Source: Hymenolepis diminuta (lineage: Eukaryota > Platyhelminthes > Cestoda > Cyclophyllidea > Hymenolepididae). From it: a DNA stretch of 64,000 nucleotides. Positions 1 to 64,000 of the stretch are shown in pieces. A program made the translations under genes and the position numbers. A model generated the notes under the pieces. That model was not told the origin of the DNA and did not search any database. It saw nothing but the letters and a program-made list of their open reading frames with translations. The stretch is taken from assembly GCA_900708905.1 (NCBI GenBank), contig CAADRB010000015.1, positions 355,444 to 419,443 on the forward strand. Reading direction: 5' to 3'. The stretch's first letter is position 1. Each line of letters starts with the position of its first letter.

Positions 1-251
1 GCATTTCAAATACAATAAACAACTAGATCAATCATTTCTTTTAGGGATGTACACCAATTAATTGCTAGATATCTAAAACTATAAAATTTATTTAAGACAA
101 TCCATATATTCATGGAATAAACATAAAGCATCAAATGTCAAAGGAATCTTACGTTCAAAATGTCCTAAGAAGCACCAAACAACGTGATTCATAAACAAGC
201 ATCAACTCATATCACGTTTTACCAAAAATAACAAAAAAATATCTAGCTTAC

Positions 252-1298
252 CAATAGCTTCTGCTGAATTATCATTATTTTCAGCTCCAGATGCCGCGGC
301 ACGATTCCTTGACCTCGGTTCTGTCTTTGGTTTTTCATTAGTCTCCTTTTTGGTCTTCGGTTCCTAAAACAGATAAAAGCTGTAGTCTGCTTAATTTCAA
401 TTCAGTAAAGTAGCAGTATAACCAACATCAATTATGATCCCCACATTTACCTTGTAGCTCTTAGTAATTACGCGCCTAGTTCGCCTTTTGCGCTTTTCTT
501 CATCTAAAACATCATTTGCGCTTCCATCTTCTTCTTCATCCTCTTCTTCAGTGTCAACAAAATCGGTATCGATTGAATCGTGCCCGGAACTCTCCGATTC
601 ATAATCGTTGTCGTTCTCTTCCTGTAAAAAATAGAAAAACAACCAATGTTAATAATGATACATAATTCCAACGGGATTTAGACTGTTGTTCTAAAATATA
701 CCCGACTATTGAAAGAGGTTCCCTAAAAGACGAAAATTCGCGTTCAGTCATACTTTTATTCTTTTGGATTTAACTGGATATGAATCATGGCTGTAAAATT
801 TCTGCCCTTTGCAAAAATTCGGCAGTATTCTACCTATCACTAACTATAATAACTCAGGGCAGAATTGGTGCCCTATTATAAGGTGACATTCCGAGTCTGA
901 CAAAGAAACGCCTATTTAATTCTCTCAAATCAGTCGTCCCTTTGTCCCAATATCAATTCGTCCGGTTAATCAGAACTAGTATTTATTCCATGTTAACCAT
1001 TTCACAAATTCTCCACGGGACATAAATTGATGGATAGAGGCGATATCCTTGCCTCTCCAACTAAAAAAAAAAACACATTCAATCGCCGTTTTGTTAACCA
1101 ATATAGATGGTCATTTCAGTAACTAGACATGCATAGAGAGACCTCGACTTTTTTGACAGCAATGTTTACCTCAGCGAAACCTCCATAAGCACTCTGATAA
1201 AAGTCGTCTTCCTCCTCTTCATTCAACAATCGAGACATCCGCGAGCCCGCATTGGGTCGACGACTTCTCGTCAAGGTTACCGAATTCAATAATGGCAT
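252..1298 (-). CDS. VPS72: VPS72/YL1 homologue, 5' part (three exons; gene runs off the left edge)
   Basis: YL1 is the subunit of SRCAP/SWR1 and TIP60-type remodelling complexes that binds the histone variant H2A.Z-H2B; it acts in the nucleus. Visible exons on the minus strand are 1298-1170, 621-451 and 363-252. The first two are whole-codon lengths (129 and 171 nt). All donors and acceptors are GT-AG. Exon 1 has the family signature NRLL-type start (here SRMSRLLNEEEEDDFYQ followed by YGGF). Exon 2 is the acidic D/E-rich stretch followed by the basic KRKRRTRRVITKSYK motif, and exon 3 continues with EPK and a charged low-complexity segment. The 3' half, including the YL1 C-terminal domain, lies outside the window. 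No exon was seen in bases 1-251, which look intronic. The start is the first in-frame ATG, 13 bases after a strong 3' splice site. Identity is based on motif recognition and I am confident of it. Confidence 0.88.
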
Positions 1299-1330
1299 TT
1301 TGGATTATTTCTGAAACAAAAAGGAATCTC
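1299..1330 (-). promoter_or_regulatory. Candidate trans-splice (SL) acceptor of VPS72
   Basis: A pyrimidine-rich tract ending in TTTTTGTTTCAG places an AG at 1312-1311, 13 bases before the VPS72 ATG. No upstream donor for a 5'UTR exon is obvious in the short gap to NDUFS4. In flatworms such a site just before a start codon is typical of spliced-leader addition. A cis-spliced 5'UTR is the alternative. Confidence 0.5.
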
Positions 1331-1469
1331 GCCATTTAACAAGCTTTTCTAAAGTTAATAAAGATAGAAAAAGATTCAAGCGAAATGCTTTCATTTACAC
1401 TCAAAATTATTGCTAACAACATAAATTAAGCTAACAGTTCATAATATAGGGGTTGATCAAATCCATCGT

Positions 1470-1475
1470 TTTATT
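1470..1475 (-). terminator. Polyadenylation signal overlapping the NDUFS4 stop
   Basis: AATAAA on the minus strand at 1475-1470 contains the TAA stop codon (1473-1471) of NDUFS4. If used, the 3'UTR would be only about 15-25 bases. No other AATAAA was noticed in the 170 bases before the next gene. Confidence 0.5.
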
Positions 1476-2130
1476 TGCATGAGCGACGAGTACGCTTGTC
1501 CCATGAGAAGTTGACAGCGTAGCTCTTTGGTTTAACGAATGTCTTTTTCGGCTCCTCAACAAAGTAGTTCCATCCCTGATTCTTGCAATAAGCAATAGCT
1601 GATTCAGCATCATGGAAATCCATGACGAAATTGGAGAGAGGATCACCAGTACTGGCCCATCCCATAAGCGGATTCTCCCAACGCTGCTGATTATTCACCT
1701 CAATACGCCATCTGTTTGATCCGTAGGTACCCGACTGAGTAGCCGACTTGCTGGGCATGTAGATACGAACAGTACGAGTTTCCAGTTGTTCTACTGGAAT
1801 ATTAGAAAGAGGAGTGATATCGGTCTTTTCCGGTACCACAACTGTATCGGTGATTGATGCATCGGGCGATTTCCTCATAATCTCTTGTGCCTAGATTTCC
1901 ACCACAAAAGAGTCAAGTGCAATTTGAAATAAATTTAATAAATGGTAATTTGAACAAACCTCATAAGTTGAATCATGAATTCGAGTTCTATAGTGAGGAT
2001 CAGCATCATCCAGTAAAGCACGGCGCAAATCCAACGTCATTTTCTTGGGAGGCGTCTTTGACACAATACACCTGGCGGATATGTTAATCAAGCTTGGCAA
2101 GGAAAGATTAAAACCTCGAACAAGTGCCAT
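1471..2130 (-). CDS. NDUFS4: NADH dehydrogenase [ubiquinone] iron-sulfur protein 4 (complex I 18 kDa subunit), mitochondrial
   Basis: This is an accessory subunit of the matrix arm (N-module) of respiratory complex I, needed for its assembly and stability. Two exons, 2130-1960 (57 codons) and 1890-1471, flank a 69-bp GT-AG intron in phase 0. They give a protein of 196 residues, against about 175 in mammals. The first 25-30 residues are rich in R, S and L without acidic residues, as in a mitochondrial presequence. The conserved family core is clear: TRTVRIYMP, then RWENPLMGWASTGDPLSN, a GWNYFVEE segment, and the KSYAVNFSWDKRTR C-terminus. Human NDUFS4 ends in a phosphorylatable RVS motif; here it is RRS. 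Start: the first ATG, 20 bases after a strong 3' splice site at 2152-2151. VPS72 lies about 170 bases downstream on the same strand. Confidence 0.95.
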
Positions 2131-2175
2131 ATTCAATAAATCCAACACCACTGAACAAAAATAAATTAGCAAGAA
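2131..2175 (-). promoter_or_regulatory. Candidate SL acceptor upstream of NDUFS4
   Basis: On the minus strand a branch-like CTAAT is followed by TTTATTTTTGTTCAG, with its AG at 2152-2151, 20 bases before the NDUFS4 ATG. It is either a trans-splice site or the 3' end of a 5'UTR intron. The divergent PDZ gene starts about 430 bases away, so a shared promoter region is likely between 2175 and 2540. Confidence 0.45.
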
Positions 2176-2563
2176 CCAAAGGCCCGCCTTTTGACGAACA
2201 ATTTAAAACTTCTATTTTATTAACTGTTATTCATGCTACGATTTATTGTTTTAATTATCCATTTAAATACTTTGATGTGATCGAGTTTTATTATTTTTTC
2301 GAAAAATGACAGGATACTTTTTCTAAATTTGTTGTCGAATGTATAATAATTTATGATGCAAGTTGTAGATGTCAGTAAACTTTAAATTTAGTGACACTCT
2401 TATTCTGCGTTTAATTTTCATGTGTTAATTTATATTTTAATCAAACGCATCCGAAGTATTTATCCCAAACTGTAATTTGCAATCAGATTTTCTGATCACA
2501 ATTCATTTTAGTCTCTTTAAATTCAGTTTCCATATTTCGCAGTCTTAGTATAATATCTATAAA
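2176..2563. promoter_or_regulatory. Divergent intergenic/promoter region (NDUFS4 and PDZ gene)
   Basis: About 390 bases of AT-rich sequence between two head-to-head genes. No conserved element was recognised. A possible 3' splice site (ATATTTCGCAG, AG at 2541-2542) lies 21 bases before the PDZ-gene ATG. Confidence 0.35.
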
Positions 2564-3529
2564 ATGCAAGCTATTGGAACGCCTGAACCGGCTCATAATG
2601 CCCGATCACTTGTGAATGTTTATCGAAGAGCCTCAAAGCTCTTTGCTCGAATGACTCATTCCAGCAGAAGCAGAACCAGACAACAGGATTCGAACTCGAA
2701 ATCTATAGTCGAGGTTGTCAGGGGCACAACAAAGAAACATCACTGCAAGCATCGACACCAAAATGTTTGTCCTGTACATGGAAGAGTAAAATCGAAAGTT
2801 GGATCTACCGATACAGAACCTAGCAACAGGGAAAAAGTTTTCTATCCCGTTCTTATTGATCCACCTCGTAAACGAAGTTCTAGCAAGCCTTCTCTACATA
2901 GGTATTCCAGCCTCTCTGCGCCAGCAGACAATCAGTCCGATTATCTGACTTCAAATGACCTCACTTCGAGTCTAAAGCACTCGAGTCCATTGCGATCTGG
3001 TAAATTGCATATGCCCATTATCAAATCTTCGTCTACCTCTACAGCAGAAAGCCTCTCAAGCTTTAGAATTCGAGATAGTCTGGTACTTGCTTTCAATAAG
3101 AAACTTGAAAAACGAAACCACTCAAAAATTTTAAGTGATTCTTCTCAGTATTATTCCAGTGATGTTCAAACCGAATGCTCACGTTCATCGGTCGTCAGCA
3201 ACGCAACACCATCTACAAATATTCATGAGGATGTGGGGGTCTTCTTAATAGAGAAAAGCTCGGATGGAACATATATCATCCAGTTTAAACGCGAATCGCC
3301 GATTCATAAATTTGGAGTCTTCTTTAATTCTGATGATAATGGATACTACATTAGTAAACAGACTCGAGAATTGCAATGTCAGAATGCTTCGTTTATACTT
3401 CATTCTCATGATAGAGTTCTTTCTATACAGGGTGTTCCATCGAAACTACTAACCCCGCATGGAATAAAAGAACTTCTTCAAGGTTCTCATGTAATGAATA
3501 TCAAAATAGCACCGCTAAGATGTAACTGA
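2564..3529 (+). CDS. Serine-rich protein with one C-terminal PDZ domain, function unknown
   Basis: An intronless reading frame of 321 residues. Residues 1-230 are polar, rich in S, R, H and K, and probably disordered. They include a histidine/cysteine patch (HHCKHRHQNVCPVHG, about residues 66-80) of unknown meaning. Residues about 232-318 fit a PDZ domain: a beta-strand IIQFKRES, a GVFF segment in the carboxylate-loop position (GLGF-like), then GYYISK, HDRVLSIQGVP (the usual GDxIlxVNG position), a helix THGIKELL-like stretch and a final NIKIAP strand. PDZ domains bind C-terminal peptides of membrane proteins, so a scaffold role is possible but is only inference. The carboxylate loop is atypical and ligand binding cannot be assumed. 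The ATG is the first in frame and is preceded by a candidate splice acceptor. I cannot name an orthologue. Confidence 0.8.
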   Translation: MQAIGTPEPAHNARSLVNVYRRASKLFARMTHSSRSRTRQQDSNSKSIVEVVRGTTKKHHCKHRHQNVCPVHGRVKSKVGSTDTEPSNREKVFYPVLIDPPRKRSSSKPSLHRYSSLSAPADNQSDYLTSNDLTSSLKHSSPLRSGKLHMPIIKSSSTSTAESLSSFRIRDSLVLAFNKKLEKRNHSKILSDSSQYYSSDVQTECSRSSVVSNATPSTNIHEDVGVFLIEKSSDGTYIIQFKRESPIHKFGVFFNSDDNGYYISKQTRELQCQNASFILHSHDRVLSIQGVPSKLLTPHGIKELLQGSHVMNIKIAPLRCN

Positions 3530-3671
3530 GTTCTCTATTCAATTCTATTTGATTTATCATTAATTTATGACATTCTCAATCTATTAATTCATTGGGAGAT
3601 ATCCTAGTTTTGAATGGATATTTTGTTCGTGTTATTTTTATATATATATATTTTAACTGAATTACTGTTTT

Positions 3672-3677
3672 AATAAA
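3672..3677 (+). terminator. Polyadenylation signal of the PDZ gene
   Basis: The first AATAAA after the PDZ-gene stop, about 140 bases downstream and followed by a T-rich stretch. Confidence 0.5.
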
Positions 3678-3699
3678 TTTTTTCTGCATATCAGTGGTT

Positions 3700-5746
3700 A
3701 TTTGTTCACCTGCTTATATTTTTTCCATTGAGTTCGCCTATTTTTGGGATATTAATAGAATTTTTTGGGCTTTAAGGTTCAAATTTTCGGATCAGCCTAA
3801 CAGATAGTTTAATCACATTGCAGAGGGAAAGTTTTATTGAAATAAGTTATACTTCCTAGATCGCTGCATTAGGTTAGCATAAGGCTGTTAATTAGAAATG
3901 ATATCATTTCTGAATAACCATACCTGGATTGCGTTGTTAGCTATGAATTGCAATCAACTGCATCCATCCGTAATGTGAGCGATAGATGGTATTTAAACTA
4001 TCAGGCTATGATAAGGAAGAACATATGCTGTTATTTGACGTATTTTACTGAGTCAAACTGGTTCACACGGTGAGGTCCTGTACTATTAGCAACGCAATTC
4101 TAAATCTGTCACATTCTTTCGTAATTTGAGCATGGTTACTGACTTATGCTCATAAAAATTAAAATTTTGATTGATAATTCTGTTAACATTCCAAGTAAGC
4201 AGTAGTAGTCCAGGCTTAATCCTTATCTTTATTTGACCACTGCTTACTTTTATAATATACTTCTTATCACTTACTTAATTTCTTTTAAGTGATAATTTAA
4301 CAGCATTAATTGTATTCAGTTGCTGGAAAGGGACAAATTAACAAAAATTTCTCCAGTTTCCATAATACTTTCAAGTAGATAATGAGGGAATTAATATATT
4401 GTCATTAAACAGGGAAATTAGTTGGTTAATATGTTTTACATTTATGTTAAACTAGGTAGGACATTAGACAGCGCCAACGCATTTTGATGAATTTATTCAG
4501 CTGTAAAAATAATCATATATGAAGGCACTAGAAACTTCGGAGCGATCGAATGAAAAATAAGTCCTTTGAAATGGGGGCCTAGAAAGTCTGATTCAATGAA
4601 ACTTTGGCTGGATTCACTTTTTTAAACGTGCTTGACTTTGGTTGATAAAAACTTGTGTCTATTTCCTATAACATCTGCTCCTGTAAGAGAAAATTGTAAG
4701 ATTAGAGTCTTTGGACACTTTTTCTCAATTTCATAATTTATTTTGAGTATTAACAAAAATTCTCGATTTTGCCCTAAAATTAATCTTTGTATAATTTAGT
4801 TAGCCATGATTCTAAATGAAATTTCCAAAAATTCCCCAAAGAAAATTTAACAAATACAAAAAATATAGGAAGGTACCAGGATCAGTTTAGGAAGAATTAA
4901 CATACTTTAAAAGATAATTTATTCTTATACCAGCAGATTTCCACTCGAGAAGACATGATAAATAAGTAAGGTCTCAGAGTGTCAAACTGACTGAAAGAGA
5001 GGACTTTGGAAAGAGGTGGAGAGTAAAGAATGAGAGCAGAAAGAACAAAGTGAGATAAATCGAGGAAAATGAATTAATGTTTTTATATCTAGCATCAATA
5101 GCGTCAGGTAAGATGATTACGAGAAAAAAACGCACTTTTCAAAAAGAAAAGCGTTGAACATTAGCGAAAATGGAGCTAGATTTTTGAATAGCGTAAGCGG
5201 AATACCGAAGGCTGGAGAAGAAATTTTTGCAGTCAGCGGGTAAGAGGTAGTTTAAGGGAGGGGGCACTAGCGGTTTCAGTTCTCAACATTTTGACAGTTT
5301 TATCGTTCCTTCATTTTGGTCAAACGAGGAGAAAAAGTGACGAAAAAGATTTGAGGTGATGGTGCAGTCTTTAGGTGGTCCAGATATTGGTCCTTGTCCT
5401 GATCATAGCTCAATCTGGAACTCCGCACTCGTTTCTGTCACGCTGTACTGTCCGTTTGGTTGTCCTTCCGTTGCGTTCTAATAAAGTACAATAAAAATCA
5501 ATTAATCATATTTCCAGGCTTAAACATGAGTTCTCTTTACACCTTTCTTGATTTCCATCCTCTTAAAAACTGCAATAGTAAAAAGTATGAACAGATATTA
5601 AAATCATCAAATATTATCTTATATCCCTTAGAGAAAGTTCTTTCCTGAGTGGGTTGCTGAAAATAAATTTAAGTAGTATAATTTTGCTGATACTATCAGC
5701 AGTTGTTTACTCTCTTTGCATCATGCAGGGCATCCATGTAGGTGAT
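3700..5746. other. Convergent intergenic region
   Basis: About 2 kb between the 3' ends of the PDZ gene (plus) and the kettin-like gene (minus). Only short frames occur and none resembles a known protein. Minus-strand AATAAA matches near 4918-4923 could serve the kettin-like gene, whose 3'UTR end I could not fix. A purine-rich tract (about 4960-5060 and 5100-5350) is visible, with nothing else recognised. Confidence 0.4.
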
Positions 5747-8700
5747 TCAGAGGAAATTTCTGTAATTGAAACCAAATGAACTCTTGAATGGTGAAGTTCA
5801 CCGTGTCGCTGAAATATGTTATAAGTAGTACTATCTGGCATCTTACCCAACGACATATTGTGGCTTTGGAGCTTCAGGTTGTTGTGAAGGTGGGGGTGGC
5901 GGAGGTGGTGGCGGTGGTGGTGGTGGTGCTTGAGATGCAGGTGGTGGCTGTTTAGGAAAGTACCAGCAGTATACATAATGAAATAATTTGTTAACGATGT
6001 GCTGATGATCTATGCCAGTGTCATGCGAACAATTGTCTGACTGCTGTAACTACTTATACCGCATAAGTTGACAACTACTTGAGATACATGCAAAGAACAT
6101 AATTTCACTCTTGTAATTCCCAATATCTCCTCCACAAAACGTGATATGGAATAGATGTGGATTACACAGAGAGAATTATGCATACGCCAAGAGAATATTA
6201 GTTCGAGATTCCAAATAGTCTCTACCAACACTTTAGTTTTGTAATTTGGCATGTCATCACCATTGGTTATGTTCAGTTTGATGTGTGCTGAGTTCGATAA
6301 TGCTTTGGATTCTCTACAAGTTGCAATTTCTTGCGGGTTTATTTCTGTGTAAACACTACAGTTCTAATTGTGAAGGCTGTAGCTCAGATTGTTCGAAAGC
6401 GACCCTACTTAGATTCCAATTTAAATTAGTGCTATCCAAGTAGACATGCTTCTTTGGATGATTTAAACAAAATTCTTGAGAAGATATTTCCATGTGTTTA
6501 TGTTGCGGCTTCTGATAACTGACATCAATGTATGAGTAATGAGGTCTTGATTCTTTCGAATCCCCCAATAATTTTACCTGCTCAATTTGGACACTCAACT
6601 TCCTATTTATTTTATTTGAAGTCCTTTGAGAATAAGAAAAATGGCGCGCTTGACATTTATCCTTGTATGTTTGATGTTTATGGGATGTACATTCGACAGC
6701 TTGTGAAGATATCTCCATTTGACTGTGATTTGTTTCATAACAAATAATCTCAATTGTTGATTGTTAATGTTCCACTTCTCTGGAATTCTTGTTTTTTGGT
6801 CCTTGAGCTACTTCGGCTCTTAACTTTCCGTTAAGTTGCTTTGATGATTTTTGAATATATGGAGAAATTTTCGCTTATCGTTTACTTGACATAACTTCCA
6901 CATTCACATAATGCTTAAGACATATATCTCTGACGACTTCATTAACTATTTCCTGGCACTTATTTCGTGATCTGTGACAAATGATCTCAACGTACAGTTG
7001 TTGATTTTCTGGCTCTCTAGGGTTTTCCTCTTGCAGTTCCTAATCTAATTCGATATCAAGCTTGCCTTTGAGGTGTTGCGAAGATTTATAATTAAGGGAA
7101 GAAAGGTTTTTTGTCGTTTACCTCCCTATGTGTTAACGTTTCCATATATATCCATGTATATTCCGTATGACAGATTGAGAAGGTATTTCCTTGCATTTAC
7201 TTTATGATTCGTGATAACGGGTCTCAGCGAATGACTGCCGATTTCCTGATTTTTTAAAACTCACTTTTGATAGTTCTTGATCTTTTTGAATTTCTAATTT
7301 TCCCTTACGTTGTTGAAAGGACTTTTGAGAATACGAAGAGCGACTCCCGTTCCGTTTACTTGGCGGAACCTCTTCATGTGCTTGATGTTTACGAGATATA
7401 TCGTTGACAGTTTGAGAAGATGTTTCATTATCACGTGATTCATGATAAGCTACCTCAATGGACGGTTGTTGGTTTTTCAATTCCTTTGGTAGTTCTTGAT
7501 CAACTTCAATATCTGCTTTCTCTTTGATGATTTTAAAATATTGGAAGAATGATTTTCATGTTGTTTGCTCGTCATGACTTACACACGTACTCGGCGTCTT
7601 TTTGATACATTTTTAACAGTTTCAGAGGACATTTTCTTGACATCATGGTTTGATCCACAATAATTAATATTCCAGTCTATCAGAACCTTCCTTCGATATT
7701 TCTTGATCCATTGGGATTTTTAATTACCCATTTTATAAAGTCCTTTGAGAAATCAAAGTATGATTCTCCAAAGATGATTGATGCCTTTGATTTGAAGCTT
7801 TTACAGTTTTCAGTGTCTTCGGATTTCTTTTATTCTTCTTTTTTAACTAAAATTTTATATGATGAAGAAATACTCTAATAAAATGGAGTCTGTTGATTAG
7901 AATTCGTCTTCACGTTCCCATTATCTTGTTGAGAATAAAGAAAAGTGGCTGTTGATAAATAATAAATAATATTAAAGAAAAAAATTGTTTTCTAAACACA
8001 ACACAGAAACAAAAATGACATGATCAATCTAAAATATTAATGAATTAGTGGGATTAGCAACATCGATAAACAAACTACCGGATTTCCCAATTTGAAACAA
8101 TTTGGCTATTTCAACTTACAGGATTTTTGGCCTTGGGCCTATTGTAGCAAATTATAAACTTCTTCATTTAGACTGTGTTTTGTTTAAATAGATATTACTT
8201 GTTTTAATGACGTAAATTATAATAATAACAGAGAAATTCATATGACTTTATAGACAATTGTTTTGTAATTCATGTTTATATCTAGAACATTTCAGTTCCA
8301 ATGAAGGTTAAGTATATAGTTACTCACTTAATAATCATCGCATTTAAGCAAACAATATGAATTATAATAAAATTAATAAACCAGTTAAATTTTACTGAGG
8401 AAATATTATACCCTGAATAATGCATCTATAGAAATTGGCATTTTCAATTTGATTAAATTTCGCCAAAAAATTATTCATAAGGGATCATTGTAATTTATCC
8501 TAATTTTTTAGCGTAAACAACCGCAACGTAATTTTTATCAAAAATAAACAAAAAACAATGTATATAATAAATTTTTTTTTCAGTGATATATACCAACGGA
8601 TATTCTTAATCAAATAAAACTCAAACCAGTTCCTAAATTTATACATGAACATTTGGTATATTTTCTTTCGAATCTTGAATCCTTACCTGTAAGAGAGAAG

Positions 8701-11700
8701 TAGTTTTCAAAGAAGGTATTCTATTCATTTCCAAATTATTTTCAATGATTAAAACTACCGAAGAGAAAGACCAAAATCCGAAAACTGCCCAAAGACTGGA
8801 ACAAAACTGTCTTTTCTTATTCACGGAGCTTATCACAATTTTTGTACTTCAGATTGAATTTGTTGTTAAAGGTAAGTTCCAGGTTAATTAAAAAAGTTTG
8901 AATAAAGAAACATCAAAGACAATAATAATATTTTCCACTCTCCTTTAGGAGGAAGTAGGTATCCGAACGTGCGTTCAAGCTCATTATGTACTGATTATTT
9001 TAACGTTTTAACGGACGGTTACGATTATGCTATTATACCCTTTTTGATTAGAAATAATTTGAAAATCCAGTATAAAACTTTCCATTTTGATTTGATAGGG
9101 AAGATGGAAAGGAGGGAATTATAATATAAAGAATGAAATTTTAAAAGGTCGCAAAACACTGAATATCTTAGTTGCTCTGGTTCATAAAAATATAATCCAA
9201 ATTTATATGGCTACGCTATTAATGAGATAAGCCAGATGAGGAATAAGCCATTCAGAATATCAGCCAGTTCTTTTCAACATTTAACCAAAATCAATGAATC
9301 GTAGTGCAATGGAATGTACAGACGGTCAAAACTAAGACCAGAATCAAAAAGCCCTTTTCTGTTGATAGAGTTTACCTGTACTGATACAGTCTCAGGCTTC
9401 CGTTGTTGAACTTGTGCTTACATCTGTGCCTGAACACAGTGCAGAAATTAATTCTATAAATCTTCTAAACCATTCCTTTTTCTTACTTTAACACGGTATC
9501 TAGTAATATATGTATTTTACCATTAGTACGATATATTACTAGGGATTAGTAAAATCACTATTTAATTCAGTTATTTACAAATATTGGTAAGTTATTTCAG
9601 CCACTGTTCAAGCACTAAGCTAGAGTTGGCAATGTCTCGTGCAAATGGACGAAAAGCTGATCTTGTCTATCGGTAGTAATCTAGCTAAACTTACTTGAGT
9701 TGCTGGAGCCTGTTGAAACTCCTGAACTTGCGGCTGCAACTGCTGCGGAATTAAGAAAATTAAAGATTCTATAGATTGAACTTTCTGTCAGCTGCATACC
9801 GGATTCTATGTTAGAGCATAGCAGCCATCCTAACATGCATTTGCTAACTCTCAAAGCACTTCTGTTATAACCAACCATATAACGCCCTCAATTAAGGCTG
9901 GTAAAAAGTTGCGAGCAACTAATTGGGAAGATCGTTCCTCCACAGTAGCCAATAATAAAATGAGGACAACAATGATCGAAAGCAAGTGGCAGCGCGCGAT
10001 GGATGAAAACGTGTGTCTTCCTAAATATGGATAACTTTCCTTATATAGAACGGTTAGTCCTAATGCAATGGACTTCACCTGTTTCTGTTTTCTAACCAGA
10101 ATAAAAATCAATAGTAATTTTGATAAAAGAACGAAGATTGAAGGTGCTTATGCCGTTTAAATGAGGATTTTATGAACTTAATTGTAAGATTGGAGGAAGA
10201 GTCAAAACCGAGTTGAGTGAAGATGTTTTTCGACAATGATAGGTAAAATTTGTGGTTTTCGATCACTATCAGATGATATCTGAAGGTATTTATCAGGGTT
10301 AATTTATATTAATAAATTTGATAATGAGCAGTTAAATTAATATAAAATTACAGACAAAACCGATTAATTTTCGTTACTATTCAGGGGAAAACTCTTGATT
10401 ATGATGAGATACGCCAGATCACAAAAGTTGCCACATCGAATGATTTTAACGAACTACTGAAGTATTAATCTATAACCGGTGAATTTAAGGCTACTTACTT
10501 ATTTATTGTATATGCATTTGCTGCTGAACTTGTGGCTGCGTATATTGCAGGACACCATATCCAAAATGTCCAAATAAGTCTTTTCAAACAAATTGTGTTC
10601 ACGTCAATTGTCTCAAGCTATTTCAACGTGCATTTGTGTAAATTCTGATTATTTTTTGTACATTTGTTATCCTTCAAATTATGTTCTCTTTTATTAAATC
10701 ATTCCATTATTTAGCCTTTTCATATTTTTTTTCCACTTTTGGAATGTCGAATAGACCGCGCTTTCTGAAGTCTACTAAGTACACTTTTATGTATTCAGTT
10801 CCGACTGAGGATTGCTCCTAGTTTGTTCCAATTTTAAAGAAAAATTGATCAATTCTTTCCTGACCGATGGTGTGATTCAGTACGTGGTTTTAAAATTCAC
10901 CAATTGATAATACGTAAATATTGTTAAGAGCCGAATAGGTAAGATTTTACTACCATGAATAAGACGACTGTATAGTTAGTAATAACTTACAGATCAGAAG
11001 CCCTTCAGCGCAAAAATGGATGAGATGAAACGTTAATCGGTTCTCTTCGATTCTCAACTCAACCATTGTGGACGATGAATAAACGTGCGTATTACTCATT
11101 AAATTTTTAGGCAATATATTAAGACCAGTAACCTCCAGATAGCTTTAGCAAAGAGAGGACCTTGATATATCTCTATTATTAGCCAGACACTATTACTACT
11201 GCTCATTATTATACCATTTCAAGTGAACTCCAACGAGTTATGCTGTGCTAAAACATCTTATTAAGTACCAGTTAGCTGCTCTGGACTATTCACTTAAATA
11301 AAAAAACTTATGATTTAAGAGCAAACCGGTGGACAAATGTGCCATTACTAACTACTCAAGCACTAAGTAGGAACATCATGCAGTCTGACAGAAAGCCAGT
11401 GAATATTATTGATCAGAATTCTACTGATGGAGCTTACCTGTACTGGTGCAGCCTGAGGCATCTGTTGCTGGAGCTGAGGCTGCATCTGCTGCTGAAGACA
11501 ATTCAGAAGGTATATTTAGAGAAAATAAATCAACATTCTGCCTACTACGTTAATAATAAGCTGTCATGCAATCATTGCAGGTATTTTTTTAAAATTCTTT
11601 GTACATATTAACTGATTTACTATTTCTCAAATTGCACTTTCATTTAATCAGAAATTTTGGTTCATTTCACAGTTTTCATTTTCCCAGTTCATATTTTTTA

Positions 11701-14700
11701 AAAATGCAATTAATATCCAAGATTTTTACAAATTAATTACAAATTATTCCAATTCAGGCTATGTTTGGAAACAGTTCATCGTTGACTCATTTTCAGTTAG
11801 AATTCAAGATGAATACAAGCAACCTCAGTTATGCTAAAACTAGGTTAGGTAGTGTTTTCTAGCTCCTCCTTGGCCAAATAAATTTACTAAGGCGAATTGA
11901 ACTGCCACTCATTTTAATCAACTGGGAAATAAGTTACGAATATCGTGGACAAGAGCTAACTAAATAAAATAAGAAGAATAAATCTGTCAAATGTAATTTA
12001 GAAATTTATTTTGTGAAAAGGAAGTTACACCTGTTAGGTTGATAGAGAAAAATATGAAAACTCCAAAATTCACTCGTGGATATTCTATTATTATTCCTTT
12101 CTTAAGTTGGATCTATTAACTAGCCATCTTTAACATGATGAGACCCTTTTTTCAGTAATAAGCCCTTCTATTAAAAGATCGAATCCAACCATAGATTTAA
12201 ACTAATTAAGCGATTAATTACTTAAATAGTCCGACAATATCAAATTGTGTCATCTGAAGAGAATGACGATTCATTTTAGCAATCTATACCCGTAGTATTT
12301 AAATTGTCAGGTCATAAGCTAATTTTACTTAGAATTCCGTTTTTAGTGAAATGAGCAGGTGGAAATAGGAGTCGTTCAAATATATTTGTCACTTCTACTC
12401 AAGAACTAAACTGCACAACGAGCAAATAAATATTAAACGAATGCCAAAAGCTAATTTGGTTTTACTGATTGACAGAGTTTACCTGCCTTAGAGCTGTCTT
12501 TGGCATATTTCGATCATGTAACTTCAAATGTTGCTAAAGACAATTGGGAGAAGCGTACGGTAAATAAAAAACAGTCATTGGTTAGTTCTAGTATTGCTGA
12601 AGAACCTTTCGTCTTTTCCAATGTGCACAGATTGCATAATTTTGATGGAAGTTTCTGAATTCTTGAGAAATTGTCTGTAACTTTCAGACTAAAACATATT
12701 TTTCCATTTTTATATCATTCTGATAACATGCTTTAACTCGTGGCTTTTGATGTCATTTTAACAAGCAAAATAAAATCTACATTCTAAGTTCATTCCTTAA
12801 ATATAAAACTAGTTAAATCTGTATTTTTAATCACGTAATCATTAACAACATAATAGGGAAGCTAAAATCCTCAGACATTAGCAGAAAAATAATGCGGTCA
12901 AAGCAATATTGTGTTTATTTGGTAGAAAAGTTTCAAGCATTAAACTAGTACTATTGGATCATCTGAAGATTTATGGAAGACCGAAGGTTTTCCAGATAAA
13001 AATAGAGCTGCACTTTTCTACTTACGAAACTTACCTGTATTTTCAAAGGCTGGGACTTCTGCTGAACTTGAGGTGGCATTTGGCGCTGTAAGTTGTTAAT
13101 TCGTGGGAAAAATTTATTATTCTCATAAACTGCTTGATGCATTCCGATTTGGGAAATGGACATTTACTTTACCTTCCCATCATTCTATTCACTTTCAATT
13201 ACTCGTTGAACGCTTATTCTGTTATCGGATACAAGAATTCCTCGGATCTGACTGAGACATATTTTCGGGAATAAGATCTAGAAAAACTAGATAACAGAGA
13301 GATCTAAAGGATAGTGCCACCCAAAAGACCTAATGTAGTACAATGATTTGTCACTCGTGTTTATTCATCGCCTGTGCTGATATATTCCGTCGCCCAATAT
13401 CAATCTCAACTGGGAGTCCATTTTGTGATTGATAAAGTTAAAATAATATATTAATGTGAGAAAATATTTTCAAATATTGCCTCTTGAGAAAACAACATTT
13501 TTTATTATCTATGCTTGCAATATTTCCTTTTATATTTATATTATTGGCCCATTTTTATATTTCAAGGTCATGAAAGACGTGGGTTTATGCCAAATTGAAT
13601 TGAGTTCTGTCTCTTTCCTCTATCTGGAAAAACTGGGTTGTCAAGCCTGTATAGATCGCAAAAGTTATCTCAAAACTTTATTCCAAATAACGTTTTATTT
13701 TACTGGCAAAAGCTCAAATGGAAGCATCCAAGAAGCCGTTTTGTTTATTTGTTAGCACTGTTTTTCGAGCACTTATCTAGAAATATCATGCAAAAAAACA
13801 TAAAAAAGCCATAAAAATCAATTCGATCTAATCTATTGACGGAGCTTACCTCCATGGCAACATTCTGCTGCATTTGCTGTGTCTGGGGCTGCATATGTTG
13901 CTGTAGGTGTTTTTTCCGTTAAATTATACGCGGTAAAATCGTTTATACATATTTTTGAAACTTTTTCAAAATTTAATATTTTTGTAATCATCTGTACCTT
14001 AGAGATTTGGAATTTTTAGATAAATTAGAAATATCGAGAAAAGCAAGGCGGCTAAACAATGTGCTAGTGAGAAATATTCGTGTGAAAATTTATAAATCGA
14101 AATGTTCAATTATATGTCTTTACAATAATTATTTTTAAGAACTATGGTAAAGTTTCTGTGGATATTTTTTACTCATTATTTTGCATTTGCCTTAATTTTA
14201 AGGCTAAAGCATTATGAATGTAGACTGCACTCAAAATTATTTCCTAAATTACGGAGATTAAGGTGAAATGAATCAAGAGCTTAATACTAAATAAATGCTT
14301 GGATCCGAGGAGGAAAGAAAAATTTCCAAGTGTCCTTCCATTTAATTTAAAAAGTGAGTTTACTTCCTCTTTTCTGAAGTAAAAACGCACCTGCATAACA
14401 ACGGGCTGCTGAGCTGGTGAAGCCATGGATTTTTGTGGTGGTGGCTGTGGTTTCGGCTGTTGAAGTGGCTGTGGTTGTTGAGGTGGACGTGGCACCGGTG
14501 GCTGAGCCGTGCGAGCTGGATCACCGGTGATCGAACGACGATTAGAACGCAATGAAGCCTGAACTTGAGCATAGAGTTGCTCGGTGTCATTCAGGCCCTC
14601 AGTCTGGCTGTTTCCTAAAAGGAAAAGTATGAGAGACATGGGATATCATTAAAAATTTTATGATTAAGCATGGTCGCAATTTTCGCTTTAATTTATCTTA

Positions 14701-17700
14701 ATTGTTGAAAGTTACCATCTGAAGGAATCGATATGTATTTTTATGGTCTACATTTTACCACATATTTTGCAGACTATAAAAGACGGTGTTACCAGCCTCA
14801 CGCATAAGAAACGTGCATCTATCTCCCCACTTTTCTGAGTAGAATTAACCAGTGTCGTTGATCACCGATGTGGTATTTAGGATCTTAATGCCTGGTCACA
14901 TTGTAAACTTCCATGGAGATACAGTTCCTTTGTCTATCTTAATGATTGTATTTGGCATAATATACTAAGATGTGATAGATTCAAGACGCGTTCTCTCCGA
15001 CGTCTTCTCGTATTTTAACGTAGTTCTCGAATACTTTGCAGTCCATACCATTAAAGGTGCACCAATAAGCTCTGATCATGAGCATGGCATACCTATAACT
15101 TGACCATGTTGATCACTCGCTTCTTTAAAGATTTTTTAATAACATAATTTTGGAATCATCAATAATTTAATAGCTAGAAATAAATTTGCCTAAAGGGCAC
15201 CCTAGATTTGCTTGTAAAGGTACTATGTCGGTGCAAAATAGCGTCACTCACTTCGTTCAAGCTTATGAAGTTCGAGAACCTTCGGTTTGGTCTTCTCAAA
15301 TGCGTGCTTCAACTCGTCTGTTCGCTCCACACGTTTCAGGCTGGCCATGCGTCTGAACGGATTTTCTGAAAAAAAGGAGGGGGGGAGGGAGAAGATATAA
15401 GATTTTCATAAGATAACCTCTAATCTATGCAAGAACTTGTATTTGTGACCGGGTATGTGACCGTAACGTCCTCCAAATATGAACTAAATGTTAAAACCAC
15501 ATGCTAAGAGTGTTGAACTAGAAATTTTTATGAAATTGCAGTTTAATGAAAATGGAAAATGCGATCAACTATTTGTTAATTCATTAATTTTAAATGTATT
15601 AAAGTATTTGGATGGCAATCTATATTGTGCAGATGCATCAAAATATTTGCTACTTTTTTGATATTCCAAGATATTTTTATGTCAACTTGCATCTGTACCA
15701 ACCATCAGTTAAGAGAGATACATATCAATTCTTATCTCTAAGTAATACTTCAACTTGTAGCTTGTACAACAAAATTTATTTTTTTAAAATTATCTAGAAG
15801 AATTATCGAGTATTTCCTTAAAAGACTTCAATTTCACAAGGAAAATACAATTATGTATTTTGTCAGACTAACCTTACAACCAGTATACAAAATCACGGGT
15901 AGACTCCTTGATGTCTTGACTGTTTAGTTCTACGGTTAAGTGATTTTCACCTTTGCCTTTACTGAACTGTTTTATCGTCATCTGAGTTCAGAAACTTTTG
16001 ATGATTAAACATCGTAAATCCTTCGGTTGTAATAATAACATCTTAAAATAATAAGAAAACTATCTGTATTCATTTCTCAAATGCGATCATTAGAAAAATA
16101 TTTTCATTTACCTATTTAAGATCTTCATAAAAGCGTGCGATGTAGAATTAATTAGGGCAGAATAACTAATGGTTCGCCTTGAATGAGAGCACAAATTTTT
16201 AATCTTGGTATTGATAGCTGTCTTATTGATCAATTTTTGTAGAAACAGTGCATACAAGTGAACTACTAAATCCATCACTTTTATCAAGTGGAAAGAGCAG
16301 AAATTGATTACTATGAGCCATATTGAAGGTAACAAGCAGAAATTGCTCTTAATATGGAAGTATATTCAAAGTTTCCAGATTTTAGCAGAGAGCTCTTACC
16401 TGGAGCAACATGTTTGAGATCCGGTCGGAAATCGGGTTGAGGATCAATGACAAGACTGCATTCAGCATGAGCCTCTCCAAGATTGTTCTTTGCCACAGCG
16501 GTAACCGTATACTCACCAGGTGGTCCGCAGCGATTGAATTCCAAGTAGCTGATACCCCCATCATTATAGATACGCCAGGCACCTCCACCACCGCTCTGAA
16601 ATAAATTGAAAAATGATATATTCAAATTCTTGAACTTTCAATGTAATTATTTTTGCAATCCACATCATTTATTACTTTGGCATCTAAATTACCGATGCTT
16701 ATTATTTATTATTATAAAAATTTACATATAAAATTATAAAAATTACTATAAAAACTATTATTAATGGACCAAAATTTATTAATTTTGATTAAAAAAAGCC
16801 TACGAAATCCTTTTATTTGTTTATATTTGCTAAATTAAGGAACACACGAATAGTTTCTAAAATGTGGAACACGAGGTATTTGGCCAATTGACTTCCATAA
16901 AATAGTTGTGAGAAAATTTACCTTGGATGGTATTCCAGATTGTTCAGAAAGAGCAATTCGAAAGCTTAATTTTAAAATTTACAAGATTGCAACCAATTAT
17001 GGCGTTGTTTCAAATAAAAACTAACACTTTGTTCCACGAATTAATGTTAAATCCAAATACCATTCCAGACCAACCTAACGACTAATAAATTACAGCTTCT
17101 ATTTAATTACTTATAAAATGTTCTTTGGAAAAGCACAGAAGACAAATTTATGCACATTTTATGCCAATTTCAACCCTATGCCACGCTCATCATCATGCAA
17201 GCGTTCAAAACCAGTGATTAAAACAATTCAATGTTATTCTGAACAAAGCCAACTAATATATTGCGATTACTTATCCTTATTTTCACTAGCGAGCATATAA
17301 CTTATTGCAGAATAAAGACGCAAAATAGAGCCACCTATGGATCCTCATTATGAAAAAGACTATTGGAAGTTGATTTAACCTAAAGCAATCATCCTAGCGG
17401 TTAATCGCAGCCCAAATAAAGCAGAGAGAGTAGTATGAACAGATTTTCACTCGAGCTGACTAAAAAACGCTTAAAATGAGTTGCGAATTGGGCTGTTAAA
17501 GTTTAAATAAAAAAGGTATGAGTCAAGTTCAAAGAAGAAAATTTATGGGCCATTACAATTAAATTGACGGGGTTGCTTCACAGTAATATTACAGTTCCAT
17601 CCTGCATTGATCCTGTTCTCAGGAGAGATGATAAGGAGATTAGCCTAAGTACAGTTGACCCACTATATTGTTTCGAAATTTCCAATTTATCTCTCATCGT

Positions 17701-20700
17701 TCTGAATCTCGAAGTAATGCTTCTGCAAATTCACTCCACTTTTTGCACAATAAACTGTTACTCCCACATCAAATTATTTGGAATCACTGCCTGCGGGTCT
17801 GCTTTGGTTCATCTTCTCAGTGTCCTGGGCTTCTGAATATTAACTAAAAACTATAGTCTGCTCCTTAATTAAGTCATAAATACCAAATGCAATAACCAAA
17901 AAGTGATATCCTAGTCAAAATTTCGTGGTATTTTCCCTGGAAATTGCATTATAAGGGGGAGAATTTTTTTCCTGGAATACTACAGTTAAGTAATTTTATC
18001 AGTCACATTCATTCACTTCTTCCTAACATACACAGTTTACATTAAGATTAATATGCGCTTACGGTAGGTAGAATGTCACCATTGATGAGCCATTGCACGC
18101 GTGGAGGTGGATATCCGCCAGCTTTGACAAGCAGACGTAATGGAGAACCTTCAATAGCTGTAGTATTCTTTGGCTCCAATTCAAAGGTGGGAGCAGCTGG
18201 CTGCTGTTCTGTCTCAGTGTAGCGTTGATCTTGTCTAGAATGAACAATGGAAGCATTTTAGTCTTGATCACAGTTTGATGAATTCACATTAACAATAATT
18301 CTTAGTCCCTATTAATGAGCTGCCTTCCAAATATAAGGGTGGAAGTGACACCAACGCTTAATATTTTGAACTTAGCCAAATCTAGAAGTAAAACTTTCAC
18401 TAATAGAAATATAAAAAATATCCAATGATGAAAAAATAAATTCAAAAGTGTGCTCTAAAAAACTGGAATTTAATCAAATTAACTAAAATTTTTGCTTGGT
18501 CATCTAAACGAACTAAATGAATGCCTTGTCTTCAACAAAACAGAACAACTTTCTTAAGTCATAGTCTCAAAGACAATCATTGCTATGGAAACTGAATACT
18601 TTAAGTTCAATTCATCTTATCGCCGCTAAATGCTGTTTGTTTTCTCAAATAGGTTAAATATTTAGAAATTTCCGATTAATATAAATGTTAAATGTTTTTA
18701 TGGACGTTTATAAATTAATATATGGTTTTATATAACCAATAGCAAAACTTACAAAGTTGAGGTTTCAAGAGTATCTAGACTTTGAAGGTAGTGAACAGAC
18801 TCAGCAGAGAGAACAGAATCAGTAACGATTCCCGTTCCACCTTTGCAACTAAAATAACAGTTATAGAAATATGTAAATTATATTTATACAATAACTTGAG
18901 CCTAATGTGACATGATGTAATAATTTTATGTGGTATAAGTAGTATTATCAATTGTAAATAAGAACAAAAATAAAGAAACTCTTACGTCAAATCGACGACA
19001 TTACTAGGAGTGGAACCAGCATTATTCTTAGCAACGCAATAATATTGACCACTATCTTCGGGATATGTATAATGAATATCAAGAATGACGTAGCCACGGT
19101 CCATGGTCTCTGTGAAGCGACAGCCTAAAATTAAGAATGTGCACAAAATGAAGAGATTGTACCCCAAAATATCAAATAACTCAATTCAGGAAATGTTTTA
19201 ATTGTGAATATCTTATTGCCAATTTTATTATTTAATAGCTTACTCTCGCTAAGGTACGCACTCTCAAATTATAATAAATTCATTTATCAATAAATCGCAT
19301 CTAAGGTACGAATTTGACAAAAGGATTTATGGCTTTCATATTATTGTGCATTAACTGGAAGGACCTACGAAACTCAATGATTATCATACTTCTGTTTCGA
19401 TGTTTTTATCTTTAGAATTTATTTTCTCTCCGGATTTCACTTGTAATGTTCCGTTTTGAGAGTCATATTTATATCAGTATTTAAGGTCGGATATTTTCCC
19501 TTCGTCATGAATTCAGTAGAGTAGCCTTTATTTTGGAGGAATCAAAATAAAGGTGAAATCAGACATTAGAAGAACGGTTGCATGATCAACTTTGTCTTAA
19601 TAAGTTTGTTATATCCAAGAGAATTTTATTCACTTCCCCAAATAGGAATTTTCACACGCTTCTTATAAATAATATATTTTTTAAGCATGAAACTGCCGAT
19701 TTGGAAAGGTTTTATTCAAGCTTCAATCTTAATTAAGTGGCATTTACGGCTGACATTAAATGATTAAAGCAGAGAGGATCATTAATCTTTCAAGCATGTT
19801 CCTATTTAATAAATAAGCTTTATATTTCTTGGCAAATTAACACTATTTACTGCGGCAGACACTTTACTTTCATAGCAAGCTGTATTGAAAATAAAATGTT
19901 GCTTAAGAATGTGCCACTTTGCGTTCGGTTCTGAAATAGCTATTGGAAGGGGGGATAAAATATGCACACAGGCCTATGTTAGGCTAACTTTCTCATAACT
20001 CATATTAAAAAATATTCAAAATGCAATTTTTATTCAATAGGTTTTAGTGATTGATAAATTCCCTCTTTGAAATGAACAAATTGAGCATGACTGTCACTTT
20101 TAAATAATGTAGTCATTAATATTTTTTGCGATAAAAAACCTTGAACGATAATAAAAAAAGTATTGGTTATTAATTCATTTTAAAATAATTGGCATTAAAA
20201 TAAATCTTTCAGCTTAAGTTTTCTTTATTTTAGTCACATGGTTTTAGTCATTTACTAGAAAAATAAAACATTTAAAGTGAATAAATAAAGATCCGTCCTG
20301 TTATTAAAGTACAAGAAATAGTGAACTTTAGCCAAATGTATTGTTTAAAAGAGTTAAAATCCTATACTTTATTTTTACTTTGTTTTACATCATGAAATCC
20401 CGTTCTAAGAAGTTTCGAATTTTTTGATTAATTATATTAACCGAAGAAACATGAATTATAAACCGACTGCCAGGGTACATTTCTGAGAGGAAATGTACTA
20501 TCCAATCCAATCTTATTTTATCCTCACTAAAAAGTAAGTACTGGATGTGCAAGCTAGCTATGCAGTGGTAGCATATTCTATAATTGCTAGTTTCTAACAC
20601 TCCTTATCGACTTTCTCATTGAAATCGGCAAAAATTCATTGCTAGAATAACCGACTAAATTTGACTAAAATCGGTTTATCTCAAGTCTTCTAGCACTAAT

Positions 20701-23700
20701 ATGATTTAAAATACTAATTTAGCCCCCTTATGAACCATTTATCATAACTGCAATCTTAAAACTGTGAAAGAACTTCTTACTTATTATCGGTTCTTTAGAA
20801 AAAGATTGAAATCGAATATTACTAGGGAAAATAGTCCTTGCGGGCGAAAATGAATATGAATAACATTGCCTTTGGCATTCTGACTATATCGGCAACTAAA
20901 AATACCATTTACTGGAGTTGGTGTCAATTACCAATGGATAAGAAGTGTGGCAGTGATTTACGATGCATTTTCTGCGGTCATAATCCTCTACAGAACTCCT
21001 TTAAATTTGCTGCCATTCACTTACAATATTTTGCTTTTATATGGATAAGTGGCCATGCGAAATAGATGCAAAATAGCATTAATGATTCTGTTGATTTTTT
21101 AGCCACTAATAACTTGTGTTAGCTATACCGACCATCAGCCTTTGAGGTACTTGTCAAGAAATAGAATGTTACTGTTTGTCACAATCATATCAAAGATAAC
21201 TCACCAGTTTTAAGTGGTTCCCCATCCTTGAACCACTCAACAGTCATACTTGGGTCATTGGAAGGCTGCACAAAAGTCTCAAACTTGGCCCTTTCATTCT
21301 CTTTCAAGTTGATTTGTGGAAGGAGAGGGCGGAGAAATTGGGGTGGAGTTGTAAATTTAACCTCGTCTTCACGTCTTGATGTACCATTCATGGCAAGTTG
21401 ATTCTCCATTGCTGCCAAGTTCATGATCATTGATTCTTCGGGTAGCTGGGAGTCGGTGATCACGCTATCCTCTGGCACGATGCTATTTAAACAAACATTA
21501 TTTTTGTAGACGTTGCAGATTCAACAATCATATTTGGCACATTTCCTCTTTTATCAAGTATGACAAGTGTCCATAAGGAGTATGAACCCAAAGTTTTAAT
21601 AAGGATATCCTATCTGGACTTGATGATGAGATGTTATTTTGACTGTCACCTCTAATTGACAAGACTCAGTAAAGGTCCTATTTTAATCAATTCAGATAGA
21701 GGTAGGAAGTTTTTATCAAATACTGCTGCAGGAGATTGTCCTATAATGAACTTCAGAGTAAATCGAGATCAGTTTCTGAAACTATACGAATTTATTTAGG
21801 ACAATAATGACAGTGTATGAAGTTTTGGTTAATTGTTGATTTATAACTTTTGAAAAAATTTCAATTATCAAAGCAATGGTAATTCATAAAACTACTCACG
21901 TGACTTGGCAAGGGGAAGATTGAGCAGTTCCATTAGCCGTCTTGGCAACACAGACATACTCTCCTGAATCTGTGGTGTTGGTGTATAGAAATTGGAATTC
22001 AGCATATCCACGATCCAAAACGGCATTATGACGAGAAGCTGAAATAATAATAAAATGGCTTTAATTGTTATTACGTCATAATTAATTTGATTTTGCCTGT
22101 CACTTCTAGTGAATTTCATAACAGTGTCCAAGTACCCGAAATGAAAAGAAGCATTCATTTTGAACCTCAGTAATATTATAAGTATAACCATTCTTATAAT
22201 CAAAATAACTGTTATTGTTGCGTCTTTATATTATACGGTTATCCCTGATTTCTCCTCTTATTTAATTTTACCGATTTTATTCACACAGGCTAACTAACCT
22301 TTGCCCCTAATCTTCTGTTTTCTTTGTCTTATTTTACACTTTGCAGCTCGCAGTCGTTAGCCATTTCCCTACGGTTCTTTAATGTTTTTCTAATGAGCCA
22401 CACTCGAATCTCTGTCTCTTACACGTCAAGAAAATTCCAATTTTGCTTTGTATGAGGTTATTATCTTATCTTAACAGAATAAAGACCATTCAATGTCCAC
22501 TTCACTGTACAAAATAGTGTTTTAGTAATTTCGTTTACTAAGTCTTCTAATGCATTTTAAAGGAATGTTTCATTTTTTCATTTGTTGTTAAACTATATCT
22601 TGTTATATAATTATACTAATTAAGGTTATCAAATTGATCACCTTGACTGAATACTACACATCGAGCTCCGTAAAGTCAAATTGTTTTGGCTATCTCGGCT
22701 TCGCAATGCTAAGTTGTTACCGAAAAGTAGATAAAGTTACCCTTCCATCAACATATGCAGAGATAAATTGGTATAGAGAGCTTATATGACCATATCAATT
22801 AGCTGATCAGTATGAAATGAAAAGTGAGTTATTTTTCATAAATAGGGAAGCATAAGTCCATATCGGCTACCTTAGCTCTGCTAATGTTAGGATCATATTA
22901 GGTGGTCAGTATCATTTAAGATCATTCTACTTTCTAAGCCTTTGAAAACTATTCAAGTGACATGGCAAAACCAATCACTAGAAGAAATTGTTATTATTTT
23001 CCCCCATTACCAATATTTCTTCTGTTAATAAAAAAGTAATTTTCTTCTTTCTTTTCCACTGATAAAAGACACTGCGATTATGCCTATTTGTTTAAGCCGG
23101 TGCCGATTGAGAGCGAGTTTCGTTAGTACACGCGTGTTTACAATAACGTACCTTGTATTCTGTTGTGGGTTATTAGCTTCTGTGCTAAGTTGCTATATTA
23201 CTGGATTTTTTAGGTTGGTTTGCTCTGTGAGGTTACTACCAGTATTTCTATTTTGTCACGTTATAACATTAACCATCATAATTAAATAACTGGTCAATAA
23301 GCGCTGGACATCGAACATAAGAATATATACAGTAACCCAGGGAACAAATAATGACATTTTAATTGTTGAAGGTGAAAAGCGTACAGCTGGAATCCAAAAA
23401 TCGTATGAAGCAAGACTTATTTGATATACTGACCTTTCTATCAACATATTTTAAATCTCCATCATCTTATCATTTATTAGCCTTACTGGAGTTGCCTCCT
23501 CACAATGAAATATTTTATTTTTTGCTTTATTGTAATGAAAACAATGATGCATAATGAAGCAAGAAAGTCAACTTACAGGCCGAAAGAACAACTCCATTCT
23601 TGAGCCACTGAACATCAAGCGTGGGGTCACCAGCAGGTTTGACAACAGCCTTGAGGATAATGCTGTCGCCCTCATTGACGGTCACCTGACCAGCGGGTTG

Positions 23701-26700
23701 CTGGACAAATTGTGGTGGGGCGTTATTATATCCTCGATCCATACTTCTTCTTGGTTGCTATCAACGTAAAATATCAAATTCTCTGTTTTAACTTTTACTT
23801 AAATGGAAAAAGATCCACATGCTTAAATCACCACTCGTATTAGAGCAGTAATAATTTCCCAAGATATGCTTTATTTGGTAACTTGAGTGATCTTTCACTA
23901 TTTTATTCAAGTTAAATTTTCACCACTGACCTGAAAATGTCTAAAAGACTTTGCATGCTAAAGAGTTATGATATAGTTTCTTTAGGTGACAATTAGTAAA
24001 ATATGTAGAATATTTTAGTGTATGCACCATTTTGTTGTCTGCATGCTTTGCTTACCCGATTTCTTGCCTGCATTTTAGGGATCTGGGTAAGTTAATTCGT
24101 TTCTGTATACGTCTGACAGATATTGAGCATGTTTATAGAAGGATCAATATTGATATTGAAATTTTACCAAAAGTAGTAATACAGTTGCTGTATACCAATA
24201 TACCAATTCAAAATTTGGAGAAATGGGTTTAATAAATTGAGATACCTTTTTAATTGATGTATGAATGTATGTATGTATGATGAGTAATGAAGTAACAAGC
24301 ATTGAATGATGAAATTATAACCAATTACTTTGTTTAATTCCTATTTTTATTAATAGCACATATTAATTATATTACAAATGTGGCATCAAATGCAATAACG
24401 AATACATCCTTAGAGGTACCAATATTAAAAATTTATTGTTTTTTATTCTGATTTGAGAGAAAAGGCTAAACTTTTGTATACGAAAAAAGTAGATACAAGT
24501 CCTATTCAAAACGTTAAACGTTTAATAAGCTCAGATAGAAATTTACAATAAATATTTGTTAGAAAAATTCTTTAAAAACATTGACGTAGCTTAATAATTC
24601 CGATTGTTTTGCATATGAATGGGAATTGGAGATGAGGAAACTTTAGTTACAGAGGCAAATTCAACTCACCGCATAAGTTGATGAATATTTCATATTTTTG
24701 TCGTGGATTACTTAAATTGCACTGTTAGATTAGGAAAAATTTGTATTTATGAATGAGAGTTAACAACTGGTGACATCGATAAAGAAAGTTAAAAATCACC
24801 GACCTGTGGCAAAATCTTTAACGTTTTTGTTCGAATAATGAAGGAAGAAAAATTTATCACCAAAATACTGTATCAAATTATGCTTTATTTTCGCAAATAA
24901 ATACCCTTCTTGAAATTCACAAAAAGAGTTACATTAACGAAATGCTTGGTACTATGTGGAAAATGGATTGATGGTTAATAAAAAACGAATATACTACCAA
25001 AATATAAGTTCTTTCATTGCAAAGAAAAGGAAAACTGAAAGCTGGCAACCCTGAGAAAACTAAATTAACTGACAAATATTATAAAATTTGATCACAATGC
25101 TGTTATTACTATTTTCGGTAATATTTATATTCATTTTGTCAATGTTCAAATACATAAAAGTCTATGAGAGAAAGAAAGGGCACAAGATATATATTTCTAA
25201 AACGTATATTTGCTTTTAAAATATCTCCGATCACGAAAATAGGAACCACAACAAAATATAATGTAATAATCTTGAAGTTGGTACTCAGGGCAAATAAATA
25301 AAACAATTCTGAATCATGAAACAACAGTTGTTTTTTCACTGTAGGTGTGAACGAGTGGACGGTTGGTCGAGCAGAAGTTGAGACACGTGTCTATGAATTT
25401 AAAAAATTTCGCTTCTTTTGAATTTAAAAATTATCCTATTGTTTATTTTATTCTTTTATCATTTATTTTGCCTTAGTGTTTTTAAATCTATACTTTATTT
25501 CTCAGGATCCTGGATGAGTTTACGCTCACCGGTCGATTTAACTGAGTCGTTGTTCGTGTAATCTCGATTCATATCTGTACTTAAGCAGATATTTTAAATA
25601 AATAAATCCCGTTCTAATTGTCATCATTGCATATTAATCGAATGTAAATAGTATTATACATAAAACTACTTTCTTGCAAATAAAATTATTTATGTGTCGA
25701 AAATTAACGAATATTTATTTGGAAATTGGGCATGAGACCATTTTACTGTTTGCATCAGTCATTCTGGACAGTCAACTAGTGTGAAATTTTTAGAATAACA
25801 TTCTATAATAGAGTTTAAGACTCCTTCCAAATTTGAAACAAGCATCTTAACGACTGTCCTTTACATATAAAGCCCTATTTTGGAAATTTAAATCGCTTTG
25901 CATACATTTTCATATCCTAAATAAAAATCGAAAAATGTATTGAAAATAAAATTAAAAAATGTAGACGTAATGAAACTATTAATTAAAAGTTCAGAACGAA
26001 AATTTTCCTGGTAAAAATGCGGTAAAATTATTACATTTAGCGTAATTCTTTGCATTCGGATGAAGGAAGAGACAAATACGTGAATGGTACAAATTAAGTG
26101 TCCATTCAATCACATATAGAGGAAGTAATGCGAAAAGGAGAACGGTATCAGAGTGGTGAAGAATTTTTTCCACCAAGGTTGGTGGTGGCATATGGCCAGG
26201 CCACTATGTCACTTACATAACCGCTTTATTAGCTAAGCGTATATGTAGAACACGGCAAAAGGAATTTGTGAAATTAGTCTTACCACGTGTGCATTATTTT
26301 AATAGAATCCATAAAGACGACTTTTGCCCAAATAATGCAATAAGTTAGAATTTCGAAGAAAGTAAATATCCATAAGGAGTTAATTAAAAAAATGATATCC
26401 ACAGTTGGTTAAGCGGTCTGAATAATTAAAATTTTAAATTGAAAAGATTTGTCCCACAAATCATTCCCATTAATCATTCATAAAATGGGAAATTTCATTT
26501 GCAGTGAACGAAATTTACTCGACAAATACGACAGATTTAACAGAAAAATAATCGATAGTTTGAAGGTTCCCACGATTAATAAAATTTTGAATTTAAAACA
26601 AAATAGAATAGCTGAACCCTTTTCTGTGTGCAATAGAATTTGTAATTATTTAGCAAATGAGTAAATGTACGGCTATCCGTTGCATTCCTGAAGTAATAAG

Positions 26701-28311
26701 TAATAATAATAAGTAATAAGTCATGTCCCTTCAGAAATGAACAGTTTTGGCTAAATTTTCCAAAAATAATAAAATCAAAAATTCCCGTTTCTATTCAAAT
26801 GTTGCGCTCCTATGTTTTCCTAAAAATTTTCAATTATATTCCAGGTGAGCATTCAGTTAAAGGTCAAATGATTGTATGATAAATTAATATAAACCTTGAA
26901 TCCACGTTTATTTTCGTACTTTATAATTGGTAAATAAAGATTTCTTAGAAGTACAAACTATATTAGTTATAAACTAAAAATATCAATTATTATCATATTT
27001 GTGCTGGTTCTGAAATACTTCTCTTCACATTTACAAGAAAATCATTTAATAATATTAAGTCGATCAAATTGACATGTATTCAAACTCACGGCCAAAATTC
27101 GGACATGGTATTAAATACAGATTAAAAATATCATATCAAAAGTATTTTAAGATGGTCTAAATAGAATTGCGATTATATGATTAGGTAACCAAGCCATTTT
27201 AGGAAACGTAGATATAAGCGTTAGCATTAAAATAATTGCTTACAAGTTGACGAAATTTCGGTGTAGCTCCAGTAGGACTAGTAGGTGGGGGCTGGGGTCT
27301 TGGTTGTGCTTGAGGAATAGGCCTCTGTTGTTGAAGTTGTTGTGCAGGCACCGACTGAGAAAGGCTCGGTTGCTGCTGCGGTGGCTGGTACTGCTGCGGA
27401 GGCGTAGCCATGGTGACGGGCACAGCCTTTCCCATTGGTTGATAACTTCCTGTCTGCTGATTGGCTACCGTTGGCGTCTGGTATGCACCTCGGTCGATAG
27501 GAGATACGTTTTGCACATAGGACTGCTGTGGATTCTGGTTCATCCTAATTACCTGGGGCTGTGTGGGCGCGGCATACATGGTTTGCTGAGGTTGATAACT
27601 TACTTGCTGTCCCGGCTGGGAAGCCACTGGTCTTACTGAAATCTGAGGCTGTATAATCGGTTCTTGTTTAGGCTGATAAGAAGTTTGAGGTGAGTACTGC
27701 ACAACACGAGTTGGCGACGCAGCTTGTTGAACAGGTTGGTATTGTGGGGTCACTCCAGACTGCCCTTGAGTTGAACTGGCGTAAACAACACGTTGTGGAG
27801 ATTGTTGTGATGGCGAGAAGAATAGTTGTTGAGATTGTGGAGCTTGTTGTGGTTGTCTTTGAGCCATGTTTTGGTACTGAGGTTGAGATTGAATCTGCCG
27901 GTGTGGAGAAGCTCCGATAGTGTATACCTGTTGACTAGTTTGAGCAGGTTGAACGGGCTGTGCTTGATAATAATTCTGTGATGTTTGAGGTTGTGATTGA
28001 GGTGAGTAGTAAACTGCTGATTGTTGATTTGTTGACTGTGGCTGAAATTGTTGAGGCTGGTAGATTTGTTGTGGCTGATATTGAGGTTGTGATTGCGTCT
28101 GAGGATGAGATTGATATTGGGATTGAGCCTGATTTTGGGGCTGAGGTTGATATTGGACCACCTGTGGCTGAGTTCCTTGCGGGTAGTAGACCGTTTGGAG
28201 GCTATCTTGAGCCCCGGTGCTTGGTTGAATATAGGTACCTCCTTTGACAGCCTGTAAGCCCTGTTGTACGTTGGGTTGATTTCCAATATAATAGGTTGTT
28301 TGTGATTCCAT
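5747..28311 (-). CDS. Kettin/titin-like Ig-domain muscle protein with Q-rich N-terminus and Q/P-rich tail
   Basis: Exons read on the minus strand: 28311-27244, 23757-23577, 22038-21900, 21482-21205, 19124-18986, 18848-18753, 18234-18063, 16595-16400, 15365-15252, 14614-14391, microexons 13900-13850, 13085-13035, 12533-12483, 11491-11438, 9742-9695, then 5947-5847 and 5759-5747. All junctions are GT-AG and all phases agree, giving 991 residues. Residues 1-356 are Q/P/Y/S-rich low complexity. Three Ig domains follow (about 366-462, 498-602, 642-747), with core motifs such as VQWLKNG, VEWFKDG, DSGEYVCVAK and DSGQYYCVAKNNAG. In each domain one of the canonical cysteines is replaced. The linkers (IVTDSVLSAE and VITDSQLPEE type) resemble the Ig-linker modules of kettin/Sallimus, which bind actin at the Z-disc. 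A basic helix-like segment, a Q/P tail and a polyproline exon end the protein. The Z-disc role is inferred. The last two exons are the least certain part. Confidence 0.75.
6356..7860 (-). repeat. Degenerate tandem array of a protein-coding repeat (about 73-85 codons per unit)
   Basis: Six units can be anchored on the recurring plus-strand motif ttcttgatc or a variant, at about 6543, 6800, 7037, 7273, 7493 and 7700, so spacing is 207-257 bp. On the minus strand the anchor encodes D-Q-E-L. The best-preserved unit (about 7540-7202) reads YHESRDNETSSQTV, then SRKHQA, SKRNGSRSSYSQKSF, QRKGKLEIQKDQEL. Neighbouring units match it but carry in-frame stops (YHES followed by TAA, D followed by TAG) and frameshifts. 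The array lies in the intron between the last microexon and the polyproline exon of the kettin-like gene, on the same strand. I do not recognise the repeat. It looks like a dead repetitive exon or a pseudogene. Confidence 0.7.
8675..8705 (-). promoter_or_regulatory. Zero-length exon / candidate recursive splice site
   Basis: On the minus strand a pyrimidine tract and ACAG are directly abutted to GTAAGG (junction between 8687 and 8686). This is the form of a ratcheting point, where a 3' splice site regenerates a 5' splice site. It lies in a 3.7-kb intron of the kettin-like gene. It might instead be a microexon copy that lost its exon body. Confidence 0.4.
9376..9429 (-). pseudogene. Microexon copy with in-frame stop (possible poison exon)
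   Basis: 54 nt flanked by an intact acceptor (TGTGTTCAG) and donor (GTAAAC). It aligns codon for codon with the other Q-rich microexons, but the fourth codon is TAA where siblings have CAG. Inclusion in mRNA would truncate the protein after the Q-rich tail. It is either a decayed exon or one used for nonsense-mediated control. Confidence 0.55.
10499..10548 (-). pseudogene. Dead copy of the Q-rich microexon
   Basis: It aligns with the other microexons (CAG CCA CAA GTT CAG CAG region) and keeps a perfect GTAAGT donor. The acceptor position reads CCTG instead of a usual TTCAG, and the fifteenth codon is TAA. A nearby CGCAG could act as a cryptic acceptor, but the stop would remain in frame. Confidence 0.55.
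22976..23268 (+). mobile_element. Old solo LTR, copy 1 (inside an intron of the kettin-like gene)
   Basis: About 293 bp, clearly homologous along its whole length to the two 296-bp elements at 41681 and 52119. It shares the TAGAAGAAAT start, the cacgcgtgtt block, gggttattagcttctgtgctaagttgctatatta, and the CGTTATAACA end. It has diverged further: the 5' terminus reads CACTA and no target-site duplication is visible, so it is older. Confidence 0.7.
23758..27243 (-). other. Intron 1 of the kettin-like coding region
   Basis: 3.5 kb of AT-rich sequence between the Q-rich exon and the first Ig exon. Only simple repeats (gtatgtatgtatg near 24265, taataa runs near 26695) were noticed. No further exon with matching phase and flanking splice sites was found. 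Confidence 0.5.
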
Positions 28312-28330
28312 CTAAAGGAAATGTCATTTT
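28312..28330 (-). promoter_or_regulatory. 3' splice site directly before the kettin-like start codon
   Basis: CATTTCCTTTAG abuts the ATG at 28311 (AG at 28313-28312). The start codon is therefore the first three bases of an exon, joined either to an upstream 5'UTR exon or to a spliced leader. Confidence 0.5.
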
Positions 28331-31300
28331 ATGGATTGAAGTTTTGAATCTTTAAGAATCAAATTAAAAATTGTTTTAAATATAATGCAAATATACTAGA
28401 ATTTGCTTAAAGGAATATATTGATTGGCCTAATTAGTTAGATGGACGCCATAAATATGGTAAATATATTTCTACTTACCGAAAGCAGTAGTCGTTTTCTT
28501 ATCACTAAAAATGTGGATCTACTTGAAATCGTTAAAATATTTTTTAACTGAAAATGTTTAATCAAATTAAAATAAAATATGTACAAATTAATTTAAGATT
28601 TAGTATTATTCGTTGAAATTCATTGACGCATAGGCAAAATTCATCTTAATACAAAGGTCTTTCATCATAATACAAATAATAAATAAGTGAATCTGCTGTA
28701 AATATTGAGATCAGTGTGATGATCAATTCTGTCATTGATAAAAGATGGAGAATCGCACTCAACTTGCCTGAGTTAAGTTATCAAACAATATTTATATCAT
28801 AAGCTAGACTGAATGAGCCAATAGTTAAGAATTGCCTTATTATTAACCATGACAAAGAAAAAGTACACAAAAACAGTAAAATAATCTTATAGATAGCTTA
28901 ATTAGTCCCCTTTTTACTTAATGGATATTGCTCACTAATTTCGCGCTCACATTCTCAGATTCCAGAATGAATTCATATGTTTAGAACCCAGTGACAAGGT
29001 AACGAATTCAAGTAGCAGAACGAGACACGGTAAACCATTTTCTTCTTCTAATGAGCAACGATGTTTAATATGTTTTATCTTCAAATATTTTTGGAGGGCA
29101 GAGCTCAGAATTACTTGAATAACTTTGTTTTTTGTGCTGAGCTGAACAGAACGAACCTATTCATCAAAATAATAAACTTAAACATTGCCAGAAATTGGAT
29201 GATATGAGAAAAAATCAACGTTTTGGTCGGTCGGTAATGTGCATCAAAAGTGATTTAGTATTAGTTGAACTTTTTTATTTTAAAAAATATTACTTCATAT
29301 TATTGTAATAAATGTGGATATCTAAATTTAATGTGAGGTTCAGCTCTGTTTCATGCCACATATGATTATGGAATGGAACTCGTATTTTAAACGAAATTTA
29401 ATTCTTTTAAATGACTTACTGTGCAGCATTTTTGCTATAATCTGAAAATGACGATTATCTTGAAGTATTTTCTTTACCAAAAAACTGTTTGAAAACTTCT
29501 TTGCTAATTTGCCACATGATGCAAAACCGAAGGAAAATTGTCAGGAACCAAATCGGATTTACATTTCACAATTGAAATTTGAATTTTTAGAGACTTAAAG
29601 ACATTTAAATCCATAAATTATTTAAACATAAAGTAAAAACGTCGTTTACTACTCATGTATTTTATAGATTCGCCCCTAATGTCCCTCAAAATTAATGAAA
29701 TTTCATGGTAATTCAATTATGTAATCAGTAAATAAACAGATTTAAATATCAGTTTTCAAATTTTAGAAAAAAATAAATGTTTTAGCACTTTGAAATTCTG
29801 CAACAGATTCCGATACAGTGAATCTTCCAGCTATTATTTGGGAAAAAATATATATAATGGGGGAGAGTACGCACAGTAAATCAAATTCATAAATTAGTAA
29901 GAAGAAATTTATAAATCGCTCAATCAATTCTTTTACCATAGAGTAATGGAAAGTGCTATCGTATTAATGCTATCCACATTCAAATTTGAGCGTCTTTAAG
30001 TTTGGTGATTAACGCGTTATTACTATAATTAAGTTGAAATGGCTGCTGTTTACTTATTGGTTCATTATTTGAATGGATTAACTGTTTTGCTGGAGTTTGG
30101 TCATGGTTTTAAAGACTTGACCCACTTTAAGTTATTTGCTGCCATTTTCTCATTTGCGAAATCATCTTTAGATAGTTTTCCTACTTGAATATTTATAATT
30201 TAACTGTTAATATTTTAGATTAAAGTAATTCAAATAAGTTAAAAAATATGCACTGTCACTTATTTTCAATATGATTATTGGACAAAAAGTTTAATTGTTT
30301 TGGATTACAAAGTAAGACGGAATAATCGTCTTCTTGTAAAATTTTCGTCTTTTGTTTAAATATTAAAAGATTTCATTATAAATAAAAAATTAACATTCTG
30401 GTCACCTTTAGTAAAAAAATCATGTACTTCATCTGCAATTTCGCCCAAAAAGGAACTCATCAAATGTTTTGTGGCATACAAAGGACACGTTATATAAAAC
30501 TTTATCTTTAAATTATTTAATTTCATAACGAAAGCTATTGCTCCCTTGTTCGAACCTAATTCCTATGCAACCGCCTGATAAAATGGCTAGATAATTGCCG
30601 AGCTCAATTCAGTAATGGAAAACTACCCCGTAACAGAGTCAAGCTTTCACATTAGCACTCAGACAAAACTATAATGATTTTCATTAATCATTGTGAATAA
30701 TAATGGATGCGCACACCAATGAGCTTCGACTTCATGACCTATGACCTGCAGAATTTAAGCTAAATAATTCTAACACCGAAGGAAATAACAACCGAATCAT
30801 TATGTTAATAACATGCATCAATTACATATTTTTCCATTTTAGAGAAACACGTCTAGACAACAATACAGTAATTATAGCATAGGCAGCGCAAACACGTTTA
30901 AAACAAAAATGATTTTAAAACGGATTGAAATTTCAATTACGGCCAAAAATAATTTAAATCAGATCATTTTAGAATAAATATTTTAGTGAAATATAAAAGC
31001 ACTATGATTGATTATATGAATTCGGTTTTGTGGAAAACATATGCTTCTCATAAATATTTAATTTAATGTTAATGGATATAAGAATTGAGTCAATAATTTT
31101 CATTTCTCCCCTATTTTAAATTAAGAAAAGGCAGTGGAAACTATGTTCCTCCGACAAAAAATCAGCAAAGACAAATAATGATAAAATTTGAAGTGAAATA
31201 TAAAGGATAAATATTTTGAAAATAAAAATATCTGCTTTAAGCATTTAATTTTTTTCATTAAACGTCATATAATGCTTTTTTCGAATTTATCTCATAATTA

Positions 31301-33500
31301 AATTTAATCTGGATGTTTTTGAAATGTTTGCATAAAAGCAAACCAATAACAGTAAATATTTTTATCTTAATTTAAAAAAATAATAATTGCAACTGAATAT
31401 TTACTATACACTAGCGGCTTTCAGCGAGCTTATTTGCACGGTCAGTGATCGGGCATTCAGAACAAGTACACATTCATAGAGCAACATGACCAGTAGCAAC
31501 AGTTTTGATGAATTAAAGAAGGGAATATGAGTTTTCCAACAAAATAAATCGAGACGCTGCGACCTAAGAAGTTATTTTAAATGAAGAGGTAAAATCTTAT
31601 GAAAATATTTTAACTCTTATTTAAATACGAGCTGTTAATATAAAGGAATCAGACAGAATTACAGAAAAATTGTACTGACCATATTTTTCAATTTAAAAAA
31701 GGATTTTAACAAAAAATTATACCAATTTTGATGAGTAAACGTTGTCATAAATAGAAATATTTCCTATTTTAAAATTCATTTGCCGTCTTGCTTCTAAATC
31801 TATTCACCTTCTGTAAATAACTTGAAATAGTCAAACAGAATTCTATTTATTTTGCAAATTAATTGAATATAAATAAGTAAAAATTTTAATTGTGTTAGCC
31901 TCGTAACTGCTTCAAAATCAGAAAGATCATATTGAAAACTTTATCCGGGTTCACCATATGACACAAATTTTGGAAAGATGATATGAGAGAAGTTGAAATT
32001 TGAAAATCTGATAAATCTGGATCTATGATAAATTGGGGTTCTCCAAATTCTTTCATTTTAATTCTTTCATTTAGTTTCCGTTATTAATTGTAGATTACCT
32101 CTCATATTTCCACTTTTTTAGGTATTTTCTTGCAATTAAAATTTGTGAACTGCTTGCTTCGTCATGAATAATCCTTTAACTGATACCCCATTTTATCACT
32201 GAAATAAAACTTCTTCAAGGCTTACTCATCCCTGGGACTAAGCCTCGCCATGATGGTGCACTGATAAAAATAAGACATTGTAAACATATGCTACGACCTT
32301 GTCAACGATACGGTGCTGATTTCAATTCTAGCAATCAAGTAATTAAAGTAGTTTTCGGTCAGAAATACAAGATGGTAATTAAATCAGGTCGCGGCCTGCG
32401 AGATGGTACGCAATAAATGCCCTGCCAAATATTCAGAATTGCTAACTATTAAATAAATGTCAGTGATGAAAGCCTGTATCAATACTGATTATAAATCGAC
32501 AATTCTCCACGTACTCTATATTTCAAATATATTGATATATTTAACTGGAGAATGAGAATACGTTTTCCTTAAAAAGGTAAAATAACCATGCAATTTCTAA
32601 TTTTGGAAATCTTTTAATTCCTGCACAATATCAGACGGTTGAGCAGATTTAGGTAAGCAGCTAGGAATTTTTGTACGAGATGTAAGAAAGTTGCCTTTGA
32701 TCTATGAAGTCATCAGAATGACCTGATCTTTACAAATAAAGCTTGGATTTCAAAGAAATACCTTAAGCAAATGCACGAATTGCGCCTGTTTGTATTTTCA
32801 TTACAAATTCGCACACTGAGTTCACTCCATACAATTATTTATTATGATGAACGATTTCTATTTCGTGTTTCAGGATACCATGGGTCACAATAATCTCATC
32901 GTTCAAGTAAATTCAGTCCATAGTAAGCATTCAAATTGGCATTTTACTATCTAACCATCAAAACTAGCGGCCCTACTAGTAATATATTCGAGGTGAACGC
33001 TATGATTTATTGTATCATAGTCTGATTACAAATATTCTTCTCTTATAATTACTTTAAAAGAAAGAAATGCTCATGATTTTCACCAGGGAATTATTTTCTT
33101 ACATGCAGCGGATCATTTAGTCTGGGTAAAATCATACATTTATGTATGCCAAATTCCGGCTAATTTAAATACATACAATCAATTATATTTAATGCTTCAT
33201 TCAAAGTATTTTCAGACAAATATTGAACAAGTAAGTTTGAAAATGAATATTTTCCAATTTACAAAAAAATGAACCAATATCTGCAACAAGGGCAAGTGCT
33301 ACATCTTTTATATTTTTTCATTTTTCAGAACGTTTTAAATTTATTTACATACCGCTTATTTTATTAAAACAATCCTAAACTAGCTTTTATTTTGATAAGC
33401 AATAATAATAAGTTTAAATTAATCTTGGACAATACAGGTTTGAATAACAATATTTTGATACAAAAAGTTTTCTTCAGTTACTTTTTCTATGACAGAGTTG
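28331..33500. other. Long AT-rich stretch without recognisable genes
   Basis: No frame of note, no RNA gene and no clear repeat was seen over about 5.2 kb. It may be the first (5'UTR) intron and regulatory region of the kettin-like gene if the donor at 33510 is real. Confidence 0.4.
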
Positions 33501-33510
33501 CTGAACTTAC

Positions 33511-33660
33511 CTTTGAAATTTATTAAGTTATATTCCGTCGAAAATGCTTGAAATTTGTGTCGTTATGAATGCAAGAATCAATCTAAAGTGCAGACAGAAA
33601 TGTCAATGCAGCAGGAGAGAGAAATATATTAATTTGACGAAAATGACCCGATTCACCAGA
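33511..33660 (-). promoter_or_regulatory. Possible non-coding first exon of the kettin-like gene
   Basis: A strong donor, AAAG followed by GTAAGT, lies at 33511-33505 on the minus strand. The next good same-strand acceptor found before a coding start is the one at 28312. The flanking 33650-33900 segment is visibly less AT-rich than its surroundings, as promoters often are. This is inference only. Confidence 0.2.
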
Positions 33661-35279
33661 GGTGATGTGTATTAGTCTTCTTGCAACGAGAAGGCAGGAA
33701 AGGACAACTCCGTACAAACACATGTGATTACGTGCCAGTGTGTCGTTCGTCTCCACCAATCAACTTCTCGCATCCCGAGTGTATTGATCCCATCCGCACT
33801 GTGCGCCCATTGGCTTGTATGACTGATGTGAGGGTCATTTGTGTGTGCGCGTTCGTGTTCAGGTTACACACTATCACGTTGCCAGGTCGCGACAATTTCT
33901 AACTCTAGTTTGTCGTGGCAACCTCATCACTGAAGTTGATAACGTGTTATGATCCAACTGTCAAAAAATCCCTTCTTTAGGTAATCGGTAAAATACCATA
34001 GTCAAAAATTAATGTTACGCATTCTAGTCACACCTAAGAGTATTTTTAGTAAATCTGCATTAAAAGAAATGTCCCATTTGTGTATTTGTCTGCTGAAAAG
34101 GTTGCCTGTTTTCAAGATTTTGGCTTATTTTGAGAAAAACCCCATATAATGGATTTTCTACAGATTTCAGCCGGCAATATAGGCAGGTTTTCACGGGAAA
34201 GATGATATATTAGAAAGTGTTCTACTGAAATCCCACTTAACAGAAAGTCCTGACTCTACATCGGCACATACAAAGAGCCGATTAAGACAACTTTAAAAGA
34301 ATACTAAACAGGTGTTCGACCAGAAAGAAGCCTAGAGTTGGATAATGAATGCTAAGAAAAATTCCACTTCTAGCTTTATTGAACTTCAACCATAACTGAA
34401 AAGGATACGTAACAGAAATAAGTGCGCTTGTAAATTCTCGGTGTCACCAACTCCGTAGATGGAAGTAAACTTAGAAGGCACTTATGGATCGACCACCACA
34501 AACTCAAAGATGCTTTGATAGATTTCTTTGTCCTGTAGATATGTGTAACAAGAACTATGTGAAGGGAAATGGCTCAGAAATCACATGAAAACCCGTAACC
34601 CAGACTTTTTCTACGAAGATGAAGATAATAAAAGAAAAGAATAAATCTGAGGAGCTTCAGTTTGAAGCAGCTGGCCTGATAATTCTGAAACTCAGATGAA
34701 GTAGGCTTCTCCTGATTTTCAGACTCTTACTTCTACCACCTACTCCACAACTCCCTCTTAGAATATGGACATGCTCCCTCTTCATGAACTTTCACTTGTG
34801 CGTTTTGATGCTTTCTCGTGATGGAAAATTGTAAAGCTTTATAGGCGCATGATGAGAAATAAATAAAATGGAATTTAGTTATCAGGTGCAAAAATGTAAT
34901 GCCTGATTAAGTTTATCCAGTGACCTCGATAATTCCGCACTAAACAAATATCATAAACATAAATAACGTGTTAATTTTGACTACATTTCATATCTATTAA
35001 AGGACTATTACGAAAAATATAGATCAATTGAGGATCAAGATGGCTGTATCTTATGAGATTTACCCTACCTTTTGATTAATAAAAAGTAAGTACCTTTCAG
35101 GAGGGGTAAAAGTTTGGAACTTATTAATAGAATATATTGTTACCATTTTCGAAAACATCATTTAAAAATATGGGGCTCGTATGGCATATGAGGACACCTA
35201 ACACACTTTCAGACAAACAGAAAATAAAACATTTAGTGCTTAAAGCTTACAATTTTTTGCAACAAAACAAAAACGAACA
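33661..35279. other. Intergenic sequence
   Basis: A relatively GC-richer island at 33650-33900 contains a 73-residue frame without recognisable domains. Nothing else was identified. Confidence 0.3.
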
Positions 35280-36130
35280 TGATATCAACCTCGATTTCAT
35301 TCTATATATCCTCCTTCGGCTTCTATCACCCACCCAATTCGAGTCCAAAAGCGACTGCAAGCTTTGATCAGATCACGTGGTCCTTATTGATTTCCTCCAT
35401 TGCTCGAGCTATTTCTTCCATCAGAGAGGTGGATTTGGTGTTACGGGAATGCTTATAAACTTCTTTTTCAACCACGTTCCGCCCCACACATAATAATTCA
35501 AAGGATTAAGGTCTGGTGAGTTAAAAAATGGCCATAAATTTGATATGACATGATGATGGAAACTCTCAGCCATCTCGTCCTGGGTTATGTGAGCTTTATG
35601 GAATGGAACCGAACCTTGTTGGAAGACATAGAAGGGTCTTCCTTCATTAACTACGCTACCGATCCAAGGCTGCTTAATAGCGGCTTGAAGAGTCTCCACA
35701 TGGACATCCGCATCTGTATTGTGGGAAAAACTGAGGATTCATGACATGCCCCTCCTTTACTGCTCTTCATAACGCCGAAAACCATCACCGTCGCTGGAAA
35801 CTTCGTACACGTAACACTTGGAACTTCAATGGAGTCCGCCCGCACGTAGACACCTATCATTTCTTCGACTAACTTTTTCAATCCAGTGTAAGCTTTTCAT
35901 AGGAGATAAACCAAAGATACTCCTCTTCTGAGTGCTTCAATTTGTTTAAGAGTCGCTTTGCACGCATTAAACGATTCTCTTGAGTTGTTTTTGTCCACAT
36001 TAACTGATCTCACCTAAGAACGTGTGAGATTTGAATCTGATGTCTTGATGAACATCATTCCTTATATATTGTTGTTCCTTCAGACATTTGAAGATCTTTG
36101 GCAAGAATTGAAATCCCTGGCTAATTATAT
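35280..36130 (-). pseudogene. Mariner (Tc1/mariner superfamily) transposase relic
   Basis: The minus-strand translation, pieced over several frames, matches mariner transposase in order. It has an IHKDL-like segment near 36060, then an RLMRAKRLLNKLKH stretch with a LWFISYEK segment where mariner has FSDEK (about 35985-35895). Next come KFPATVMVFGVM (about 35800), YVFQQGSVPFHKA (about 35610), NSPDLNPLNYYVWG (about 35510) and a C-terminal MEEINKDHVI-like piece near 35385. Stops and frameshifts break the frame. The second catalytic aspartate (QQDS in active elements) is G here. It cannot make active enzyme. Terminal inverted repeats were not identified. Confidence 0.85.
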
Positions 36131-36944
36131 TTTAGATGTTTTGGTTGGTAGATATTTTATAAATTTCATAGAAGGTTCAATTTTTATTGGGACTGAGTAA
36201 TAACTGCAACGGATGTCAGTTTTGGAATACGAATATCTGCACTCGCTTTTATTTTTCAGTATCATATTTTCAGTTTCACATTATTAATGGCAGGCAAAGC
36301 GCACCTTTCTAATAGCACATTGAAGATTAGATGATAGCACTAGTTTAATCATAAATCAGTTATTAATCACAATTTTCACTCAGGAAAAGCGTTCTAATAT
36401 GAGTATCAAGTATGAAACGGAGTGTGAAAAAGAAGAACAGAAATATTCTTACTTTATCCGGAATCTAGACTCACCAGACAGTATATTTTTCCATAAATCT
36501 CTTCTATTCGAACTATATCTTTGTAACTGATGTATGCAAAATTAACATCTCTTAATAGCAACTATTCACAGATTCTATTTGACGATATTTCGTTTAGGGG
36601 ATTGTGGTAATCATTTCCTCAGTATCTTCTCATTTCGCATTTGTTGACGAAGAGCCGATGATACGATGATTAGTTAAGATGATTATTCTGTTAATCACTT
36701 CTTACTTTAAACAACAGATTAACTGACTTAAGCTCCTGTGTAGATGGGCTATAATTTTGGAATTACTGACAATATATGGAAAGAAAATAGGAGATACATA
36801 TAGTAAAGAAAAATGAGCTGAAGGTTGTTTTCCAAAATAAGCTTTGGAGAAATATTGACACAGAGCAGTACAATGAGGTTGCATGCTTTGCCAAATTTAT
36901 CCTATCTACTAATGGCCTTTGAAGTAGAGTGCGTAGTAAAAGTA

Positions 36945-37065
36945 ATTATCTATGTGCACATCTGCCACATCGGAGGTCATGGGACTTATTCCCATCGGTG
37001 TGCATCTAGCAATGAGGGTAGCTAGCTTTACTGGTTTGCTCTGGTAAAAAGAGTAGCAATAGAAT
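36945..37065 (+). repeat. Degenerate tRNA-SINE-like fragment
   Basis: The segment gtgcacatctgccacatcgg, then aggtcatggga and attcccatcggtg, matches the B-box part of the SINE at 58655 (gtgcgcgtccgccacgtcaa, aggtcatggg, gattcccatcgttg). The A-box half is not evident. Confidence 0.45.
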
Positions 37066-40000
37066 GTAGGTTTCTCAATAGAGCGAATCTAGAATACTTT
37101 CGTACTAATTAGGTCAAGTGTTGTAAAAACTTCCCTCAACGAATTTTATAAATCTCATTATTCCGAGTGATTAACAGCATAATGGTAACGAGTGATCAAT
37201 ATCCAGTTGCACTTCTTCTTGAAACAGGATTAATGTGTGTTGACTCAAGAACTTTCCAAGTTATCCTCACTCTATGGAGCTCGGAAGCCTATTATTTGGT
37301 GGTAGAGGGACATTATAGAAGTGCAAACTCATATTGACGCAAAGATTTTCAAGAGGCGTTGTGTATAAATCAAGGTCAGATTCTACAATAGAATCCTTTA
37401 TTGTTTGAGAAACTCCAATTAAATGTTCAAACATTATTTGAATTTAAAATAAAACTTCGTTTTGTACACTGATTATATTAATTTCATATTTAAATGTATA
37501 TAGTGCTCTATTCATTTTACTTAATAAATAAAAAACATGTATTCAAGATCTTACGTTTCTGTTGCCTCTACTCAGAAAAGTCAGACGCTCCACTCCCCCA
37601 CTATACTACAGGCGTTAGAATGGTGGAGAGAAACAAATTTCGAGGGCATACAATGATAAAGCAAAGCGATAAACTACGTACAGAAAAAAGAGGGAAATAG
37701 TGCGATAAACTTAAGAAGCTTGGCAAAAATCAAATAATTAGTGAAATACGTTAGAAGTTGATAACCCTTTTTCTACAACTTTACATAGATGTCTATGGTA
37801 TAATTTTTTATTTCTACCTACATCTCTTCCGAATGTCTATCAGTTCATTTTGCTTCACTTATCTTTTTCCTTCTAGAATAGATAACGCCTTATCATACTA
37901 GTACATTTTTTCCCAAAAATACTCGTCCCCTAGCTTTTATCATCAATTAATGGTAATCGATAACGGACCTAAAATGTTAACGCAGAATTTTCTTGGTCAG
38001 TAGATTGATTCCTAGTTCCACTTTAAGTTTTCGCTAGAATCAAACGGCTTCTTTCCCTTTCTTGATGCCATATAACAGATACTGGGTGAAATATCCTTTC
38101 AAAAAATGGATTTGATTCTATTATGCCAACCTTAAGGTTCTCCTTTTGGTCAATTATGAAGACAAGAAGCATGAAACCTTTACTGCGCTACAACATCAGC
38201 TTATTTTCAAGTTATTATATTTCATTAAAATAGTTTGTTGGATATTTGACAGTATTAACATTAGCGATACTGCCACAGTTAAAAATAAAAAAAAATTTGG
38301 GATTTCCCAAAAATTCTAGTCGCTTATGCTATAATTAAATTGTATGTATTAGTTTAGATTTGGCGATAATGTGACGAAAACCATACAGCGGAATAAATTA
38401 TCTAAACCATATCCATTTAATCGTAAAATTGTCTTGAGTTACAATTTAATATAGAATTAGCTGCGAGCCAAAGCATAAATAATTTATTTACTTCAGCGCC
38501 TTTGATATCAGGTTGACAAGTGAATCAATGTTGTGTTAATTCCGTTTGCTTGACATAGACCATAGGGGAAATATATAAAATCTCATTGGCTGGTATATTT
38601 AGCTTTTTGTGATTCTATAGGAATAATGTTACAGACTTTCAGGATAAAGCAAGTTTGTTTTATAATAAATATTTGTTCGTTATTGGGAAGGCAGATTAAA
38701 ATCTGATGGCAAGGCGAATCCCTAGCAGTGATACATTTTATTCTGAGAATCTCACAACAATAAGTTGTGAAATCTAAAATTCCACATATTAGAAATAGAA
38801 AAAATTAAATATACATTATTGTTTCAATTCTAATAAATCCCATTTTAAAACTTCTAGAATGCTAACTCGCGCGTCTGCGTTGCTACACGTATGAAATAGG
38901 ACTCTGCCTATGGTCCGGATCCAGTAATTGGGAAAGATCAGAAGTATAAACGATGATTTACTTCATTATATATAAAATTTTTTTAATTTTATGAATTTAT
39001 TGAAATATGTTTATAGGGTGTTGATTTGTTTATTAACATCAAAGATTATTTAGGAAGGCACTTTCCAACACACCTCGAAGTGAGGGATAGTATCATGGAA
39101 TCTCTGTGATAAGATACTCAAATTTTACCACCCCTTTTATTGGCCAGACTTAAATAGTGCGGTTAGCCATTCCGCTCACTGGTTGTTTACTGACGGATAT
39201 CGACTGTCTCCGTCGACAAGCACTTGGGGTTTTGAAAATAAATAGGAAATAGGAAATGGAAAATAAAGTAGGAAGACAGGTGAAATATTTGAAAGACGGT
39301 TGGCATCCATCTGAGAAGAGGGGGAAGGCATAGAGACATGACGATTAATGAGATGAAAAGAGTAGAGGAAGTGATGTTGGATGATCATCTAAGTCTTCAT
39401 AGGATTTTTGATAGACGGACCGATTTATACAGACCAATAAGTTCTTGTTGATTGATAATGTTCTGGCAGCTCTCAAACCGTCCTAAAACGTTAATTCAGT
39501 ACTTGAAAACAGACACGAACGACTTCTGAAATTTTATTCGAAAGATGATCAGTTAAATTTTTGTTTTCAATGGGTATGCAGCGATACCCTTTTTATCAGC
39601 TGTTTGTCTACTTTATAATTATAACCAACACTCAGCTTTAGTGTTTTTATTTTCACCTCAAGATTTCCTAAAAAATTTTATGTATATTTCTCTCTCAATA
39701 AAGAGTAGTCTATGCAATACGTTAAATTTTTAAGGAAATTTACTCCACTTTTCTGTCACAGATGTAGGCAAGCTGCAAAAAATATCAAAGGAAACCATTT
39801 AATTCGAAAAGTATATTCGTTTATTTCTGCTATTTTAAAGTTGGCGCATCGCAAGGTTAAAGTGAAAATGAAATGAGATTATAATAAATAGCTGTTGGAA
39901 CAGTAACCCAAAATGAAAACGCATTTGCATAATTCTCCCCAAATAATAAAATTAACTTTTGCAACTGCTCAGTTGCCCACACTTATAAGGTATGACTCTT

Positions 40001-41009
40001 TTGTGTTGTGAAACTTCTAGGAAGACTAGTTTTCTGATGTTATGATACTTATGGTCACCAGATATCACTAGACTCAGATTAGATAGAGACTAGGACAGAA
40101 TGCAGTTGACTTAAGACATTTTATTAATCAAACAAAGGCATTATATAGGAATAAGGATTGTTGATGTTGGGAGATCAAGACGCCATCTAACTGGTGGAAG
40201 TATTGGTACCAAATACGTGTCAAGCCATCATGGGCGATATGGATGATGGACGACTTTGAGACAACCTATGGGAACCGCTTATCCCTGGATAAAACAAGCA
40301 TTGGAGCTATGCTATGTCCAGCACTTGTTAATAATCTATTATATTGAATATGGAATGGAGTCTCTACAACTGTTTAAAAGTAATTTCCTATTTGCATTTC
40401 TGTAATACTAATACACTTTTTTAAATTAATCATATGGTTACGAAAAATTAGCATAACGTGAGGTCTGATTCATTTGCCCATGATTTCATAGACCGCTCGG
40501 ATATCCATTACAGACCCTGTAGAGGTTCATAATGATTTTTTATCGATCTGACCTCGATGCATCTGCAGTGACTCATCTCCATCTCCTTAGACAATAGGTT
40601 TCTAGCTTTCATAGTCTGATTATAATTTGACATGGCCATAAATATTTTAATGTCCGGAGGTCTTTATAGAGAGTAACTTTATAATCAAACTGAAATATGC
40701 GGTATGAGCGATGAATTATATCTAGTGTGACTGTATTATACTAAAATATACCATTAATTAATGAACATGTTAATAGAACAACTAAGTGCGGGATACATAG
40801 AGTGCGCAGGTTAGTGAAGGAGGATTTACACAATATTTAAAACAAATGGGCGTTATGGTTTATACTTTAACTTCTAGTATGCAAAGAAATACTTTTAGAA
40901 ATATGCTACTCTTATTATAGGCGGATATTTTTATTATTATCCACAATAATACAGAAAATCACACTCTTTAATGTTGAGGAGCAAATGAAATTGCTTAACT
41001 GAAAGTGAG

Positions 41010-41265
41010 GGGATCGAAAAGCTTCTGATTCAAATTACGGGATCAAAAAGTGTTACTACTACTTGATTTTTTTAATTTCACTTGTGCCATATTTTATAAA
41101 TGAGCAATTCACGTTACGAAATTCAAATTTCGTGATTCGTCCCCTTAATTAAAGTAGATGCTTATCTTCGATGTCCAGTGTTAATTGACAGCTTCCCTAA
41201 TCGGGATGGTCAGTTTTGCACTTCAATTTATTTTTATCTTCCGAAGGTTAAGAGGTCAAAATGGT
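41010..41265 (+). repeat. Dispersed or duplicated block, copy 1
   Basis: It shares with 45345-45595, in the same order, the blocks ggatcgaaaag, aattcgtcc-like, a ccagtgttaattgac/ccaatgctaattgac pair and a following tttt-gc-cttcaattcatc-like stretch. Identity is moderate. Its nature is unknown. Confidence 0.4.
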
Positions 41266-41680
41266 CTTGCAAAAGTCAATAACTTACAATCACAACAGAT
41301 GTGAGATATTTACGTGAAGAAATTTCCGTTAAGTACATAGTTGGCACGATTTAAGTGTTTTTTATCGTATAAAATTCAGTTTTTCGTTTAATTTGACGTA
41401 CTTTTAGTATCATAGATAATTTCCAGGTGTAATTTTAAATTTAAAAATAAAATATTTTTAACAACTTGAGCGATTTGCTCCTTTTAATTTGATGTCAATT
41501 TCAGATCTTTTTCTGAAAATTATACATCATTGTAGCAAGAAAACTTTTATTTACATTGAAAAGTGATCAACTGACTACGGTTGGACATCAAAAAAACAAT
41601 TGTTTACTAAGGCACCTCTAAAACCAGATCGAACTAGCTAAGTATTTGCATACCCCACATGTATTTAAACTTTCTGTTTT

Positions 41681-41976
41681 TGCTAGAAGAAATGATAATT
41701 ATTTTCCCCCGTTCCCAATATTTCTTCTATGAACAAAAATGTATTTTCTTTCTTTATTTCCCCCACCGATACACTTAACACTTGATCATTATTCGTATTT
41801 GTTAAGTCGATACCGATTGAGTGTGAGTTTCGTTATACACGCGTGTTGACTATAACGTGCCTTCTTATCTGCCGTGGGTTATTAGCTTCTGTGCTAAGTT
41901 GCTATATTACCGAGTTTTCTAGATTGTTGGCTCTGCTAGATTACTATCCGAACTCCTAGTTGGTTACGTTATAGCA
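41681..41976 (+). mobile_element. Solo LTR, copy 2, with 5-bp target-site duplication
   Basis: 296 bp beginning TGCTA and ending TAGCA, a short terminal inverted repeat of the TG...CA kind used by LTR retrotransposons. It is flanked by identical GTTTT at 41676-41680 and 41977-41981. No internal retrotransposon genes adjoin it, so it is a recombination-derived solo LTR or a non-autonomous element. A copy of exactly equal length occurs inverted at 52119. Confidence 0.85.
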
Positions 41977-41981
41977 GTTTT

Positions 41982-44900
41982 TAAACAGTAAGATTTTTAA
42001 ATTGCCGCTTGTTGATGTTGTTCATAATTTTATTGAATCATATTTAGTTTAAAACTAAACTCGATTTCTCTTCAACATGCATATGCGTTAATAAGCAATC
42101 CGTCGCCACGTTCTAATCTTTGATGCACTGAGCAAAATTTATAAGATTATGTGAAGAGAATTCATCTCTCAGATACTGAACTATTTCATTGCCGTCTTTT
42201 CTCGGTCGTACCGCGGAAAAACTGCTGCGTCGGTTCCATAGAAATGGCTAACTAATATATGGCAATAATATAATAATACGAGGCCATCATTAAGTTACAG
42301 GTGTTTTGTTTTCCTTCAACTGCCTCTGAGTGACTGTAGTCACACTGTAGCCGGTGGGCACTGAGTAACACTGCAGAAATAACGGTAAGACTATTAGTTG
42401 AGCACCAAGAGAGTTTATGTTTGGTTGGACGGTCAAATCAGAGATCAGACTGACTGGAAATGTTTCATTTTCATATTCAACTGGAACCATTTTTTCGTTC
42501 TTATCCCTCTAAATGGCTTTTCCTAGCTCAAATATTTCTGAAAAAAATTGTGTAGAGTTATTGAATAATTTCTTTATCTACAAAAGAAAGTGAACTTAAA
42601 GGGAAAAAAATAATATTTACTCTAAACGTGGGAATATTTTGATGAAATGTCTGGAAATGTCTAGGTCGAACTCCTTACCATGTTAATCAGAGATTTTGAA
42701 AATAGACAGTTATTTTCAAAGCAGTACTAGAATTCTAATGCAAAAAACAGATATTCCGTGAGTTTTGCAACTGCCTCTTTGTTCTCCATAGTAGGACTAA
42801 TTATAAATCACTTTTTCAATTACATTCTCGCGCCCAGATGTGTTGGACAAATTTGCATCGATTTTCTGTATTCATTTGTGTACCTACTTGCGCTAAATTC
42901 AGGTATATTTGATGATCACGTTTATTACAACTTTCTCCATTTATATTTAATAAATTATTTCCCTAAATTTTTCTCCTACATTTCCTTAATATTTTCCTAC
43001 TATGAGTCTGCCCGGTCCTAAGCTTCATTTCGTCACCTGATACCCGATGCGTCACTTATAAACTGCGGTAAAGTGACCTGAACTTATTCAGATTGCATCA
43101 AATACAGAAATCTCAATGCTCGAGCGTGTGCTGTTGTCTGATTCAATTTGTTTATCTTCACTTTCAGAGTAAAAATCCCCTCTGTAGACCCAAACACAGG
43201 TGGCCGCAACTCTGATCTCTTACGCAACTGCATCCGGCTCTCTCAAAACTATAAACCTCCTCTTTCCAGCCCTTTGTGCTCAATAAAGCTCTACAACTAA
43301 CTATCTATTTTATTTCAATCTTGTTGCGTTTGAAGGTTGTTGGAAAGTAGATGGATGAACCTCAGCGAAAACTCTATAGTCGCTTAGATAACTTGGTATC
43401 AAACGCCCTTCCCCAACAAATGTGCATGACCATATCGATTTTTTTAGTTTGTCGTGCATGCCGTCCAATTTGCGATATCTCTTGTGCTATTGTAAAATGA
43501 AATAAATCTTGCTATATTTCAATGCAGTTTTCCGTGATCTATTCCTTTCCATTATTTGAGAATAACAAAGTATTCCATTAATTAAAAATAAATTATTTGT
43601 TAGGCTTAATTATATTCTTATGGACTGTACCGTAAGTACTATGCGATTTCAGATAGGTTTGTTGGTTGAATAAGAGAATCGTTTGAACACATTCCATTTG
43701 GTAAGCCGATTTCTCATTTGTCCGCTTCTTTACGGCTATATTTTATCTGCTCCATTTTAACTGCTATACACCTCTCTCCCTCCTAATTTTAACTATTTAA
43801 TATTAGTAAGGACAAATCAGTTAAATTGATGATACCAAGCGCTCAATTCAGTCGGCTAGTCATTAACTTCTGATGAAAAGAAATCCTTTTAAGATATGAG
43901 GCTCAGATCCTACACCTGCCCGTTCCTCTTACTACCTATTCCTCTTTTTCCCCCTCTTTCATTCTCAATTGCCCATTTATCCAGCCCAAGCCTTGGTCGT
44001 CTCACTCTAGAAAGGCTTCTGTATCCTGTTAGCCTTAGGAAAATCATCAGTTCTGTAAAGGAATATCAGTAGTTTTACACCAGAATTAGAACTACTTTAA
44101 TTGTGAATATTAAACCCATTCATGACTGACTTGCTGACATTTTCCAATCTCATTGAAAAAAAAGCATTTTTCAGCACCCCACCGTGAATACATTAAAGGC
44201 TTGTAAGAACCAATCTGATGGTGATTCACACATTTTTATCATATTTATTAGACCAGTTAATTGTTTCATCTGGAAGTCTTGAAATATGGCTCAACTATTT
44301 AGTATTCCAGGATTATCTTTTTGACAGCGAATCTGTGTTATTTTTATCAAAATCGTAAAGTATTTTGGGTGTAAATTCAATAGTAAGAAGGCTTGTGTTT
44401 TGTAAGCGTAAATGGTTTCTGATGCAGCAAACGTTGTCTAGGGAAAGCGCGTTCCTACGATTTCTCCTAACAGTTGTTTAGACAAAGGCCGTCCGAGCGG
44501 AAGCGTTTATTGATTGAATGTATTTTAGTTTCCTATTGCTTACGGCACTAATTTTGATTGGTTATAATCCGTAGGACTGGTGGTCTTAGGGCAGGAAATC
44601 ATTTAATTTATTAAAATATATTTTAACGATGTCATATATAGCTATCTTTATATGTTTAGCTTTAAAAACTTAAGTTTTTTGGTTAAATTTATCGATAGCC
44701 ATGTAAATATATGAATATATTTTATCATCAACCAGGAATGAATGAACAAATGTTTTGAAACTGTTATTAAAATGTTACAATGGACACATGGACTTGAACA
44801 AATTCTAGACAATAGAGGCTTCTTTGAAATTCCACAGTCAAGGAGGTCTTTGACTTTGGCCTACCATGAATGCCTAAATCTCTAATACTACAATATATGT

Positions 44901-47900
44901 TAAGCAAACAGATACCAATAAAATATAAAAGAAAAATACACAAAGTGTCACAACTTAGGTAAATTAAGCAAAACCCTGAGAGGTCTTTGCCATCACTGGT
45001 CTATCATCGTTGAAACACTCAATAAAGCGTCCATTTTTTCCCCCAATTAAAGGTTAAATATTATATTTCCAATTACATATGCTATTGATAAAAAGGAAAG
45101 CATTAATGCCCAAATTCCGGATACTTTAAGTCTTATTAAGGGCGATAATAGTTAAACCGTCATGTATAAGAACTTTATCTTCAATTCGGTCCATAAATAC
45201 AATTCTCATCTATCTTCGTGAGACCTCCAATAAGACGTATATTAATATCATTATTATTATTCCCAGCAATGAAGAAAATTTTCCAACATTTCATTGCGGC
45301 AAAGCAACTGATATCTGTTAACCGAAATTCAATAGGGAATAATGGAATGGGATCGAAAAGAGAGCTTCAAAGAAGTTACCTTATTTGATTTTCAGCTCTG
45401 GAACTAGAATATTCACATAATGAACAGTGCATTGTTTCACATTCCAAAATTCGAATTTTATAATTCGTCCCTTAGATTACTGAACAAATTCCTATTCACA
45501 ATCTCCAATGCTAATTGACCAGCTGTTTAAAATTGTCATTTTTGCCCCTCCAATTCATCTTTTGTGAACCTAATTTCAAAAATTTCAGACTGATGAAATT
45601 AACAAATATATTTTTAAAAAAATTACACTCTCTTGAATTTTTCCCAAATTTAGAAAATTAATAAATTTCCACTAAAAATTAATTTTGTTTAATGTTACAT
45701 TTATTTGTTTCACTTTATTAATTTTATCAAGTTAATTTAATCTTATAGTCACCCATGCCAGCCAAAATAATTTAATTTTTAATAACTGGGAAACATCCGC
45801 ACATGGGAAATAAGCCAATAACAGATTTTCTTGAGTCGTGGAAAGCAATTTAAAAGGCATCCCATGAAATTCAGATTTATTTGATTGTCCATAGTTCACG
45901 TAATTGGCATAGTTCAATGTCTCGTTTCATATTTTCAAAACTTTCGAATTTCAGTATTCGAACCTGGGGAATAAATGCTCGAACTAAGTTTCGTATCTTT
46001 CCTAGCCATTCCAGAATATACAGATAATATTAACTGAGATGTTTTTTACTGTAGCACTGTCCACCAGAATTCCTTCTGAGTGAATAATGGGGTGATTTTT
46101 ATGAATAGTTCTTTTTCATCCATTATTTTAGGCAATGCGAATATTTAAATGCAAATGCTTTCCAATAATTGCCTACGTGATAAATCAATTGTTTATTTGT
46201 CCCAGTTGCCATATTTCGAAGATAAAAATAAACTCGAAAACAGGCATCTTCCAATCAGTTCAATATGCGTTATGAAATAGTGTTTTTTAGTACTTATTTA
46301 TAAATAATTCTAAAATTTTACGTATTTAAAAGAGGCGTACTTTTAATCAATTTCAGCTTTCCATTAACTGATTTAGAATAACGGGCAAGGTAATAAAAAT
46401 TGGTACTTAATGTTAATAAATATGCTTATTTCTCTTACTGTTGGCAAATTTCGTGATTTCAGTAATATTTTAGTAGTTACCTTGTTTTAAAGAAATTATA
46501 CATATTGAGAAAAATTATTTTGATAATCGCTTAAGTGATGGATTAAAATTTCGGAAATTTTGAAACATTTGCTGAATTGACGTTAGATAGGTGGACACCG
46601 AACATTAGCTGCCGGTGGCATTTAATAATACTTAACTTAATACAGATTATTGGCTAAACTTACGCTGTCGATTTAATCAATGATATAATTTGTGGTTTTC
46701 ATTAATACGGGTAAACGAAGGCAGAATCAAGTAAAAAATGCAGAGGGATACTGATTTGATATTCTTTACCCTTGCAAACAGCTAAAGGATGCTGACAACA
46801 AAGTTGTATTCATTCCAATCCTCTCTACACACTGTCCCTGTTAAGTTAACTGAAGTCACTTATGTTGTTAAAAACAAACTTTAGCAAACCCTTGTATGCA
46901 CTCTAAATGCCTTTCTTCTTTCTCTTCTCCCCGTAAAGTTAATAAATCTGCTTTGTGATTTCGATACCAGCTAAATATGTTAAAATGTGGAATTATTTAG
47001 AATCTAGTTTTATACATTTATCGTAAATGTATGGTTTTAGACGATTTTTCAATTCTGAGATTGAATAATTATATTCATATTCAGAAATTCGTTTGAAAAG
47101 GTAAATTGTATTCCTTTAGCGTGAGTTTAAAGAACTTGTAAGAATTCTTCAACCATTTATAAAAACCTATTGAAATTGGCCACTGGTATTGAGTGATATT
47201 GATTGATGCTGCATTCATAATCGTCAACTTCTTTGTAAATCCAAAGTCAGCATACCCCTAAGGTTCTAAATCAAGCTTTTGGACAAACTCTGAGGAATGA
47301 GCTCACACTCGATTCGTATTAGCCAAACACTCTTTATATTTTTGAAACCGAAAAATCTCTGAATTTGTATTTAGTATAGAGAAGAACAAGGAGCTATTAT
47401 CATTCGTAGAATCGGTGTGTTTCACAATGGAGTAAGTTCATTTATCGGATTAAAAAGAAAAATTAAGGATCTTATTGAAGATAAGAAACAGACAAGGTTA
47501 TGTATTTTACTAAAGAATCTGGTTTTTGTTGAGTGGTATTTGAGATTGTGTGATTTTGTACTTGAAAACAAGAACTATTTTATTCACTTTCAATCCTCTA
47601 ATTATCAATATCTTTTGATCTTCACATATAATGTTCATATAACAGGACACCCTTTCTTAGAATCGCCATTTCTATCCATTATATAGGTTAAAAATTGTTC
47701 CATAGAGAGTATATCCACGATATTTATAGTAAATTGATTGTCTGATTTAATTCCGTGGTTGGTTAAACCTATTCAATTAATTTGAATATTTTTATATCCA
47801 AGAGGAGATTGATGGAAGTAGCAACACTATACCTAGCATAAGCTCATCTCAACATGGTTCACCCAAAATGAAATGTTTACACTTTTAATCCCTGCGAAGA

Positions 47901-48949
47901 GGGTAGAATGTCGAACAATGTAACTTTGCCCAAAAATTTGTCTCGTTTTAATCACATTCATCTCTTTGTATGGCAATGTCTGGTGATGCTTGAGCAAAAT
48001 GTTTACATAAAAAATGTCTCCCTCCAGTCTTGCCATCTCGATTCAGTGCGCATTTCAAAGACTAATACAAGCGTATATTAAAAATTAAAGCAAACTGAAA
48101 CATCCTTTTTGTTCAAAAAATTTCTGTTGGCAATGTTTATTAAGTACACCTTCAACTACCCCTAATTTTCTTGAAAGCTGTGCACGGAGGATATTGCTGG
48201 AAAACGAAATATAGCAATGAACCCTTGATTTTAGGATATCATGAAACTTTCATCTTCAATTACATTCAGCCAAAGTGAATCATATGTTCCAGTCTTCATA
48301 CATCTGCATCAATCAAGGGTTGTAGATTTCGAATGACATTGGGAATAACTCCTCATTCTTGGACACATCCACAAACTTAGGGTACAACACAGTGAAATGA
48401 TCATGGTAGTCAAATAGAAATGGGATATAATTTTGTGACGGTGTAAAAACATCTTAACCATATGTATACTTTCGAAAGAAAACATCTAATGGAACTTATA
48501 AAAGATACTTACATAATTATGTAATGCAGTCAGAACACGTCATTAAAATTTTCATTTAAAAGTCTATATCGGGTAAGTTCAAAATAATTTTCTACTCCAT
48601 ATGTATTAAAATTAAATATTATTTTCACAGAAGACTCCCACTGATTTCTTTTAATTTTTATTGTAATAAAATGAAGAAATGGAGGATATGTTCACGAGTC
48701 GAATTTAAAGATACATGGACAATCCCTCTAACTTATCAGATCTGTTTTACGCCACATTTCAAAATGCTATCCACTTAAAAGGTTTGTGAATACTAAAACA
48801 AATAAAAGAACAATGGTATTGTGTCTAAGTCAGTCTTTGCGAGCACAACAGAGAAATGTTTTACTTCTTGAAATTTTCGATTTTTTAACTAGTCAAAACA
48901 AGGGAATTCTAACTCTCATCCGTCCACCTTGTTGGGATTATAGTAATAA
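41982..48949. other. Gene-poor intergenic region
   Basis: About 7 kb with no recognisable gene. Frames of 87 residues (42758-43021, hydrophobic) and 89 residues (47417-47686) lack known motifs and are probably chance. A stretch near 43270-43420 has an AATAAA and a TGGTATCA-like motif that might derive from another LTR, but this is weak. Confidence 0.35.
45345..45595 (+). repeat. Dispersed or duplicated block, copy 2
   Basis: Counterpart of 41010-41265 with the same order of short conserved blocks. Both sit in gene-free DNA 4.3 kb apart in the same orientation. Confidence 0.4.
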
Positions 48950-49430
48950 ATTACGGCTAGTAACTAACACCAAAAAATTACAGTTCCGAAAGTGGAATAC
49001 AAGAGCTTTGTAGGCCAAAGTGTATTGAACAAACCCCGATGAGGATTCAAGAAGTTAAGAGAGATGAAGAACAGAGAAGATGAGAGGGAAGTGTTAGAGC
49101 TGGTAATTGATATGCGTGTGCGCCTGTATGCTGTAAAAAAGCCTTATTTTAGTCTCGTGTAAGAGGAATAGTATGAGGAGGTAAAATGAGTCCGGACATT
49201 GCTGCGGGGAAACCGAATCCTAGGGAACGCTCATTCAGGGTCTACTTAATGAGCTTATTCCGATAGTTAAAATAGACCGCTTAAGGGCACAAGATGGTTA
49301 TCCACAGGGGTCTTGAGGTTATAGTAGGGTCAATCACTTCAAAACACCACTATAAGGTCGAGATAATTAGGCCTCAGCGATTAGTGATGATATAGATAAA
49401 CATTTTTAAAACGCCAAGGGATTCATCCCT
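48950..49430 (+). repeat. Dispersed repeat family A, copy 1
   Basis: Aligns with 62883-63455 in the same orientation. Shared blocks include ggccaaa-tgtattg, ggggaaaccga, acttaat-agcttattccgata, ttatccacaggg, cttgaggttatagtagggtcaa and cgagataattagg-ctcag. There is no coding capacity and no clear termini. It may be a non-autonomous transposon or part of a larger one. Confidence 0.7.
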
Positions 49431-50197
49431 CAATCTTAACATTGAATGAGAATTTGTAGCCAATGCAACTTAATCAATGTTAGTAGAATGATAGATGGTA
49501 TTTGTGATTGAAAAGTAATAATTCCGAGAACTGTGCTAGTGTTAGCGTGAATAAGACGTGACAAAATGGCGGGGAACGTAGAATTGGTTAATCGATGATA
49601 TGATTTATCTCAACCGTGTTGTTTCAAACCATCTGTGTATTCTCCCAAACTATTCAGTGATTGATATTAGTTTATCTGATATATTATTCTACTAATACCA
49701 TTACTTAATTCATCAGAGCAGAAAAATCAAACCGATGAAATCCAAACTCATCGGAGTGTACGAAGAGTAGCTACATATAATTCCAAATTCCTTACAAGAC
49801 GTCTTATTTCTGAATTATGTCCCTAATTATAACCACTGTTAACAAATGTTCAAAGAGGGTAATCTCCAACTACAATGATCGAAATAAAGGCATATTCAAG
49901 TCTAATATTTTCACCACGTATTTCTACTTATATACGTTCAGTAACAGTTAGATTGCGGAACAATATTGAAAAGGACTGGTGCCGACCTATTTCTTGTAAA
50001 AAGTCCATTACTTTCAACGTCATTTAAAATTACATCCAATGATAAATTGGGATCCAAAAATTGTGGCAAAAATTCCATATATTAATCATTAAGTACTTTC
50101 AGCAAATAATACAGCCGAATACGCTACAAATTTCCTTAATCAAATTGTTAAAAAATTAAAAAAAAAAGGCTTTAGGAAAGGATAATTACGAATGTAA
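49431..50197. other. Intergenic sequence
   Basis: About 770 bases downstream of HINT1; nothing recognised. Confidence 0.4.
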
Positions 50198-50203
50198 TTT
50201 ATT
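50198..50203 (-). terminator. Polyadenylation signal of HINT1
   Basis: AATAAA on the minus strand, 14 bases beyond the HINT1 stop codon. Confidence 0.6.
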
Positions 50204-50217
50204 ATGGAGGAAAGGAC

Positions 50218-50697
<480 letters not shown>

Positions 50698-52113
50698 TTA
50701 CCTCAAGGTCGTAAATATCTCTATCATAATTTGCATTGACTTTTACATTTCGCAAAAATTTTACTCAGTCCTTAATTGTTAATAGTATTGATCAAATATT
50801 TTGTTATATAAATTTAGATTACATATCACGTAATTTTTAGCAGAGAACATCATGCGAAAATAACATTCAAACAAAATAATTCTTTGTGAAAACAAATGAA
50901 ATACCAACTTATTTATCAAGATAACCTAACACGTTATAAGGATATCAAACTATAGGGCTTTTAGGTGGTTTTCCAATTTAATCAGGCAATAAAATATTAT
51001 GGGCCCGTACTATCTGTCAGGTATTTAGCTAATTCCACAATCACCATGTCAGTATCAAACAAACTGGTTAAGTTAGCATATCACCGTATTCAGGATCTAT
51101 ATATCGCCATGAATCGAGAACAATGAAATGAAATGTCCTGAATTCTGTCAGCCAAACTTGTAAAATGATTCTTACTCCAAGACTGTATTTTTGTGTGAAA
51201 TAGAATAAGGTAAATAGGTAGATATTTAGTTCATTTATCACTATTCCAGAGTCAGAGTACTCTTACTTCATGCAATTAATTAAGCGAAATTTGAAATTTG
51301 GCCAAACTCAACACTAGCAACTTACTGCTTTACAGAGTTGCAGGCGTTAGAAATATTATCTGGAAAGATAGCAACCTTCGTGCTAGGCGTTAAAAACTGA
51401 TGTGATGCATAAGCAAAAGAATAAATTTTGATTTCGAGTTTATTTTATAGAATCCCTAATCATATTCATTCTATTTCATTACACACTTGTACTAGGGAGA
51501 AAACAAGTTATTTGGAAAAGCACCTTGCAGTATTAGTCACCCAGGGATTTGGTTATTCCCATAACTTTTCAAAGTCAGCAGTTAATAATTTTACCCACTA
51601 CACTACTCGCAATTGATCCAGTGGTCAATGTATGCTTCTGACTAGTCAGAGTCTATGAGAGCATTGTCCATTGTCGTGGATAGACAACCAGATTGATCAA
51701 TTCTGTTCATGTTAGATTCTCATAATATCACTCCAAAATATGTTCCCTCTACCAAGGTTAAGCTTTGTGAACACTTCTAAACCTCAAGCTACTTATTGAT
51801 TTTCACGCGTTAACGTTAAAATGTATCTTGCTTGTAAATGATTATATTACTGTCAATAAGTACCCAATAATTTGTAGACTGAAAGACGGCTGCAAGCTAG
51901 AAATTTATTCTGAATCGGAATTTTCACGTAGCTTATGGCATACTTTATCAGATTACTAATAGAATAGTTTGAAAGGTCATATTTTCATTGATCCCTAAAT
52001 CCAGCATATTAGATTAGGAATAAAAGTCGTGTTTAATAATTTTATTGGCAGTATAAGTAAATATCTCCGAAACAAACATATGATACTGTAGTAATTCAGA
52101 TTTTGCTATGAAT
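50698..52113. other. Intergenic sequence
   Basis: About 1.4 kb upstream of HINT1, presumably with its promoter in the proximal part. No recognisable gene or repeat was seen. Confidence 0.4.
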
Positions 52114-52118
52114 ATAGT

Positions 52119-52414
52119 TGCTATAACGTAACCAACTAGGAGTTCGGATAGTAATCTAGCAGAGCCAACAATCTAGAAAACTCGATAATATAGCAACTTA
52201 ATACAGAAGCTAATAACCCACGGCAGATAAGAAGGCACGTTATAGTCAACACGCATGTATTCACGAAACTCACACTCAATCGGTATCGGCTTAAACAAAT
52301 ACGAATAATTATCAGGTGTCTTTTATCGGTGGGGGAAATAAAGAAAGAAAATACATTTTTGTTCATAGAAGAAATATTGGGAGCGGAGGAAAATAATTAT
52401 CATTTCTTCTAACA
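52119..52414 (-). mobile_element. Solo LTR, copy 3, with 5-bp target-site duplication
   Basis: 296 bp, the reverse-complement counterpart of 41681-41976, running from TGCTATAACG to TTCTAACA on the plus strand. Flanks are identical ATAGT at 52114-52118 and 52415-52419. Equal length and intact target-site duplications point to a fairly recent family. Confidence 0.85.
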
Positions 52415-52419
52415 ATAGT

Positions 52420-54700
52420 AATAAAGGAAATTCTATGCAATATTGTAGGAATACTTCAAATATTAAAAATATACATTTCACTGGCTAAATTTTAAACACA
52501 AATAATTTTAAATTAAGTTTAATGGATTTGAAACAACTGATCGTTACAAGGGTGTCGGAGTTAACATATTATATGGCTATCAATCGGAAGATCTTATTGC
52601 TATGGGTAAATCCACATGTTCATCAAAATTCCAGGCCGATGGACGCAACAACCTTTTTTCAACCCCTCAATTGCCTCACCCCTACTCCGAAATACCAGGC
52701 GGAATTCCCTACTTTATTTTGATTACTCCAAAAGTCTTGCTAACATTACAGAAATACTCACATTTAATCCTATCCCTGGCTCGATTTCAACTCTCAATCG
52801 ATATCTCAGTCCTTATTTAGACCATCTGCTGACTAACTTCTACAGTCAAATCCTTCAGCAGCTTTTACTACCGCCTTCAATTTTTCACTGCTACTTCATG
52901 TAAAAATACATATTCATCAAAGCTTTATCTTCGTCTGCCAATTTGTTGCTCTACATTAGTCTTACCTTGATATAACTGATTTTCCCCAAGTCCCATTGAC
53001 ATCTACTTCTGGTAAACTCGCTTAAACACTGACTGCCAATCGGTTAATTATGAAAGGTCATAAAGTGGGTGGATGATTGAGGTCAACAGATTTTGACGCG
53101 ATAAAGAGCAGTGAACGAGTGAACTAACAAGAAAAACATCCCTTTAAGTGCAAGAATGAAAATGTAATCAGAAATACTTTTCTTAAATATGAAAATATAG
53201 TTATTTCAATACTGATCACAACACAACAAAGTATCAAAACTAAGACTCTATGAAATAGCTATAAACCGCACCACCAAATGTATAAGCGAATAAAGCCGTA
53301 CCTTTTGGAACATTTCGGAATACTCCTCGTCCATGTTACGTGTAGTAAGATATGACATAATCGAACAGCCTATAATTTAAAATTTTTCGTTAGAGCACCA
53401 CCTTAATGTCACTAGCATACGACGCATTAACCAATTGATTATTTACATCTGCTGCCCTTGACAAATTTCCTTGCTGCTCACTTGCCAGAGACAATTGAGT
53501 TTACAAAACTGTATAAATTACAGTTGTGGAAAATCAATTTTTATAACAGATATTTCTAGAACGTAATACCTCACGCTTCATTTAATTCCATGAATACAAT
53601 TCATTCCTGCTATAGTCGGAGATGTTTATCAACACCTGGTGATTAGAAATGATTGACTGACGATAAGATCTCCAATACAGTGTCCAGAGGCGGTTCCGTT
53701 GTGTGTTTGCACATAGATACCTAAACAGGTGTCTATCATCATGCTGAGACCCCGATGACGAGACAGGACTGATGTCTAACGAAGAAATGTTTTGTATATA
53801 AGCGTAACTTACTTATTAATAAATTGGGGTGGCTTGTCTGCCACCTCCAAACTGACCTGGCGATATGGGTGACTTGACTTATTCCATCTTTTCGATCGAT
53901 ATGGCACCGGCAGAAATAACGTTATTAAGACGGCCTGTTTTCAATGATGAAAACAGCCTTTGGTCGAACTCTTTTTCGACATAACCTCTCCTGTAATTAA
54001 CATCCTTCAAGTGAGACTAGTTTGACGATTAAAATTTCGAAACGAAAACATCCTATCATACTAACTAGCAGGAAATTCACCGTCAGACGAGAAGAGTTTG
54101 CCTTGTCATATTTGTTGATGTTGTAATCTGCCCCTCTCCGTAGGATACCGTAACCGACTCTTAGATTCCCTAAGACATTACACTAGTTACAAATCCGACC
54201 CGACAACACCACAATACAAAACGACCCAAACCACCATATCAAAATAAGACGCATGTTTGCGTATCGATAGATCGGTTTATATTATGCGCCATTTACAATC
54301 ATAATGCAAATAAATTCATTCAAATAAAATGGAATTAAAAGAAAGAGGAATCAAAAGGTGAAAAACAAAGAATCTTATATGCAAGAATTATTTTGGGAAA
54401 AATATTATTTTCTTATATGTAACAGTTGAATTATACACAGTTTAAATACAGTTTTTACCAGAAAAAGGCATACTTATTTATAATATGATTCAGTCAGAGC
54501 CAACATAAACAAAGGGTTAAATATTGTTTCATCAAATTCAGAAATAATGATCAAACACAAAGACCTACTTCTTAACAGCTTTTACAACTTTTAAATGAAT
54601 AAAGTATCATTTGATCAAAAGTTCTGATTGATACAAGGTGCTCTTTACAATATTAAAATTAAATATAAGCAGAAGGTTCATAAAATCATAAAGAAAAAAT
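52420..54700. other. Intergenic sequence with overlapping short frames
   Basis: 52522-52903 is open in three overlapping plus-strand frames of 66-95 residues, none with a recognisable domain; this is more likely base composition than coding. A hairpin lies at 53935-53956. Nothing else was recognised. Confidence 0.35.
53935..53956. repeat. Short perfect inverted repeat
   Basis: A 9-bp stem CTGTTTTCA/TGAAAACAG with a 4-base ATGA loop, in unannotated DNA. Function is unknown. Confidence 0.4.
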
Positions 54701-54709
54701 GTCAAAATA

Positions 54710-55075
54710 AAACAAAACAACGTGAAGATATGCAACACATACGGATTGACATCCATTGTTAACACCAATTGACATCGTCCATTGTGAACTGTCAACCGGT
54801 AGCATTTTTTGACATTTACTGGCAACCTTAAGAGGGTGCACTAAAAGTTTAAAAATTATTAAATATATAGGTAATACCGCTTTGTCACTATCTCTATTTG
54901 AATTGAGTCTATCCACATATTTCTGCGAAACCACGAGAAAATGAACATCTTCGAAAGCAACGTATCAATCGTCTTCATAAAGAATCATTGCTGGGGTCTC
55001 TTTTCTAATAATTTCACCGTAAACAGTGTCTCCACCCGGCTTAGCACCCTGAACTCTCTGCTAGGATAAACACTT
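54710..55075 (-). pseudogene. HINT pseudogene, intron retained
   Basis: Minus-strand translation shows [25 protein letters not shown] followed by a stop (TGA), YVAFEDV, then HFLVVSQKYVDRL and a DSDKA end. The SPQAPT segment normally between the last two is deleted. A 37-bp GT-AG intron sits at the place of the HINT1 intron. The second half is badly eroded: only VASK, NNG, QSV and LHV pieces align, and the histidine triad is lost. Because the intron is present, it arose by DNA duplication rather than reverse transcription. It lies about 450 bases upstream of EED in the opposite orientation. Confidence 0.8.
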
Positions 55076-55510
55076 GAGTTTACAAAAATGTGCTCTCGTC
55101 TAGGTCATTATGATTTTATAACCATGAAAATCTCAAAATAAAGTAAATATAATATTTGGTAAATATAAAGCAAATAATTTAAAATTTAATTAAATTAATT
55201 TATTGCAAAAATGCTAATTATATTTTGAATATATAAATTAAAATTTGATTAAAATGAATTCCAACGTGGTTCTACTGTAAATAACCATGCATGTATGTCC
55301 AATTTTAGCTTTATTATAATAGTAAAAGTGATAATTATTTTCGGGTTACATGCTTCATATTTAAACCGCAAACGGCAATTTTAATGTTAATGTAGTGATT
55401 TAAATTTGGATGGTTGTAATTTATAATTTACATTGGTTATTTTCTAATCAAACATAGTAAGACATTGGATATGTGTTAACAAGGTTATATTTTAATATCA
55501 TCTTTATAAA

Positions 55511-55534
55511 ATGCCCCGAATTCTTTAGATCCCG
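55511..55534 (+). promoter_or_regulatory. Candidate SL acceptor with start codon supplied in trans (EED)
   Basis: An ATG at 55511 is closed after five codons by TAG, and that TAG is the end of a 3' splice site (GAATTCTTTAG, AG at 55527-55528). The frame that joins correctly to EED exon 2 is open from 55529 but contains no ATG. A spliced leader ending in AUG, as reported for some tapeworm and fluke leaders, would give an in-frame start here. An unseen upstream coding exon is the alternative. Confidence 0.4.
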
Positions 55535-58500
55535 TCGCCTCCTCGCAGATCTTCGGACGAACCAGTCGTAATGTAAATCCCTCCTTTTTCTTTTACTAAT
55601 TTTCCTGCTTGACAGACATAAGTGAACTTAATTTTATTAGATTATCTGATGCAAGCGACTCAATCAAACTTGCAGATGAAGAAGACACCGATTGTCTACT
55701 AGTTGAACCCGTTGGCAAGCCACCAAAGGCTGACTTTGTCCAAACCACCTTCATTCGAGAAAGCAATGGATGTCCTATTTTCGGCGTTGCCTTCAATTGC
55801 GTAAATCGGATGTCTCCTGATGATCCACTTCTATTTGCTACCGTTGGGGGAAAGCATGTAAGTCAATTGAAATGAGATGTTCTTGCAATCTATGAAGTTT
55901 GTTTTAGATGCTCCATTTTAAATTCACTGTTGGATTCTCTGGTCTGGACTATTGAGGTGTAAATCTTTCAAATTGGGGAATTAGCAATGTTGATTTTCGT
56001 ATTTTATTCATCGGATACACTTGGAAACTAACTCCAATTTCGATTTACAGCAGCTTCTAGTTGGATATTAGGTTATGTATTTACCAACCAAATATCGAAG
56101 ATTGATTTGTGCTCCCCAGCCGTTTTATAAGTTTATTTCTACCGATTCGTTTAAAGTCTCGATTCTACTTCACGATTATTTTTGACGTGATTGGAGTTAA
56201 AAAGCATTAAAGCGTTACACTGCCCTACTTTTCAATATACAAATAATTTCCCATTAGATTTATAGTTTAATATCTCATTGCAAACATTGAATTTAGTCTT
56301 TTTTTTAAATACGGTTTAGATATTTATTACTTAAATATAGCAATTTCTTGACTTTTTTATTTAGCCATTTTCCTTTTTAATCGCTCCCATGGAGTTTGAT
56401 TTTTGGGGAAATGTAAAATAACCTGGCGTTTTTTCCCAAATCCTTTCATTGAATCAAGATGTCATGTTAAATCTGGGGATTTTGCTCTTCTGGAATTTTG
56501 TTCTTCAGATCTATTTTGGAAATATCGGCCGACTTCCCTAGCCCTTATGCATTACTTTGAACGGATGAATTAATCCATTCTCAGTTTCTGTCCACAGAAT
56601 TATGCCTACGTTTGAGTTAGAGTGAAATTGTGTCGTCTACTACATGCACTTTGCTAGGCCTAGATTGGAGGTGTCATTAGTTTAGGCAAGCGTTCTCTAA
56701 CACGTTTCTTGGGTAGAACCTATGGAAAAAAACTTGAATTCTGCCGGCCCTCCCCCCGGGTTTACCAACGCTAACCGGATTTGCACCGGTTGACATCGAA
56801 CCCGCGACCTCTGATTTCCCAAAAGAGCACGTTAACCGTTGCGTCACAGGTGCCCAATTCACATGTTTAACATTACTTTAATTTTCATTTCTAATATTTA
56901 GCATTTGAAATCACTCGAAATTATACGTCCGGACACATGCCTCTGTAAAAGTAGATGGTTGTATTTTTCTTGTTTTCACCTTGTGGTTTCCGGGTCTAGC
57001 GTTGATACGATTCTAGTTTTGTGAATCCATTTTCCTTTTTATCCTTCCCAGGTCTCTTTCGTGAATCATTCAATAAGTTTCCGTTGTGATGTTAAAAAGC
57101 CTGCACGACACTTTTGTAATGTTATTTTCTGATGTTATTATCTAATTACACTTGACTCACACCAAATGAGTGATGAAAGTAATGTAGTCACTTCTAGATA
57201 TTTAGTAATTCTTCAAAGCTTTTTTATGAAAGTAAAGGTATTTTTTCCATGATTGAAGGTTGAAGATAAACCTACCGCTGTATCGAGGGTAAGATAGAAG
57301 CACTGAATTGCAGACCATCTGTGGAATATGAATCGATCATTCCAAGACAAATCGTCGATTCTGCGGACTTGAGTTATGTTTTTTTAGCAGTGTTTTGCCT
57401 TCCTATTAATTTTGTAGGAAGGTAGATCTTTAATACAGACAAGGTAAGTTAATTTGAAAGAGCATGGAGTCTGTAAGATGTATGAAATATAAAGAGTACA
57501 AAGTGTGAGAGGAAGCGGCCATCTTGCTAGTATGAATACAATCTTCTACCACAGCGTGCGACCTAAAGATGAGGATATATTGGCATGTTGTCTTCCTCAC
57601 TCTGTGCTTCCGTACTAGTGTTGATGGGGTTGCTGACTAGCTGGTTAGCCTCCAGCGGTTCTGTTATTTGCATTCATAATGGCTTAATATTTTTTTTTCT
57701 TTCCAGGTGAATATCTACCAATGTCGTGAATTCTCTCCTGAGGAGTTAAAGAACACAGACACAGTGAAGGAGCCACCAATTCATCTTCTCCAATCCTTCG
57801 CCGATCCCTCCAAGGAGGAGTTCTACTGTTGTGCATGGTCCCGCCTCTTGGATGGCAAGTACGCCGAGGAACCGGCCAGGGGACACCAGGTTGTCGCTGT
57901 GGCGGGCAGAAATGGCGTCATCCGACTTTTGTGTCCATCATTGGCCCGGTGTCTGGATAGCCTTGTGGGGCATGGACAGGCGGTAAATGAGCTCAAATTT
58001 CATCCGAATAATCCCTCGCTTCTTTTCTCGTTTAGTAATGGTAAGACTGGTTTATTTTGTGGTCTTATTCCAATACTATGGGTTTTCTTTGATAAAAACG
58101 GGCTTTAAAATAATAAATTTCCTTGTAAACTGAGCGTGTGCGCAAAATAAATCCCCAACAAATAATCTTCACGCGTTTACGGTTTTCGGAAGTTCGGAAA
58201 TTAGCTGTTTGAGTGCAAAAAGGTTATGTATCATAACAGAAGTACTTGATAAAATTGATAACAAAACCTTTAAGGCAGATTTTATAATAGATCTCTTAAC
58301 GTTTTGAGAAAGTGTAGATGAACCTTTATGTTTAATTCGAATTTTAAATAAAACCTTAATTAGTGGTCATGAATTTGCTTTCTTCGGCATGCTGCTCTTC
58401 TGCTTTGCTTCCATGAATGCTTAGATTTTATATTCTAATTCTGTTTTAGTATACTGATATAGCTTAGTCAAAGATTACTATTCTTTGCACGTCGGTGTTC

Positions 58501-61500
58501 TTTTAAGAGTTACAATAAGAGAGATTCGAAAGCCGATTGTTAATCAGAGGTTTTGGGACTTACTTCCTCTAAACTTCCTCTCAATGTTTTGTGTTCAGGG
58601 AGTGTACAAAACATCCAAATGATCTCTAGTTAATCTAGACTAATTTATTTATAATAGCTATGTGCTACGGTGGTGCATTGGTCATTGTGCGCGTCCGCCA
58701 CGTCAAAGGTCATGGGTTTGATTCCCATCGTTGCAAGCTCAGTGAGCTGAATGGTCAATCGCTCTTGTTAAATCTAGTTAATATAGAGGGTGGCACAACT
58801 CGAGTCTCCAAGGAGTCTTTGTGGTGCCACTCTCATCCCGTGGTAAGTGCTGAAAAAAGCTTTTCTAAATAGGCCTGAGAATTGTTATAGTGGCTATGAC
58901 CAATTTATTACTCTGAGCATAGCTCTTTTGGAAATAGCAATCTCTAGCTATCATAATTTTTGAAAAAATATATTACTTTACGTTGAAATCCCATTGTTCT
59001 TTCCCTCATCGCCCCTCTCCCGAGTTGGTAGTATAGTGGTCAACATCCACGTCTATGCAGTTTAAGATCATGTAGGTGGGCTCGTTAATACGGGGTCAAA
59101 AGGAGGGTAGCTGAATACGAGTTCGCCCTTACTCTACTCCTCCACTTAAAATGTCTATTCAAAATTATTTTTCCTCAACCTGATTGAACTTTTAACACTT
59201 CCATTCTAATAACCTGATAGGACGTCGCAACGTCTATACCTTGTCTAGGGATGAGGAATTTACATCCCGGTTGTGGTCTTCAAGTCGTCTGCCGGTTTTA
59301 TCAGTATGCGGGAGCACGCTGTTCTTGTCATTTTGACAGTCAGCCTCGATCAACTGTCACTTATTAAGAAGAAAATTGGATGATTCTTACTCTAATTTTG
59401 AAATATCCTCTTTAGATTTCACTGCACGTCTCTGGAACGTCACGACTCATGTCGTCGTTGCAATCTTTGGTGGCGTTGAGGGGCATCGAGCTGAAGTTCT
59501 GACTGGTGATGTTTCCTTGGCTGGGGATTATCTTCTCACTGGAGGCATGGATCATCATATCAAGATTTGGAAACTGGACACAGTCGATATAAAAAATGCC
59601 ATTAAGGCTTCGAAAACATTCAAAAGTGCGGCTGAGAATGAAGGGTAAGTGTTCTTTAAAATAAAACAGCGTGAAAATGCAATATATTGTGCATAGTATT
59701 GTAAAAGAACAAGCCGATGTATATCTTTCAAGTCCCTAGTTAAGAGATGGAATAGTCTTGTTACTGATCCGTCTCATACAAATTTACTTTAAAGATGGAA
59801 GGAAAAAAAAATGTAAACTGTGCGGTATTGATGAATACGCCTCTCCCTCTGACCTAAATTTGCTGAGATTTTCAGTGAACTAACGCTGTAGCCATTTTTT
59901 CTTCTTTTGGTTAGGAACCTGTTATCTAGATCACTGTATTTCACCTATATTATGCGTAGCAATATGAGAAATGAAAGATAGGCTTGGCTCTGTTTTTGCC
60001 TGTAAAGATTTCCTGTTTAAAGATTGAGACCAATCAATCCTAACAAATGCTGAAGTTGTAACAGTACAAAATGACTATTTTTAAAGTGTGCTGGGATCAG
60101 ACTAATCTGTTAAACTGTTTTACACTTCAGGAAGCCCTTCCCTACTTTACAGCAGCACTATCCCGATTACAGTACCCAGGAGCCACATGGAAACTATGTA
60201 GACTGCGTGAGATGGTTCGGCGGACTGGTGATCTCCAAATCTTGCGAGAATCGTGTGGTTGTCTGGATGCCCGGGAACGTGGACTCTAAAACATCTCTCG
60301 ACCTCAAAGCTATTGAGCCTCCACGTCAAGATGCTATTGTAGACGATTATACCACTACAAGACCTACCCAAGTCACAGGCACGTTGATATGAAATCACAT
60401 GTCTACTTATTACATATAAGTAGATAATATTTTAATTCGCTCTCTGAACAACCTCAGATTCATTTTGTTCTATTTTCCTTCCAGGACTGCCTGTTGAAAC
60501 GGGTTGCAGCATGTTGCATTGCCTCCAGATGGATGATACGGAGCTCTGGTACATTAGGTTCGATTTGCACCTGCAACAACGTCTCTTGGCTCTGGGAACT
60601 GGTGCTGGGTCACCGAGAATCTACCTATGGGACCTTTCTGAACTCAGTATGATCATGGACCCAATGCCGAAGGTAGACTTCATAAAAATTCTTATGAACA
60701 GTATTGTTAAGGTTTTTCTTAGTGTCCAGGCAGAATACTAGACAGTGTTGTTGATTTACTAGTACTCATGTGGATTCGACGCTGTTTTAGTTTATTCCAC
60801 ATTGGAATGAGTAGTTATGGCTTGAAGGTGAATTTATTGTAATTTGAGAGTGTAAATTTGGCTGTATTCACAGAATGCTGTCATCGAGATCCACTTAGTG
60901 TTATCCCCTCATAGAAATTAGTTACTTCTGATTAGCGATCTTCAGATGTCTTTCTAAACTTATCTTCACCTTACGTCATCTGACTTCTGTAGTCTTGTTG
61001 AGGGTGGCTTAGCTGAATACCGTTGATTGTCATTATTAAGTCCATCAAAGCAAAAGGTCGATTCTAATGGGGGATATTTGGCCTCCAAAATAATATTTAC
61101 TAAGCAAGGGGAAGCAGTTTGTGTAATTAGGATATCTTGCTCCTGAAGCCAATTATTTCTGCATAATCTATGCTGTAATTGCTGTTAGACCTTCATGGTT
61201 TGAGCATTTAAGAAATTTCCACTCAATTAAGCTATAAGTTACTCTGGGTGAATGGTGGTTTTGGATATTGGTTTACAAGAACGAGGGTTTGTATTTGTCT
61301 GTATTTTTGTAGTCCCATGTTTCTTAGTTATGTTCGCTTGATAGTGTTTACAATCGTGTGAAGCTCCATTGGTAGATTGCTTTCTAGCTAGAAGGAATTT
61401 TGCTATTTCTTGGAAAATAAAACATGTAAAAAATTTCAAGCTCGTTGAAATGTAAAGGAAAGCTATCCTGGCACCTCGTATCCCTCACTTGGCCGGTATG

Positions 61501-61724
61501 GTTCTCTCCAGAATCTCTTGGGTTAATTGAATCCAATACCAAACAAGAGGTAGCATTACACTATATGATCCTACTCCTTTTTGTAGGTTTTAAAGATTGT
61601 GTCGACAGGAGCAGGTAAAGCTGAGAACTACTCGTCTATTCGTCAGATTCGTTTCAATGCGGATGGACGTATTCTCATCGCCGTAGGAGAAGGTGGTCTG
61701 ATCGCGAGATTTGATCGCGTCTAG
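55529..61724 (+). CDS. EED: Polycomb protein EED (WD40 subunit of PRC2)
   Basis: EED (Drosophila ESC) binds trimethylated H3K27 and allosterically activates EZH2 within PRC2 in the nucleus. Exons: 55529-55572, 55641-55857, 57707-58040, 59416-59644, 60131-60378, 60485-60672 and 61587-61724. All join in frame to about 465 residues, against 441 in human. WD40 landmarks are clear: CPIFGVAFN, FATVGGKH, EEFYCCAWS, GHGQAVNELKFHP, DFTARLWN, AIFGGVEGHRAEVL, GGMDHHIKIWKLD, NYVDCVRWFGGLVISKSCEN, ELWYIRF, IYLWDLSEL, and the terminal IRQIRFNADGRILIAV followed by RFDRV. The aromatic-cage residues of human EED (F97, Y148, W364, Y365) appear conserved in CPIFG, EEFYC and ELWYI. The donor of the fifth exon seems to be GC. 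The 5' end is uncertain because the first exon lacks its own ATG. Confidence 0.9.
56735..56860 (-). repeat. tRNA-derived SINE-like element in an EED intron
   Basis: On the minus strand a tRNA-like head has an A-box-like TGACGCAACGG and a B-box-like CGGGTTCGATG at about the right spacing (roughly 40 bases), then a GC-rich GGTGCAAATCCGG tail. Sequence on both sides is AT-rich, so it looks inserted. It lacks a proper acceptor stem, so it is not a functional tRNA gene. Confidence 0.55.
58655..58860 (+). repeat. tRNA-derived SINE with hairpin in its body
   Basis: The A-box-like TGGTGCATTGG (about 58671) and B-box GGTTTGATTCC (about 58715) are the internal Pol III promoter parts of a tRNA-like head. 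The body contains an 11-bp imperfect inverted repeat, GAGGGTGGCAC (58786-58796) with GTGCCACTCTC (58824-58834). A related fragment is at 36945. It sits in the EED intron between the third and fourth exons. Confidence 0.6.
59025..59115 (+). repeat. Second tRNA-like fragment in the same EED intron
   Basis: The stretch ttggtagtatagtggtcaac resembles the D-arm half of tRNA-Asp/Gly-type genes with an A-box. The T-arm half is not convincing. Probably another SINE head or a decayed tRNA. Confidence 0.4.
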
Positions 61725-61809
61725 GCACTTGAGTTTTCGTAACATTTTGCTCTATGTCCGCTGGTCGAGTGAGCTAGAAGATTGCATTTATGTCTGTGTA
61801 TTTTGGTAT

Positions 61810-61819
61810 AATAAATAAA
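61810..61819 (+). terminator. Polyadenylation signals of EED
   Basis: Two overlapping AATAAA motifs (61810-61815 and 61814-61819), 86 bases after the EED stop and followed by a T-rich tract. Confidence 0.65.
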
Positions 61820-61829
61820 TTTATACTTT

Positions 61830-62882
61830 GTCAGTTGCTTTTTTCTATTAAGAACATTTTGTAAGCTGGAAATTATGGTATTTGTGTTGATTGTGAAGTT
61901 TTGGGTCGGCCCTATAGGGTTTGAGGATCGTAGTTATTACTTTTCGTGACAGATGAATAGATATAATTTTTTACGGAACAATGTTACTCATTTTTAAGTG
62001 TGGTGTACTCGTGACGGTCTTCAAAAAAATAATTAAGTTGCTTTAATTGAAAACCCTCTATTTGGTCATCTCTTTGATAATTAGGAATTAGCTTCGTTCG
62101 ATTAGCTCTTCCTAATGCTGACAGAGATGGTCATTAGTAGGCCGAGAACTGAAAGCTTGGGGATGACGCAAAGATCACCCTGAGGCTTCTTAATTATCTG
62201 TCCTAAACATACTTAAATTAATACACCTGTTTGGGAGACCTAATAGTGGGGTACGTTGGGGTTCCGTTTAACATAGTTGTAATAAACAGTAATTGCTGTC
62301 TGAGTGTAAAGTGAAATATTTAGGACACACTTCGAGTTCTACTTTTATTGCCGTATAGGGTTGCTAATTCGAGATATCGATGTAAGATAAAATGGGTGAT
62401 AAGTGAAGAACTCTAGCCGTTTTAAGTGTTTAAATTTCGGGAGTCATCTTTTCGAGAGCAGAGATGGTTGAGGATCATTAGAGAAGTATGATGTGCAGAT
62501 CGATACAAAAGACGACTGAGAATTAACATGTGAGATTCGACATTATATACGCTCTTCCCGTGTCTATTTTTTTTTATTAAAACAGGTGAGCTAAATTGTT
62601 TGAAAATCGGACACTGCATCTTAATCCTCCTATAGTTGTTAGAAAATCAGCGACCGCTTCTGAGTAGAAGGAAAATACCTAGGGCATATTATTTGTTACA
62701 TGTTTTAGACAAAAAGGAGGATAACATGTTCACTTCAAGGAGAAGTAGTAAATATGACTAAAGATAATGGTGCATTGCTCTAATGTTTTTTTTGAAAAAG
62801 GGTATTTATAAAATTAGATCCAGGGTTTTCTAAATTCCTTTTAATCATCTAAACATTAATCTGTTGGAGTTTGAGTAACAAC
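61830..62882. other. Intergenic sequence
   Basis: About 1 kb downstream of EED; nothing recognised. Confidence 0.4.
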
Positions 62883-63455
62883 TAGCGGCTAGCAACTAAT
62901 AACTGACAACACCAACAACGGTGAACAATTTGCAGCATTTAATGATCTAACAACACCAATGTTTCATTAGGCCAAAATGTATTGGATGAGCCGCAATAAA
63001 GGATTCGAGAGAGTAAGAGAATTGATGAACAAAGGCAATTAGAAGGCAGTGTAGAAGTATGTCTGACAAGCGAATATCTGTGGGTGTGTGTGTGTACGGG
63101 CATTGAAAAGCAGTTTTATGAATCACTTGGGCGAGGACGAGCGTGAGGACATGAGCGCAGATGTACTTCTAATGAGACGAGACGGTTATAGAAAAGGAGG
63201 GATAACATGAACAGATAGAATGGTTCCGACATCGCTGTGGGGAAACCGAGCCCTTACAACGCTTATTCAAGGGTCACTTAATTAGCTTATTCCGATAAAA
63301 TAAACGGCTTGAGGACACAATGTTTATCCACAGGGCGCTTGAGGTTATAGTAGGGTCAACCCCTTCAAACACAACTGTGGGGCCGAGATAATTAGGTCTC
63401 AGGGCTTATTGATGACATAGATGAAAATTTCGAAGACGCGTGGCGATTCATCCTT
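62883..63455 (+). repeat. Dispersed repeat family A, copy 2
   Basis: Same orientation and block order as 48950-49430, somewhat longer because of an extra g/t-rich stretch (about 63075-63130, including a short GT run). No open frame of note. Confidence 0.7.
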
Positions 63456-64000
63456 CAAACCTGTTTTTCTTTACATATGAGGCTGAACAAACGTACCTAG
63501 CGTTCGGTCACCTCACACCGCAAAATGATATGTCGAAAAGAATCGTCACCGCACAATGGTAGAACAAGTGCTTCGGTTCCTCACTAACCGAAAAGCTCTG
63601 ACTTGATTATTCGTTAGTCAATACCGTAATATTTTAACGCATCATAATTTAAAGCGATAAATGATAGAAACATTATTATCAACATTGAAGAGTTAGCGTA
63701 GGCTTCTGGGATTATTAAATCAAGATTCAGGGTTACAAAGTCTGAGATTTGAATGTCTAATTTTGATAGTTTATGTCAATCAATATGGAATATGACGTTC
63801 CCTACCATATGTTCTTCCTCTCTTCCTCTTTCTTTCTGAATGTTGGAATATACCATCCTTCACTGCGCTTGGAAAACATTACTATTACAGTCATTAGAGT
63901 CGGCACTTCATAGCGGATCTTTGTCGGTGTTTTTATCCTTGATTGGTATCATTACGACGAAAAAAAAAATATTTACTGCATCTCAACGTCGAGCTTTAAA
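63456..64000. other. Unannotated right end
   Basis: No gene, RNA or repeat recognised in the last 545 bases. Confidence 0.4.

Follow-up and report, generated by a model that had tools for sequence, protein, structure and literature searches.

How does a run of very short, in-frame exons arise inside a conserved gene, and what is it used for? The question is raised by a window of 64,000 nucleotides (the whole stretch of DNA that was analyzed) from the Hymenolepis diminuta genome (170.6 Mb in 203 contigs). On its minus strand, seven related units lie at 9376-13900, within the 8.4-kb interval between two exons, J and Z, of a protein-coding gene.

Spliced reading of the minus strand yields a protein with three I-set immunoglobulin (Ig) stretches, as in muscle proteins of the titin/twitchin type. 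The product is a flatworm 3-Ig 'titin-like' protein: all named matches above 50% identity to the spliced protein are from flatworms, the best match among solved structures is a titin chain, and the relatives in Echinococcus and Mesocestoides carry the label 'titin'. From the Ig type and this label, we infer a possible location in muscle, as originally suggested. The H. diminuta gene model P0077 (927 aa) comprises 13 exons, namely A to J, m4, m2 and Y, and is letter-identical to the window. It likely stems from the annotation of the 2019 H. diminuta assembly, made with BRAKER2 and RNA-seq (PMC6890685). A second protein from a relative, P0001 (629 aa), whose 2398-nt contig looks like a transcript, shares 89% identity with P0077 over 496 aligned columns. 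The exons outside the array are as follows; A to I rest on the spliced model, which equals P0077 exactly.

27244..28311, minus strand: exon A, N-terminal coding, 356 aa, Q-rich, with the ATG start
23577..23757, minus strand: exon B, start of Ig domain 1
21900..22038, minus strand: exon C
21205..21482, minus strand: exon D, start of Ig domain 2
18986..19124, minus strand: exon E
18753..18848, minus strand: exon F
18063..18234, minus strand: exon G, start of Ig domain 3
16400..16595, minus strand: exon H
15252..15365, minus strand: exon I
14391..14614, minus strand: exon J, P/Q-rich, start of the linker, ends in phase 0 (equals P0077)
5847..5947, minus strand: exon Z, proline-rich, absent from P0077, with a counterpart in P0001 (protein comparison)
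5403..5477, minus strand: exon Y, last coding exon, NATEGQPNGQYSVTETSAEFQIEL and stop (equals P0077)

As assembled, Z and Y are one base out of frame, and reading Z into Y gives a short, wrong end; their counterparts are consecutive and in frame in P0001 and in other cestode proteins. The break may come from an assembly error or be a genuine loss, which would raise the importance of the microexons in H. diminuta. A 7-nt stretch between AG and GT at 5802-5808 could be a tiny exon. Three gene models from Echinococcus, Hydatigera and Anoplocephala (P0080, P0019 and P0079) carry extra C-terminal sequence beyond the conserved EFQIE tip, which may reflect faulty annotation of the last exon. A relative of the post-Ig segment (42% identity to query residues 23-89) lies at G000 C5:1029395-1029613, and this locus may represent a paralogue of the flatworm 'titin' proteins of 700-760 aa. 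Elsewhere in the window, the minus strand contains an NDUFS4-type complex I subunit (1471-1890) and a HIT-domain protein (50383-50697).

Read on the minus strand, the array begins with the first base of m7 (13900) and ends with the last base of m1 (9376):

13850..13900, minus strand: m7, open, 51 nt, QHMQPQTQQMQQNVAME (leave-one-out profile, splice sites)
13035..13085, minus strand: m6, open, 51 nt, RQMPPQVQQKSQPLKIQ (leave-one-out profile, splice sites)
12483..12533, minus strand: m5, open, 51 nt, most diverged, 2 Q, QHLKLHDRNMPKTALRQ (leave-one-out profile)
11438..11491, minus strand: m4, open, 54 nt, in P0077, QQMQPQLQQQMPQAAPVQ (leave-one-out profile; equals P0077)
10507..10552, minus strand: m3, decayed, lacking the acceptor AG, in-frame stop, borders approximate (profile, E = 0.005)
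9695..9742, minus strand: m2, open, 48 nt, in P0077, QLQPQVQEFQQAPATQ (leave-one-out profile; equals P0077)
9376..9429, minus strand: m1, 54 nt, both splice sites, single in-frame TAA (leave-one-out profile)
8794..8834, minus strand: doubtful eighth relic, donor-side flank alone, no GT at the donor place (profile)

The five open copies (m7, m6, m5, m4 and m2) have AG and GT borders and are in phase 0 on both sides, so that exons of 48, 51 or 54 nt are interchangeable in frame, each adding 16 to 18 aa. Copies m1 and m3 look dead. Adjacent copies are separated by 265 to 991 nt. The original prediction of an array at 9376..13900, with 48- to 54-nt phase-0 exons, five of seven open, at 0.3- to 1.0-kb spacing, thus holds; its description of the exons as Q-rich fits four of the open copies (6 to 9 Q) and fails for m5. 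The proposed eighth copy was rejected, since its profile E values (0.03 to 16) are no better than those of unrelated places. The same large intron before Z also contains, at 6359-7800 on the minus strand, a degenerate tandem repeat of about 210-nt units, with reading frames that look coding but are broken; a whole-genome DNA search with this stretch returned only itself.

Homology among the copies was assessed with profiles (exon, about 115 nt after it and 15 nt before it) built without the tested copy and searched against the 64-kb window. Six of the seven copies were recovered, as expected of neighboring exons in a tandem exon duplication array, with E values of 4e-18 (m7), 1e-11 (m6), 9e-6 (m5), 2e-20 (m4), 3e-9 (m2) and 2e-13 (m1). 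Copy m3 reached 0.005 at best, with unrelated places at up to 0.03, and exons B to J gave no match listed below E = 1 in the window. Profiles of the exon alone recovered three of six copies (m4, m2 and m1, E ≤ 0.0033), leaving m7 (0.14) and m6 (0.12) beside unrelated places at 0.006 to 0.04 and missing m5; the strong scores therefore need exon and flank jointly.

The flank after the donor carries part of this signal. Leave-one-out profiles of its roughly 115 nt alone recovered m7 (5e-4), m4 (0.005) and m2 (8e-5), three of six, with m6 at 6.6 and m5 and m1 missed. The pieces from +6 to +60 and from +60 to +120 gave no convincing recovery singly, and the region from +120 to +240 recovered none of six. 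Homology of the upstream intron was rejected: the 80 nt before the acceptors yielded no convincing recovery in six leave-one-out profiles, and only 3 of 21 pairs fell below p = 0.05 against random window pairs (4 of 21 downstream). Intron-flank similarity, the check proposed at the outset, is thus real but one-sided and partial, present over about 115 nt downstream in three of six copies and not detected upstream. The related, variably spaced and diverged copies support the prediction of repeated local duplication.

The splice sites were then compared with those of the remaining exons. When scored with a splice matrix from which the exon in question was withheld, the acceptors of six microexons are weaker than the eleven acceptors used for comparison (p = 0.0011); the donors do not differ (p = 0.21). 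Optional exons typically combine a weak acceptor with a strong donor. This evidence is only moderate, because low acceptor scores are also found at B and D, which are ordinary exons, and the matrix was trained on ten sites. In simulations of neutral decay at the observed divergence, retention of AG and GT in six of seven copies had a probability of 0.0009 to 0.0055, and five of seven both spliced and open one of 0.0003 to 0.002, values biased by the choice of copies partly for their exon-like look. Five of seven open frames alone are unremarkable (P = 0.18 to 0.25). Identity at codon positions 1, 2 and 3 is 0.55, 0.68 and 0.47 (six copies including m1, gaps placed by hand), a pattern that would be expected if the encoded protein matters slightly.

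The array is real and beyond chance; it appears to be a set of phase-0 microexons shaped locally by birth and death, and represents a known mode of gene growth. As for its use, we consider it probable, with some reserve, that it is a Hymenolepis-lineage array of weak-acceptor cassette microexons refilling a linker of roughly conserved length. An exon with about 115 nt of its 3' intron would have been duplicated locally and repeatedly within one gene; some copies (m7, m6, m5, m4 and m2) would have stayed open while others (m1 and m3) died. The included microexons, seen in the gene model P0077, would refill the linker with its length roughly kept, and the open copies with weak acceptors would be cassette exons, their optional use being a proposal.

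A partly overlapping explanation is that the array is decaying, with m4 and m2 constitutive today and the remaining copies relics that are open by chance. P0077 includes m4 and m2 alone of all the copies, m1 has a stop, m3 lacks its acceptor, and open frames are often expected under neutrality. However, both splice dinucleotides persist in six of seven copies against the neutral odds given above, and weak acceptors are found at m4 and m2 as well. We therefore see this explanation as possible, though not one that we would expect to hold.

Next in standing is the idea that five open copies are freely mixed, so that the length of the tail varies by tissue or stage, which again overlaps in part with the preferred explanation. 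The five copies are open, in phase 0 on both sides and have kept their splice sites, and their weak acceptors are as expected for cassette exons. In the proteins, P0077 joins m4 directly to m2 and leaves out m7, m6, m5 and Z, and P0001 reads J, one microexon, Z and Y, its microexon being closest to m4 (14 of 18 residues). However, m4, m2 and an m4-like exon are the only copies in any sequence found, and m5 has lost the Q-rich character. Free mixing, as originally predicted, is thus borne out as in-frame compatibility and by the pairing of m4 with m2, and not by the combinations seen, which are m4 with m2 or one m4-like exon. The suggested comparison with related worms gave the m4-like exon of P0001; proteins from Mesocestoides, Anoplocephala, Echinococcus and Hydatigera pass by eye from a J-like to a Z-like segment with no microexon segment in all four genera, in gene models from which small exons may be missing and with two Spirometra-type proteins left out of the comparison.

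The linker itself was measured between the conserved VQASLRS-type and SAEFQIE-type anchors in twelve proteins, two of which (P0081 and P0082) did not fit the anchor pattern. It spans 101 aa in P0077, with m4 and m2, 99 aa in P0001 and 88 to 123 aa in eight other flatworm proteins; five open copies plus Z would give 186 aa between the same anchors. Since the linkers with microexons fall inside the range of the relatives, the use seen keeps the linker near its usual length, and the microexons stand in for the length of J or Z. These values speak against the predicted length tuning. Broad length tuning is not supported and appears doubtful to us, although isoforms outside the database could exist.

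Mutually exclusive exons, with a single copy chosen per transcript, are a common use of tandem duplicated exons according to the part of the survey cited here (PMC9741552), and P0001 contains exactly one copy. Such exons never occur two per transcript, but P0077 contains two consecutive ones, so that the copies are additive rather than mutually exclusive in that gene model; we regard this alternative as very improbable. It is scarcely credible that a dispersed repeat or transposon, rather than exon duplication in place, gave rise to the units, for although their similarity extends into the intron, P0077 has m4 and m2 as coding sequence, and the more sensitive copy profiles listed no match with E < 0.3 in 20 stretches sampled elsewhere (200 kb, about 0.1% of the genome, including 8,229 bases N). 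Whole-genome DNA searches with m4, m7 and part of m1 likewise returned only the query itself; since the sister copies in the window escaped them too, single-unit DNA searches are powerless for copies this diverged.

The duplicated flank could also carry regulatory information. Three Fox-type sites follow microexons:

13787..13791, minus strand: GCATG, 58 nt downstream of the m7 end (motif scan)
11377..11381, minus strand: GCATG, 56 nt downstream of the m4 end (motif scan)
9638..9642, minus strand: GCACG, 52 nt downstream of the m2 end (motif scan)

GCATG or GCACG occurs within 150 nt downstream of three of the six donor-bearing copies versus none of the nine exons B to J; exon Z has such a site at +119, and others lie upstream of B, I, m4, m3, m2 and Z. 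Because the m7, m4 and m2 sites are close together in the copy alignment, they count as one inherited site and not as three events. Fox proteins favor the inclusion of micro-exons in human brain, muscle and heart, as stated in the cited portion of PMC4317164. The 29 RRM-like matches in the H. diminuta genome include pieces of a Fox-type RRM gene at C193, with identities of 62 and 67%; a Pfam Fox-1_C search gave no match, and no control match either. Putative Fox-type regulation of the microexons stays a lead, because m7 has a site yet is absent from P0077, and m4 and m2 are two data points. A second element, TTAGTGCTTGA, was located in the same flanks:

9608..9618, minus strand: TTAGTGCTTGA, flank element of m2 (copy alignment)
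11356-11366 (m4), 12399-12409 (m5), 12933-12943 (m6) and 13765-13775 (m7), minus strand: near copies of TTAGTGCTTGA, 0 to 2 mismatches

Of all 11-column stretches in the flank, it is the best conserved (p = 0.024 by permutation). Across the window, it is not enriched (30 found, 26 expected), and its clustering behind the copies follows from shared descent. Its conservation is suggestive only.

A bolder and rather unlikely extension is that the locus is an embryonic micro-exon gene (MEG), in which exon and 3' intron are duplicated together with their own splicing enhancer (the Fox-type GCAYG and TTAGTGCTTGA). The GCAYG kept at +52 to +58 behind m7, m4 and m2 would be the putative enhancer. If true, every new copy would be splice-competent and in frame at birth, and the locus would show the origin of flatworm micro-exon runs inside an ordinary conserved gene. 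We know of no settled account of how frame-neutral micro-exon runs originate in flatworms. Here, the array is young enough that copies, flanks and dead members can still be aligned, and it is missing from the predicted proteins of the host gene's relatives in four further genera of cestodes. Should RNA show optional use, the preferred birth-and-death array would provide a small, testable model of cassette exons and a regulatory flank spreading jointly. Among the matches listed, a literature search gave no paper on this array, which does not show the array to be unpublished; for exon duplication in tapeworms, it gave a single paper, which was unrelated.

Among known systems, flatworm MEGs are an obvious comparison. 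The portions of the literature cited report 52 MEGs in Hymenolepis microstoma (PMC7653826) and describe nearly all MEGs as encoding secreted or membrane-anchored proteins (PMC5825161). The array resembles them in its run of short exons with lengths divisible by three, skippable in frame (PMC7653826), and P0077, with its 13 exons, exceeds the minimum of at least seven given there. It falls short of the requirement in that source that half the exons be microexons, which number five in the DNA (at most 5 of 17 exons) and two in the annotated protein (2 of 13). Unlike MEGs as characterized in the cited part of PMC5825161, the gene encodes a conserved Ig protein. With Dscam-type and ion-channel-type mutually exclusive exons, as outlined in PMC9741552, it shares homologous tandem exons at one locus; it differs in that two copies occur together in P0077, additive if the gene model is right. 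The vertebrate TTN PEVK array is likewise made of many short exons, which code for an intrinsically disordered region of an Ig-domain protein (PMC12295887, cited part) and have been remodelled through exon duplication and loss, with a mean of 89.4 PEVK exons found in mammals (PMC6469411, cited part). In contrast to that P/E/V/K-type array, the tapeworm array has seven copies and is Q-rich, and its protein has three Ig domains and a linker whose length is apparently kept, not expanded; the likeness lies in how the array could work, with no relation by descent claimed.
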